Origin: a virus
Virus record (IMG/VR): IMGVR_UViG_3300047557_003911
Location: 1-47,988 of that record
DNA: 47,988 nucleotides
Direction: 5' to 3' (one strand)
Below are positions 1 to 47,988 of the stretch, piece by piece (position 1 is the stretch's first letter; each line of letters begins with the position of its first letter). Below the pieces are notes generated by a model, which made no database searches, was not told the DNA's origin, and was given only the letters and a program-made list of their open reading frames with translations. The translations under genes were made by a program, and so were the position numbers.

Positions 1-3000
1 CCAGAGGAAAGAGCTGAACTTGTCCCTGAAGTAGCTGAATTTAGGCGTAATCAGCTTCGTCAACCGCAGGAAAGCTCCAATTTACTAGAAACACTGGGTA
101 TTGCAGCCCTGGGACTGGGTGGTTTGGTAGGTGCCGGCCTTGCTGGACGCCGTATGTTGCGTGGCGGAGGTACAAAACCGGTTTCGGCTGCCCCTGGGAT
201 ACGTCTAGACGATATTCCAACTGATGCGGTGGAAACAATTCGTAAAACAGGTGTTCCAAATATTGTTGCAGCATCAAAGGTTGCGGCAATTCCTCAAGCA
301 ACCGTTGATTTAACAACAATCCAACAAACACAAAAACCTGCGATTACCGTTCAAGCAACCGAGGCATTAGATGGTGGTCTTGATCAAGCAATTACTAATC
401 TGTCTGTTGTTCCTGAACAAAGACAAGTCAATGGTTTCAAAGCTTTCAGCCAAGATGTTGATCGCATCATTCGTGAAGCACAATTACAAGAGATAACTAA
501 TAAATTTCCTACGGAAGTTGCAAATGTTGCGCGTGTTCGCCAACAAGCTGTTTCTGGTAATCCATGGGAGCTTGAAGAACTTCTTGAAGAAGGTGGCCGT
601 CAAGCACAAGAGTTTTATGGTGCACGTTATGAACGGGGTGGACGTACTATCGCCGATTTAACCGGTGAGTTAGAGGTATCTCCTGCTCTTGGTAAACAAT
701 TACGTAAATCAGGTATTAACGTACGTGGCGGGCGTGGTGTCCAGTTAAGTCAATTTTCCGACACACCTGCCCGTGAAGGAATTGGCGTTAATCGTTTTAC
801 TCCTAACGAGCTGCTTGAGCGTGCAATGGCAGCCGCATCTTATCCACGTGAAATTCGCGAACAAGTATTAAATCCCAATGTACCAAGAGAAGAGATTATT
901 GATTTTCTCGGTGGGACATCTAAAGTTCGTGGCGGAGCTGTCAGCATGAATCCGTCCATGGAAATTGCTGGTGGCGCACGTGCCTCAATGCCTGGCGCTC
1001 CAATGGAAGAGATTGAAACCGCAGGCGTTGGTGGTAGAGGTTTAACTTATGCAGATACAACAAACCTAAAACAATTACAACAAAAAGAAAAACTTGAGCA
1101 GGCAGGTGTTACATACGATCCCAACACTGGTAATTACTATCAGGAAGTCGATGTTCCCGAAGTTGATCCAACAGAATATATGACTAGAGGTCCCCAGATG
1201 GGGACTGATTACGGAGATACGGAAGGTGTTGGCAATTTACTGATTGAAACCGAATCTTTTAGAGAGCGTACCAATCAGGGCACCACACAAATTCCTGGTT
1301 TTACTCAGGAAATGTCAGGTTTACGCGGTGGATCTGAGCGTCAGGAGCGTTCTGCTGACGTAGTTATTCCTTTGCGACGTACTGCAGAAGGACAACAAAC
1401 TACTGGTCTTCAAGTTGTTGCAAACCCAGATCTACCTTTTGGGCGTCAATTACGTACTCAAGATGCAGGCTACCGTCAAGGTGGTCGCGTTACCTCAGAA
1501 GATCTTAGTGCACAAGGTACAAGACTCCCTGGTGGCTTTGAAACAGCACAAGCAAATGTTTCTGATTTGATTGAAACGCTTCCTTTAACTGAATGGCGTC
1601 AAAGTGGTGGTGTTATTAGGGGTGACGATGGCAAACTGTATTCTGCTGTCGGTTTAGAAGTTGTTGGTGAACAACCCTTAGTTGGATTTAAACGTTCTCC
1701 TGTAGTGCAAGTCGATCCAGTTACGGGACAAGAACGTCGTGTTGGCTTTACGACACCAGAGAATGCACCTCTTTCCCCTGTAGTACTTTCTCGGCAAACT
1801 TTACAGCAAGTTGCAGAGGACGCAAAGAATGCTTACTTTAATAATCCCTCTGCAAAACTACGTTATTTACAAGAGCGTAATCCAAAGGCTTTAGAACTTG
1901 GAAGAGCACAAGGTAAAACACTTTCTGAGATTGGTGAGCCTTACGACTATCAAGGTTTTATTACACAACAAATTGATAAATACTTGATGGAAAATGAGGG
2001 AATTGATCTTCCTGTTTTAAAACCTGATATCGATGAGGTGACTGGTGAGCAAAGACTGAACAAAGAAGGTAGTACTTTTGCTATGAATCTTCTCAAAACA
2101 GAGAAGAGCACTCCTGTTTTTGGTGAAGCATTCTTAATCGATCCGAATACTGGTCAGCGAGTTCCAATGCGGAATGAGCAAGGCAAGATCATGACCAATA
2201 GAGGTGGTTATGTCATTTATCAAACCACAGGTAAAAAAGTGCCAGTTCCTGGTAAATACGATATTACTGGTGGTGGTGGCATTGATCCAATGACCATCTC
2301 TGATGATTATGACGAAGGTAATGTTGCGTACTATACCCCACGTATTGATACTGCAGCTCAACGCAAGGTAATGCAACAGGGTCAACGCCTGAGCGTTCCA
2401 GCAGAAGAGATGCTTGGTATCAGCAGTACACCTACTGGAGCACAGCTGTCGTCGTTACGAGAACAGATGTCAACACCACAAACAGGTGTTGGTATGCGTA
2501 ATGTGCCAGTAATCAATCCACTGACGGGGCAACGCATTGGTACTGAGCGTGTCTCCACAATGAACATCGGTTCTTTTGCACGCACGCAAAATCCATACAC
2601 TGGTCCTGCAGCACCAGTAATGGGTCCTGCATCCCGAGTCCTCTCTGGCAATTATCAGTACACACCGCAACAACTGGCTGTAAATCTTGAACCAACTTCA
2701 ACGCGTCAACAACAAGAACGCAATCAATTTGCTTTAGCGGCAAATCTTACTCCTGGTGGACGCGTTAAAACAGGTGCTTTAAATCTCAGTGGTAATCTTG
2801 GTATCATCAATGCCGGTATTGGTGCTTTAACTGAATCACAAACAGTACAACGTTATGGCTTAACCGGCGGACAATTACAGCAATTTGGAAGACAACTAAT
2901 GGACCAAGCAGCACAGCGCCGTAATCTTCCCTCTGGACCAACCAGTGTTTCTGCTGCGCCTCAGACTCCTTCTACCGGTGGGTCTAGGCAGCCAGTAATT

Positions 3001-3210
3001 CCGGGTATCTTAGAAGGTGCACCCATGGTTGAACGTGGTTACGTTTCCAACCCTGCCTTAGATTTTTATACACGTTCTTTAGAAAATGAAGCAGCGAAAC
3101 TTACAGCTGCACAACCACAAGAACGCCTTGTTCGTAGGCAAGGTAGAATGGTTCCACTGAGTCAGGTTACGAAACCAGTTCAACGTAACGTATTCTTCCA
3201 AAACGGTTAA
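1..3210 (+). CDS. Large virion-type protein, 5' end cut off by the window
   Basis: The frame is open from base 1, so the N-terminus lies outside the window; 1069 residues are visible. A single hydrophobic Gly/Leu/Ala stretch (around residues 33-52, GIAALGLGGLVGAGLAG) looks like a membrane segment or glycine zipper. The rest is hydrophilic, rich in Gln, Gly, Thr and Arg with no cysteine-rich or catalytic motif that I recognise. Length, composition and position at the head of the small-gene row upstream of the terminase suggest a structural or ejected virion protein, but this is inference. The stop at 3208-3210 is two bases before the next start, so it is probably cotranscribed with the following genes. 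Confidence 0.8.
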   Translation, partial: PEERAELVPEVAEFRRNQLRQPQESSNLLETLGIAALGLGGLVGAGLAGRRMLRGGGTKPVSAAPGIRLDDIPTDAVETIRKTGVPNIVAASKVAAIPQATVDLTTIQQTQKPAITVQATEALDGGLDQAITNLSVVPEQRQVNGFKAFSQDVDRIIREAQLQEITNKFPTEVANVARVRQQAVSGNPWELEELLEEGGRQAQEFYGARYERGGRTIADLTGELEVSPALGKQLRKSGINVRGGRGVQLSQFSDTPAREGIGVNRFTPNELLERAMAAASYPREIREQVLNPNVPREEIIDFLGGTSKVRGGAVSMNPSMEIAGGARASMPGAPMEEIETAGVGGRGLTYADTTNLKQLQQKEKLEQAGVTYDPNTGNYYQEVDVPEVDPTEYMTRGPQMGTDYGDTEGVGNLLIETESFRERTNQGTTQIPGFTQEMSGLRGGSERQERSADVVIPLRRTAEGQQTTGLQVVANPDLPFGRQLRTQDAGYRQGGRVTSEDLSAQGTRLPGGFETAQANVSDLIETLPLTEWRQSGGVIRGDDGKLYSAVGLEVVGEQPLVGFKRSPVVQVDPVTGQERRVGFTTPENAPLSPVVLSRQTLQQVAEDAKNAYFNNPSAKLRYLQERNPKALELGRAQGKTLSEIGEPYDYQGFITQQIDKYLMENEGIDLPVLKPDIDEVTGEQRLNKEGSTFAMNLLKTEKSTPVFGEAFLIDPNTGQRVPMRNEQGKIMTNRGGYVIYQTTGKKVPVPGKYDITGGGGIDPMTISDDYDEGNVAYYTPRIDTAAQRKVMQQGQRLSVPAEEMLGISSTPTGAQLSSLREQMSTPQTGVGMRNVPVINPLTGQRIGTERVSTMNIGSFARTQNPYTGPAAPVMGPASRVLSGNYQYTPQQLAVNLEPTSTRQQQERNQFALAANLTPGGRVKTGALNLSGNLGIINAGIGALTESQTVQRYGLTGGQLQQFGRQLMDQAAQRRNLPSGPTSVSAAPQTPSTGGSRQPVIPGILEGAPMVERGYVSNPALDFYTRSLENEAAKLTAAQPQERLVRRQGRMVPLSQVTKPVQRNVFFQNG

Positions 3211-3212
3211 TC

Positions 3213-3431
3213 ATGGCTGAAAAGAAAAAGAAAGACAAGAAATGGATTCAAGGTATGGAGATGAAGGAAGGTGCCTTCACCGCCAAAGCCAAACGTAAAG
3301 GAATTACTTCTGCTCAATTGCAGGAAAACGTCTTATCTAATCCTGATAAGTATGACGAAAAAACCGTTAAACAAGCACGGCTTCGTCAAACCTTGGTAGG
3401 ATTGCATAAGAAGAAAAAGTCTAAAGATTAA
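3213..3431 (+). CDS. Small lysine-rich protein, unknown function
   Basis: This 72-residue protein is very basic, with Lys-rich clusters at both ends (near residues 4-10 and 66-71) around a short helical core (ITSAQLQENVLSNPDKYDEK). It starts two bases after the preceding stop and its own stop overlaps the next start (TAATG), so translation is probably coupled. The charge pattern fits a DNA- or RNA-binding phage accessory protein. I cannot name a family. Confidence 0.75.
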   Translation: MAEKKKKDKKWIQGMEMKEGAFTAKAKRKGITSAQLQENVLSNPDKYDEKTVKQARLRQTLVGLHKKKKSKD

Positions 3432-4015
3432 TGGCTAAAGATGCACGCCTGGATCTAGGCCGTTACATTGATTACACTAAAGAGCCCTTTGTAAAAAAGA
3501 AACAACTCAATTTTGACGAGTTGTTTCAATCTAAAGCGTCAGCAGGTCAATATCCCTGGAATCCTTCACGTTTTACGCAATCAGATTTATTGCGTAAAAT
3601 GATGACGCGCAAATTGTCTTTGAACCCAGGACTTAATTTTATTGGCGAAACAGCAGAGCAATATCAAGTATTTGCTGGTATGCCAAATTTTGATCGTACT
3701 GCTGATTATGACTTTAAAAATGGCCGAGCGTTGACTTCGCAACGTCCAGAAATTCAACCAGGATTTAATGAACTATGGCCAGAAACATATCGACTTAGCC
3801 CAACAATTCCAGCCGATAAAAAAATTAAAAATCCTATGCCACGGATGACGGATCCAGATCCTCGTGGTTTTCTTATGGCTGCCGCAACACGGCAGGCAGA
3901 TTCCGAAGTTGAGGGCAAAACTTCGGTGTCTGAATTACTATCTAAAAAAACAGGCAGTCTTGGCGCACCAGCTGGTTCTTCTATCGCGAAACGTCAAGAA
4001 GAAGATGAGGCATAA
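3431..4015 (+). CDS. Conserved phage protein, unknown function
   Basis: This 194-residue soluble protein begins with an ATG overlapping the stop of the preceding gene (TAATG). It is rich in Pro, Asn and aromatic residues and has no membrane segment. The C-terminus is acidic and Ser/Lys rich. No motif is recognisable. Its place in the run of small genes before the packaging module suggests a minor virion or assembly role, by context only. Confidence 0.75.
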   Translation: MAKDARLDLGRYIDYTKEPFVKKKQLNFDELFQSKASAGQYPWNPSRFTQSDLLRKMMTRKLSLNPGLNFIGETAEQYQVFAGMPNFDRTADYDFKNGRALTSQRPEIQPGFNELWPETYRLSPTIPADKKIKNPMPRMTDPDPRGFLMAAATRQADSEVEGKTSVSELLSKKTGSLGAPAGSSIAKRQEEDEA

Positions 4016-4054
4016 TAACCTCTTGTACAATTGAGTTAAGTTGAAATCAATACA

Positions 4055-4624
4055 GTGAAATTAGCTGGGTTAGGCAAGTTTTTCTCTGCAAATAAAGATA
4101 TTGCTACTAATGTGGGCACCGGTAGCGTACTAGCTGGTGCTTTTGGTGCGCTTGCTGGTGGACCTGGCGTCGGACTTGGCTCTGCATTGATCGATTTTGG
4201 TGTTACATATCCATTAACTGCATTGGCTCGAAAAATTCGACCGCCCAAACCATCCACTACTAACTTTATTCGTACACCAGCTGGAACGTATGAACCAGCT
4301 CCTGAATACTCTAAGGCTGAGGCAGTAGCAAACTTAGGTGGTTCTGTTTTGTCCGCCGGTTTATCGGCAGGTTTAATGCCGGGAATGCCGATTGAGTCAA
4401 CAGTCGCCTCTCAAGATCAAACGTTGTATCACGAGATGTTGCAACGTCAACAAATTAATAACCTACAAGTACCACAAGCAGTTGCTCCTGGGACTCAATT
4501 CCAGATGGCTGGTATTGAGTTTTTAAATCAATATATCAATCCATCAGCTCAAACTCAATACTCATTACCTATTCCTGCCAGGGTTCAACAGGCATTAGAT
4601 CAAACAGGCATGAGGTTGATGTAA
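4055..4624 (+). CDS. Glycine-zipper protein, possible virion membrane-active protein
   Basis: GTG start at 4055; 189 residues. Residues about 20-52 are a Gly/Ala/Leu-rich hydrophobic block (GSVLAGAFGALAGGPGVGLG), and a second one lies near 95-110 (GGSVLSAGLSAGLMPG). Such GxxxG-like repeats occur in membrane-inserting proteins. A TACAAT hexamer lies at 4026-4031, 24 nt before the start. The stop at 4622-4624 overlaps the next ATG (TAATG). It is one of five similar glycine-rich proteins in this window, and I infer a role in the virion or in genome delivery. Confidence 0.75.
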   Translation: MKLAGLGKFFSANKDIATNVGTGSVLAGAFGALAGGPGVGLGSALIDFGVTYPLTALARKIRPPKPSTTNFIRTPAGTYEPAPEYSKAEAVANLGGSVLSAGLSAGLMPGMPIESTVASQDQTLYHEMLQRQQINNLQVPQAVAPGTQFQMAGIEFLNQYINPSAQTQYSLPIPARVQQALDQTGMRLM

Positions 4625-5520
4625 TGGCTTTTCTCCAGGATTTTGTTAAAGGTTTTAAAACTACAGAACAACGACAGAAGAAGTACGACACTAAAACTCT
4701 TTCTGTTGGAGATCCAGGTTTTAAAAAGGGTATTGCCCAAGAAGGCATCACGATGCGTGAAACGCCTGTCCAGTTTCTTGGAGCATATTCTGCACGTGTT
4801 CTAACTGATTTAACAAATGATGGAACTCGTACGCTTTGGTGGCGTGCTAACCATCCAAATGCTATTGCTGATATCGCGGCAAGTGCAGCATTAGGTAGAG
4901 AAACAGCAGCAAAATTGGGACCTTTAAAAACTGGTTTAGTCATGACAGCAGCTTTGGCGCCTGCTGCTGCAGTCTCTGGTGCATATGACTTATTAAATAT
5001 TGGAGAAGTTGGCAGGTCTAAGGGATTTGCTCAAACATATGCAGCAGAGGGATCAGAAGATCGCCGTGAAACTGAACAACCAGTACAAGAAGCATTTGAA
5101 CGCTTTTTCTTGGGACGCACAGGTAAACCGCTTGCGTACGAAGAAGCTAAAAAGGATATTCCTGATTTAACACCAGAACGTTACGGTAATTTCTTGCGTA
5201 GTTATTATCAAGACCGTGGATTCCTAGGTGTATTGAAGGCTACACCAGAGAATTTGCAAGGTGTTCCAGAGGCTCGTTTACTTGGCTATCCCGTAACAAT
5301 CCCTTCTGCACTTGGTGTGGCAGGTGGTGCAGCGGCATTAGGAATTGCTGCACGTACCACTAAACAACCAAGAGCATCACGTCTAGGACTGGCAGGACTT
5401 GCTGGTTCACTTGGTGGGATTTTGACGGGTAATGTTATTAATGAAGTGATTGCTGCAGGTAATCGCCCCAAGTTACCAACAACTGCTGAATACGAAGTGT
5501 TGACTACTGATAGAATCTAA
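4624..5520 (+). CDS. Conserved protein with hydrophobic Ala/Gly segments, unknown function
   Basis: 298 residues, with its start coupled to the preceding stop. Hydrophobic Ala-rich stretches near residues 98-118 (LVMTAALAPAAAVSG) and 220-262 (ALGVAGGAAALGIAA, then GLAGLAGSLGGIL) could be membrane segments. The middle part is charged and helical. No catalytic motif is visible. Like its neighbours it may be a minor virion component that interacts with membranes; this is inference. Confidence 0.75.
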   Translation: MAFLQDFVKGFKTTEQRQKKYDTKTLSVGDPGFKKGIAQEGITMRETPVQFLGAYSARVLTDLTNDGTRTLWWRANHPNAIADIAASAALGRETAAKLGPLKTGLVMTAALAPAAAVSGAYDLLNIGEVGRSKGFAQTYAAEGSEDRRETEQPVQEAFERFFLGRTGKPLAYEEAKKDIPDLTPERYGNFLRSYYQDRGFLGVLKATPENLQGVPEARLLGYPVTIPSALGVAGGAAALGIAARTTKQPRASRLGLAGLAGSLGGILTGNVINEVIAAGNRPKLPTTAEYEVLTTDRI

Positions 5521-5540
5521 AATATAAAAGCGTTTTAATA

Positions 5541-6392
5541 ATGGCATATCCAGATCCTTGGTCTACGCCAGTCCAACCATTATCTAGCCCTTTATATACT
5601 AATCCAACTGCAGGTGCAAATGCTCTTGCTGAACAGACTTTAGTTCAACAGCTTAAAAAACAAGCGGCTGCTGGCAATGAATTTGCAAAAGCCAAACTTG
5701 CTAAGCTCGGTGAGACTGCATCTTCTGCTGGTGAAGCAGTTTTAGGTGTTGCAAAGAATGTCCCGAAACGTGCCATTGTTGGTGGCGGTGCTGTATTAGC
5801 TGGTGTACCAGCTTTGATGCAAGGTGATGTTGCAGGCGCTGCCGGTACTACCGTTGGTGGTCTTCTGGGTGGCGTCGTTGGCGCAGGTTTTGGTCCTGTT
5901 GGTGCAGCAATTGGAACAACCCTTGGTTCGATGGCTGGTGGCGCTCTTGTTGGAGGTACTAAAGCTGCCCTGGAAAAAACACCGCAAGCAGTAAGTATTC
6001 CAACTCCTTTTGGTGATTTGCCACTTAATACTTCCGCACAACAGCTGAAGTATATGCAGCAGCTTAGTGAGATTGGTTTAACTCAAGAACGAAACGCATT
6101 ACAGACACGCGTTGGTGCCACTATTGATCTTACTAAGAAACTAAATGACGAAGATCTGCGTGCACGTCAGGCCCAGTTCCCAATCATGCAAGCCGAACAG
6201 AATGCAGATCTTACTCGTGCTCAAGCATTAATTAATTCTCAAAATAATGCTTATATGCAACAAATGGTTCTTGGTGGTGCAGTTAACCTGACTCTTGATG
6301 CACAACGTGAACGTGGTGCATTCATGCGTCAAGCGATTGCAACTAATCCATATGTAACAGCTCTTGCTGCACCTACTGTAGGAATTGGTTGA
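5541..6392 (+). CDS. Strong glycine-zipper protein, candidate ejection or pilot protein
   Basis: 283 residues. Residues about 75-140 form one long Gly/Ala/Val hydrophobic region with regular GxxxG spacing (VGGLLGGVVGAGFGPVGAAI), the clearest glycine zipper in the window. It is followed by a Gln/Arg-rich, probably coiled-coil segment (about 170-250). This layout of zipper plus helical arm fits proteins that insert into membranes during phage DNA entry, but no family could be confirmed. It sits 20 nt downstream of the previous gene. Confidence 0.75.
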   Translation: MAYPDPWSTPVQPLSSPLYTNPTAGANALAEQTLVQQLKKQAAAGNEFAKAKLAKLGETASSAGEAVLGVAKNVPKRAIVGGGAVLAGVPALMQGDVAGAAGTTVGGLLGGVVGAGFGPVGAAIGTTLGSMAGGALVGGTKAALEKTPQAVSIPTPFGDLPLNTSAQQLKYMQQLSEIGLTQERNALQTRVGATIDLTKKLNDEDLRARQAQFPIMQAEQNADLTRAQALINSQNNAYMQQMVLGGAVNLTLDAQRERGAFMRQAIATNPYVTALAAPTVGIG

Positions 6393-6394
6393 TC

Positions 6395-6838
6395 ATGGCT
6401 GGAATCTCTCCTTCAGGTATTCGTTTAGCAGGTAGTCCTGTTGGTGCTGCTTCTGCTGATCCATTTGGAACTCTAATTGCTGGAATACCAGGTCAAATGA
6501 CTCCTGGTTATACTGGTAGTTTTAATTACACTACTATCTCCGGAATTGATCCGTCCATGGCGGGTTTATTTACTTATATGGAGAGTCGTGATGAACGTGA
6601 ACGTGCACGTCAGCTAGAAGATTGGAATCGTGTTCGTCAGATGCGCAGCGAAGAAGGAAAGGAAGCTGCAAAAATTAAAATGTTAAGCGCATTGCCCGGT
6701 CAAATTCTTCAAGGCTTTGAGTCAATTGCACGTTTATCATATCCAGCTGCAGCCATTGAGATTCAAAGCAGGACACCTGGTTTATTAGCTGGAGTTTATT
6801 CAAACAATCCTTATTCCAATCGTAAATGGCTTTCGTAA
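6395..6838 (+). CDS. Small conserved protein, unknown function
   Basis: I take the ATG at 6395 (147 residues), two bases after the preceding stop; an in-frame TTG at 6389 overlaps that stop and is less likely. The N-terminal half is Gly/Pro/Ser rich. Residues about 65-95 are highly charged and helical (ESRDERERARQLEDWNRVR). No motif is recognised. It is probably part of the same virion gene row. Confidence 0.7.
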   Translation: MAGISPSGIRLAGSPVGAASADPFGTLIAGIPGQMTPGYTGSFNYTTISGIDPSMAGLFTYMESRDERERARQLEDWNRVRQMRSEEGKEAAKIKMLSALPGQILQGFESIARLSYPAAAIEIQSRTPGLLAGVYSNNPYSNRKWLS

Positions 6839-6853
6839 TCTGGAGTTAGAATA

Positions 6854-7321
6854 ATGGCATCATTTGGGACACCAGTAAGCTCGATTCCAAATACGAGCTA
6901 TTTAAACGTTAGTAGTCCCGTTTCTTATACAGGTAAAACAGGTATGGAACCCATTACAACTGCTGCGTTAATTGGCGCAGGTGGCAGTGCAATTAGTGGT
7001 GGTCTTGGTGCAAGTGGATCAAAGAAAGCTGGCGATAAAGCACAAGCTGCAGCTAAAGCGCAGGCTGAAGCAGTCCAACAAGCTGCAAGGGAATCGCCCT
7101 TGATTGGTTTTGGTATGGAGGCCATTGGTAAAAAACATGATTTATTTCTTGGCGGCCCCATGGATCGTGCCAAGGCATATCAAGATACCAAAATGGCTGG
7201 TGCTTTGGCATTTAGCCCAAATACCCTGGCTAAAGAAAGATTACGAAATGCGCAAGAGTTAGCTGCATTTAGACAACAAGCTTATGGCAAAGAAATGGAT
7301 CCTTTCAATAGGTTTGTTTAA
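6854..7321 (+). CDS. Small Gly/Ala-rich protein, unknown function
   Basis: 155 residues, starting at an ATG that overlaps a TTAGAATAATG motif. A glycine-rich hydrophobic block (residues about 34-55, ALIGAGGSAISGGLGASG) is followed by an Ala/Lys/Gln helix (KAQAAAKAQAEAVQQAA). This zipper-then-helix arrangement repeats that of the proteins encoded at 5541 and 15764. No family is recognised. Confidence 0.72.
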   Translation: MASFGTPVSSIPNTSYLNVSSPVSYTGKTGMEPITTAALIGAGGSAISGGLGASGSKKAGDKAQAAAKAQAEAVQQAARESPLIGFGMEAIGKKHDLFLGGPMDRAKAYQDTKMAGALAFSPNTLAKERLRNAQELAAFRQQAYGKEMDPFNRFV

Positions 7322-7353
7322 CTTACAATACAGTTAACGCAAGCGCCCTTGTA

Positions 7354-8016
7354 ATGGCATATTACAACAAGTACTTTAATTCGCCTATTAGTGAGGAAGA
7401 CGAGTCTATTTCTCGTTTATCTTCTCAATTTGAGGAACTTTATAATTATGTACGTGGTGCTGATACTAAATTTGGCGGTGGTGTTCCCCGTGATCCTGTA
7501 GATATTGCTCGTGGTGAAATTGCAGATGTTTACAAAACACGCAAAGCCACCAAAAAAGAACTTCCCCTGATTTATAGGACTTTTGAGCAAGGCATTTCCC
7601 GGGGTTCTACAGATCCAGATGAAGCTCGTTATGCCTATCTAGATATTGCTCGTGCTTCAGGCGGTAATCTTGCCGAAGCTTATAAAAAAGCAGATTTACT
7701 TGGTGCTCAATCTTTAGGTTTTGTACCAGCAGAACGATATGCTCGTTATAAACCAGCTGCTTCCCTCGCTTTTGAGCAGCTACTGGGCCGCCCTCTTGGT
7801 GAGGATGAGTTTAAAAATTACGTCAGCGCAGCACAAGGATTAGGGATTTCCAAAGGCCCTGATTTTCAGGCTTTTCTTGGTGAAACACTTCTTTCTAGTC
7901 CTGAATACAGAAGACGTGCTGTAGTTTTTGATCCTACTAAAGTTGCTTCTGCTATTTCAAAGTTCCGTACGGCACCAAGTATGTCTGAGTATGCTTCAAT
8001 GATTGGTTTATCTTAA
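7354..8016 (+). CDS. Structural-type protein with DUF4214-like segment
   Basis: 220 residues. Residues about 138-190 (FEQLLGRPLGEDEF, then SSPEYRRRAV) resemble the short helical DUF4214 repeat, in which an LLGR turn is followed by a helix and a final SPEY motif; those repeats occur in surface and phage structural proteins. The N-terminal half is charged and helical. A TACAAT box lies at 7324-7329, 25 nt before the ATG. Resemblance was judged by eye only. Confidence 0.72.
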   Translation: MAYYNKYFNSPISEEDESISRLSSQFEELYNYVRGADTKFGGGVPRDPVDIARGEIADVYKTRKATKKELPLIYRTFEQGISRGSTDPDEARYAYLDIARASGGNLAEAYKKADLLGAQSLGFVPAERYARYKPAASLAFEQLLGRPLGEDEFKNYVSAAQGLGISKGPDFQAFLGETLLSSPEYRRRAVVFDPTKVASAISKFRTAPSMSEYASMIGLS

Positions 8017-8041
8017 GATATAAAAAACACAAAAAAAGCCA

Positions 8042-8698
8042 ATGAGCAAAAAAGATAAAGATAAAAAACCTTCATTGTCTTCAACTATTAAAAGTAGTGG
8101 AAAGACAATTACAACAAAAGAATTAAAACAGATAGAAAAAAGTTATGGTTCAAAAGCGGTAGAAAAAGCAAAAACTTACGCACAAACGACTAAAGGGGTT
8201 TCTTTTTCTCCCGGTGCAAAAACATATTACAAAGAAACAAAAGCACCAAAACCAATCGACCTACCGCAAACACCACAAGAAAACTATACCCCTACTACAG
8301 TCATACAGTATGGGGCAGTTCCCCCTGGCTATATGTCCAGGGAAGAATATGAAGCAGCAATGGCGGGCATGATGGAGGCTCTTAGGGGTAGTCTTGACTT
8401 AGAAAAACAGCAAGCTGCTGGCGCCTCTAATGTAAGAGTGGCGGAAATACAAGCAAGTGCTGCTCGTTACGGTTTTGATCGTGATGTAGAAGCTAAAAAA
8501 TATCTTGCAGATCAAGACCTTTTAAAGGGAACACGTGTTGCTGAAATTGAGGGCAAAAACCGTATTGATTTACAAGCTATTATTAATTCTGGATTAAAAG
8601 AAGTTGAGACAGAGCGTCAACGCGGTGAAAAAGACATTGCCCGCATTGGCTCTCAGTCTAGTTTCCGCAATGCGTTAATTGGTGCTTTCAATTTCTAA
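8042..8698 (+). CDS. Lysine-rich helical protein, unknown function
   Basis: 218 residues. The first 60 residues are Lys/Ser/Thr rich, followed by a Pro/Tyr linker (about 77-95) and a long charged helix to the C-terminus (about 120-200), possibly a coiled coil. The composition suggests an oligomeric virion or DNA-associated protein. No catalytic motif is seen. Confidence 0.72.
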   Translation: MSKKDKDKKPSLSSTIKSSGKTITTKELKQIEKSYGSKAVEKAKTYAQTTKGVSFSPGAKTYYKETKAPKPIDLPQTPQENYTPTTVIQYGAVPPGYMSREEYEAAMAGMMEALRGSLDLEKQQAAGASNVRVAEIQASAARYGFDRDVEAKKYLADQDLLKGTRVAEIEGKNRIDLQAIINSGLKEVETERQRGEKDIARIGSQSSFRNALIGAFNF

Positions 8699-8745
8699 AT
8701 CTGTTTACGCTAAAATACTTTCATAACGTCAATACGTTCTAAAAC

Positions 8746-9000
8746 ATGGCTTACGCTGATACGATTGCTGGTATTAATGCAGCACTCCAACGAGGTGAAA
8801 TTGACTCTGCTACTGCTGCTGCACTGAAAAAACAAGCAGCAGAAGGCGAATATGGCGCAAAGTCTTTTGATATTACTGAGTTTGAAGATCTACTTGGTCG
8901 TCTCGAAGGATCAAAAGTTCGTCAACAACGTCAAAAGAGCGTTGAAGGTCGTCGCGATATTATGAGCCAAGGCTTGGCATCCATGATGAGTAATTTCTGA
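8746..9000 (+). CDS. Small helical protein, unknown function
   Basis: 84 residues, soluble and helical. The region about 10-35 (LQRGEIDSATAAALKKQAAE) looks like a helix-turn-helix-sized element but lacks a clear DNA-binding signature. A TAAAAT hexamer lies at 8711-8716, 30 nt before the ATG. The next gene starts 10 nt downstream. Confidence 0.7.
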   Translation: MAYADTIAGINAALQRGEIDSATAAALKKQAAEGEYGAKSFDITEFEDLLGRLEGSKVRQQRQKSVEGRRDIMSQGLASMMSNF

Positions 9001-9010
9001 TCTCGCTAAG

Positions 9011-9199
9011 ATGAATGCTGACTCTGCAGATAATAAGAGTGATTCAGGTCTTTCGTTTGACTTGAACCGTTACAAGCAAGCTGCAGAGTTAGCATATCGT
9101 TATGCAAGAACAAAAGCAGACGAACAAACAAAAAAAGAAAATTCTCCTTTTGATGGAGAAACCAAAAAAGAACCAACAAACAGCAAGGAAATAGAATAA
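9011..9199 (+). CDS. Small charged protein, unknown function
   Basis: 62 residues, strongly hydrophilic with a Lys/Glu/Asn-rich second half. The middle (YKQAAELAYRYARTKADEQ) is a probable amphipathic helix. It ends three bases before the next ATG, so it belongs to the same unit. It has no recognisable family. Confidence 0.65.
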   Translation: MNADSADNKSDSGLSFDLNRYKQAAELAYRYARTKADEQTKKENSPFDGETKKEPTNSKEIE

Positions 9200-9201
9200 T
9201 C

Positions 9202-9486
9202 ATGGGCGAAGATTTTCTTGGTACTGGAATGGGTCAAGATTCAGATCCATACAGTTTTTTATTTGATGAGGATAAAGCTCGTAAAGCAGCATCTGCCGTC
9301 AAACTTTTCCAAGATGTTTCTGTTGGTTCAACAAAAGAAAAAATGAAGGAATCTGGTGCACAAGAACGTGAAACCATTGGCCGAGGCGCAGAAGAACAAC
9401 GTAAGAGCGCAGAGCAAACCCAGCGCTTTGCCGAAAGCGACGAAGCAAGGGACTATCGTCAGGCCCAACGAGCTTATCAATATTGA
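9202..9486 (+). CDS. Small acidic/Gln-rich protein, unknown function
   Basis: 94 residues, Glu/Gln/Arg rich and helical in the second half (RETIGRGAEEQRKSAEQTQR). Its 3' end overlaps the start region of the next gene in another frame. Position directly before the putative small terminase fits an assembly or packaging accessory, by context only. Confidence 0.68.
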   Translation: MGEDFLGTGMGQDSDPYSFLFDEDKARKAASAVKLFQDVSVGSTKEKMKESGAQERETIGRGAEEQRKSAEQTQRFAESDEARDYRQAQRAYQY

Positions 9487-9973
9487 GGTTTTTGAAACCT
9501 GGGTCGACAGTTTAGATTCTGCATCACAAGAATCTTTTACTTCTTTTTGCGCAGAAAACTATTCGGTTATTGAGTGTTTTTTGTATGCAAGATTTCTCGA
9601 TTATCGTGGCAGTATCACAGCGTGTGATCTTTGGGTAACTAAGCATTACCCAAAACCAGATCATCGAAAAATACTTTTGTACGAAATCGATGAGATGCAA
9701 GAAGACATTAGAAAGCTCCGTGAAGATGTTGAAGCGGGTATTGTTAAACGTGATGCTGGTGTTGCACGTATTGCTTCTATGCAAAAAGAATTACGTGGAA
9801 CTATACAACAAATCGAACAGTATACTTCAACAAAAGATCGCAAGGGTTTATTGATGGCTGGTGCAGATCGTGCTATTCGTGAGCTTATGTTTATTTTTAA
9901 AGACGATCCCATCGAGTCCCCTTTGCATGAAGCCTCGATGAGTGTATGGGCTCGCATGCAGTTAGAAGAATAA
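9428..9973 (+). CDS. Possible terminase small subunit
   Basis: I take a TTG start at 9428 (181 residues); a GTG at 9356 would add 24 residues but overlap the previous gene by 131 nt. The first part contains a compact acidic/aromatic helical region (TWVDSLDSASQESF to WVTKHYPKP), followed by a long coiled-coil helix (about residues 65-120, LYEIDEMQEDIRKLREDVE) and a C-terminal helical part. A DNA-binding N-terminus plus oligomerising coiled coil, located just upstream of the large terminase, matches the usual small-terminase layout. I infer the function from this and could not confirm a family. Confidence 0.6.
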   Translation: MPKATKQGTIVRPNELINIEVFETWVDSLDSASQESFTSFCAENYSVIECFLYARFLDYRGSITACDLWVTKHYPKPDHRKILLYEIDEMQEDIRKLREDVEAGIVKRDAGVARIASMQKELRGTIQQIEQYTSTKDRKGLLMAGADRAIRELMFIFKDDPIESPLHEASMSVWARMQLEE

Positions 9974-10005
9974 AAGATTTAGAATAAACTAAATTCTGTA
10001 CACAA

Positions 10006-10185
10006 ATGGGTGCCAACGTAGACGCCGGTGAGTTTGCCGGTAAGTTGTCGGGTATTGTCAGAGAGATTCAGCGTAATCGCATGGGTCGTCCTGTTAATCA
10101 GCCAAAACAAAATGTCGCTGGTTCACAAGAAATCCAATTAGCAGGTTTTAATAACAAAACAGTAAATCCGCCTCAAAATGGCTAG
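10006..10185 (+). CDS. Small protein, unknown function
   Basis: This 59-residue gene starts at ATG 10006, preceded by a TAGAATAA motif at 9980-9987 and a small hairpin (ATTTAG at 9977-9982 with CTAAAT at 9989-9994). The protein has an N-terminal helix (EFAGKLSGIVREIQRNRMG) and a Gln/Asn-rich tail. Its last eight bases overlap the next gene. The overlap and spacing, more than the sequence, support it as real. Confidence 0.6.
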   Translation: MGANVDAGEFAGKLSGIVREIQRNRMGRPVNQPKQNVAGSQEIQLAGFNNKTVNPPQNG

Positions 10186-10318
10186 TAAAAAGTTGCCAGA
10201 AATACTGGCACATTTCAAGTCAAAAGGATCACAAGAAGAAAAAGCTACTGATAAAGAAAAACGTAAAGCCGCTTTAGATAAAGCACGTCAATACAAAGAA
10301 ACCAAAAAACAAAAATAA
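10178..10318 (+). CDS. Small lysine-rich protein, unknown function
   Basis: 46 residues, ATG at 10178 overlapping the preceding gene by eight bases. It is almost entirely charged and helical (EEKATDKEKRKAALDKARQY) with a basic C-terminus. It lies 30 nt before the large terminase. A nucleic-acid-binding role is plausible but unproven. Confidence 0.6.
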   Translation: MASKKLPEILAHFKSKGSQEEKATDKEKRKAALDKARQYKETKKQK

Positions 10319-10347
10319 GTTAGTATTTTAGTAACTGCTTATTTATT

Positions 10348-11874
10348 GTGCCTTCTTATCTTTATCTTGCGCATCGCCGTAACGCTAAAGCTGCTGCACA
10401 AAACCAACAGATCAAGAAGCCACGCAATCTAGAGCTCCTTCAGAAAGCAAGAGAAGATTTTGCATTTTTTTGTGAATACGTTGCAGATAAACCACCTGCT
10501 GAACACCACAGGGATTGGCATCGCCATTTTGTTACAGACGAAGATAGTTCCTGTTTAATTAAAATTGCAGGCCCAAATATTGATCTATTGGCACCTCGTG
10601 GTTCTGCAAAATCTACAGTACTTGGTTTATTGACTGCTTGGGCAATTGGTATTCATACTGCTGCCAAACTCCCGTTACAGATTCTTTATCTGTCGTATAC
10701 CGTTGATATTGCACGTTCCAAGTCTGCAACAATTAAACGAATTATTGAAAGTAAGCGATATCAAGAAGTATTTCCTACCGTTCGTCTTCTTAAGAATGTA
10801 ACCAGTAATGAATATTGGTCAATTGACCATAAATTTGCTGGAATCGACACCACAGGTGAGGAGCAATTTACTCTTTGCGCCGCAGGTCTTAAAGGTTCAG
10901 TGACCTCTAAGCGATCTCATCTTGTGATGATTGATGACGCTATTAAATCGGCTGCAGATATTGCAAATCCTGATATCCGTAAACAGATGCAGGAGAACTG
11001 GAATGCTGTGATTGCACCAACCATGTTTGAAGGCGCACGCGCAATCTGTCTTGGTACGCGTTTTCGTCATGACGACATCCATGCAACCACATTCAATGAA
11101 CAAAACAATTGGAGTCAGATTGTTTTGTCCGCCATTTATGCTGATCCTAAAACAGGTGAAGAGCGTTCTTACTGGCCAGAAATGTGGTCATTAGATTATC
11201 TAAAAGAAAAGAAACGACAAGCACCAATTGCTTTTTCGTTTCAGTACATGAACAAAATCATCAGGCAAAACGAGCTTTCGCTTGCACCTGAATTGATTGT
11301 TAAAGCAGAGATTGCAACAGAGTTTGATACGCTTGGTATCGGTGTTGACTTATCGGCTGGAACAAAAGAGAAGAATGATTACACTGTGTTTGTTCTTGGT
11401 GGCCGTATCGAAGACAAGATTCATATTATTGATTACCGGCGTATGCGCGTCATGGGCAATCTTGAAAAACTTGATGCGCTTAAAGAATTAATGAATGATT
11501 GGTCTATTCTTGGCAAAGATGAAAACGGTAATTATTTCCCAACTTTTTCAACGTGTGATGTTTGGTCGGAAGCAGTACAGTATCAGGCTTCCCTGGAAGC
11601 TGACTTCAAAAGGATTTGTTTAAATAATGAGGGTCTTTACAATATTTTGTGGCATCCAGTTAAAGGGTTTAGGGCAGATAAATTAGCTCGCTTTCGTGGC
11701 ATTATGGGTATGTTTGAAGATCGAAAGATTATCTTTAATCGTTACCGTAACTTTACTGCCATGTTTGAAGAGTTAACTAACTTTGGCGTAAGTGGGCATG
11801 ATGACTGTGTTGATGCTTTAGTTTGGCTTGTAAATGGTTTGATGAAAAAAGGTAATTTACAACTTGATTACTAA
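10348..11874 (+). CDS. terL: Terminase large subunit (ATPase and nuclease)
   Basis: 508 residues, GTG start. It is the DNA-packaging motor that pumps phage DNA into proheads through the portal and cuts it. The ATPase motifs are visible: Walker A APRGSAKST (about 82-90), Walker B HLVMIDDA (about 191-198) and the coupling motif CLGTRF (about 234-239). The RNase H-like nuclease shows its first acidic residue in GIGVDLSAG (D about 334) and a later HDDCVDAL (about 484-491). The length is usual for the family. It sits after a putative small subunit and is followed by the portal, as in most tailed phages. Confidence 0.93.
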   Translation: MPSYLYLAHRRNAKAAAQNQQIKKPRNLELLQKAREDFAFFCEYVADKPPAEHHRDWHRHFVTDEDSSCLIKIAGPNIDLLAPRGSAKSTVLGLLTAWAIGIHTAAKLPLQILYLSYTVDIARSKSATIKRIIESKRYQEVFPTVRLLKNVTSNEYWSIDHKFAGIDTTGEEQFTLCAAGLKGSVTSKRSHLVMIDDAIKSAADIANPDIRKQMQENWNAVIAPTMFEGARAICLGTRFRHDDIHATTFNEQNNWSQIVLSAIYADPKTGEERSYWPEMWSLDYLKEKKRQAPIAFSFQYMNKIIRQNELSLAPELIVKAEIATEFDTLGIGVDLSAGTKEKNDYTVFVLGGRIEDKIHIIDYRRMRVMGNLEKLDALKELMNDWSILGKDENGNYFPTFSTCDVWSEAVQYQASLEADFKRICLNNEGLYNILWHPVKGFRADKLARFRGIMGMFEDRKIIFNRYRNFTAMFEELTNFGVSGHDDCVDALVWLVNGLMKKGNLQLDY

Positions 11875-11903
11875 ATTTAGAATAAGAAAAAACATGTAGT
11901 CCA

Positions 11904-12197
11904 GTGGGTCCAGAGTATTTTGCGATTGGCTTAACTGCCATTGTTTCGGCTGTAACAGGAGGTTCCTGGGTAGCCAATAAAATCCTGGACCGGCAGCAAG
12001 AGCGGATCCAGCATGCTTTTGACTACACCAATTCCCAGAAACGTAGGATTGACATCTTGGAGGATCAAATTAATCGGATGCCAATGGAGTACGTACTCAA
12101 AGTTGATTTCTTAAGAGAGATTCAAGAAATGCATGATAATTTTCGCGAAATTAACAATAAGCTTGATAAGCTTATGGAAAAGCTTTTGTCCAAATGA
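11904..12197 (+). CDS. Small membrane-anchored coiled-coil protein (holin-like topology possible)
   Basis: 97 residues from a GTG at 11904. Residues about 4-24 are hydrophobic (YFAIGLTAIVSAVTGGSWVA), consistent with one membrane helix, and the rest is a charged coiled coil ending in Lys (INNKLDKLMEKLLSK). A TAGAATAA motif lies at 11878-11885. Its end overlaps the next start (ATGA). The single-helix-plus-charged-tail layout fits some holins or spanin-like proteins, but the lysis genes are elsewhere, so a virion role is also possible. Confidence 0.7.
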   Translation: MGPEYFAIGLTAIVSAVTGGSWVANKILDRQQERIQHAFDYTNSQKRRIDILEDQINRMPMEYVLKVDFLREIQEMHDNFREINNKLDKLMEKLLSK

Positions 12198-12379
12198 ACA
12201 GCTACATCCTTGAAGTTCAAGAAGATGAGAACGGAGAGCAGTATATTGTTTTTCCAGATGAGATAATTGAAGAGCTTGGTTGGCAAGAAGGGGATATTTT
12301 AAATTGGGATGTTAAAGGCGAAGGTATTATTTTATCTAAAGTTTATGATGCATCTGGGTATGAGGTAATAGAAGAGTAG
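12194..12379 (+). CDS. AbrB/MazE-like swapped-hairpin protein
   Basis: 61 residues. The pattern of a short strand, then VFPDEIIEELGWQEGDIL and a final strand GEGIILSKV, matches the AbrB/MazE DNA-binding fold, where the PxxxxxxLGxxxGD motif is diagnostic. Known members are antitoxins or transition-state regulators that bind DNA as dimers. No toxin-like partner is adjacent, so regulation of phage genes is more likely than a toxin-antitoxin role. The ATG overlaps the preceding stop (ATGA), so it is translationally coupled. Confidence 0.75.
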   Translation: MNSYILEVQEDENGEQYIVFPDEIIEELGWQEGDILNWDVKGEGIILSKVYDASGYEVIEE

Positions 12380-12403
12380 AATAAGTAAAAAAGTAAGATA
12401 AAG

Positions 12404-13018
12404 ATGCGTTACTTCGGTGGATTACCAACTGGGTTGGGTAATGATGCTGGTATTTTAGCTGGCAGCCCAAGTTTTCAAATTGGGCCTCGCAACCCCTTTA
12501 AGGGAATGTCGCAAGAAGAATTGAATAAACTAAAAGAATGGGATAGTCGCCCTGGAGATTTACAGAAATATTACGAACAGCAAAATCGACCGGGTCCACA
12601 ACTTCCCTTTGCTGGTTTCCCAGGAGCTATTGGGAACATGGGTGGTTTACTTGCTCAAGCTCAGAATATTGGTTCTACGGCTGGCGCATTAGGTGGAGGC
12701 ATGGGTATGAATAGCGAGCAAATGCAACGTCAAATGCAAGAAGTGCAACAACAAGGGGGTAGCCCACCCATTCAATTTGGCGTTGATATTGAAAATGAAA
12801 AAGTAAAAAATTTACGTGGTTCTGTCAATGCTCAACTTGATGCAAATCAAGCAATTCAATTTGGTGGTAATTATAATGTTCAAAACCAAACAGGAGAGTT
12901 AAACCTTGGTTATCAAACTCCTATGTTTGGTTTTGGCGTAGGTATTACGCGCACGCCAGGAGCACCAACAGCGGCCCCTGGGTATGGTTTTCAAGGCAAT
13001 GTAAAAGGTCGCTTCTGA
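12404..13018 (+). CDS. Gly/Gln-rich protein with possible beta C-terminus, unknown function
   Basis: 204 residues. The first two thirds are rich in Gly, Pro, Gln and Met (MQRQMQEVQQQGG). The C-terminal 75 residues alternate in a way that looks like beta strands (VNAQLDANQAIQFGGNYNV, then GFGVGITRTPG). A minor head protein is plausible from its place just before the portal. A TAGAATAA motif lies at 12377-12384. Confidence 0.7.
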   Translation: MRYFGGLPTGLGNDAGILAGSPSFQIGPRNPFKGMSQEELNKLKEWDSRPGDLQKYYEQQNRPGPQLPFAGFPGAIGNMGGLLAQAQNIGSTAGALGGGMGMNSEQMQRQMQEVQQQGGSPPIQFGVDIENEKVKNLRGSVNAQLDANQAIQFGGNYNVQNQTGELNLGYQTPMFGFGVGITRTPGAPTAAPGYGFQGNVKGRF

Positions 13019-13052
13019 ATCTGTTATCATAAAACTAAAAGAGAGATAACTC

Positions 13053-15365
13053 ATGTCAATGGATGCTAAGTATCGTCTCAAAGAGATGGTCGATTCTTAT
13101 CTTGAAAAAGATGGATCAATGACCGTTGATACGGGCATCATTGCGTCTCATATTGCACAGATGAAACTCTTTGGGATTCGCCAGGGAGTTGAGTTTTTCC
13201 CATCTCAAGACAACTTTGGCAATCAACGTAAAGATTTTATTGATCGTGTCCTGAAGTACAACAAGCTTGACACCAGGCTTGATTCAATTTGGGAGTATTT
13301 TCTTTGCGACGGTAAAGGCCTGTTTTACATTCGTCCTACTAAGTTTAGTTATCGTCTCTACTACTTCCGTGCTCACGAATATCGTTCATTTTATAACGTC
13401 GACGGTGAGCTGGATGAAGTGGTAATTATCTATAGCTATAAGGTGCGAAAAGGTTTTGGTGCTACGGATGGCGTCAACCTTGCCACCCTTGGAGCAGGAG
13501 GCGCAGCATTTGAGCAGGGTGCAAAACGCTATATCCGTCTAGCAATCAAATCAGATACCATTGAAGAAACTCATTCGGAAGGTGAACTTTCATTTGAGAC
13601 AACCAACTATACCGCTTTAGGTCGCACTAAAACGTTTAAGAATACTCTTGGTTTTATTCCCTGCGTAGAAATCTTTAATAACCCCAAAGGGTTTTCCAAT
13701 GAAGGTGTTGGTGAATTCGATGGGATGGCAAATCATATCGTCATTCATGATGAGATGGTGCGCACCATGCGAAAGAACGTTCAGTTCTTTGGTAATCCAA
13801 CTCTTCTTTCTTCCAGGCCAAAGAGTGATCTGATGGAAGCTGGTGGAGACGTGTCAGTCCAACGCCCATCGATTGCAGCAAACTCTGGTTTTACTGGTCT
13901 TGGTGCGTTGAGCCAGTCACGCTTTAAGGCAGATCCCATCATGCGTGGTGTGGATGGTCAGCTTCGTGTGCCACGGATTATTGCAAACCTGGAACCGAAT
14001 GATCGAGTTGGTTATATTGTTCCAGATGCTATTACAGGCGATCAAAATGCATTCGCCCGTCAGTACCGAGAGGAAATACGCACTGCACTTGGTGGTGTTG
14101 ATGAGCTTTCAATTTCTGCTGGTGTGACCGCAACTGAATATAAGTCTCTGTTTGGCCGCGTATCAGCAACATCCAAGAAAAAAGCGAATGCTATTTATAC
14201 TCATGGTATCTGCCGTTGTCTTGAATTAATTATTTACCAGGAAGAACAATTATTTAAAGATAGTCTTGCCCAAGCTGCAAAAATTGAGAAACCAATTTCG
14301 CCTTCTAAGGAATCACCGGAAGAAGAGATTGCTGCTTATGAAGAAGCATTAAAGCAATACAATGCACAGATCAAACAGCTTATGGTTGCATGTGTGGAGG
14401 CACAACAAATTCCTCCTGGTGTTCAGGGATTAATTCCTGATGGTGATGTAACCATGCTTTGGAGATGGCTAGGGCCTGTTTATGAAGATTCCACGCAGGA
14501 CATCCTGAACAACTCCATTGTGGTACGCAACCTTCAGGAATTAGGTGTTGATAGCATTGAAGCACTGAAATACCTCTTTCCGTCTAAGACGGATGAGGAA
14601 CGAGCCGAGATGTTATCTGGGTTCCCATTCAGGATGGTGAACGAATTGCAGGGTGCATACTCTGCATTCGCAAAACTAGTGGGGGGCATGATGCAGACTC
14701 CTCACCCGCAAGCACCGGATCTTCCGATGGCTGCGGATCCAAGATTGGATTTAACGCCATATCTGTATCGAACTTTAGAAGCCTTACAAAAGGAGATGAG
14801 TTATGCAGGACGCTACCGTCCAATCGATCCCACAGACGAGCCCCGCACCAGCGGCGGTGGCTCCGAGCAGCTACGTGGCGCCAGCACCAAGCAATTACCA
14901 AGCAGCTCCGGTGGCGTACCAAGCAGCAATCCAGGGTTACCAAGCAGCGACACCTCAGCCGAATATCAGTTACCAATCCGCCCCTACTCAGTACGCCCCC
15001 CAATCCCAACCGGAGGCACCGGCGGGGAATCCATGGGAATCGGCGTTCAACAAGGTGGTGAACCTGCTGAGCGCTCCAGTTCAATCCCCGTTCCAGGGGC
15101 AACCATCAGCTCCGACGATTCCGTATACCCCGGCCAATTACGGTCAGGCCAGCGCCCCAGCTATGCCCAGCTCGGCAGCGCAGACTTGGTCAACCAACCA
15201 GGCCTCATCGCCCAGCTATTCCCAAACTTCCTCGAATCCCTCCTTGGAGCAAATCGCGGATTACCTGGGGCTGAGTCAGGAGAGCCGTCAGGTAATCGAC
15301 GCGTTCGGGGTGGAAGCTCCGGCCCTTCTAAACCAGTACGCACTAAACCTGGAAGGAATGCTTGA
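13053..15365 (+). CDS. Portal protein with long low-complexity C-terminus
   Basis: 770 residues. Portals form the ring at the capsid vertex through which terminase pumps DNA. The call rests on order (after terminase, before scaffold and capsid), size, and a mixed alpha/beta core with an aromatic-rich stretch (about 85-115, FLCDGKGLFYIRPTKFSYRL) and a later helical region ending near residue 580. From residue 584 the protein is Gly/Ser/Pro/Arg rich, and this stretch is read in a second frame by the next gene for 563 nt. Either the portal really has this tail or the frame is open by composition. A GTTATC/GATAAC inverted repeat flanks the leader just before the ATG. Confidence 0.8.
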   Translation: MSMDAKYRLKEMVDSYLEKDGSMTVDTGIIASHIAQMKLFGIRQGVEFFPSQDNFGNQRKDFIDRVLKYNKLDTRLDSIWEYFLCDGKGLFYIRPTKFSYRLYYFRAHEYRSFYNVDGELDEVVIIYSYKVRKGFGATDGVNLATLGAGGAAFEQGAKRYIRLAIKSDTIEETHSEGELSFETTNYTALGRTKTFKNTLGFIPCVEIFNNPKGFSNEGVGEFDGMANHIVIHDEMVRTMRKNVQFFGNPTLLSSRPKSDLMEAGGDVSVQRPSIAANSGFTGLGALSQSRFKADPIMRGVDGQLRVPRIIANLEPNDRVGYIVPDAITGDQNAFARQYREEIRTALGGVDELSISAGVTATEYKSLFGRVSATSKKKANAIYTHGICRCLELIIYQEEQLFKDSLAQAAKIEKPISPSKESPEEEIAAYEEALKQYNAQIKQLMVACVEAQQIPPGVQGLIPDGDVTMLWRWLGPVYEDSTQDILNNSIVVRNLQELGVDSIEALKYLFPSKTDEERAEMLSGFPFRMVNELQGAYSAFAKLVGGMMQTPHPQAPDLPMAADPRLDLTPYLYRTLEALQKEMSYAGRYRPIDPTDEPRTSGGGSEQLRGASTKQLPSSSGGVPSSNPGLPSSDTSAEYQLPIRPYSVRPPIPTGGTGGESMGIGVQQGGEPAERSSSIPVPGATISSDDSVYPGQLRSGQRPSYAQLGSADLVNQPGLIAQLFPNFLESLLGANRGLPGAESGEPSGNRRVRGGSSGPSKPVRTKPGRNA

Positions 15366-15759
15366 TAGTGCCGTCGCCTGGGGGCAACGTGCACAAAATG
15401 CAATTGAAGGGTATGCTCGATTTGCTGTCAATGAGCATAGTGAAAATCTTGCTTACAATGAAATCCTGACCAATCCCGACGTTCTGAGTGATTACACTCT
15501 GAAGTTCTTTGGCCCAGAAGGTCCATACCCTGTGTATGAGAACGAGGCTCAGCTGGAGACCCGTGGTTATCCCACCGCTCCTGCTCAAGCTGCATATGGC
15601 AACTTCCCTGCACCTCCCGCCGCTGCTGCTCCCCAACAGCCTGAAAACTTCTGGGGCAGCTTTAAGCAGCAAATGGAGGTAGATCCGGCACAAGCTTGGC
15701 GTCTTCTGAATCAAGCTCAGCCTCAAGTTGTCGCAAACAAACTGTTTGTGATGGAGTAA
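14803..15759 (+). CDS. Probable scaffolding/capsid assembly protein
   Basis: 318 residues. The start at 14803 has a good ribosome binding site (AGGAG at 14791-14795) although it lies inside the portal frame. Residues 1-145 are Ala/Gln/Pro/Tyr rich and disordered; residues about 150-245 are helical (SLEQIADYLGLSQESRQVID); the C-terminus is again Pro/Ala rich followed by a helix. This disordered-helical composition and the position between portal and capsid are typical of scaffolds that shape the prohead. It has no protease signature. Function is inferred from context. Confidence 0.75.
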   Translation: MQDATVQSIPQTSPAPAAVAPSSYVAPAPSNYQAAPVAYQAAIQGYQAATPQPNISYQSAPTQYAPQSQPEAPAGNPWESAFNKVVNLLSAPVQSPFQGQPSAPTIPYTPANYGQASAPAMPSSAAQTWSTNQASSPSYSQTSSNPSLEQIADYLGLSQESRQVIDAFGVEAPALLNQYALNLEGMLDSAVAWGQRAQNAIEGYARFAVNEHSENLAYNEILTNPDVLSDYTLKFFGPEGPYPVYENEAQLETRGYPTAPAQAAYGNFPAPPAAAAPQQPENFWGSFKQQMEVDPAQAWRLLNQAQPQVVANKLFVME

Positions 15760-15763
15760 GGCC

Positions 15764-16345
15764 ATGCGTGGTCGTTTTAAGTATGGCGTACCTATTGCCG
15801 CTGGTTTAGCCACGGGTGGGTACGCCCTTTCTCAAGGTGAAGATCCAGGATCTGCTGCACTTGCTGCAGGTGCCGGTGCCCTTGGTGGAGCTGCTGGTTT
15901 ACTTGGCGCACGACTAGCCGGTAAGTACATGGCTCCGATTACAGGGCTTAGTGCAGGAGCAGTAGGAGTTCCTATTGTAGGTGCCACTTTACGCGCTTTA
16001 AATAAAGGGTCTGAAGGTGGTTTACGCCAAAAAATGGGTGCGAAACTTGCCGAAAAAGCAGAAAAGGTTGTGAACAACCCGCAAATAAAGGACTTACTTC
16101 TTGGTAACACAGAAGGCACTTCTTTTGAACGTAACATTCAAAAGGGAATTGCCGCAGCCGCAGTACCTGCTTCTGCACTTGCTGCTGGCCTTGGTGGTGT
16201 AGCACTTGGTGCTATTCCTGGCGCAGTAGGTGTACCAGGATTCCAGCAAGGTATGGCAATTGATCCAGAGTCCCCTGGATCCAGTAACACGGCAAGTGCC
16301 AAGTATGGTGTAACTCCATACGCCTCTACACAGTATTATGTGTAA
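15764..16345 (+). CDS. Glycine-zipper protein between scaffold and capsid genes
   Basis: 193 residues. Two Gly/Ala hydrophobic regions stand out: residues about 10-75 (SAALAAGAGALGGAAGLLGA and onward) and about 130-160 (AAAVPASALAAGLGGVALGA). A charged helix separates them. It starts four bases after the previous stop. It may be an internal head or membrane-active ejection protein, like the glycine-rich proteins encoded at 4055-7321; no family is recognised. Confidence 0.72.
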   Translation: MRGRFKYGVPIAAGLATGGYALSQGEDPGSAALAAGAGALGGAAGLLGARLAGKYMAPITGLSAGAVGVPIVGATLRALNKGSEGGLRQKMGAKLAEKAEKVVNNPQIKDLLLGNTEGTSFERNIQKGIAAAAVPASALAAGLGGVALGAIPGAVGVPGFQQGMAIDPESPGSSNTASAKYGVTPYASTQYYV

Positions 16346-16363
16346 CTAAAGCACAGTACCTGC

Positions 16364-16431
16364 TAAAATTTGTGTTAGATAAGACTTAAATGTCTTTATC
16401 TTTCACCCGATAAAAACATCGACACTGGAGG
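16364..16431 (+). promoter_or_regulatory. Leader of the capsid gene: -10-like box, hairpin and ribosome binding site
   Basis: The 96-nt gap before the capsid start holds a TAAAAT box at 16364-16369, an imperfect hairpin (AGATAAGAC near 16376-16384 with GTCTTTATCT at 16391-16400) and a strong GGAGG at 16427-16431, ten bases before the GTG at 16442. The binding site supports the GTG, rather than the TTG at 17296, as the translation start of the capsid gene. Confidence 0.6.
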
Positions 16432-16441
16432 ATAAACCAAG

Positions 16442-18429
16442 GTGTTTATTGATAGCTAGTTCAGATCCTGGTAGGTATATCCTTTCAAGATTTGGTAAAT
16501 AGCTCCGTGATTGCAGTCAAACTTTTCGGCAATTTTTCGATAAGAAAGACCAGCCTCTTTTAAAGCTTTGATTTGAATCACGTCATCCGAAGAAAACTTT
16601 CTCAAAGATTTTTTCGGTTTCCCTTTACTGGCAAAGCCATTGTTCTTGTAGCAACCGGTTTTCCAGGCTCTTGTTAAATTCTGTTGTTTCGTAACGATTT
16701 CAAGGTTGTCAAGACAATTGTTTCTCTTGTCATTATCCTTGTGATCGACTTGAAGGGAAAAGTTACTGGTTCCATGAGAACGCAGATCTAAGCCCAAGAA
16801 AGCAACAGCCATTAAAACGTGAAGATGAAAACGCTTTCTCTTCCCATCAACAAGAACTGAAATACGGTCGTAGACACTGGTTGAACTGACAGGAATCTTT
16901 CGAAAATATTCTTGATTATCGGGATCAAGTTGTTTTTCAAAAGCTTCTCCTTCTTTCGTTAAGTAAAGATTACCAAATCCAGGAACAAGTGTTGGATTCA
17001 TGTTGTTCATAAACAAGTTTCCAAACACAATATACCTCAACTGAACGCTCAACGTTGTCACCTCACCGAGTAATCGATGAGTGCAAACCGGATGAATTCA
17101 GGGAAGCCCTAACGTAAAGACGAGGGTAATCCTGAGCCAAGCCAATCAAGTCGTGATTGGAAGGTGCAGAGACTACTGGGTGTAACACGATCTTGTTACG
17201 TAATACCAGATTTAGCGTCCGGCATCCCACAGGGATGAAGAGATAGTCCACCCCTCTAAGAAACTAGAGACCAGGAGAACGATTTTCCAAAAATCTTGGG
17301 TGCGGAACTTTATCGTCCCCACCCTGCGTATATTGCAGAAATGGCAGTCGAGCCTGTGGTCGTTCACGACTTCACTCGTCAGCCTGGTCAAACTGTTCAG
17401 TTAGACCGCTATAAGTTCTGGGGTACCCCTGGTACCAAGGACAGCCGTGAGCGTATTGCCGATCAAACGATCGGTACCGCGAACAGCCGTAACATCACCA
17501 AGGAAAAAGTTCTGGTGGTGCTTAAGGAATACACTGGCCCTGCAGATCCGGGCGATCCGACCCAGCCTTCGACCTTCAAGATTGCTCGTGAGACCCTGAT
17601 CACTGCTCAGCGTCTGCTGCTGGATACGGGCAACCTTAACATGTTCCACCAGTCCATCGGTAGCCTGACGCTGCTCGATGACTATCGTCGTTGGCGTGAC
17701 CGCGTGTTCATTGATGAACTCGCTAAAGCCGAAGCCAATGGTGCCGCTTCTAGCACCCAAGGTGGTTACTACTTCGCTGGTGGCAAGACCAAGGATTCCT
17801 CTGGTCGTATTGCCTACACCACCGCTGAGTATGCCGCTCAAGTGCAGCAGTTCCAGGTGCGTACCGACCTGCTGGAAGTGGTGAAGGATCTGCGTAAGCG
17901 CAACGTGCCGACCTTCGCTGATGGTCTGTATCGTTGTATTTGCGATCCTACTTTCATGATGCACCTGCGTCGTGATCCGGACTTCCGTGAGATCGCCCGT
18001 TACGCTGGTAATCCTGGTCAAGGCATGTACATGGGTAATCCCATGATGCCTAACAACGCCAGCTTCTACATGGGTCCTCAGGCTGGTCAGGGTTACTTCC
18101 TGGCTGGTGAGCCTGTGATGCCTACTGGTGTCCAGTTTGAAGGTGTGAAGTTCTTCGAGTCGACTAACTTCCCAACCAAGAACGTGAGCGCAAGCTTCAC
18201 TGATTCGCCTTCCTACAGCAGCCAAGAAGTTGCTCAAGGTTACTTCTTCGGTCCTCAGGCGATTGGCGTTGGTATCGGTGGTCCGAACGCGCAAGTGCTC
18301 ATCAACAACAACGATGATTTCAGCCGTTTCATCATCCTGATTTGGCAACTGTATGCAGGTTTCGAGATCCTGAATAAGGACTTCGTGACTACCGCATTTA
18401 GCTTCCTGGCTGACGACGGCAGCATCTGA
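16442..18429 (+). CDS. Major capsid protein, split by a group I intron (join 16442-16450, 17299-18429)
   Basis: The second exon (17299-18429, 376 codons before the stop) encodes a protein of typical capsid length, rich in Gly, Phe and Tyr, with the strongest codon bias in the window (C-ending codons), as expected for the most abundant virion protein. It has no good start of its own: the frame would begin at a TTG with no Shine-Dalgarno site. Exon 1 is GTG TTT ATT (16442-16450) behind GGAGG, and joining it at 17299 keeps the frame (N-terminus MFI-GAELYRP). The C-terminal part (RFIILIWQLYAGFEILN) recalls HK97-fold coats of the N4-gp56/P22 kind, by eye only. Order after portal and scaffold supports the call. 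Confidence 0.83.
16451..17298 (+). ncRNA. Group I intron in the major capsid gene
   Basis: The 3' 220 nt show a classic group I core in order: P4 CAGG 17099-17102 with CCTG 17131-17134; P5 CCCT 17107-17110 with AGGG 17123-17126; P6a CCAATCA 17142-17148 with TGATTGG 17154-17160; P7 GACTA 17171-17175 with TAGTC 17244-17248; P8 GTAAC 17182-17186 with GTTAC 17195-17199; P9 CTCTA 17254-17258 with TAGAG 17265-17269; and a terminal G at 17298. At the 5' side the exon end (16443-16450) pairs with GGTAAATA at 16494-16501, with a G-U pair at the splice site, giving P1. The length is 848 nt. Splicing restores the capsid frame. The endonuclease gene lies between P1 and the core on the opposite strand. 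Confidence 0.87.
16456..17010 (-). CDS. HNH homing endonuclease encoded antisense inside the intron
   Basis: About 184 residues from ATG 17010 (the frame is open to 17061, so the start is uncertain). The HNH core reads LQVDHKDNDKRNNCLDNLEI followed by VTKQQN, matching HNH_3-type homing enzymes. A C-terminal helix-turn-helix (IKALKEAGLSYRKIAEKFDC, then HGAIYQIL) would bind the target. Such enzymes cut intronless alleles so that repair copies the intron. It runs opposite to the capsid gene, so it must have its own promoter or be read from an antisense transcript. Its stop at 16456-16458 lies six bases inside the intron, and its last codons overlap the P1 guide sequence. Confidence 0.88.
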   Translation of the reverse strand: MNNMNPTLVPGFGNLYLTKEGEAFEKQLDPDNQEYFRKIPVSSTSVYDRISVLVDGKRKRFHLHVLMAVAFLGLDLRSHGTSNFSLQVDHKDNDKRNNCLDNLEIVTKQQNLTRAWKTGCYKNNGFASKGKPKKSLRKFSSDDVIQIKALKEAGLSYRKIAEKFDCNHGAIYQILKGYTYQDLN

Positions 18430-18462
18430 TAATTCTTAGTTTTAAAACAACGGGAAAAATAA

Positions 18463-19260
18463 ATGTCCTATTTATCTTCGAAAAAAATCTACCCAGGTAA
18501 CTGGGTAGAAGCCCTGAACGGTTGGTATAAGAACATTGATACCAACGATGACGGTGTGAATAACGCTTCCAAGGGCGGTCCTACTTCGGTTCTGGCCGTT
18601 CCTGGTTACCGTTATTTCCAGCAACGTGGTTATGTGCCGGTGACCCAGACCTCTGGTGCACCCCTGGTGACTGGTAACGTGATCGTTCCGTCTCCTTACC
18701 GCCAAGATGATACTCGTCCGGATATCACCGGCATGATCATCTCTGGCAGCAGCACTCAACCTATCTACGTGTATCGTGCCGCCGCCTCCATTGGTTCTGG
18801 CTGGAACGATGGCCGTGCTGCTAGCGGTGTGTATGCCGCAACTGGTAACGTGATCTCCTTTGGTCGCGATTCCAGCGGTCCTACTGCCGCTTCTGGTATC
18901 GGTGAAGGTCCTATCCAGGCCAACATCACCTCCACCACCTCTGGCGACGCTGCTACCAAGATCTACTTCGCTGGTGGCACCCAGGGCTTTGGTACCAACC
19001 CCTTCATCACCGCCACTGGTGCTGCTGGTGTTTCGGGTGGCACGCTGTACTACAGCAGCACTGGTGCCGTCACCATGAAAGTGTTTGCCAAAGGCGCAGC
19101 TAACGATACCACCACCTCTGGTGGTATTTATATCTCTGATGCCGACTCTGCCGCTGGCAAGACTGGTTACATCTTTGTTGAGATCTGCTACATCCAGCCT
19201 GACGAAGCACCTGCTTACGACGACCTGGAGCAGTATCTTAATAACCGCACTGTTAGCTGA
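18463..19260 (+). CDS. Probable capsid decoration or head protein
   Basis: 265 residues, 33 nt after the capsid gene and sharing its strong preference for C-ending codons, so it is probably also very abundant in the virion. The sequence is Gly/Ser/Thr rich with predicted beta character (TSVLAVPGYRYFQQRGYVPV; GTLYYSSTGAVTMKVFAKGA). The first 35 residues are aromatic and charged. No membrane segment or catalytic motif is present. A decoration, head-fibre or tail-tube role would all fit; abundance and position favour decoration. Confidence 0.72.
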   Translation: MSYLSSKKIYPGNWVEALNGWYKNIDTNDDGVNNASKGGPTSVLAVPGYRYFQQRGYVPVTQTSGAPLVTGNVIVPSPYRQDDTRPDITGMIISGSSTQPIYVYRAAASIGSGWNDGRAASGVYAATGNVISFGRDSSGPTAASGIGEGPIQANITSTTSGDAATKIYFAGGTQGFGTNPFITATGAAGVSGGTLYYSSTGAVTMKVFAKGAANDTTTSGGIYISDADSAAGKTGYIFVEICYIQPDEAPAYDDLEQYLNNRTVS

Positions 19261-19272
19261 ATAGGGTAAACT

Positions 19273-19298
19273 AAGACCAGATATTTACATCTGGTCTT
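19273..19298 (+). promoter_or_regulatory. Perfect 10-bp hairpin directly before a start codon
   Basis: AAGACCAGAT (19273-19282) and ATCTGGTCTT (19289-19298) pair perfectly around a six-base loop; the ATG of the next gene is at 19300. There is no T-run after the stem, so it is not a standard terminator. It could mark the end of the capsid transcript by processing or restrict translation of the downstream gene. Confidence 0.75.
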
Positions 19299-19299
19299 T

Positions 19300-19710
19300 A
19301 TGCTTTACCAGCACAAAAAAACAGGCGCACGCGTCAAAATTGTAAGCGAATGGGATAACGGCGATTGGTTCATGGTCGAAGATCAAGACGGTCGCCTTTA
19401 CACAGCTTATAAAAGTGAACTTACACCCGATGAAGAAGCTACCAAAAAGGTAAAAACTCTTCAGGTAAAAGATAAAGCTGCGCAGGAAGAGCCTCGTACT
19501 TTTCCACCAGATAACCGGTTGAATATCAACGGCGCTACTGCGCAAATGATCGCAGATCATATTAAGGGTATCGGTTTGAAGACAGCTCGGGAGATTAAAG
19601 ATCTTCAGATGTCACTATCGGGTGAAAGATTTAACAATCTTGAGCAGCTGCGACAAATCAAAAGAGTCGACTGGGATGCTGTTTTTTCAGCAGACCTGGT
19701 ACGTGTTTAA
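19300..19710 (+). CDS. Helix-hairpin-helix DNA-binding protein
   Basis: 136 residues. The N-terminal 45 residues look like a small beta barrel (RVKIVSEWDNGDWFMVEDQD). The C-terminal part, LNINGATAQMIADHIKGIGL followed by KTAREIKDLQ, is a ComEA-like helix-hairpin-helix pair that normally grips DNA backbone without sequence specificity. No Shine-Dalgarno site is visible because the hairpin abuts the start. It ends just before a strong terminator. Possible roles are head-to-tail DNA contact or repair. Confidence 0.78.
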   Translation: MLYQHKKTGARVKIVSEWDNGDWFMVEDQDGRLYTAYKSELTPDEEATKKVKTLQVKDKAAQEEPRTFPPDNRLNINGATAQMIADHIKGIGLKTAREIKDLQMSLSGERFNNLEQLRQIKRVDWDAVFSADLVRV

Positions 19711-19730
19711 TTAGGCTTCTATACCAAATA

Positions 19731-19754
19731 CCCCTGGGAGACCAGGGGTTTTTT
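19731..19754 (+). terminator. Rho-independent terminator
   Basis: CCCCTGG (19731-19737), a GAGA tetraloop and CCAGGGG (19742-19748) form a perfect 7-bp GC-rich stem followed by six T. It closes the packaging/head operon after the helix-hairpin-helix gene. Confidence 0.9.
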
Positions 19755-19781
19755 CGTTTTACAATAAAAATAAAACATAAG

Positions 19782-20417
19782 ATGGCCGAAAGATCAATTG
19801 TTGATATTGGTAAATATCTACGGGACAAAATTCCTGTTGTGGGTGGTCTTACAATCAAAGAACACCCCCATTTTGGTGGAGTAAGTGGAGGACATTCACC
19901 TACTGGATATCATCCTAAAGGCCTTGCAATCGACGTAACTGATTGGCGTCCAGATGTTGCTCCTGCTTACGAAGGAGGGAAGCCAATCTCCTGGAAACAA
20001 CGCACCGGAGAATTGGCTTGGCGTGCAAAAAAATTAGGTGTATTTAATGAAGTATTAGGCCCTGGAGATCCAGGACATGATACACATGTACACCTGGCGC
20101 TCGAAGGCAAAAAATATTTGACAGACCAACAAATGCGGTGGCTTGCAACAGGTCGTTGGGAAGGACCTAAAGGATTAACAGATGTGATGCCAACAGCAAC
20201 ACAGCCAGTATCTTCTGAGAATCCTGGATCTGTTAATACATTAAATGAGACAGCTTCTTTGTTTGGCGCTCTACTCAATGCGATGCAACCAAAGAAGAAA
20301 ACACTACAAGAAACATTGACTCAATCATTGCTTGCTGACGCAATGTCTCCAAGGCGTTCATCTTCTTTATTAGCTCAGGCAGCTACCGGTCCTTTAGATG
20401 AAATTATTTACGGATAA
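19782..20417 (+). CDS. M15-type D-Ala-D-Ala peptidase-like protein
   Basis: 211 residues. Residues about 38-55 (HSPTGYHPKGLAIDVTDW) and 99-106 (HDTHVHLAL) carry the zinc ligands of the M15/LAS peptidase family: H44, D51 and H104, with H102 nearby. These enzymes cut peptide cross-links in cell walls. The C-terminal 80 residues are Gln/Ser/Leu rich and probably anchor it to a partner. Placed between the head genes and the neck-type genes rather than beside the endolysin, it is more likely a virion-associated wall hydrolase for entry. A TACAAT box lies at 19760-19765. Confidence 0.75.
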   Translation: MAERSIVDIGKYLRDKIPVVGGLTIKEHPHFGGVSGGHSPTGYHPKGLAIDVTDWRPDVAPAYEGGKPISWKQRTGELAWRAKKLGVFNEVLGPGDPGHDTHVHLALEGKKYLTDQQMRWLATGRWEGPKGLTDVMPTATQPVSSENPGSVNTLNETASLFGALLNAMQPKKKTLQETLTQSLLADAMSPRRSSSLLAQAATGPLDEIIYG

Positions 20418-20454
20418 CTAGCGTTTATAATTGATAACATAACGGAAATAGACT

Positions 20455-20916
20455 GTGCAGCTGTCTGATTTTGACAAAAGCAGGGTCCGGTATCATCTGG
20501 GCTACTTCACGGTTTCCGTGCCAGCGGGTGACTACGCCCGCCTGGAAGAAGCTATGAATACGGTTCCAGACTCGTATTTCTACGACAAGATCATCATTCA
20601 GATTGGTCGTTGTGATACGGCAGAGAAGAAGACAGAGGTTGCCACTTCACCTTCTACTCGTCTTGAAAGTATCGCTGGTGACGTGGATCGTACGATTCGC
20701 TCCAGCAATGCTAAAGAGGCTCTTAAGGTTTGGGATGAGATTTATCTCTACGAAACCAACCGTTTAGCTGGCATCCTTTACGTACCTAACTACAAGGATC
20801 CATTCCAGGCCAGGTACCGTTACGAACGCTCTGGTGCTGAATTTATCCAGGCATTACCTGGTCCCGCCGACACAGCAGTTGGTTCTCGTCTTTATTTACA
20901 TGAGGTTTGGAGGTAA
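20455..20916 (+). CDS. Possible head completion or neck protein
   Basis: 153 residues from GTG 20455, behind a TATAAT box at 20426-20431. It is a soluble mixed alpha/beta protein; the first half (VRYHLGYFTVSVPAGDYARL) and the last (LAGILYVPNYKDPFQARYRY) look like a compact adaptor. Length, lack of catalytic motifs and position after capsid genes suggest a head-tail connector, by context only. Confidence 0.68.
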   Translation: MQLSDFDKSRVRYHLGYFTVSVPAGDYARLEEAMNTVPDSYFYDKIIIQIGRCDTAEKKTEVATSPSTRLESIAGDVDRTIRSSNAKEALKVWDEIYLYETNRLAGILYVPNYKDPFQARYRYERSGAEFIQALPGPADTAVGSRLYLHEVWR

Positions 20917-20918
20917 TC

Positions 20919-21692
20919 ATGGCCGATAATCTTTACGACATTCTTAACCGATTTACGTTAGGACAAGCTGCCACAGCAGGCCAGAGGTTACTAGGCTCTA
21001 TGGGTTTAGGTTTACCGGGAGGCCCACAAGCTGCCGGCCCTTTTGGACCTCGAGGCATCCTTGGCCGATCTCAAGGTAGATCTATTCAACAGCGTCCGGT
21101 TGTAAATCCTGAGTTTTTGCGTCCGGATTATTCTGGTGCAGGCGAACGCGCTCGTCGTTTTCAAGAATATCAAACAGGTCGTAATATCCCTGGTGCAAAT
21201 ACAGATTACGCTGCTCGCCTGGGTGGCGGTTCGGCTGCAGAGCGTGCATATCAAACTGAAAAGTCTCGCGTTGCTCAGTTGACCGCTCAAGATCCTGAGC
21301 TTCAACGTTACGAAGCTGCACGCAAAACTGCTGTTGCTCCAGGCGCTACACCCGAGCAGGTACAATCGGCAGAAGATATTGGTATGCAGATTTGGCAACA
21401 GAAATATGGCAATACGCCTATGGGCCAGGTTGGTGGCGCTGTTGGTACGTTCAATCCCTTAATGCAACGTACCTTTGGTTATCAATCTGGTTCTGCACCA
21501 GGGCAGCAGATGGGAGCTCCGACATTGGGACCCTCACCTTTGGTTCCACAAGTTGATCAGTCTTTAAATCCAGCTAGCCCTACTTATATTAGTGGAGAAG
21601 GCCCACCGTTAATTAACTTTGCAGATTCACGTTTTGAAAATACAAGCCCAGAAGAATTTCAGAAACTACTAAACCAAGTAAATAAAAAATAA
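20919..21692 (+). CDS. Gly/Pro/Gln-rich virion-type protein, unknown function
   Basis: 257 residues. The ATG at 20919 has GGAGGT about seven bases upstream and starts two bases after the previous stop, so I prefer it to an overlapping upstream ATG at 20907. The sequence is low-complexity with Gly/Pro-rich (GLGLPGGPQAAGPFGPRGIL) and Gln-rich stretches and lacks membrane segments. It is probably structural. Transcription continues into a structured untranslated region. Confidence 0.72.
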   Translation: MADNLYDILNRFTLGQAATAGQRLLGSMGLGLPGGPQAAGPFGPRGILGRSQGRSIQQRPVVNPEFLRPDYSGAGERARRFQEYQTGRNIPGANTDYAARLGGGSAAERAYQTEKSRVAQLTAQDPELQRYEAARKTAVAPGATPEQVQSAEDIGMQIWQQKYGNTPMGQVGGAVGTFNPLMQRTFGYQSGSAPGQQMGAPTLGPSPLVPQVDQSLNPASPTYISGEGPPLINFADSRFENTSPEEFQKLLNQVNKK

Positions 21693-21709
21693 TCTTTTGG
21701 CATTGCATA

Positions 21710-21898
21710 GCATGTAAGTCCAACCTGCTGGACATGAATCTTTGATTCACGGGGGCCAGTGTAGTTGCTTTAAATCGATGATTCTCTGTCCCAATCTTGT
21801 TAAACGCACCCTTGCGTACCTGGCCACGACTCTGGCACTTCAAACAGTATTCGTTCCCGGTCTCAGGGCAAGTTCAAATTGGGTAGGAGAACAAAACT
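21710..21898 (+). ncRNA. Structured untranslated RNA before the tail lysozyme gene
   Basis: The 215-nt gap has no convincing gene on either strand but many paired elements: GTCCA 21718-21722 with TGGAC 21729-21733; TGAATC 21735-21740 with GATTCA 21744-21749; then a larger domain closed by TTCTC with GAGAA and CCCAAT with ATTGGG (about 21782-21891), enclosing hairpins CGCA/TGCG, GCCA/TGGC and CCC/GGG. The closing stem contains the AGGAGA (21885-21890) that would be the ribosome binding site, so folding could switch translation. It may be a cis-regulatory RNA or a free RNA. I do not recognise a known family. Confidence 0.5.
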
Positions 21899-21907
21899 AA
21901 TGCAGCC

Positions 21908-22582
21908 ATGTCATTAGATCCCAACGCTCTTGTTATTGCTAGACGCCTTCTGTCTGAGGGGTATACTCGTGGGCAGGCTGCAGGCGTACTTGGTAACTTC
22001 CAGCTTGAATCTGGTTTTAATCCGCGCATTAATGAGGGCGGGAAAGTTGGCGCACCTTTGGGTGTTGGTGGTTTTGGTGTAGGTCAATGGACTGCAGGTA
22101 GACAAAAAAATTTAATTAATTTTGCCAAGCAAAAAGGATTAGATCCAGGCTCTATTGACGCCCAGGCTGATTTTCTTATCCATGAATTAAAAGGGCCAGA
22201 GAAAAAAGCGGATGCGTCTTTGCGTGGTGCCGTTTCTCCAGAAGAAGCTGCACGTCGTTTTGTTGTTGATTATGAGCGTGCTGGTATCCCTAAAACGGAA
22301 GCCAGACAAAAAGCGGCCAGAGCAATTTATGAAAAGCTTGGCACGCTTGAACAAGCTCCTCAGCAAACAGCTTCTAAATCTTTTATTGATCCACAGGATT
22401 TACTCGCAGCTTTTGCAGGTGAGCTTCTTTTGAATTCACCTTCACTGCAAAGTCCTCTTATGCAGTTTGCGATGAAAGATATGTCACCTGTACAGCGTGA
22501 TGTCTTTTCGGCGCAAACCTTAACACCGATATCCCCTTATCTATCAGCATTAACTGGCGCTGCTCGATTGCCAGGATTATAA
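21908..22582 (+). CDS. Phage tail lysozyme (lysozyme-like, Phage_lysozyme2 type)
   Basis: 224 residues. The N-terminal 140 residues match tail-tip lysozymes: the helix GYTRGQAAGVLGNFQLESGF contains the catalytic Glu, followed by GFGVGQWTAGRQKNLINFA and DAQADFLIHEL. Such enzymes are carried by the virion and open the peptidoglycan during DNA entry. The C-terminal 80 residues (PQDLLAAFAGELLLNSPSLQ) probably attach it to the tail. A five-codon ORF starting at ATG 21900, nine bases after AGGAGA, overlaps this start, so translation may be coupled to it. Confidence 0.85.
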   Translation: MSLDPNALVIARRLLSEGYTRGQAAGVLGNFQLESGFNPRINEGGKVGAPLGVGGFGVGQWTAGRQKNLINFAKQKGLDPGSIDAQADFLIHELKGPEKKADASLRGAVSPEEAARRFVVDYERAGIPKTEARQKAARAIYEKLGTLEQAPQQTASKSFIDPQDLLAAFAGELLLNSPSLQSPLMQFAMKDMSPVQRDVFSAQTLTPISPYLSALTGAARLPGL

Positions 22583-22607
22583 TAAATAAAAAATAAGGTA
22601 TAGAACA

Positions 22608-23387
22608 TTGTCTTCGACTAGCACGAACAAGCAACCTCTATTGGTTGATCGCCCGTTATTTGACTCTGTTCGAATTACGACGCAGACAGTCGGTAGTGCA
22701 TCATCCAATACTTTATTTGTTCAAGGTGGACAAGCTCCGTCCATCTTGGTTGATATGGATGCCGAACTTAGCGAAGATAATAATAACGGTGGCGTTGTTG
22801 ACTCCATCACGATTGCACGTAATGATTTCTACCGCGCCCCGGATTACACAGTTAATGCGTCAACTTCTGGCACTGTTATATCTCTTAGCAGTGGTCAAAT
22901 TGTGTTTATCGCTGCCACTGGAGTCTTAGGTACTCCAGCCATGAGTGGCTATGGTTACTACACGTACACCGGTGCTACTACACTCACGGGTGTTAATACT
23001 TCTTTGGTTTACTCGGGCGGCACATCTAGCGGCTTTACTTATAACGGTGCAGCTTATGGCACACAACCAGCTGTTACCTTTGTGTTCTACCAGACCCGTG
23101 GCACAACCACACCCATCCCTGGTTCTGGTGACTACCGCTTGCTTTTTGCAAAAACTGTACCAGCAAATAGTGGTGTGGTTGATTGTTCTGATGTAATGCC
23201 GCAACTTGCAGCTCCGGTTGTTCAGGCAGGAAATACTAACGGTCTTGGCCCAACTGCTCCACTTCGCAATAAAGGTATTTACCTGGAGCGGGGCGATCGT
23301 ATTTATGTTGGTGTCTTCCCAGATGGAGCAAATATCTCTGGTTATACACCAGGCGTACATGTCACTGCGCAAGGCGGCTTCTTCTAA
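22608..23387 (+). CDS. Beta-rich structural protein, unknown function
   Basis: 259 residues from a TTG at 22608, with AAGG about 12 bases upstream. The sequence is Ser/Thr/Gly/Val rich with strand-like alternation throughout (GTVISLSSGQIVFIAATGVL; YGYYTYTGATTLTGVNTSLV). It has no catalytic motif. It sits two bases before the next structural gene. Tail, fibre-attachment or head-decoration protein would all fit. Confidence 0.75.
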   Translation: MSSTSTNKQPLLVDRPLFDSVRITTQTVGSASSNTLFVQGGQAPSILVDMDAELSEDNNNGGVVDSITIARNDFYRAPDYTVNASTSGTVISLSSGQIVFIAATGVLGTPAMSGYGYYTYTGATTLTGVNTSLVYSGGTSSGFTYNGAAYGTQPAVTFVFYQTRGTTTPIPGSGDYRLLFAKTVPANSGVVDCSDVMPQLAAPVVQAGNTNGLGPTAPLRNKGIYLERGDRIYVGVFPDGANISGYTPGVHVTAQGGFF

Positions 23388-23389
23388 TC

Positions 23390-24919
23390 ATGGCCAAAAA
23401 GAGTGGGAACTCTTTTGGTAATTTCACTAATGTAGGAAAGTTTGACCCGCGACAGGTCAAACCAATTACAACTGAATTTTCAAAAGGTTCAGTTCCTGAT
23501 TCTCTTTATTCAGTCAACAGGGAATCTGCCTGGTCTAGATGGCGGCGCGGCTATGAATTAGCTACGGCTACCTTCTATGACAATGGATATAACTATCCAT
23601 TTCAGTATCAGATTCCTGTACCATCTGGAACCCCAAGTTCTGTAGTTAATCCAGCTCCAATTGTTTCCGGAACTTTTGTTGGATTTCCTACCAAGAATAA
23701 AGAAATGGGTATGCATTGGGCTGGATGGCGTTATGCCGGATCCATGCGTAGTGACCGGTTACGAGATCCCAGTACTGCTCAAAACCTATTCATTGAATCA
23801 ATTACAGACGACTCACAGTATTGGTATGTAAAACTTGCTGGTAACTGGAGTGCAAGCAATCCTTTGCCTCCTCCGTTTTATGTTGCTGTACCTGGCATAC
23901 CGGGGGGACTTACTCCTTTAGACAGTGAAATTTTAGAAGATCGAGTGATCACAGTAAGCGGTGAAATTATTGATCGCGACACAATCAATCCACAAACCCA
24001 AAAACGATATGGCTACACACAAGCTGTTTTAGTAGCCACAAATCCTTTTACTGGAATTTTAACGTTACGTAAATCGGGTTCTGTTCAAAACACACCAGAT
24101 AAGGAGTATATTTCTCCCGCGCCACAGCCTTTTACTGTTGGCCGGTTTTTAATTACTGGTGCCAGGTTTTGTTGTTCCTGTCAAGACTTTACGCATCGTG
24201 ATTTTGCTTTCATGCGGGACATTAATAAACCACTTAAAAAATTATATCCACGTAGTGGAGCGTCTTCAATTAAACCGGGGCGTTATGAAAGAACAACATT
24301 GGCAGGTTCATTAAATAACAGTGCAATGACCAGTGCTGCGGTCAACAGGCAGATGCTGGTTTATGCACCCAGTGGTTATACTCTTCCTTTTGATGTAACA
24401 GCTTCTGTTGTTGATGCAGGAGCAACACGAGATAATCCAGGTGTTTTTAGGGATTTTGGTGCAACATACACAAGAAAAGCAACCACACCCGCTATCCCTG
24501 GCACAACACCTGATGGCCTTCCTGCATATCAAGATTACAGCAGTGAACAAGGTGTTATTACTTCATTAACTGACAACTGGGAGCCTCTGCTTGATGAGCT
24601 TAGATACTGTAAACATATTTATGCACTTAAATTTGCAGATAATACTTTTCCGCCTGAACCGTCTGATTTTCCAGTTGGTATTGGAAGCATGGCAGCATGG
24701 GAGCAAAGATTAGTTGATCAGACTGAAAATGAACAGCAAGAATTGCAAGCAGCAAATTTAAATCGTTTTTCTTTATCTCAAATGGATGTTCCTCCGTATA
24801 ACTGTCAATCACCAATGATGATGCCAATGATGCAAAAGCTATTTAATGTTCCAACTCAGTTTATTTTGATGGAAGGTTTTACGATGTTTGATAAGAACGG
24901 AAATCCTTACACACCTTAA
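23390..24919 (+). CDS. Structural protein with split SWIM-like Cys/His motif
   Basis: 509 residues, aromatic and Pro rich, following a structural gene by two bases. Residues C262-S-C264 (in FCCSCQDF) and C407-K-H409 (in YCKHIYALKF) have the CxC...CxH ligand order and the flanking CxDF and CKHIxAL of the SWIM zinc finger, but are about 140 residues apart instead of the usual 10-25. The C-terminus is Met/Pro rich. I infer a metal-binding virion protein. It is followed by a 110-nt region with two hairpins. Confidence 0.72.
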   Translation: MAKKSGNSFGNFTNVGKFDPRQVKPITTEFSKGSVPDSLYSVNRESAWSRWRRGYELATATFYDNGYNYPFQYQIPVPSGTPSSVVNPAPIVSGTFVGFPTKNKEMGMHWAGWRYAGSMRSDRLRDPSTAQNLFIESITDDSQYWYVKLAGNWSASNPLPPPFYVAVPGIPGGLTPLDSEILEDRVITVSGEIIDRDTINPQTQKRYGYTQAVLVATNPFTGILTLRKSGSVQNTPDKEYISPAPQPFTVGRFLITGARFCCSCQDFTHRDFAFMRDINKPLKKLYPRSGASSIKPGRYERTTLAGSLNNSAMTSAAVNRQMLVYAPSGYTLPFDVTASVVDAGATRDNPGVFRDFGATYTRKATTPAIPGTTPDGLPAYQDYSSEQGVITSLTDNWEPLLDELRYCKHIYALKFADNTFPPEPSDFPVGIGSMAAWEQRLVDQTENEQQELQAANLNRFSLSQMDVPPYNCQSPMMMPMMQKLFNVPTQFILMEGFTMFDKNGNPYTP

Positions 24920-24940
24920 TTTGTAATGTATACTTATATT

Positions 24941-25021
24941 AAGTCTCATGAGACTTATTAAGGTTTTCTTTACCCCTTGCGAGCTAACCACATTGTTCGA
25001 TATGGTGCGGTTACTTAGCTC
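24941..25021 (+). promoter_or_regulatory. Two hairpins upstream of the integrase-like gene
   Basis: AAGTCTC and GAGACTT form a 16-base palindrome (24941-24956) followed by a T-rich stretch, possibly ending the structural operon. A second, longer hairpin has GAGCTAACC (24981-24989) pairing with GGTTA and GCTC (25009-25021), with a four-base bulge, eleven bases before the ATG at 25030. A TATACT box lies at 24929-24934. Confidence 0.5.
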
Positions 25022-25029
25022 ATACAACC

Positions 25030-25452
25030 ATGACTCACCAACCGCCCCTGGATCAGCGGATAGTCGATGAGTATTTCCGCTTAGCATCCAATAAGAAAAC
25101 AAAAGATGTTGCGTGGCTTTATGGCATGATTGCCACCTATGGTTTAAAGCCTGAAGAACTGCGTGATTTTGATTGGGGGCCAGAGGCTTCCATCTTTATC
25201 TTCGGAAAAAAACGTGCCATCCGTCCGTTCCACCCTCAATGGGTTTTTCTATTTGAATTAAAAGAAAAGCAGCCCCGCAATATGCAGAGCCGCTTGTCGT
25301 CCCTTTTCTCATCCCTTTATGAAGCAATAACTTTTCAGAATGTTGAACTTAACATTACTGACTTAGTCCTTGCTCATAAAATCCGCAAAAATCACTATAG
25401 GCAATCTAAGCAACTGAAGCCAACATACCCTGCTTTTGCAGGTGTGTCCTGA
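25030..25452 (+). CDS. Truncated, probably inactive tyrosine-recombinase-like protein
   Basis: 140 residues. The segment WLYGMIATYGLKPEELRDFD, then GKKRAIRPFHPQWVFLFEL, resembles the catalytic-domain start of picocyanobacterial phage integrases. The first catalytic Arg position (GLR) is Lys here, the HxxR box has no clear equivalent (LVLAHKIRKNHYR), and no C-terminal Tyr nucleophile is present. It is also too short for a full enzyme. It may be a remnant, or a DNA-binding protein derived from an integrase. Its 3' end overlaps the convergent excisionase-like gene by 47 nt. Confidence 0.65.
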   Translation: MTHQPPLDQRIVDEYFRLASNKKTKDVAWLYGMIATYGLKPEELRDFDWGPEASIFIFGKKRAIRPFHPQWVFLFELKEKQPRNMQSRLSSLFSSLYEAITFQNVELNITDLVLAHKIRKNHYRQSKQLKPTYPAFAGVS

Positions 25453-25648
25453 CTGCCTTTACATTCCAGCGATAACCGTCCCTGGAGCGCGTCTCAGGGA
25501 ACGCTGCAAAGTGCGGACCGAGCTTCAGGGTGCCGTCATCGCGGTACTTGAAGAGGGTCTTGCGGTCAAGGCCCAAGAGCTCTTCTGCTTGCTGGACGGA
25601 GACCCAACCTGAGTGTTTGGCCATGGAGCTGGCAGTGGTTACCTCCAT
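25406..25648 (-). CDS. Excisionase-like / MerR-type HTH protein
   Basis: 80 residues. WVSVQQAEELLGLDRKTLFK followed by YRDDGTLKLGPHF is the winged HTH pattern of Xis/MerR-type DNA-binding proteins. The C-terminal GYRWNVKAVRTHLQKQ completes the small domain. Such proteins bend DNA during excision or act as regulators. The convergent overlap with an integrase-like gene suggests a former lysogeny cassette. Confidence 0.75.
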   Translation of the reverse strand: MEVTTASSMAKHSGWVSVQQAEELLGLDRKTLFKYRDDGTLKLGPHFAAFPETRSRDGYRWNVKAVRTHLQKQGMLASVA

Positions 25649-25759
25649 ACCTTATCCTGCGTCAAGAAGGCGTCAAGGCTTTTAAGGTTATCTTTATCTT
25701 TCTGTTTACACTTGAAAATTGTGTGGGCAAATTAAAATGAATTAACGGCAATTAAATAC

Positions 25760-26098
25760 ATGTTTTGCAACGAGCACGAGCCCCTCGCCCTGCTAGTTGA
25801 ATTAACACCAAAACTTGCCAAGAAACGATTTAGAGAAAGTATATATGAAGCATGGGAATACAAGTGTGGTTATTGTGGAGAATCGGCAACAAGTCTAGAC
25901 CATATCGTACCACGTTTTAAGTCGGGCTCTTCTAATCGCCATAATTTACTTCCTTGTTGTAGGCGCTGCAATGCGCACAAAGGATCGGAAGACATGCGTA
26001 CTTGGTTCAAAAAACAAAACTTCTTTTCCATTGAAACTCTTGATAGGATTGAAGACTGGATTAAACAAGAGTCTGTTTTTATTTTTAAGGAGTGTTAA
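25760..26098 (+). CDS. Free-standing HNH endonuclease
   Basis: 112 residues. CGYCGESATSLDHIVPRFKS followed by NRHNLLPCCRRCNAHKG gives the HNH core with two zinc-binding CxxC pairs. This compact type is widespread in cyanophages and cyanobacteria. It ends five bases before the large gene at 26104. It is a probable mobile homing enzyme, next to the integrase-like cassette. Confidence 0.87.
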   Translation: MFCNEHEPLALLVELTPKLAKKRFRESIYEAWEYKCGYCGESATSLDHIVPRFKSGSSNRHNLLPCCRRCNAHKGSEDMRTWFKKQNFFSIETLDRIEDWIKQESVFIFKEC

Positions 26099-26103
26099 GT
26101 TAG

Positions 26104-28662
26104 ATGACTATATGGAATCCTCGCAGTGGCTGGGTCAATGCTCCTTATGATACTAATACAAAAGACGAAAAGACCAATCAAAAGAATGAAGCACTAAACC
26201 AATGGGTTGGGAATGTAATCAGTTACGCCTCTATGGTGCAACCTGGATCTTATTTGACCAGTAGAGAAAATATCCCTGTTAAAGAGCTAGATGCATTACT
26301 AGAGCAAAATGCAATAAATAAAAATGAGTACAACTCTTTACTTAATTCAGCAAAAGATGGTTTTAAAGAGTACTACAAACAAGACAAACTAGGCACACCC
26401 TGGGATGCAACTACCTTAGGGGCTTTGGATCCAACGGGTAAATTTAATGCGAATGACTACGCTGAGTACAACCCAGATGCGGTTAAGAGATGGAACGAAG
26501 CGGTAGCAGCAGACAATATTGACATTACTTCAAGATATACAAAGGATACTTTTTTATGGCAAGATTACACGTCATACGGAAAGTTTGCTGGTTATCGCGG
26601 TAGTAAACCTATTGCTGAGGAAACAACAAAAGCTGCAAAGTACCAAGAAACCCTTACTGATGCCGAAAAGCAAAGGTATCGAGATCAAATATTGGGAGTC
26701 ACAACAGATGCTTCTGGAAAACAACGTCTTGTTTTTTCTAAACCAGAATACGATAAGGCTGGGAATTTAATTAACACACGAGATATTAACACTGTTTTAG
26801 AACAGGTTTTTGCAGAAACAATTCAAGGAAAAGATCTACAAAAAGAAAGACAGCTGATTAATTTGGCTCAAGATTTATTAAAGACAAGTATTAGTGAATT
26901 AAAAAAAGCAAAGCAAAAAGAAGCGGATCTTTCCTTAATGGCTGGTCTGCCAGGTTATGGCGAAATTTTAAACATTAACTCTATTCTTACTAACTCAATT
27001 ATTGGAGACAGTGGTGTTGGTGGAATTCTTGGATTAACAGGACAAGGGAAAGACTACGAAAAAAGAATAAAAACAGACATCGAACGACTAACCGGTATCA
27101 GTTCAAACGCAACCGTCTATAACTGGCAAAAGTGGTTTGATGAAACTTTAAAGAAAAGGTATGAAAACTATGAACTTGAAACGCAAGAATATGGAGAAAA
27201 TGAATTACTTAATTTACAAAAGAGTGCAAAAGAAGAAATAGAAGCATACAAAAAGAATCCGTCTACAACTAAACCTATTTATTTGGAAATGGCAGAAAAA
27301 TACAAAGAGAACGGAAAAACATTAGACGTTAATAATATAGATGATTTTAAGAAAATTATGTTCAATATTGACGTCGAAGCAAAACGAGAATTCATGTCTA
27401 ATTTTGTGAATAACTATATCAAACCCAGGTTTGACCAATCTAAATCAATGGATGAGTTTATCAGTTATATTGATGTACAAGAAGATGAACAAAATATTTT
27501 TCAGTCGCAAACGACTATTAACAAGCTAAAACAGATTGCTGATTTAAGAGCAAAAAGCTTTCTTTATACGATACAACAAGCAGAAAAAGCCGTTGAAAAA
27601 TTTAATCCTGAGTTTTATTTTGATCCTTTAAAAAATAAAACAAAGGAAGTTAGTGCCCAGAAATTACAAAACTATCAGATTCAGAAAGATACTATTGCAA
27701 AGGATTTTGAAAATGCAAAAGCGGGAATTGTTGGTGAAGATGGGATCAACTGGGCTTTAGAAGCATATCGTTATGGATTTGAAAATACATATCAAACAGA
27801 TCCAGCTGTATTTGCAAAGTTACATTATCAAACAAAAGGCAGTACAGGAATGGTTAAAGACCAAGAAGGAAAATCTATCATCCTGGATCCAGCTGAAGAT
27901 ATTTTGCCATATGAAGAATTGACACAAAAGATAAAAGATTTTGGCGTTGAAATGGCTGCACGCAAAGACTACTACGGCGGATCAGGTTTTTTAAATTTTG
28001 TTACCCCAGAAGAGTTTGCAGATGCAACACTCGCATCTATTGGACCAGAAAAAAATAAAGAAGAATGGAATAAAGTTTTAAAATCAATTGGTCTTGAAGG
28101 AACCAACGCGAGTGTAGATGATGTAAAAAAATATATGGTTGAACAAATACAAACAGAACAAGCCGGACAAATTAGACAAAACATAAAATATTTAAACGAG
28201 AACCAAAAGGAACTAAACCAACAGACGCTTGGTGTTAGTTACATTGAAAGACCAACCGATGTAGAAAAAGTCGAGGAAAAACAAACTGTTTTATACAACT
28301 TGTTTAAAAACTCTGGATATGGTGGAACAGAAGACGAATTTTACAATGATTTCTTTCCAGATATTGACCGCACAGAACAAGAAGTAATAAGCAAAACGAC
28401 TTCAAAAGAAGGACTTGAATTTGCTTTTGGAGATATAAGTAATCCTTTTGACGCCTTCTCGAGCGTGAGTAATTTGTTTGGAGAAGAAGAGACAATAGGA
28501 AGCAATGTATTTGGTAATAGACAAGAAACAAGTTACGAGCCTGTACCAAAATCTTCTTATTTTAAACTATTTGGAGATGAAGAAGATGACGTACCACAAA
28601 AAAGCGGAGCTGCTACTTCTTTCTTAAAAGATTTTACTTCTATGTTTAAGGGGTTTGGTTGA
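26104..28662 (+). CDS. Large helical protein, possible internal virion protein
   Basis: 852 residues, Lys/Glu/Asn/Gln rich and mostly helical, with several coiled-coil-like stretches (LKTSISELKKAKQKEADLSL; LRAKSFLYTIQQAEKAVEKF). No membrane segment or catalytic motif is seen apart from a short glycine-rich patch near 290-315. It is more A/T rich than the head genes. The size and helical content suit an internal virion or tape-measure-like protein. The stop overlaps the next start (TGATG). The function is not established. Confidence 0.75.
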   Translation: MTIWNPRSGWVNAPYDTNTKDEKTNQKNEALNQWVGNVISYASMVQPGSYLTSRENIPVKELDALLEQNAINKNEYNSLLNSAKDGFKEYYKQDKLGTPWDATTLGALDPTGKFNANDYAEYNPDAVKRWNEAVAADNIDITSRYTKDTFLWQDYTSYGKFAGYRGSKPIAEETTKAAKYQETLTDAEKQRYRDQILGVTTDASGKQRLVFSKPEYDKAGNLINTRDINTVLEQVFAETIQGKDLQKERQLINLAQDLLKTSISELKKAKQKEADLSLMAGLPGYGEILNINSILTNSIIGDSGVGGILGLTGQGKDYEKRIKTDIERLTGISSNATVYNWQKWFDETLKKRYENYELETQEYGENELLNLQKSAKEEIEAYKKNPSTTKPIYLEMAEKYKENGKTLDVNNIDDFKKIMFNIDVEAKREFMSNFVNNYIKPRFDQSKSMDEFISYIDVQEDEQNIFQSQTTINKLKQIADLRAKSFLYTIQQAEKAVEKFNPEFYFDPLKNKTKEVSAQKLQNYQIQKDTIAKDFENAKAGIVGEDGINWALEAYRYGFENTYQTDPAVFAKLHYQTKGSTGMVKDQEGKSIILDPAEDILPYEELTQKIKDFGVEMAARKDYYGGSGFLNFVTPEEFADATLASIGPEKNKEEWNKVLKSIGLEGTNASVDDVKKYMVEQIQTEQAGQIRQNIKYLNENQKELNQQTLGVSYIERPTDVEKVEEKQTVLYNLFKNSGYGGTEDEFYNDFFPDIDRTEQEVISKTTSKEGLEFAFGDISNPFDAFSSVSNLFGEEETIGSNVFGNRQETSYEPVPKSSYFKLFGDEEDDVPQKSGAATSFLKDFTSMFKGFG

Positions 28663-28961
28663 TGTCTGATCAAAGAAAAAAAGCAGCCTCTGCTGCAAAA
28701 CTTGCTAAAGATAAAATGGCGTGCAACAAACCAAGAAAAACACCTAGCCACCCAACCAAGTCTCATGTTGTTAAAGCATGTAAAGATGGAAAGGAAAAAA
28801 TTATTCGTTTTGGCCAGCAAGGTGTAGAGGGCGCAGGCAAAAATCCCAAGACAGAAAAAGATAAAGCGAGAAAAAGGTCTTATTACGCAAGGCATAATGC
28901 TCAAGATCCTAATCCCGATATCATGTCTGCAAGATATTGGTCGCATCGCGTTAAGTGGTAG
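28662..28961 (+). CDS. Small basic cyanophage protein (DUF5872-like)
   Basis: 99 residues, with the ATG overlapping the preceding stop. It is very basic; KSHVVKACKDGKEKIIRFGQ, GAGKNPKTEKDKARKRS and the C-terminal MSARYWSHRVKW form a pattern I recall from conserved small cyanophage proteins (DUF5872-like), from memory only. The charge fits nucleic-acid binding. Confidence 0.75.
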   Translation: MSDQRKKAASAAKLAKDKMACNKPRKTPSHPTKSHVVKACKDGKEKIIRFGQQGVEGAGKNPKTEKDKARKRSYYARHNAQDPNPDIMSARYWSHRVKW

Positions 28962-28981
28962 ATAAATTAAATGGTAATGTT

Positions 28982-29215
28982 ATGAAATTAGCAGGAAAGT
29001 ACCAAGACCTTCGGCAATGGTCTGAGACACCGGAAGCGACTGGTGGTCAGCACCCAACGTTGCGTCAAGAATTGAATCGACAATTTAATATATTAAAGAC
29101 AGCTGCCCCAGGGTCAGATACTGCCGTGCAAGCTATGGTTGCAATTAGTGAAATTCAAAGTGCAATTAAGGAAATTTATGCGGCAGACAAAAGAAATTAT
29201 TTGGAAATACGCTAA
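28982..29215 (+). CDS. Small helical protein, unknown function
   Basis: 77 residues from ATG 28982 (a GTG at 28955 would add nine residues and overlap the previous gene). The sequence is helical, with a Gln/Thr-rich N-terminal part (YQDLRQWSETPEATGGQHPT) and a long C-terminal helix. No motif is recognised. Confidence 0.68.
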   Translation: MKLAGKYQDLRQWSETPEATGGQHPTLRQELNRQFNILKTAAPGSDTAVQAMVAISEIQSAIKEIYAADKRNYLEIR

Positions 29216-29241
29216 GCTGCATGAGCTGACTCCTTACCAGC

Positions 29242-29367
29242 ATGGCAAAACCCAAATCCAGCGCATCCATCAAAATTGAGTCCAAGCCAAAGCGCACCAG
29301 GCAAGGCGATGGAAAACATTCCAAACCAAATCATGGACGCAAATTGTCCCGTGGTCAAGGTAAATAA
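29242..29367 (+). CDS. Tiny basic protein, unknown function
   Basis: 41 residues, ATG at 29242, with about one third Lys/Arg and no hydrophobic core (KPKRTRQGDGKHSKPNHGRK). I recall very similar tiny basic proteins in other cyanophages, but could not check. It may bind DNA or RNA, or be packaged. Confidence 0.68.
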   Translation: MAKPKSSASIKIESKPKRTRQGDGKHSKPNHGRKLSRGQGK

Positions 29368-29370
29368 TTT

Positions 29371-29402
29371 ATGTATGATTGGAGATATTCAAGAATATCT
29401 CC
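29371..29402 (+). promoter_or_regulatory. Micro-ORF and perfect inverted repeat before the lysozyme start
   Basis: GGAGATATTC (29381-29390) and GAATATCTCC (29393-29402) are a perfect 10-bp inverted repeat ending directly at the ATG at 29403. An 11-codon ORF from ATG 29371 (with AAGG ten bases upstream) runs through it and stops at 29404-29406, overlapping the lysozyme start as ATGA. Ribosomes reading the micro-ORF would open the hairpin and could restart at the lysozyme. Confidence 0.6.
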
Positions 29403-30065
29403 ATGAAGGATTATCGTCCTGCAGTTGAGCTAATTCGTAAATACGAAGGGTTCAATGAAAAGGCGTACCCTGATCCTATAACCGGTGGTGCGCCTTTTAC
29501 TTTTGGTTTTGGTAGCCAATATTATCCAGATGGAAGTCCTGTTCTTAAGAACCATTGTTGCACTGAGCAAAAAGCACTAGAGTACCTGCTCCATGAGTTA
29601 GAAATCATTGACTCCCTTTTGGAAAAAGAAAATGTAAAGCTTGATTACTGCATGAACCAAGCTTTGATTTCTTTTATCCATTCCATTGGATGGGAACCTT
29701 TCCGTTACAGCGAAATCCTGGATGACATTGAAAATGAAGAATGGTCAGAGGCTGTTGACTGCATGTTGCAATGGATTTTCGATCATGATGGCAAAGCTAC
29801 GGGAAGCCTTTTAAACCGTCGCAAAGAAGAAATTAATCTTTTCCTTGCAGAGATCAACCCAATTCAAGAATGCTCTCCCAATATTCTTCTGAAGGCATTT
29901 AGGAATTACACCGGTTCCCAACAAGAAATCGATGCCATTAAAGACTTAGAAGCCCTTATCAATCCATATGTTCTTACATCCTTTGCAAATGCTTTTAATT
30001 TGGATCGGACGAGCTGGATCGATGACCTCCTGGAGCAGGACGGATTGATTAATGCGTGGTCGTAG
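29403..30065 (+). CDS. GH24-type lysozyme (endolysin-like muramidase)
   Basis: 220 residues from ATG 29403. LIRKYEGFNEKAYPDPITGG followed by FTFGFGSQY shows the catalytic Glu (in KYEGF) and the D/T of the T4-type E-D-T arrangement. A conserved helical core (MNQALISFIHSIGWEPFRYS) and GSLLNRRKEEINLF follow. It cuts the glycan chain of peptidoglycan, for lysis or entry. The C-terminal 60 residues are an extra helical part. It lies just upstream of the nblA-like gene and far from the other endolysin gene at 39350. Confidence 0.87.
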   Translation: MKDYRPAVELIRKYEGFNEKAYPDPITGGAPFTFGFGSQYYPDGSPVLKNHCCTEQKALEYLLHELEIIDSLLEKENVKLDYCMNQALISFIHSIGWEPFRYSEILDDIENEEWSEAVDCMLQWIFDHDGKATGSLLNRRKEEINLFLAEINPIQECSPNILLKAFRNYTGSQQEIDAIKDLEALINPYVLTSFANAFNLDRTSWIDDLLEQDGLINAWS

Positions 30066-30092
30066 AATAAACTAATAAAAATCGTGGATGCC

Positions 30093-30383
30093 ATGGAAAA
30101 GTCGGTGGAATCGCGGCAGTTCGAGCTTCCCCTTGAGCTTCAGTTCTCCATGCGTAGGGCTGAGCTGGAAGCCCAGGAGATGACGTGGGAGCAGTTGTAT
30201 GCTGCACTCCTCAACCTGTACCACCAGCGTTTGATGGAATGGTTTGCGATTAAAGACATCCTGGCCGATGAGAACATCTCAATCGACTTTGACATCCCCA
30301 CCGACTTGGAATTAGTAGAACTCGCCGCCGCATTTGCATACGACGACGAGGATGATGATGATGACGAGCTTCAGCCTTTTTGA
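30093..30383 (+). CDS. nblA: NblA-like phycobilisome degradation adaptor
   Basis: 96 residues from ATG 30093 (a GTG at 30084 adds three). FELPLELQFSMRRAELEAQE, then MTWEQLYAALLNLYHQRLME and WFAIKDIL, aligns without gaps to cyanobacterial NblA (pattern F-L-x-L-E-x-QF, then S/T-x-E-x-L). NblA links phycobilisome rods to the Clp protease so the antenna is broken down. The C-terminus is extended by an acidic run (YDDEDDDDDELQPF) that host NblA, about 60 residues, lacks. A TAGAATAA motif lies at 30063-30070. Its 3' end overlaps the convergent DUF3310 gene by 13 nt. The family match was made by eye. Confidence 0.65.
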   Translation: MEKSVESRQFELPLELQFSMRRAELEAQEMTWEQLYAALLNLYHQRLMEWFAIKDILADENISIDFDIPTDLELVELAAAFAYDDEDDDDDELQPF

Positions 30384-30892
30384 GCTTCGTCTAATTGAAT
30401 AAGGCGATCCAAGTACCACTGTGCTTTTTTCAGTGATTCTGTTCCGCCTTTATGTTTCTCGCGCCAAATATACTTCATACAATTTGCCTTGCAGTAACCA
30501 CGGAACTCCTCGTTGGTTAAAGCCGCCTCGATGGCCTCAATGCACTCAATGCCGCCATCAGTGTAATGAGGTGGGTGATTGACGGTATCTGGAACAACAA
30601 CAGGAGTTTCTTCTTTTACTGCCCAGGGAACAGGGCAAACACCATCTTTGCATTCAGATGAAAACCCAGGAAGGATATCAGTATTGACGGCGGTACTCAG
30701 CGCATCAAGCCCCGTCGTTTTGCTGAGAGCATCCGCTCCTCCTCCTCCGGTTCCTCCAGCTCCAATACCAGAGTTTTTGGTCTTGGCGACGCTCCCATCG
30801 CCAAGCCTTGCTCCATCGATGGGATCAAACCAGTCGTTCCAGGACGTTGCCCCTCGAGATTCAATGGATTCCGCTCCAGCCCTTGCTCGCAT
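30371..30892 (-). CDS. DUF3310 protein (T7 gp1.7-like)
   Basis: 173 residues. The C-terminal 65 residues (VNHPPHYTDGGIECIEAIEA, GYCKANCMKYIWREKHKGG, KKAQWYLDRLIQ) match DUF3310, the domain of the T7 gp1.7 nucleotide kinase; a nucleotide-kinase role here is by analogy. The N-terminal 100 residues are Gly/Ser/Asp rich with a CKDGVCPVPW motif. Its first 196 nt overlap the next minus-strand gene in another frame, and the start (ATG 30892) is uncertain. Confidence 0.78.
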   Translation of the reverse strand: MRARAGAESIESRGATSWNDWFDPIDGARLGDGSVAKTKNSGIGAGGTGGGGADALSKTTGLDALSTAVNTDILPGFSSECKDGVCPVPWAVKEETPVVVPDTVNHPPHYTDGGIECIEAIEAALTNEEFRGYCKANCMKYIWREKHKGGTESLKKAQWYLDRLIQLDEAQKG

Positions 30893-31050
30893 AGTGTCAA
30901 CCCTCGGTTGTACATATCATATAAGGGTACATCATTTTCTTCGTTATCGAGCGGCGCACCGAAATCCTCTTCCGTCAAGCAACGGCACTTCAGTTCGTCT
31001 TGTACAAAGCTATCTAAGAAACCGGCTGCGGTATGCATTGATATAGACAT
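30697..31050 (-). CDS. Small acidic protein, unknown function, overlapping DUF3310 gene
   Basis: 117 residues from ATG 31050. The first 65 residues look like a real acidic soluble protein (LDSFVQDELKCRCLTEEDFG; NDVPLYDMYNRGLTLCEQGL). The C-terminal 65 residues overlap the DUF3310 frame and are Glu/Arg rich. Its start lies 26 nt from the divergent gene at 31076, so the two share a promoter region. Part of the overlap may be non-coding in one frame. Confidence 0.6.
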   Translation of the reverse strand: MSISMHTAAGFLDSFVQDELKCRCLTEEDFGAPLDNEENDVPLYDMYNRGLTLCEQGLERNPLNLEGQRPGTTGLIPSMEQGLAMGASPRPKTLVLELEEPEEEERMLSAKRRGLMR

Positions 31051-31075
31051 AGGTTATCTCATTTACAATATTATC

Positions 31076-31453
31076 ATGGCAAGTATATACAGTCCTTTAT
31101 ACGAAACAGGGCAAAGGTCCGGTGGTACCTCTGGTGCCGAGGTTTCAGACTTACGTCCAGAGCAGGCATATGACACAGATTTACGGCGCCTGGATCCAGA
31201 GGAAAGGGAAGTTGCTTCCTCTTTAAATAATCAACAGGATCGCGTTGCTCGTTTTACAAAAGCAGCAAAGAGTGCTGCAGCATATAAACAACGTTCCGAT
31301 ATTGCAGACCCACAGATTAAAGGAAAAACACCACGTAGTTCTCTCGACATAGGAGGTACTGTTATCCCCAACCTAGGCTCACGCTTTGGTCGGGGAGGTG
31401 GAACTAACTATGCCAATAAACCACAAGGACAATTTGGCAAAGCTTTTGGTTAA
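31076..31453 (+). CDS. Small Gly/Arg-rich protein, unknown function
   Basis: 125 residues from ATG 31076; the open frame extends further upstream but through the opposing gene, so I use the first ATG after the gap. The sequence is hydrophilic with an Ala/Lys helix (RFTKAAKSAAAYKQRSDIAD) and a Gly-rich C-terminus. Its TAA overlaps the stop of the convergent dCTP deaminase gene (TTAA). It resembles the small virion-row proteins near the start of the window in style. Confidence 0.68.
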   Translation: MASIYSPLYETGQRSGGTSGAEVSDLRPEQAYDTDLRRLDPEEREVASSLNNQQDRVARFTKAAKSAAAYKQRSDIADPQIKGKTPRSSLDIGGTVIPNLGSRFGRGGGTNYANKPQGQFGKAFG

Positions 31454-32049
31454 GCACGAGAGAAAACAACTTCTCTTTTTTGGTTTTGATACTTGCCTTT
31501 TCGATCTTGGTACGTTACCTCGCAGGGATTGCCACGATAGAACAGCAGCTGAGTAATGCCTTCATTTGCGTAGATGCGATTGAAGAGTCCAGTGCAGTTG
31601 CTGATCTCAAGCGTCAGATAACCTTCCCAACCACTTTCAGCTGGCGTGATGTTGACTAAGATTCCTGAACGTGCATAAGTAGACTTGCCCACTGCAACAA
31701 CTGTCACATCACCTGGAAGCTTTAACCGTTCTTGCGCAACTCCTAAGCAATAGCCGTAAGGCGGCAGCAAAAAGTACTGACCTCGTTCATCTTCTAAAAG
31801 ATCTGCTGGTTTCAGAATATCTGGATCAAAATTTTTTGGATCACAATCTCCAGCTTGTACCTTACCAAAAATCAAGCATTGCTCTGGAGAAAGCCGGATG
31901 TCATAACCGTATGAGCTGAGACCATAGCTAAGAAGCTTGCGACCATTTTCTTTACTGACCAAATGATCAACAAAGGGCGCAATCATCTCTTCTTTTTCAG
32001 CCAGTTCCCGGATTTCCCAGTCAGCTAATACGCTCATGACATGACTCAA
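31450..32049 (-). CDS. dcd: dCTP deaminase
   Basis: 199 residues. Signature motifs are SYGYDIRLS (about 46-54), VGKSTYARSGI (about 120-130), TPAESGWEGYLTLEISN (about 135-151) with catalytic Glu138, and a C-terminal GITQLLFYRG then TYQDRKGKYQ that covers the active site. It converts dCTP to dUTP, feeding dTTP synthesis for phage replication. The length is usual for bacterial and phage enzymes (about 190). No dUTPase or thymidylate synthase is seen in this window. Confidence 0.92.
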   Translation of the reverse strand: MSHVMSVLADWEIRELAEKEEMIAPFVDHLVSKENGRKLLSYGLSSYGYDIRLSPEQCLIFGKVQAGDCDPKNFDPDILKPADLLEDERGQYFLLPPYGYCLGVAQERLKLPGDVTVVAVGKSTYARSGILVNITPAESGWEGYLTLEISNCTGLFNRIYANEGITQLLFYRGNPCEVTYQDRKGKYQNQKREVVFSRA

Positions 32050-32069
32050 TCGATATCACTATACAGAAT

Positions 32070-32657
32070 TCAGGCAAGAATGCGACCTTTTTCTGAGTAA
32101 ATGTCAATGAAACGTTCTGTAGCAGACGCAACGCGGTCCTGGGGCTGCAGATAAACCAAAAATGACGTACAAGTTTTATGGTTTGACACCCCATTGCTGG
32201 TATGCTTCTTTAAAGTGGGGGCCGTTTTTAGAATGCAGATCGGAAAATCAAAGATTCTTTGGTCGTAACGAAACATGTCAGGACAATTTGAAAAGTACAA
32301 ACCTTGCTCGATTTCACCAACAAGCCATGCTTTGTAAAGTTTTTCAAACCAAACGGCATGAGACGAACGCAATGTTTTAGATGTTGCCCTGGTCATTTTC
32401 CAGCGTTGATTTTTTGCCTCCCAGAAGTAAGCACCACTGGGAGGAAACAGATAAACACGTCCAAACCACTGCTGAGAGTTTAAACCATCTTGTGTTGGTG
32501 TGTAAAAATATTCTGCTTCTACAAATGAATTTGCAGTAATTGAACTTGCTACATCAAGTTGAATACCATCAAGAAGAGCATGCGCTGCAGATACCAAATC
32601 GTAATTGGTAATTAACTCAAGATCTTCTTTTTTGTACCCAGGGGAAGTAATGCTCAT
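32070..32657 (-). CDS. Possible phage DNA N6-adenine methyltransferase-like (Dam) protein
   Basis: 195 residues. AEYFYTPTQDG, then GRVYLFPPSGAYFWEAKNQR and PDMFRYDQRIFDFPICILKT follow the layout of phage Dam-type methyltransferases, where a TP...L segment precedes an (N/D)PPY catalytic loop. Here the loop reads FPPSG, so the catalytic Asp/Asn and the Tyr are both altered and activity is doubtful. It overlaps the upstream gene's end by four bases (ATGA). The family assignment is tentative. Confidence 0.6.
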   Translation of the reverse strand: MSITSPGYKKEDLELITNYDLVSAAHALLDGIQLDVASSITANSFVEAEYFYTPTQDGLNSQQWFGRVYLFPPSGAYFWEAKNQRWKMTRATSKTLRSSHAVWFEKLYKAWLVGEIEQGLYFSNCPDMFRYDQRIFDFPICILKTAPTLKKHTSNGVSNHKTCTSFLVYLQPQDRVASATERFIDIYSEKGRILA

Positions 32658-33043
32658 TTTTGTTCTGCTGTTTTGTTGTAATCAATTTCTAAATAACGGA
32701 TTCCATCTAGGTCATTGATGACGTATCCAGCTTTTTCTGTAGGATCAATTTTTTGTGCTGCTTCCAGGATGCGCCTGAAAGTTTCCGCTAAATCTCCGCT
32801 ATTTTGGTCTTCGCACTTTTTTTGTGCGGAATGAATTTCTTCTAGGGTCCAAAAAAACATTGAACGTTGTTTATCTTCTGGTTGAAACACCATGACGCCG
32901 GGACCCTCGGCTTCCCACATCTTGCAGTAGTGCTGCCCCATGTCACCAAGGATAAGTTTAAGTGTGGCTGAGAGCATCCTGGCGCTTGTCTTGTCCATCT
33001 CTGGACCGATCACGGAAGCAATAAGTTTTTCGCGTCGATTCAT
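32654..33043 (-). CDS. Conserved protein of the minus-strand operon, unknown function
   Basis: 129 residues, soluble and acidic. A helical N-terminal half (KTSARMLSATLKLILGDMGQ) precedes a mixed region with GVMVFQPEDKQRSMFFWTLE. It overlaps both neighbours by four bases, so the set is translated together. No motif is recognised. Confidence 0.75.
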   Translation of the reverse strand: MNRREKLIASVIGPEMDKTSARMLSATLKLILGDMGQHYCKMWEAEGPGVMVFQPEDKQRSMFFWTLEEIHSAQKKCEDQNSGDLAETFRRILEAAQKIDPTEKAGYVINDLDGIRYLEIDYNKTAEQK

Positions 33044-33498
33044 TTTTCAATCAATCCCTGACGTGTCAATGATTCCAACAGTTTAGGTAAAGGCTGATAA
33101 ATAACGACCATCTTGCCAAGATTGCCGCGTTTTTTAATCAGCTTACCGCGTTCGTCTTTTAATTTATCGAACTCTCCAGAACGAATTAAGTATTCTGCTA
33201 CGCAACGCAAACGTCTCTTAAGAGGCAGTTCAGCCAAAGGAAATTTACCGCAGATTGTATCGGGATTTAGGTCTTTAAAAGCTAAACGTAACCGATTTGC
33301 CAAGGTCATGCTGGAGTTTTCGTCTTCTTCTTCATAGTTTTTTATGTTTTCTAAATACCGTACCAAGCATCCGGTATCAAATGAACCAACCGGTGGCAGA
33401 AAGTCTTTTACCTGTTCGGCCAGGGAAAGAGGAAGGAGCTCCGAATAGTTTTCAAGAGTGACGGCATAAATATCAATGCCTTTAAATCGATGTCCCAT
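33040..33498 (-). CDS. Conserved protein, possibly DNA-binding, unknown function
   Basis: 152 residues. The C-terminal half (LAELPLKRRLRCVAEYLIRS, KRGNLGKMVVIYQPLPKLLE) is compatible with a winged-helix-sized domain, but no clear signature is present. It is second in the four-gene run, overlapping its neighbours (ATGA-type junction downstream and a one-base overlap upstream). Confidence 0.73.
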   Translation of the reverse strand: MGHRFKGIDIYAVTLENYSELLPLSLAEQVKDFLPPVGSFDTGCLVRYLENIKNYEEEDENSSMTLANRLRLAFKDLNPDTICGKFPLAELPLKRRLRCVAEYLIRSGEFDKLKDERGKLIKKRGNLGKMVVIYQPLPKLLESLTRQGLIEK

Positions 33499-33908
33499 TA
33501 TTGGTTATTCCCGTTTGCGCTCTTATACATTATGCCTTTATAAAAATCAGAGCTTTCTGGTTTTTTGTTTTTTGCAAACGACTGGATCAGGTTGTTCCAT
33601 GGAATACGGACCACTGCTTTCTTCCCTGGGTCAGGATTGATATTCACATAATGAATGCCTTCGGTCCAGCCCTTTTCAGCATTGTGCCTACCAAGATTAA
33701 TCCAGTTGCGTAAAGTTTGATCAGAAACACCAAGACGCCTGGCGCACTCTTCAGTTGAGATATACTCATCTGCAAACGCCTGGGGATTTAACGTATCTGT
33801 TTCGCCGCCTTGGTAACGGCTGTGCCACATGGAAGCAAGAATATTGCGAATGCCTTTTAGTTCATGCGCAACATCTTCTAACCCCTTTCTAATTCCAAAC
33901 GTTGCCAT
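33498..33908 (-). CDS. HTH (MerR/excisionase-type) DNA-binding protein
   Basis: 136 residues. Residues about 50-110 (ISTEECARRLGVSDQTLRNW, then GWTEGIHYVNINPDPGKKAV and RIPWNNLIQSF) form a winged HTH of the kind used by excisionases and DNA-binding adaptors. It is the first gene of the minus-strand run ending in dCTP deaminase, and starts 55 nt from the divergent plus-strand gene at 33963, so it is well placed to regulate both. Confidence 0.78.
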   Translation of the reverse strand: MATFGIRKGLEDVAHELKGIRNILASMWHSRYQGGETDTLNPQAFADEYISTEECARRLGVSDQTLRNWINLGRHNAEKGWTEGIHYVNINPDPGKKAVVRIPWNNLIQSFAKNKKPESSDFYKGIMYKSANGNNQ

Positions 33909-33962
33909 TGATGCGTTTCTTTTTCAGAAATGCTAATGTATAAACAAAGTTTTTGCTAGACG

Positions 33963-34295
33963 ATGGAAAACGAAGTCCCCATGAGCCAGCCTCCACTTCC
34001 CCAGCCAGAACAGATGGTACAAAACCCCGTACCGCCTGCCTACCCAGACGTGGAAGCAATGAAGGCTCAGGCCCGTGAACTAGCTATCCAGCAGATCCTG
34101 GCGAGCAGAGGGGCTGCTTCTCCTCAGCCAGTACCGCAACCCCTGGAACCACGCGTCATCTATGTACGTCGCAACCTAACGGTGGCTGAATTGATTGTTG
34201 TATTTGTTATTGCATGTGGATTGGTAATTGGTGTTCCAAACGCCTGGAATTTTGCGTCTAGTCGACTGCCACAAATTGAAGTCAAAGTCAAGTAA
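33963..34295 (+). CDS. Proline-rich protein with one membrane helix
   Basis: 110 residues. The N-terminal 65 residues are Pro/Gln rich. Residues about 73-93 (VAELIVVFVIACGLVIGVPN) are a clear transmembrane helix after RRNLT, and a short tail ends in IEVKVK. The topology suggests a cytoplasmic Pro-rich arm; it may be a lysis-related or virion-anchor protein. It lies just before the fibre genes. Confidence 0.75.
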   Translation: MENEVPMSQPPLPQPEQMVQNPVPPAYPDVEAMKAQARELAIQQILASRGAASPQPVPQPLEPRVIYVRRNLTVAELIVVFVIACGLVIGVPNAWNFASSRLPQIEVKVK

Positions 34296-34343
34296 TAAAC
34301 ACAGCTCTCTTATAATTCAGAGTATAAGAATTGCGGTTTAATA

Positions 34344-36653
34344 GTGGCTAACAGGCGCATATCTGAGTTACCCGCTATTACTGCGGGAAATATTAATGAT
34401 AGCGATCTGCTCACAATTGTTGATGTTGCAGAGGTTGATCCTGGTTTAAAAAATAAAAAACTTACGATCTCTACAACAAAAGAATACCTGAATAACTATT
34501 ATTTTCAACTAACGGGTGGCACTATTGGTGGTTCTGTTGTAATCACCAATGACCTAACGGTTTCAGGTATTTTTAATCCGTCGACTATCCAGGTAAGCGG
34601 TACTGGTACTTTTGCACAACTTGTTGTAACAGGTAATGCAGAAGTCCGTAACACTTTAAGTGGCAATACAATTACGGGTTTACAGATTAACGGTTTAAAC
34701 GTTAATGCAACAACAGGTAATATCACAACTCTTACAGTTGGTTCGGAAACGGTAGGTACTGGTAACTTTACCCGCATTAGCGGCATCACGATTACTGGTA
34801 CAACCGGACAATTTCAGACGTTAACCGGACAAACTGTAAACAGCGCAACCGGTATTTTCTCAAGCCTTAGCGGTACCAACATCACCGGGGTCAATGGCGT
34901 ATTCACGACCCAGGTGTCTGGTGCTGTTGTTACAGGAAGTGCTGGACGTTTTAGTAATGTCACTGGCATCAGCGGTGTTTTTACAACTCGTTTGTCTGGT
35001 GCAACGATTACAGGTGATACAGTTCTTGGCGCTAATATCACAGGTGTAAGCGGCGTATTTACTACAAGGCTTTCTGGTTTAACGATTACTGGGGCGACTG
35101 GTTTATTTACTACGTTAACCGGAGTTTCCGGTGTCTTTACTTCCCAGGTCTCTGGCACAACTATTACCGGTGCGACGGGAGCTTTCACAAACCTTACTGG
35201 TTCATTTGGTACTTTTACAACTCAACTTTCAGGAACCTCAATCACGGGTACATCTGTTAATGCCACAGTAATCACTGGTGTTTCAGGTGTCTTTACAAAC
35301 GCTGTATCTGGGGCAGTTGTCACAGGTGAGGTCGGTAGGTTTACGTCTGTTACCGGAACAACAGGTGTCTTTACTTCTCGTATTTCTGGTTTAACAATTA
35401 CTGGCGTAACTGGTTTATTCCAGCGAATTGAAGCACTAACCGGTGTTTTTGTTGATACTATTTCAATTCCGACGATTAGTACGACGGGCAATATTGTTGC
35501 CGGTGGGAATTTAGTCATTAGTGGTAGCGGAGTCATTTCTTCTGGGTTTACGGTTAGCGGAACATTATCTGGTAGCACGGTCACAGGTGCAACCGGTGGA
35601 TTTGGCATTCTTATTGGTAATGAGATTTACGGTCTAACCAGTATTTCTGGCGCAACCATTACGGGTGCATCTGGCTCCTTTACTCGTGTCACTGCTGTTA
35701 GTGGTGTTTTTACCACTAACCTGAGCGGTGCAACAGTTACAGGCAATACCGTTAATGCAACAACTGGTAATTTTGTTACTGGTATTTTTAGTGTTGTATC
35801 GGGAACTGTTGTTACAGGCGACGCTGGACGTTTTACGGTAGTTACCGGAACAACAGGTGTCTTTACTTCTCAACTTTCTGGTGCTGTTGTAACTGGCGTC
35901 ACTGGTGCTTTTTCTAATGTCAATGCAGTAAGCGGCACCTTTACAGATCGCGTTTCTGGTGCTGTTATTACAGGAGACGCAGGGCGTTTTAGTAACATTA
36001 CTGGTATTTCTGGCGTCTTTACAACCAGTGTATCTGGAGCTACTTTCACCGGTGCTGCAGGTAGTTTTGGTACTGTTACGGGCGTTTCTGGTGTTTTTAC
36101 GTCCCAACTCTCTGGTGCAACCATTACTGGTAATGCCGGTCTTTTTACTAGAATTACAGGTGTCAGTGGCTTATTTACTACGCAGCTTTCCGGACAAAAT
36201 GTTGTTGGTGAAAACGCAACTTTTAACTACATTACTGGTAGTACTAGGGTTGAAGGTGGAACTGTTTCTGGGGCTATAGTAACTGGCAATACTGGTTTAT
36301 TTGGAAATGTAACTGCTGCTACTGGTAACTTTACGTCACGTGTTTCTGGTACATACATTACTGGAAACACCATTGAAGCGGTTACTGTTACTGCAACAAC
36401 TGGTAATTTTACAATTGCTAATTTTACTCAAACTACAACTGGAAACATCAGTGTAAGCGGTAGCGGCACCTTTGGTTCCGGTGTTTTAAGTGACGGTCCA
36501 ATTGCTACTAAAATATTGTTTGAAAACAATCAAATTATTACAACAAGCTATACGATAACAACAGGAAGAAACGCAATGGCAGTAGGAGATATTACTCTTA
36601 ATTCAGGAGTAGTGATTACAATTCCAAGTGGAAGTAGGTGGCTTATAGTTTAA
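34344..36653 (+). CDS. Tail fibre protein with 26-residue repeats
   Basis: 769 residues from GTG 34344, behind a TATAAT box at 34311-34316. The N-terminus (NRRISELPAITAGNINDSDL and on to about 60) is a typical fibre attachment module. From about residue 90 to 690 the protein is built of 26-residue repeats with the pattern TGxxGxFTxxxSGxxITG, predicted to form a trimeric beta fibre. The last 80 residues differ and probably form the tip or join the next protein. It binds the host surface, by inference. Confidence 0.85.
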   Translation: MANRRISELPAITAGNINDSDLLTIVDVAEVDPGLKNKKLTISTTKEYLNNYYFQLTGGTIGGSVVITNDLTVSGIFNPSTIQVSGTGTFAQLVVTGNAEVRNTLSGNTITGLQINGLNVNATTGNITTLTVGSETVGTGNFTRISGITITGTTGQFQTLTGQTVNSATGIFSSLSGTNITGVNGVFTTQVSGAVVTGSAGRFSNVTGISGVFTTRLSGATITGDTVLGANITGVSGVFTTRLSGLTITGATGLFTTLTGVSGVFTSQVSGTTITGATGAFTNLTGSFGTFTTQLSGTSITGTSVNATVITGVSGVFTNAVSGAVVTGEVGRFTSVTGTTGVFTSRISGLTITGVTGLFQRIEALTGVFVDTISIPTISTTGNIVAGGNLVISGSGVISSGFTVSGTLSGSTVTGATGGFGILIGNEIYGLTSISGATITGASGSFTRVTAVSGVFTTNLSGATVTGNTVNATTGNFVTGIFSVVSGTVVTGDAGRFTVVTGTTGVFTSQLSGAVVTGVTGAFSNVNAVSGTFTDRVSGAVITGDAGRFSNITGISGVFTTSVSGATFTGAAGSFGTVTGVSGVFTSQLSGATITGNAGLFTRITGVSGLFTTQLSGQNVVGENATFNYITGSTRVEGGTVSGAIVTGNTGLFGNVTAATGNFTSRVSGTYITGNTIEAVTVTATTGNFTIANFTQTTTGNISVSGSGTFGSGVLSDGPIATKILFENNQIITTSYTITTGRNAMAVGDITLNSGVVITIPSGSRWLIV
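34740..36430 (+). repeat. 78-bp repeats of the tail fibre gene (approximate ends)
   Basis: Consecutive units of 26 codons share SGVFTTxxSG and ITGxxGxF blocks, about 20 copies with clear drift. Related units continue in the gene at 36698. The DNA similarity gives room for copy-number change by recombination. It also leaves long open frames on the opposite strand that are not genes. Confidence 0.75.
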
Positions 36654-36697
36654 ATAGATTACATTAAAATAAAACATAAGGAAACACTGGTAAAACA

Positions 36698-37243
36698 ATG
36701 AATTACGGAACACTTGCTGTTGATTACATTACTTATACATCTAACGGCAGTGGATCTACTGCGTATTTAAGTGGGTTTTTTACTGGAAGATTCCCTAGCG
36801 TTTCTACTACTGGTACGGTTTCTGGTACCACGGTAACTGGAAGCACAGGAAACTTTTTAACGCTTAATGCGGTCACAGGCATTTTTACCAGTTCTCAATT
36901 AACAGATCCAGCAATTATCGGTACAATTTCAGAAGATATCTATACTATTACTGACGGCGCTGCTTTTGAAGTGGATCCTGGAAATGGCAGTGTCCAATTA
37001 ATAACCCTTGGGTCTAGTCGAACACCAAAAGCCACTAATTTTGCGGCAGGAGAAGCGGTTACATTAATGGTCAATGACGGCTCTGCTTATACGTTGACTT
37101 GGACTGATTCAACTTGGGGAAGTGGTGGGGTTGTATGGACCGGCGGTTCTGCACCAACTCTTTCAACAAGTGGGTATACAGTTTTGCAATTTTGGAAAGT
37201 AAGTGGTCAAGTTTATGGGGCAAATGTAGGAGCAGTAGCATGA
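36698..37243 (+). CDS. Short fibre/tip protein
   Basis: 181 residues. The N-terminal half (TGTVSGTTVTGSTGNFLTLN) carries the same repeat as the long fibre gene upstream. The C-terminal half (about 95-181) is a different beta-rich domain (QLITLGSSRTPKATNFAAGE; YTVLQFWKVSGQVYGANV). It may be the tip or an adaptor that joins fibre to the propeller protein. Its stop overlaps the next ATG (ATGA). A TAAAAT box lies at 36665-36670. Confidence 0.78.
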   Translation: MNYGTLAVDYITYTSNGSGSTAYLSGFFTGRFPSVSTTGTVSGTTVTGSTGNFLTLNAVTGIFTSSQLTDPAIIGTISEDIYTITDGAAFEVDPGNGSVQLITLGSSRTPKATNFAAGEAVTLMVNDGSAYTLTWTDSTWGSGGVVWTGGSAPTLSTSGYTVLQFWKVSGQVYGANVGAVA

Positions 37244-38841
37244 GAATTCCTTTGGGGTTACGGGCGGCCGCAGGCAGTTCTTCAGGTGGTCCATGGAATA
37301 TCGCATCTGCAGTTTATAACGGTTCTCCAATAAATTCTTACTATGTAGGAACACAAGACTCTAATTGTCAGGATGTTTTTTTTAAACCTGATGGCACAAA
37401 GATGTATATTCTTGGTAATGGAAACGATAATGTATATGAATACAATTTATCAACAGCATGGGATATCTCAACAGCTAGCTACTTACAGAGTTTTTCTGTA
37501 GCAGCACAAGAGAACACTCCTCTTGGTATTTCGTTTAAAGATGATGGTACCAAGATGTATATTGTCGGTAGCACCAATGACACCGTATATGAATACAATC
37601 TATCAACGGCTTGGGATATCTCAACAGCTAGCTACTTGCAAAGTTTTTCTGTAGCAGCACAAGATACCAATCCTGGCGGTCTTTTTTTTAAAACCGATGG
37701 CACCAAAATGTATATTGTTGGCGTCGTCAACAGAATCGTATATGAATACAATTTATCAACAGCTTGGAATATCTCAACCGCTAGCTACTTGCAAAGTTTT
37801 TCTGTAGCAGCACAAGATGCCAGTACTCCTGGTATTTCGTTTAAAGATGATGGCACCAAGATGTATATTGTTGGTGCTGGAAGCGACAATGTATATGAAT
37901 ACAATTTATCAACGGCTTGGAACGTTACAACAGCTAGTTACTTACAGAGTTTTTCTGTCACATCGTATGAAACCACACCTAATGGAGTATTTTTTAAAGG
38001 TGATGGCACAAAGATGTATATAATTGGCAGCAGTGCAAACGCTGTGTATCAATACGATTTATCAACAGCCTGGAACTTAGCTACTGCATCTTTTACAAAT
38101 CCGACAACAAATTATTTTTTTATTGGAACACAAGACACAATACCCAGTGATGTTTTTTTTAAACCAGATGGCACCAAAATGTATGTTGCTGGTAGTACAA
38201 ACGACAATGTATATGAATACAATTTATCAACGGCTTGGAATATCTCAACAGCTAGCTACTTACAAAGTTTTTCTATAGTTGCACAGGAAAATTTAATTAG
38301 CGGAGTTTCTTTTAAGACAGACGGTACCAAGATGTATATTGTTGGTGGTACCAATGACACCGTATATGAATACAATTTATCAACGGCTTGGAATATCTCA
38401 ACAGCTAGCTACTTACAGAGTTTTTCTGTAGCAGCACAAGACGCATTTCCTAACAGCCTCTTTTTTAAAACCGATGGCACCAAAATGTATATTGTTGGTA
38501 GCATCAATGACACCGTATATGAATACAATTTATCAACAGCATGGAACGTTACAACAGCCAGCTACTTACAAAGCTTTTCTGTAACAACACAAGATAACAC
38601 TCCTACTGGTATTTCGTTTAAAGATGATGGCACCAAGATGTATATTGTTGGTGGTACCACTGACACCGTATATGAATACAATTTATCAACGGCTTGGAAC
38701 GTTACAACAGCTAGTTACTTGCAAAGTTTTTCTGTAGCAGCACAAGATACCGGTCCTATTGGCATCTCGTTTAAAGATGATGGTACTAAAATGTATATGA
38801 TTGGCACCGCAAGAGATTCTGTATGGTCTTATGACCTCTAA
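37240..38841 (+). CDS. Ten-repeat propeller-like receptor-binding protein
   Basis: 533 residues from ATG 37240, coupled to the previous stop. After a 45-residue leader, ten units of about 51 residues follow, each with DGTKMYxxG, a variable six-residue loop, VYEYNLSTAWxxxTASYLQS and FSVAAQ. Each unit would make one four-stranded blade, as in YVTN/lactonase-type propellers. The last unit is truncated at the stop. The loop after the GTKMYxxG strand is the most variable part. Beside the fibre genes and fibre chaperone, this is very probably the host-binding tip, but ten blades is unusual for one propeller. Confidence 0.8.
   Translation: MRIPLGLRAAAGSSSGGPWNIASAVYNGSPINSYYVGTQDSNCQDVFFKPDGTKMYILGNGNDNVYEYNLSTAWDISTASYLQSFSVAAQENTPLGISFKDDGTKMYIVGSTNDTVYEYNLSTAWDISTASYLQSFSVAAQDTNPGGLFFKTDGTKMYIVGVVNRIVYEYNLSTAWNISTASYLQSFSVAAQDASTPGISFKDDGTKMYIVGAGSDNVYEYNLSTAWNVTTASYLQSFSVTSYETTPNGVFFKGDGTKMYIIGSSANAVYQYDLSTAWNLATASFTNPTTNYFFIGTQDTIPSDVFFKPDGTKMYVAGSTNDNVYEYNLSTAWNISTASYLQSFSIVAQENLISGVSFKTDGTKMYIVGGTNDTVYEYNLSTAWNISTASYLQSFSVAAQDAFPNSLFFKTDGTKMYIVGSINDTVYEYNLSTAWNVTTASYLQSFSVTTQDNTPTGISFKDDGTKMYIVGGTTDTVYEYNLSTAWNVTTASYLQSFSVAAQDTGPIGISFKDDGTKMYMIGTARDSVWSYDL
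37388..38841 (+). repeat. Tandem 150-153-bp repeats in the propeller-like gene
   Basis: Nine full units and one partial unit follow each other. Many stretches are identical at the DNA level, including third codon positions (for example the TATGAATACAATTTATCAAC block), which points to recent duplication or gene conversion. One unit (about 38040-38150) has diverged most. Confidence 0.85.
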
Positions 38842-38858
38842 CTGTTAAGTTAATCGCC

Positions 38859-39293
38859 ATGTTTGTTAAATTAATTGACGGTAAACCGAGCAAATTTCCT
38901 TATACACTAGGAGAACTGCGCCGCGATAACCCCGGCACTTCTTTCCCTGATGAGCTCAGTGTTTCTACACTGGCTTCTTATGATGTACACCCAGTTATTC
39001 AAACAGAAGCTCCGTCAATAGATAGCAAAACACATCGAACTACTCAATGGGTTGAGTTTATTAACTCTGCATGGACTCAATCATGGCAGATTCAACGTCT
39101 TTCGGAAGAAGCTGCTTCTACTAACATTCGTGCTGAACGAAATCGTCGACTTGCTGATTGTGATTGGACCCATTTATCTGACGCACCAGTAGATTCGACT
39201 CCATGGTCAATATATCGTCAAGAACTTCGTGACATTACCAAACAAGTAGGTTTCCCCTGGAACGTGGTTTGGCCTGAAAAACCAAATACATAA
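38859..39293 (+). CDS. Tail fibre assembly / chaperone protein
   Basis: 144 residues. The C-terminal part, RAERNRRLADCDWTHLSDAP followed by IYRQELRDITKQVGFPWNVV, matches the conserved end of phage fibre chaperones (Phage_tail_APC-like). The N-terminal half is a beta-type domain (MFVKLIDGKPSKFPYTLGEL). It lies 17 nt after the propeller gene, its probable client, together with the long fibre. Confidence 0.85.
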   Translation: MFVKLIDGKPSKFPYTLGELRRDNPGTSFPDELSVSTLASYDVHPVIQTEAPSIDSKTHRTTQWVEFINSAWTQSWQIQRLSEEAASTNIRAERNRRLADCDWTHLSDAPVDSTPWSIYRQELRDITKQVGFPWNVVWPEKPNT

Positions 39294-39317
39294 ACTATGT
39301 ATATAAATTAAAATTGC

Positions 39318-39343
39318 TTTAGAGTTAATTAACTAACTCTAAA
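39318..39343 (+). promoter_or_regulatory. Perfect 10-bp hairpin before the endolysin gene
   Basis: TTTAGAGTTA (39318-39327) and TAACTCTAAA (39334-39343) pair around a six-base loop, ending six bases before ATG 39350. It is followed by A-rich sequence, so it is not a plus-strand terminator. The stem size and loop length match the hairpin at 19273-19298. Confidence 0.72.
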
Positions 39344-39349
39344 AACAAG

Positions 39350-40369
39350 ATGATAAAACTACGTGATGCAGCTAAACATTACAAACAGTTAGAACATCAA
39401 GATGACGGTTGGGATTGGTTGCAAAGACAACTAACGCCAGCTCAATTAGATGAATTTGCTGTGCGTTATCGCAACAGCGAAAAAAAACATGAGCCTGCAC
39501 AAGAATCCTTTTCTAATACGTGGGAGGGTGTTCTTGCTGCAGGTAAAAAGGCAGGGGCTAAATTTCCTGAATGCGTTGCTGCACAATGGGCTCTTGAATC
39601 TGGTTGGGGTCAACACACATCAGGCAAAAATAATTTTTTTGGATTGAAAGGATCTGGCTCTAACGTCAATACACAAGAATTTATTAACGGTAAATGGATC
39701 ACAATTAAAGCTGGCTTTATTGATTTCCCTGATCTTTACACCTGCGTTACGTACCTAGTTGAGCGTTGGTACAAAGACTTCGGAAAATTTAAAGGTGTTA
39801 ATCGCGCTGCCAGTAGGAATGAGTGTGCACGTCTATTGGTTGCAGAAGGATATGCTACAGACCCCGATTACAGTACAAAATTAATTCAGATTATGGATCG
39901 ACAGCTCCAAAACATTGGAGAAAAACCTGATTCAAATCCACATAATAATAGCTTTGCTCCTTGGAGCCCGTTTACTTATAAAGTGACACCTAATATTACC
40001 TATGGTGAGCTAACACTTAATCAAGAAGCGCGACGTTTCACCAAGCAATATCAGTGTGATACGGCAAAAGAAATCTGCCTATTCCTGGAACGTGCCAGAA
40101 AACAATTTAACAATAAACCAATTATTATTACCAGTGCTTCGCGTCCGGAACCTATCAATACTCAGGTTGGAGGTGCCAAAAATAGCGAGCATACATACAG
40201 TGCGCCATCAAAAGGAGCCATTGACTTTTATATCCAAGGGGTCAATATCTATACAGTGCAGGAATGGTGTGACAAAAACTGGCCCTATAGCTTAGGCTAT
40301 GGTGCGCCCAAGGGGTTTGTTCATGTCGGTATCAGGGAAGGAAAACCAAAAGTACGCTGGGACTACTAA
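39350..40369 (+). CDS. Two-domain endolysin: glucosaminidase-like plus M15 peptidase-like
   Basis: 339 residues. Residues about 55-190 (ECVAAQWALESGWGQHTSGK, then NNFFGLKG and VERWYKDFGKFKG) form a GH73-type glucosaminidase with catalytic Glu83. Residues about 200-339 (ITSASRPEPINTQVGGAKNS, then EHT...GAIDFYIQG and GFVHVGIREGKPKVRWDY) match an M15_3-type DD-peptidase, with the SEH, D and HVG positions in place. One protein therefore attacks both glycan and peptide bonds of the host wall. A 61-residue N-terminal helical part precedes them. No signal peptide is seen. Confidence 0.85.
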   Translation: MIKLRDAAKHYKQLEHQDDGWDWLQRQLTPAQLDEFAVRYRNSEKKHEPAQESFSNTWEGVLAAGKKAGAKFPECVAAQWALESGWGQHTSGKNNFFGLKGSGSNVNTQEFINGKWITIKAGFIDFPDLYTCVTYLVERWYKDFGKFKGVNRAASRNECARLLVAEGYATDPDYSTKLIQIMDRQLQNIGEKPDSNPHNNSFAPWSPFTYKVTPNITYGELTLNQEARRFTKQYQCDTAKEICLFLERARKQFNNKPIIITSASRPEPINTQVGGAKNSEHTYSAPSKGAIDFYIQGVNIYTVQEWCDKNWPYSLGYGAPKGFVHVGIREGKPKVRWDY

Positions 40370-40370
40370 G

Positions 40371-40532
40371 GTGAAGAAATATAAAGAACCACAGATACGC
40401 GTGAATATCTGCTGGGAAGTTCACAATGAAAAAAAGTGCGTAACACTTCCAAAAGCGGAAGCGTACGCAACAAGAGAATGGGTTGAAAAAGAAGGCGGTG
40501 TTTGTTTTTGGTTTCAGGCGTTGCCTAATTAA
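40371..40532 (+). CDS. Small conserved protein, unknown function
   Basis: 53 residues from GTG 40371, two bases after the endolysin stop. It is a compact charged protein with two Cys-containing strands (QIRVNICWEVHNEKKCVTLP; GVCFWFQALPN). It is probably cotranscribed with the endolysin. The plus-strand block ends here at a convergent junction with no clear terminator. Confidence 0.6.
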   Translation: MKKYKEPQIRVNICWEVHNEKKCVTLPKAEAYATREWVEKEGGVCFWFQALPN

Positions 40533-40697
40533 TCAGCGTTGTTTTGCGCGACCAACAACAAGAGCGCAAATCTCAATCAAACGATACAATTTACGTACAG
40601 CGGCATCGTCTTTAGGAGTAGGAGTTAAAGCACAAATTGCAGAAGCTGCGGCATGAATTGCAAGAGCAACTTCAATGTATTGATTCAGATGGGACAT
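40533..40697 (-). CDS. Small hydrophobic-helical protein, unknown function
   Basis: 54 residues from ATG 40697. The sequence is Ala-rich (YIEVALAIHAAASAICALTP) with a charged turn and a second hydrophobic helix (LYRLIEICALVVGRAK), which could give two membrane-associated helices. It is short enough to be missed by size cut-offs. It overlaps the upstream gene's end by 26 nt. Confidence 0.6.
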   Translation of the reverse strand: MSHLNQYIEVALAIHAAASAICALTPTPKDDAAVRKLYRLIEICALVVGRAKQR

Positions 40698-41154
40698 AAG
40701 TCTCTAGTAGCTTCTTGTATTCTACCGCTGGATCTTTAAAGTAATAAAAAGAATCAGAACCTTCCATGTATTGCCAATCAATTGCGCCTTTACGTTGAAA
40801 CCATTTCATATAAACTCGACGTTGTTTATCTTTTTCAACTGCATCAAACCAAAACCAAAGCCCGTCATACCAGGGAATGTGGTCTTGGATATCTTTTAAC
40901 CTGCTAAAAGCCCAGGTCAATGGTTTAGTTCCTGAGCTGCCAGACATTGAATGTTTTAGTTTACGAGCACGTTTTGTAGGACGGCTGTGAAACCAATCAC
41001 TTAGCTGACGCCTTGATTTGCTAACACCTAATACAACAAGCCAAACGCATGTTTTATCAACGTAAACCCATGGCCTGGCCGTAAGTGCAACCCATTGATT
41101 TTGTTCTGTTTTAAGAATAAAACGTTTTATGCGCCGCTTAGCTCTATAAGTCAT
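40672..41154 (-). CDS. Trp/Arg-rich protein, unknown function
   Basis: 160 residues from ATG 41154 (an in-frame TTG at 41202 would add 16). It is basic and aromatic, with regions such as SDWFHSRPTKRARKLKHSMS and WYDGLWFWFDAVEKDKQRRV. No catalytic motif is recognised. It is probably a soluble, possibly nucleic-acid-binding, phage protein. Confidence 0.7.
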   Translation of the reverse strand: MTYRAKRRIKRFILKTEQNQWVALTARPWVYVDKTCVWLVVLGVSKSRRQLSDWFHSRPTKRARKLKHSMSGSSGTKPLTWAFSRLKDIQDHIPWYDGLWFWFDAVEKDKQRRVYMKWFQRKGAIDWQYMEGSDSFYYFKDPAVEYKKLLETYVPSESIH

Positions 41155-41268
41155 AGATTTTACAGGCGTTTGAACTTGGATTATTTTTGCAATATAGCGC
41201 AAATGCTTGATTTGGTTTTTGTGTTTTTATTTTATTTTTAAAAACTGTCTTTAATAAAGCTATAAGGT

Positions 41269-42012
41269 TCATGGTTGTGTTGCCAGAGGTACAAGTACAG
41301 CGGGAAAAGGTTGATCCTGTGGATGTTCGCGCCTCCAGGCTTCATCCCATTCAGATAAAGAATGAGAGTGGAGATCATTGGAAGCAAAATTTTCTGTTAC
41401 ATCAGCAACAACATAACTCTCATCGGTATCTTCATACAATAAGTACCCATAATCTTCTAAAAGAAGCTCAAATTCTGTTGTAGGGAATTCAATAACAACA
41501 GCTACTTCATAGGCCAAGGGTTCATTGCGTGTAGTTGAAACACACAAAAGATAAGAACCAGTCTCTAAAGGAAAATAAAGATTGTTCCCCTTATCAAAAC
41601 GATCTGGATCAAAATTATTATATAAATCAGAGCCCGCACCCATTACGTGACCAGTATATGGATGGCGACGTTCACCGTTGACATCTGTAACAATGCTGTC
41701 TTGATCAAAAATTGCTCTTGCTTGAATCGGTACCAGGTTCAAATCGTAAGTAGAAACTTGTATATATTTTGGCCTGGGACCACCTTTAGCAACAATGATC
41801 CAAGCAGGGGAAGTGATATTAAATTGAAACCAGTGGTTATAGGTGCCACCGCCAAAACCACCGTTAGATGTTGAACGCGTATCCGCTCTACCTACAACTT
41901 GATTCTTGGGACCAAGTGAACCCTTTAGATTACGAATCGACAGTTGAGAAAACGTACCAACAATAAGAGGATCATCCTGTGTTCTTTGTCGTTGAGATTG
42001 AGATACGCGCAT
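41269..42012 (-). CDS. Beta-rich structural-type protein, unknown function
   Basis: 247 residues. The N-terminal 60 residues are basic and Gly/Ser rich. The middle (HWFQFNITSPAWIIVAKGGP; LYFPLETGSYLLCVSTTRNE) has the look of a beta-sandwich, and the C-terminal 60 are acidic. It resembles bacterial pre-peptidase C-terminal (PPC)-like sandwich domains in the GSYLLCVS turn, by eye only. A virion role is possible despite its position with the minus-strand genes. Confidence 0.68.
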   Translation of the reverse strand: MRVSQSQRQRTQDDPLIVGTFSQLSIRNLKGSLGPKNQVVGRADTRSTSNGGFGGGTYNHWFQFNITSPAWIIVAKGGPRPKYIQVSTYDLNLVPIQARAIFDQDSIVTDVNGERRHPYTGHVMGAGSDLYNNFDPDRFDKGNNLYFPLETGSYLLCVSTTRNEPLAYEVAVVIEFPTTEFELLLEDYGYLLYEDTDESYVVADVTENFASNDLHSHSLSEWDEAWRREHPQDQPFPAVLVPLATQP

Positions 42013-42035
42013 TATCTTGGCTTTTATTTAATATT

Positions 42036-42698
42036 TTACTCTGTCGTTTCTTTATGCTCTAAAGGATGTGAGATAGTGTGTTTAAAACCACGTTCGGTAA
42101 TGATTGTATTGTCTTTATTTGCTCCATATACCATTAGTTTTTCTGCTACAAACCTGGTTTCAAACGGTGAAATGGTACTGGGTGGGAACAACCGATTCCA
42201 GCTTGAGATTAAATGCAATGGATTGCAACACAAGGGATTGCCGCAAAGCCTGGTGACAACCATGGAACCAATGTCACCCCAGGCGCATTGGTAGATTGCC
42301 TTGTGGGGCGTCACATTCTCAGCTTTTTGGTGGCTATAAGACGAACGGTAGGACGGAAAGCAGACACGTTTGGGACTGTACCGCGTGCCATTTCTCAAGG
42401 GCCAACAATCATCCGTATCTTTAATCTCAATTTTGGACCAAAGCTTCTCATATTTGATTTTGTATTCCAAATTTAAGTAATTGACATCAAATCCACAGAC
42501 GTTAGAGAGGATTTTTTTAACGCAGAAATAACACCAGTGCGTTTTTGAATCGCGGATGTAGTGGTTGTGTGGACAGACAAAACCTCTGTAATAGCCATGC
42601 GTTTCAAGAACTGCGTCACTTAGGGTCTCGATGTTGGGGACGTACCGAAATCCGGTGTCCTCTAGGGATTGCTTGATGTTGCGGTAGAAATTTGCCAT
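42036..42698 (-). CDS. HNH endonuclease, cyanophage type
   Basis: 220 residues from ATG 42698, one base after the upstream stop. A Cys/His-rich N-terminal part (FVCPHNHYIRDSKTHWCYFC) precedes a middle domain with DDCWPL and a C-terminal LCGNPLCCNPLHLI, the zinc-binding end of HNH_3-type nucleases. It is a probable free-standing homing enzyme. It stands immediately after a second HNH-like gene in the same orientation. Confidence 0.82.
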   Translation of the reverse strand: MANFYRNIKQSLEDTGFRYVPNIETLSDAVLETHGYYRGFVCPHNHYIRDSKTHWCYFCVKKILSNVCGFDVNYLNLEYKIKYEKLWSKIEIKDTDDCWPLRNGTRYSPKRVCFPSYRSSYSHQKAENVTPHKAIYQCAWGDIGSMVVTRLCGNPLCCNPLHLISSWNRLFPPSTISPFETRFVAEKLMVYGANKDNTIITERGFKHTISHPLEHKETTE

Positions 42699-42699
42699 C

Positions 42700-43023
42700 T
42701 CAGGAAAAACGGTTGCTGACAGGGACGGCAATCAGCTCCAGGCGATTGTCTTTTGTTTTGTTGTTGTCTGCATGAATGATGTCGTATCCCTCAATTGGTT
42801 TTTTGTGTCGCATGAGATACACAATGCGATGCGCCAGGTACCGCTGGTTGTCAACGCTCACCAGATAGAAGGAGTTACTGCGGTTTAGACGGCCTGCTTG
42901 GTCCCCCTCCTGGCGCCTACCACGAGCCGTCCGGTGCTCCAGGCCACTTGGGTACTGGTCCGATAACGCAAGGAGTTCTTCCAACCTCCAGAGGGGAGGT
43001 AGAGGGGTGTGACGGGAGCCCAT
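42700..43023 (-). CDS. HNH-like protein, possibly degenerate
   Basis: 107 residues from ATG 43023. FYLVSVDNQRYLAHRIVYLM, then GYDIIHADNNKTKDNRLELI, follows the AP2/HNH homing-enzyme pattern (AHR...V-x-H-x-D-x-N...N). The first catalytic His region is changed (IIHADNN instead of IDHxDGN), so activity is uncertain. Upstream is a 332-nt gap with repeats. Confidence 0.7.
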   Translation of the reverse strand: MGSRHTPLPPLWRLEELLALSDQYPSGLEHRTARGRRQEGDQAGRLNRSNSFYLVSVDNQRYLAHRIVYLMRHKKPIEGYDIIHADNNKTKDNRLELIAVPVSNRFS

Positions 43024-43355
43024 GGAAAAGTGCGAATGAAGGTCAGCGTAGCAGAGAAACAGAGAATGTGGCAGAAAAACAGAGAATGACCATGTTTTTT
43101 CTTATATCTCTAGCAGATGACGCCGTTGTCACACAGTGTACGTGCTTTATTTCTCTTTGCTTTCCTCGCTCAACTTTTCAACATTACACCCTTTTACCAA
43201 AGTGTCATTTCCTAGCTCTAGGGTATGCGCGGCCCTTATTCTCTGTTTTTCTGCATCTCATTCTCACAATCTCTGCACATGCCCTTGCCACTTGGTATCA
43301 CTACAAACAAAAACCCCCGCCGAAGCAGGGGTCTAATCTTCTAATCGTCCACTAA
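43024..43355. other. Gene-free region with direct and inverted 17-bp repeats
   Basis: GCAGAAAAACAGAGAAT at 43071-43087 recurs as a perfect inverted copy at 43238-43254 and as a one-mismatch direct copy at 43051-43067. Plus-strand open frames here look spurious. On the minus strand the single upstream copy could pair with either downstream copy, both close to the HNH start at 43023. The region also holds the glycosyltransferase terminator. It could be an operator, a leader RNA or an origin. Confidence 0.6.
43304..43332 (-). terminator. Rho-independent terminator after the glycosyltransferase gene
   Basis: On the minus strand an 8-bp stem (ACCCCTGC paired with GCGGGGGT, one T-G pair) encloses a TTCG tetraloop and is followed by a T-rich tail (TTGTTTG). 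It ends the primase-speD-glycosyltransferase transcript 24 nt after the last stop. Confidence 0.88.
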
Positions 43356-44603
43356 TCAGGACTTTTTCTTCTTTCCTTTTGCTTTAGGTTTCACGATGCG
43401 CGGCACCTCCTCTTCTCGTTTGGCCAGCACCTCCTGGAAGGTGTCATCAAACTGACCAGCCACCGTCTCCCAATCGAAGCAGGTATCAGTCACACGGTCA
43501 TAACAAGCTTGGGCCACCTGATCGAGCTTCTCACGGTTGTCGTACAGGTCGCCAAGGATGGCGGCAAGGTGGTTGTCGTCAGGGCATGGCATGATGCGAC
43601 CAAAGTTGGTGTCAACATCGGCGTGGAGGGAGCGGATTAGCTCGCCAGTGCCTTCAAAGATTTCCTTGCAGGAGGTGTGATCGGGCACCACCTGGGCCAC
43701 ACGGCAAGCTGCATGCTCGAAGTTGACGAGACCCCAGCCTTCTCCTTTACAGGTATTGACGCCTACATCAGCGACGTTGTAGATGGTGTTAAGCATCTCA
43801 ACCGGTACCGATGGTGGGTGGGGATGAGGGGTGGTCATGATGATGCGGTTGTTGGGATCAAGTCCTTGCCGCGCCATTTCTCGTGCAAATAACGGCATGA
43901 TGTCCCAGCCTTGGTCCTTCATTCCCATGTGGAGATACAACCTGGCGTTGGGACGGCCGACCGCAAACTTGGCAAAAGCACTGATGGTGATATCAATACG
44001 TTTACGGAACTGGTTGCGGTTGCCATTGAAGACGATGAAGTCTTCTGGGTTGAGTCCTAGTTCTTGACGTGCTTTGTTTTTATCAATGGGATAAAACTGG
44101 TTTGGTGTCATGCCATGAGGAATGACGGTGATAGGCACATTGGCACCAGCTTTAATTGTTTCATGTGCACCAAATTCTGTGTAACAGATTGCTGCATCCC
44201 ATTCATTAAGTGTGTCGAGTAGTGCGCCATACCACTCATATGAATCCATGGGGTAGTAACCCACGAATTTAAACTTCAATTGATCACGAAGATCAGCAAT
44301 GCGTCGCCATTGCTCATTAATGATCCAGCTGTCATTAATTGTAAAGATTACATCGGGATGAATACGTTCAACGATTTCACGAATCCGATCTTCACCAAAT
44401 GGTGCCTGCTGGAACCTATTGGAGGCTGGATACATGAAGTATTCCTCCTGGAGCGGGGTGTAATCACCATGCCAATTGCAACCCAAGACGTGGATTTCAT
44501 ATTTATCTTTCAGTTTGCTCAGTACATTTTCAGTTACACGAGCAAAACCAGTGGTGGCTACAATATCGCCAATCCACAAAAGCTTAGGTTTGTTGTCAGT
44601 CAT
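43356..44603 (-). CDS. GT4-type glycosyltransferase
   Basis: 415 residues with a GT-B fold layout. The N-terminal domain starts KLLWIGDIVATTGFARVTEN, and the C-terminal domain has FIVFNGNRNQFRKRIDITIS (the family's nucleotide-sugar strand), then ADVGVNTCKGEGWGLVNFEH, where the E-x7-E motif (GEGWGLVNFE) binds the donor. The last 12 residues are Lys rich. Possible acceptors are phage DNA bases, virion proteins or host surface sugars; the sequence does not tell. It is third in the minus-strand transcript after primase and speD, 22 nt after speD, with a palindrome (TCAATTAATTGA) at its start. Confidence 0.87.
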   Translation of the reverse strand: MTDNKPKLLWIGDIVATTGFARVTENVLSKLKDKYEIHVLGCNWHGDYTPLQEEYFMYPASNRFQQAPFGEDRIREIVERIHPDVIFTINDSWIINEQWRRIADLRDQLKFKFVGYYPMDSYEWYGALLDTLNEWDAAICYTEFGAHETIKAGANVPITVIPHGMTPNQFYPIDKNKARQELGLNPEDFIVFNGNRNQFRKRIDITISAFAKFAVGRPNARLYLHMGMKDQGWDIMPLFAREMARQGLDPNNRIIMTTPHPHPPSVPVEMLNTIYNVADVGVNTCKGEGWGLVNFEHAACRVAQVVPDHTSCKEIFEGTGELIRSLHADVDTNFGRIMPCPDDNHLAAILGDLYDNREKLDQVAQACYDRVTDTCFDWETVAGQFDDTFQEVLAKREEEVPRIVKPKAKGKKKKS

Positions 44604-44625
44604 CTCAATTAATTGACTGACAATA

Positions 44626-44985
44626 CTATACAGATTTTGTTGGAGTTATTGAACGTACTAATTCTTTTTCTTCTGTTGTTTGCGCTTTGAGTTTATATCT
44701 TAAAAACTCTGCGGCCTTGTGCGAATTAGTTGTGTCACCACAAGTATAGAGATCAATGGCTGCATAACCAATCTCAGGCCAGGTGTGGATTGAGCAGTGA
44801 GATTCAGCAAGTAATGCCAAGAGAGTCACACCTTGCGGATCAAATTTCTCGCCAATAATCCGCAAGATGCGTGCATTAGACATTTGCAATGCCACCTGCA
44901 TTAGCTCTTGAAGAGCGTTGTAATCATCTAGCAACTGTTTATCACAGTCGTAGAGATCAAGAATGAGGTGGCGACCGTTGCTCAA
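44626..44985 (-). CDS. speD: S-adenosylmethionine decarboxylase proenzyme
   Basis: 119 residues, TTG start overlapping the primase stop (TTGA). The self-cleavage motif ALLAESHCSIHTWPE is intact: cleavage between E61 and S62 would create the pyruvoyl group, with H67 and C82 as the other key residues. The enzyme makes decarboxylated SAM for spermidine synthesis. The length is that of the short bacterial class. Phage speD genes are known in cyanophages and are thought to support DNA packaging or host translation. Its coupling to the replication gene here is notable. Confidence 0.93.
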   Translation of the reverse strand: MSNGRHLILDLYDCDKQLLDDYNALQELMQVALQMSNARILRIIGEKFDPQGVTLLALLAESHCSIHTWPEIGYAAIDLYTCGDTTNSHKAAEFLRYKLKAQTTEEKELVRSITPTKSV

Positions 44986-47615
44986 TTGATCAATTCGGGT
45001 TCTTCTATTCTTGCATCAGTTTTCTTAAATAGTGTGTCCCCATAAAATTCTGTCCATTTTTCTTTATCCATACCTACTTCCACGATGGAGGGGTAATCAT
45101 GGTATTTGGTTTTATTTGAATCACGAACAGCAATGTTATTGATGCGAATGCCGCGTGCTTGTTTCATTTTGTAGACATTAAGTCCAAGCTGGTGCACGCA
45201 CACATCCATAACAAGGGATTCAAATCGGCTACGGCCAAGGATATTACTATTGCTGCCACGAGAAAATTCACAGTAACTGGCGTACAACCACTCATCCCAA
45301 TGGGAATAAATGTAGGTGGTGCCTGCACTGGTCTTGGCCAGACCAATTGCACTAGAGATACCTGGATCAAAAACCACACAATGACTCATCCAATCCATGA
45401 TCTGGTTGGACTTAAGGATTTGCTCCTGGTGATGACGTGCAAAGAACTCAACTTTCTTGTTGGTTTCCATAAGATATTCCCGCATCTCAGGTTCTGTCAT
45501 ATCCAAGACCCAATTCACAAGACCTGGGAGCATGGAAGCAAATTCACCAAAGGGTCTGCCTTTGTCATCCATATCAATGAGCGTTTTTTGCTCAGCGGAT
45601 GAACCAGTAAATGGGCGATCGAAAGGAATTGTTAAGCGACGACGTGCCAAACCAGAGGTTGGATCTGTGGTTTGGATGGGTTCGTTGGCGGTGATCATGA
45701 CCAGTCCATTGAACTTAAATGGTTTTTGGCTACCAGCTTGGAACTTGCGTTCATTACGAATCAAATCACGACCGGTGATTGCTTTCAGTACTGAGACCGA
45801 TCCGCCATAACGCTCCACATCATTAAAAAGCAAGAGCTTTTTCTTATAAAGATTGGCAGTTTCAAAACGATTTTTTTCCAGATGCTCCAGAGAAGAGATC
45901 ATGGCGTTGTCATCGCCCACCAGTGCGTGCGCCAGGTTTGAATAGGTGGACTTACCCGATTTACCTGGGCCGACAATCTCAACAAACTTCTGAACTTCCG
46001 AGTGCCCCAGCAGTACAGCACGCAACCAAGCCCGCAGCACCTGAGTCCGACCCCAGTGTTGATCTTGCGTGGACTTTAACCACTTAATGATTGGTTCACA
46101 TCCCGCCGCTGGGTTGTAGTCGTACGGAAGTTGTTGTGTGATGTAAAGCTCTTTACGGAAACCAGTCAGCTCCCGAGTATTGACATGAAGCACACCATTG
46201 GTGAACAGTAGAAGATCATTGCCCTCGTACCAGTCATCGAAGATGGTACTGATCTTTAGTTGCTCTAGTACATCATTGATCATTTTCATGCTGTAGCCAT
46301 TGGGCAACAGCTTTTCTTTCACTTTTTCAAGCTTGTCTTTTAGATCGCCTTTGATTTCGTTATCTGAAAGGGGAGACCACAGGCCTTTGTTTTTATACTC
46401 GTAGATAAAAAAGGTGTTTTGGGCCTGGCTGAAGTGCAGATTATCTTTATAAAGCTGCAGCATTACATCTGCAATTTTGTCGTAAGAGGGATTACCGTTT
46501 CCTTCTTGTTTCTTTTTCTTACTGTTCTGTACTTTTACTTCAGTTGCCTGCCACTCAACCCTTGTAGGTGTCGGTGTTTCTTCAGGTTTAATTCCTAATT
46601 CGTTTTCTAATTCTTCTAACAGTTTGGACACGTGATCAAGGGTTTCGTCAGGGACATTTAGAGCTTTGTATTCTTGTTGCTCAAGAGGTGGTTTCCAACC
46701 GTGCTCTTGTGCAATATGGAGGAGGGTACCAAGACCACGGCCGCCACCTTTACTAAAAGAAAGCCAACGTTTGTGGCACTCACCATCTTTGTATTTATCT
46801 GATTGCCGAGACCATTGATCCCATTGTTCAAGAAGTGAATCATCCAACTGGTGCAGCACCTGACCAACGGTGATCCAAGTGTCGTAGTCATCAGCGGCAT
46901 CAGGACCCATGCCCCACATACCATCGACCGCGAGCTTCATGTCACGCTCAAGATCGATGACGGTATTAATGGCAAATCCTGGTCCGACACGACGACTAAC
47001 TTCTTTAGCTGGCGAACCTTGCTTGACGTTTTTATTGATGATGAGGGTGAGGAGCCAGTCTGGGAATTCCGGGATGTCAGGAATCCACTCGAATCCCATA
47101 CCATCTGCGGTGTAGTAACCAGCGGTTTCAGGGTGAAGACCCATTAACACACCCTGGTGTTTACACCAAAGGATTTCAAGTTTTTCTAAGTTACCTTCTG
47201 CCTGCCAGACGTACTTATTGCGGACAAAATGCTTTTGTTTTTCTCGTGCAATTTTGTATAGTTTGCGTTCACGTCCTTGTTTTCCGCTACAGATCGTTAG
47301 CGTTGGAGGAAGTGCGACATTAAATTCGGCGGTGTCCGCAAGTTCTGCGACCAGGTCATAGACCGTTGGCCCGTCGATATCCACCCAAACAAAACCGAAG
47401 GGATGATTAAAAACAGGCCCAGACAGAAGTCCAACAGCCTTGCATTTACCTGTGATGATTTCTTCTTCAATGTCAGTGACGGTAAAGGGTTTGTTTTGCC
47501 AGCCAGCTGTGTAAGGATCTTTGTTACTGCCTAGGGGCGTAAGCGGCCAATCGATAGGGATGTAATCGAGCCGAATTTCGCCTGGCTTGATTGCTTGCTG
47601 GTTTTTACTGGTCAT
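44982..47615 (-). CDS. Primase-helicase (P4/D5 family)
   Basis: 877 residues. The N-terminal 200 residues carry a prim-pol-like domain with a D-x-D motif (GFVWVDIDGP, about 73-82). After a linker and a D5_N-like region, the helicase has Walker A VGPGKSGKST (about 548-557), Walker B LLLFNDVE and a sensor region (GLVMITANEPI), then LARRRLTIPFDRPF. These superfamily 3 helicases unwind DNA and the prim-pol part makes primers. The reading frame overlaps speD by four bases and the upstream small gene by eleven. Confidence 0.9.
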   Translation of the reverse strand: MTSKNQQAIKPGEIRLDYIPIDWPLTPLGSNKDPYTAGWQNKPFTVTDIEEEIITGKCKAVGLLSGPVFNHPFGFVWVDIDGPTVYDLVAELADTAEFNVALPPTLTICSGKQGRERKLYKIAREKQKHFVRNKYVWQAEGNLEKLEILWCKHQGVLMGLHPETAGYYTADGMGFEWIPDIPEFPDWLLTLIINKNVKQGSPAKEVSRRVGPGFAINTVIDLERDMKLAVDGMWGMGPDAADDYDTWITVGQVLHQLDDSLLEQWDQWSRQSDKYKDGECHKRWLSFSKGGGRGLGTLLHIAQEHGWKPPLEQQEYKALNVPDETLDHVSKLLEELENELGIKPEETPTPTRVEWQATEVKVQNSKKKKQEGNGNPSYDKIADVMLQLYKDNLHFSQAQNTFFIYEYKNKGLWSPLSDNEIKGDLKDKLEKVKEKLLPNGYSMKMINDVLEQLKISTIFDDWYEGNDLLLFTNGVLHVNTRELTGFRKELYITQQLPYDYNPAAGCEPIIKWLKSTQDQHWGRTQVLRAWLRAVLLGHSEVQKFVEIVGPGKSGKSTYSNLAHALVGDDNAMISSLEHLEKNRFETANLYKKKLLLFNDVERYGGSVSVLKAITGRDLIRNERKFQAGSQKPFKFNGLVMITANEPIQTTDPTSGLARRRLTIPFDRPFTGSSAEQKTLIDMDDKGRPFGEFASMLPGLVNWVLDMTEPEMREYLMETNKKVEFFARHHQEQILKSNQIMDWMSHCVVFDPGISSAIGLAKTSAGTTYIYSHWDEWLYASYCEFSRGSNSNILGRSRFESLVMDVCVHQLGLNVYKMKQARGIRINNIAVRDSNKTKYHDYPSIVEVGMDKEKWTEFYGDTLFKKTDARIEEPELIN

Positions 47616-47796
47616 GAATCCCTTCCTGTTTTACTGTTACTTTAAAGTCTCGCTGGGGAAAGAAGTCCTCCTTTAGGATTAGAAAAGCATGAAGATGCAT
47701 GTTGGTGGGCAGGCAAAAACAATCCCCATCAGCCGCACTTGACATGAGGCTTTGGAGAGTCTGCATCCACTCACCCACAGAAACGTGGATGTCCAT
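47605..47796 (-). CDS. Small conserved protein, unknown function
   Basis: 63 residues from ATG 47796; an in-frame TAG lies ten codons upstream, so this is the first ATG. Two helices with a Cys/Pro turn (SSAADGDCFCLPTNMHLHAF) and no recognised motif. It overlaps the primase start by 11 nt and is therefore probably coupled to it. Confidence 0.65.
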   Translation of the reverse strand: MDIHVSVGEWMQTLQSLMSSAADGDCFCLPTNMHLHAFLILKEDFFPQRDFKVTVKQEGIHDQ

Positions 47797-47865
47797 GGAG
47801 GGTGACTTGAGTGTCTCTTTATCCTACGGCGACCAATCCAGGACAACCCACAAGATTTTATTAAA

Positions 47866-47988
47866 TCACTGAGACTTATTAGACTCATCCTGTTTATATT
47901 TATTCCTCTTATCTATCGAATTAAATTGATTCATTACTCTGTTATAAATATCAATTGCATCTTCTTTTGTTACAACAGCTTGCTCACA
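47866..47988 (-). CDS. C-terminal end of a gene cut off by the window
   Basis: The frame is open from base 47988 to a TGA at 47866, 40 codons. The visible end is charged and helical (EDAIDIYNRVMNQFNSIDKR), Lys/Asn rich, with no motif. It reads in the same direction as the primase block and ends 69 nt before its first small gene. Confidence 0.6.
   Translation of the reverse strand, partial: CEQAVVTKEDAIDIYNRVMNQFNSIDKRNKYKQDESNKSQ

Follow-up and report, generated by a model that had tools for sequence, protein, structure and literature searches.

The question raised by this locus is whether a small cyanophage protein with an NblA-like core and an additional C-terminal part is an NblA at all, and whether it would act as one. 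NblA carries phycobilisome proteins to ClpC and participates in the disassembly of the complex (PMC7966870). Laboratory cyanobacteria made to express phage NblAs lose phycobilins or pigment (PMC9602691). We examined the gene in the window, that is, the whole stretch of 47,988 nucleotides analysed, which is the IMG/VR contig IMGVR_UViG_3300047557_003911 and belongs to the S-EIV1 cyanophage lineage; among isolates, Synechococcus phage S-EIV1 (KJ410740) is the closest to it. Judged by sequence comparison, the gene product is a divergent NblA homologue and its gene a core gene of this lineage. The features concerned are as follows.

29403–30065, + strand: phage lysozyme, directly upstream (PF00959, E 4.4e-16)
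30093–30383, + strand: NblA-like gene (P0001), open reading frame with ATG start, 96 aa (PF04485, 26.6 bits, cut-off 25)
30123–30269, + strand: NblA core, residues 11–59, predicted two-helix hairpin (helices 14–28 and 32–59); gapless to host NblA, AlphaFold2 (AF2) model, dN/dS 0.049
30126–30146, + strand: altered N-terminal motif LPLELQF, residues 12–18, from alignments and column counts
30270–30338, + strand: conserved linker and third helix, residues 60–82, with invariant residues in 160 genes and an AF2 helix at 71–82
30339–30380, + strand: acidic tail, residues 83–96, ending LQPF; predicted disordered, acidic in 133/133 distinct proteins
30371–30892, − strand: DUF3310 gene, convergent (PF11753, E 3.1e-19), sharing 13 nt with the 3' end of the NblA-like gene
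31450–32049, − strand: dCTP deaminase, downstream neighbour (PF22769, E 3.5e-23)

A core gene at the end of the structural and lysis gene run

A GTG at 30084, three codons 5' of the ATG, is a possible alternative start, but sequence conservation of the family begins at the ATG and not at the GTG. The direct ortholog in S-EIV1, AHV82245, is annotated as hypothetical and is 68% identical to the window protein over 78 residues; counted from the same start it has 104 aa, with a longer acidic tail that ends in KELAPF. Both phages share the order lysozyme, NblA-like gene, two leftward genes, a rightward gene and dCTP deaminase, all in equal orientations, and the primase, S-adenosylmethionine decarboxylase (SpeD) and glycosyltransferase of the window also have counterparts in S-EIV1. 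The SpeD gene itself (44626–44985, − strand) overlaps the primase gene in the window and is likewise present in S-EIV1.

Stretches encoding relatives numbered 453 and 492 in two scans, whose sets overlap. A preliminary description of this DNA had placed the gene in a lysis-gene setting, and that setting recurs across the lineage: the NblA-like gene adjoins the lysozyme at the end of a rightward run of structural and lysis genes, and among 187 loci carrying it a lysozyme lies upstream on the same strand in all 175 with enough flank. The DUF3310 gene is convergent downstream in 169/169 loci with flank and the dCTP deaminase downstream in 151/151, all of these being counts of loci and not of independent genomes, since different scans can repeat a contig. 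The same association appears when the search starts from the lysozyme, with the NblA-like gene directly downstream in 82/82 loci with enough flank, the single remaining lysozyme locus stopping at a contig edge. Moreover, the NblA-like gene is better conserved than the adjoining lysozyme: outside the window's group, lysozymes are mostly 52–58% identical to that of the window, and NblA-like proteins near 70–80%.

Several further observations concern this part of the genome. The tail-to-tail overlap of 13 nt with the DUF3310 gene (30371–30383 in the window) is retained in 71 distinct genes, and the remaining relatives show a 4-nt overlap or none. A promoter and terminator scan of the NblA-like region gave nothing above chance. 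The lysozyme at 29403–30065 is not the only endolysin-type protein of the window: a second one, encoded at 39350–40369 (+ strand), combines a glucosaminidase and a peptidase M15 domain. The product of a gene at 37114–38841 (+ strand) is made up of numerous repeats, each about 46 residues long and nearly identical to the others (YIVG..NDTVYEYNLSTAWDISTASYLQSFSVAAQ); it matches beta-propeller-type Pfam families weakly and is possibly a tail adhesin.

Homology to NblA

The relationship to NblA is carried by profile comparisons. PF04485 matches the window protein above its curated cut-off (E 8.1e-6; residues 11–57 against positions 1–47 of 50), and the window protein, used as a single sequence, aligns without gaps to Anabaena NblA (1ojh), residues 9–57 on 4–52, at E 0.026. 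A family profile built from 41 members has one significant match in the PDB, namely 1ojh (E 2.8e-4), and profile–profile comparison (hhalign) of the family with host NblA covers 52 columns without gaps at 33% identity (E 8.5e-7). We also ran a host-only profile made from seven host NblAs against all stop-to-stop frames, 2226 in number, that the window and S-EIV1 contain. The window frame ranked first (22.5 bits, E 2.6e-5) and the S-EIV1 ortholog second (18.1 bits), and the top score among 2000 shuffles of the window protein was 13.5 bits. The preliminary description had proposed NblA homology with a gapless core, and both parts of that proposal hold. Furthermore, AF2 with a 41-row alignment predicts helices at 14–28 and 32–59 (pLDDT about 83–91 by blocks), and a single-sequence run agrees with it on the hairpin. 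With an NblA profile match and a predicted hairpin in hand, neither of the outcomes that the preliminary description had named as speaking against its assignment was found.

The strength of the match differs within the family. PF04485 is the best Pfam family and matches 20 of 41 members at E<=0.01; it exceeds its cut-off in four of seven lineage records, of which one, at 125.8 kb, passes through a separate canonical NblA, and S-EIV1 reaches just 17.4 bits. Many non-marine members lie at or over the Pfam cut-off, and the host-only profile gives some marine members about 3 bits, the label ‘marine’ denoting a sequence clade with known IMG/VR relatives and not sample metadata. Calibration on phage NblAs gave 52 bits for Ma-LMM01, 45 for PaV-LD and 28.0 for S-TIP37, so that the window protein, at 26.6 bits, matches about as well as the NblA of S-TIP37. 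For S-TIM5 and S-SCSM1, whose NblA claims were made with more sensitive methods (PMC9602691), PF04485 gave no match.

Could the likeness instead be convergence of short amphipathic helices, the gene being a lysis or virion accessory? The lysozyme is always adjacent, short helical proteins easily yield weak matches, and Foldseek returned no NblA structure from the PDB and nothing significant among viral structures, the query in both cases being a small open hairpin, which makes a poor query. Such convergence is nonetheless very unlikely in view of the 52-column gapless profile match, the first rank among all 2226 frames and the fact that NblA is the sole significant match in the PDB. Other searches added little: tblastn of Anabaena NblA against phages gave no match even at E 10, no relative of the window protein was found among plasmids, and neither PHROGs nor NCBIfam offered an informative family. 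An identity as DUF4030 was discarded because the match lies under that family's cut-off. In the genome collection only two contigs turned up, both MAG-binned, and thus neither a host copy nor a prophage copy came to light there.

Altered contact motifs and a conserved extension

With cyanobacterial NblA (PF04485; 1ojh, 3cs5 from S. elongatus and 2qdo from T. vulcanus) the family shares, by gapless alignment, the two-helix hairpin of about 50 residues, together with a Leu/Phe pattern, an Arg after the helix-1 Phe-x-Met/Ile and a Leu-Tyr pair in helix 2. The positions through which NblA meets its partners are a different matter. PMC4103541, with reference to Karradt 2008 and Bienert 2006, describes two binding motifs in NblA, a highly conserved one close to the N terminus for ClpC and another close to the C terminus for phycobiliproteins. 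We assume that the LxxEQxF stretch is the ClpC motif of that description. This stretch (or EQxL) is present in the seven host NblAs and in those of Ma-LMM01, PaV-LD, S-TIP37 and one further phage, whereas the window family reads LPL[EHQ]LQ[FL]; among 160 distinct genes, 96% have Leu where the EQ motif has Gln and the others have Met or Phe, and the Glu is retained in 63%. The C-terminal Leu and Lys of helix 2 that are reported to contact phycobiliproteins are Leu51 and Lys53 in Anabaena NblA. In the gapless map Leu51 corresponds to Ile, Leu or Met at position 56, still hydrophobic, and Lys53 to Ala, Gln or Glu at position 58; a near-invariant Lys54 lies four residues before the latter. Since the hairpin is kept, the N-terminal contact motif is changed and the C-terminal one appears to be changed at its Lys, the protein is better described as a divergent NblA homologue than as a standard NblA. 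The case for Clp-directed phycobilisome breakdown, which the preliminary description had associated with host NblA, is thereby weaker for this protein.

The family also departs from host NblA in length. The window protein has 96 aa, the few host NblAs compared here have 54–71 aa, and the difference lies in a third helix and an acidic tail. This 37-residue extension (residues 60–96) is missing from those host proteins, in agreement with the preliminary description, which had however treated the tail as a trait of this one copy; it is instead conserved lineage-wide, occurring in all 133 distinct relatives, and has a predicted helix of its own. Its first part, residues 60–82, has the consensus EN-I-x-I/L-D/E-F-D-I-P-T-D-L-E-L...LA, in which E60, P69, E73 and L77 are invariant and Asp67 near-invariant among 160 distinct genes. 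From residue 86 on, AF2 pLDDT falls below 50, suggesting a disordered tail, and the last 18 residues include 6–14 acidic ones in each of the 133 distinct proteins. Across 347 pairs of moderate divergence among the 160 distinct genes, dN/dS was 0.049 for the core (11–59), 0.104 for residues 60–82, 0.137 for 83–91 and 0.177 for 92–96, figures that are descriptive because the pairs are not independent. The core is under strong purifying selection and the tail is clearly constrained. The NblAs of Ma-LMM01, PaV-LD and S-TIP37 are likewise phage-borne NblA-like proteins, but they keep the EQ motif, lack the window family's extension and belong to other phage lineages and neighbourhoods, the nblA of Ma-LMM01 lying near nrdB.

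The very end of the protein invites comparison with single-stranded DNA-binding protein (SSB), whose C-terminal tail is an acidic tract ending in Pro-Phe and in which a free terminal Phe is essential. Most NblA-like members have such an end: PF terminates 97 of 133 distinct proteins, and forms such as PFFG and PIFG occur in 32. Mimicry of this tail, by which the protein would bind SSB partners of host or phage, draws further support from the 15 lineage SSBs examined, all of which have PF at the end, preceded in most of them by acidic residues, and from S-EIV1, where only two of 128 coding sequences end in PF, namely SSB and the NblA-like protein. A by-product of the DUF3310 overlap was considered for the PF ending and dropped, the ending being retained in 24/24 genes where that overlap is just 4 nt; the 13-nt overlap may place a constraint on the Gln before PF. 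The family nevertheless has no OB fold, the residue before PF is mostly not the usual Ile, and a free Pro-Phe, sought in all members, is absent from 34 of 104 distinct NblA-like proteins. It is the marine clade that breaks the pattern, its NblA-like proteins ending in FFG, IFG, FFI or ASF and its SSBs keeping PF. SSB mimicry was accordingly rejected for the family as a whole and could apply at most to part of it; as an account of the protein we rate it the least probable of those considered.

Candidate roles

The explanation that we favour, by a little over even chances, is that of a late-positioned NblA homologue that engages phycobilisomes or host NblA, perhaps by a changed protease route. 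The hairpin would dimerise as in NblA and would bind phycobiliproteins or pair with host NblA, and phycobilisomes loosened late in infection would mean less light capture and freed amino acids. The C-terminal extension probably gives part of the partner contact, whether with a protease, the phycobilisome or a phage protein, standing in for the contact that the altered N-terminal motif would no longer make in the standard way. The ClpC step is the least certain part of this mechanism. Several observations count against the explanation, among them the family-wide alteration of the ClpC motif, the absence, by gapless alignment, of a conserved phycobiliprotein Lys and the scores of about 3 bits in some marine members. 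Moreover, an auxiliary metabolic gene would not usually be so uniformly conserved or lie in a late-gene position.

The same observations lend weight to a retargeted NblA fold, in which the hairpin is kept and the protein would serve other proteins of the host or the phage as adaptor or blocker, with the third helix and tail as the recognition part. Besides the altered ClpC motif and the apparent loss of the Lys, a strongly constrained extension in every member, core-gene status beside late genes and the distance of part of the marine clade from host NblA all suit this account, which we consider possible though unlikely: the hairpin is still recognisably that of NblA, and many non-marine members score at or over the Pfam cut-off. 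A particular form of it, a lineage-essential protease adaptor or decoy whose ClpC contact has been rebuilt and whose third helix and acidic motif pick other targets, seems doubtful to us. Alternatively, the protein might antagonise host NblA by forming a mixed dimer unable to recruit ClpC, preserving the antenna during infection. A dimer-forming fold with an altered ClpC motif is the expected look of a dominant-negative form, and a passage of PMC7966870 citing Baier et al. 2014 has Synechocystis NblA acting as a mixed dimer; the other phage NblAs tested, however, promote pigment loss (PMC9602691), and antagonism appears improbable.

If the favoured explanation holds and the protein engages phycobilisomes, antenna dismantling would be a fixed part of the infection cycle in the S-EIV1 lineage; should it instead have no activity on phycobilisomes, we know of no earlier case in which the NblA fold was put to another use. 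Phage nblA genes are otherwise known as scattered accessories; in this widespread lineage the gene is present at all loci examined, and in structurally altered form. A 2017 survey lists the S-EIV1 group without nblA (PMC5332604), and in the literature covered, which was partial, we found none linking the lineage to NblA; an earlier mention, for example in Nadel et al. (2025, Nature), is possible. As S-EIV1 was isolated with a cultured host, Synechococcus sp. PCCC-A2c, dismantling and a new use of the fold can be told apart by direct test.

Other NblA-like proteins came to light alongside the family. The 125,842-base contig IMGVR_UViG_3300042503_000838 (G006; L084, L332) carries the extended NblA-like gene in its S-EIV1-like part; its other part has an endolysin, tail fibres and a different terminase, next to which a canonical EQ-type NblA is encoded, and the contig probably arose when the assembly joined two phages. 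From a MAG labelled Euryarchaeota archaeon SP67 (G008), two contigs encode NblA-like proteins of 113–115 aa (L196 and L197) that keep LxxEQQF; their C-terminal extension is also acidic but differs from that of the window family and ends in [DS/DA]IVLE.EE. At least one of the two has phage genes around it, so that a second phage group may possess extended NblAs as well.
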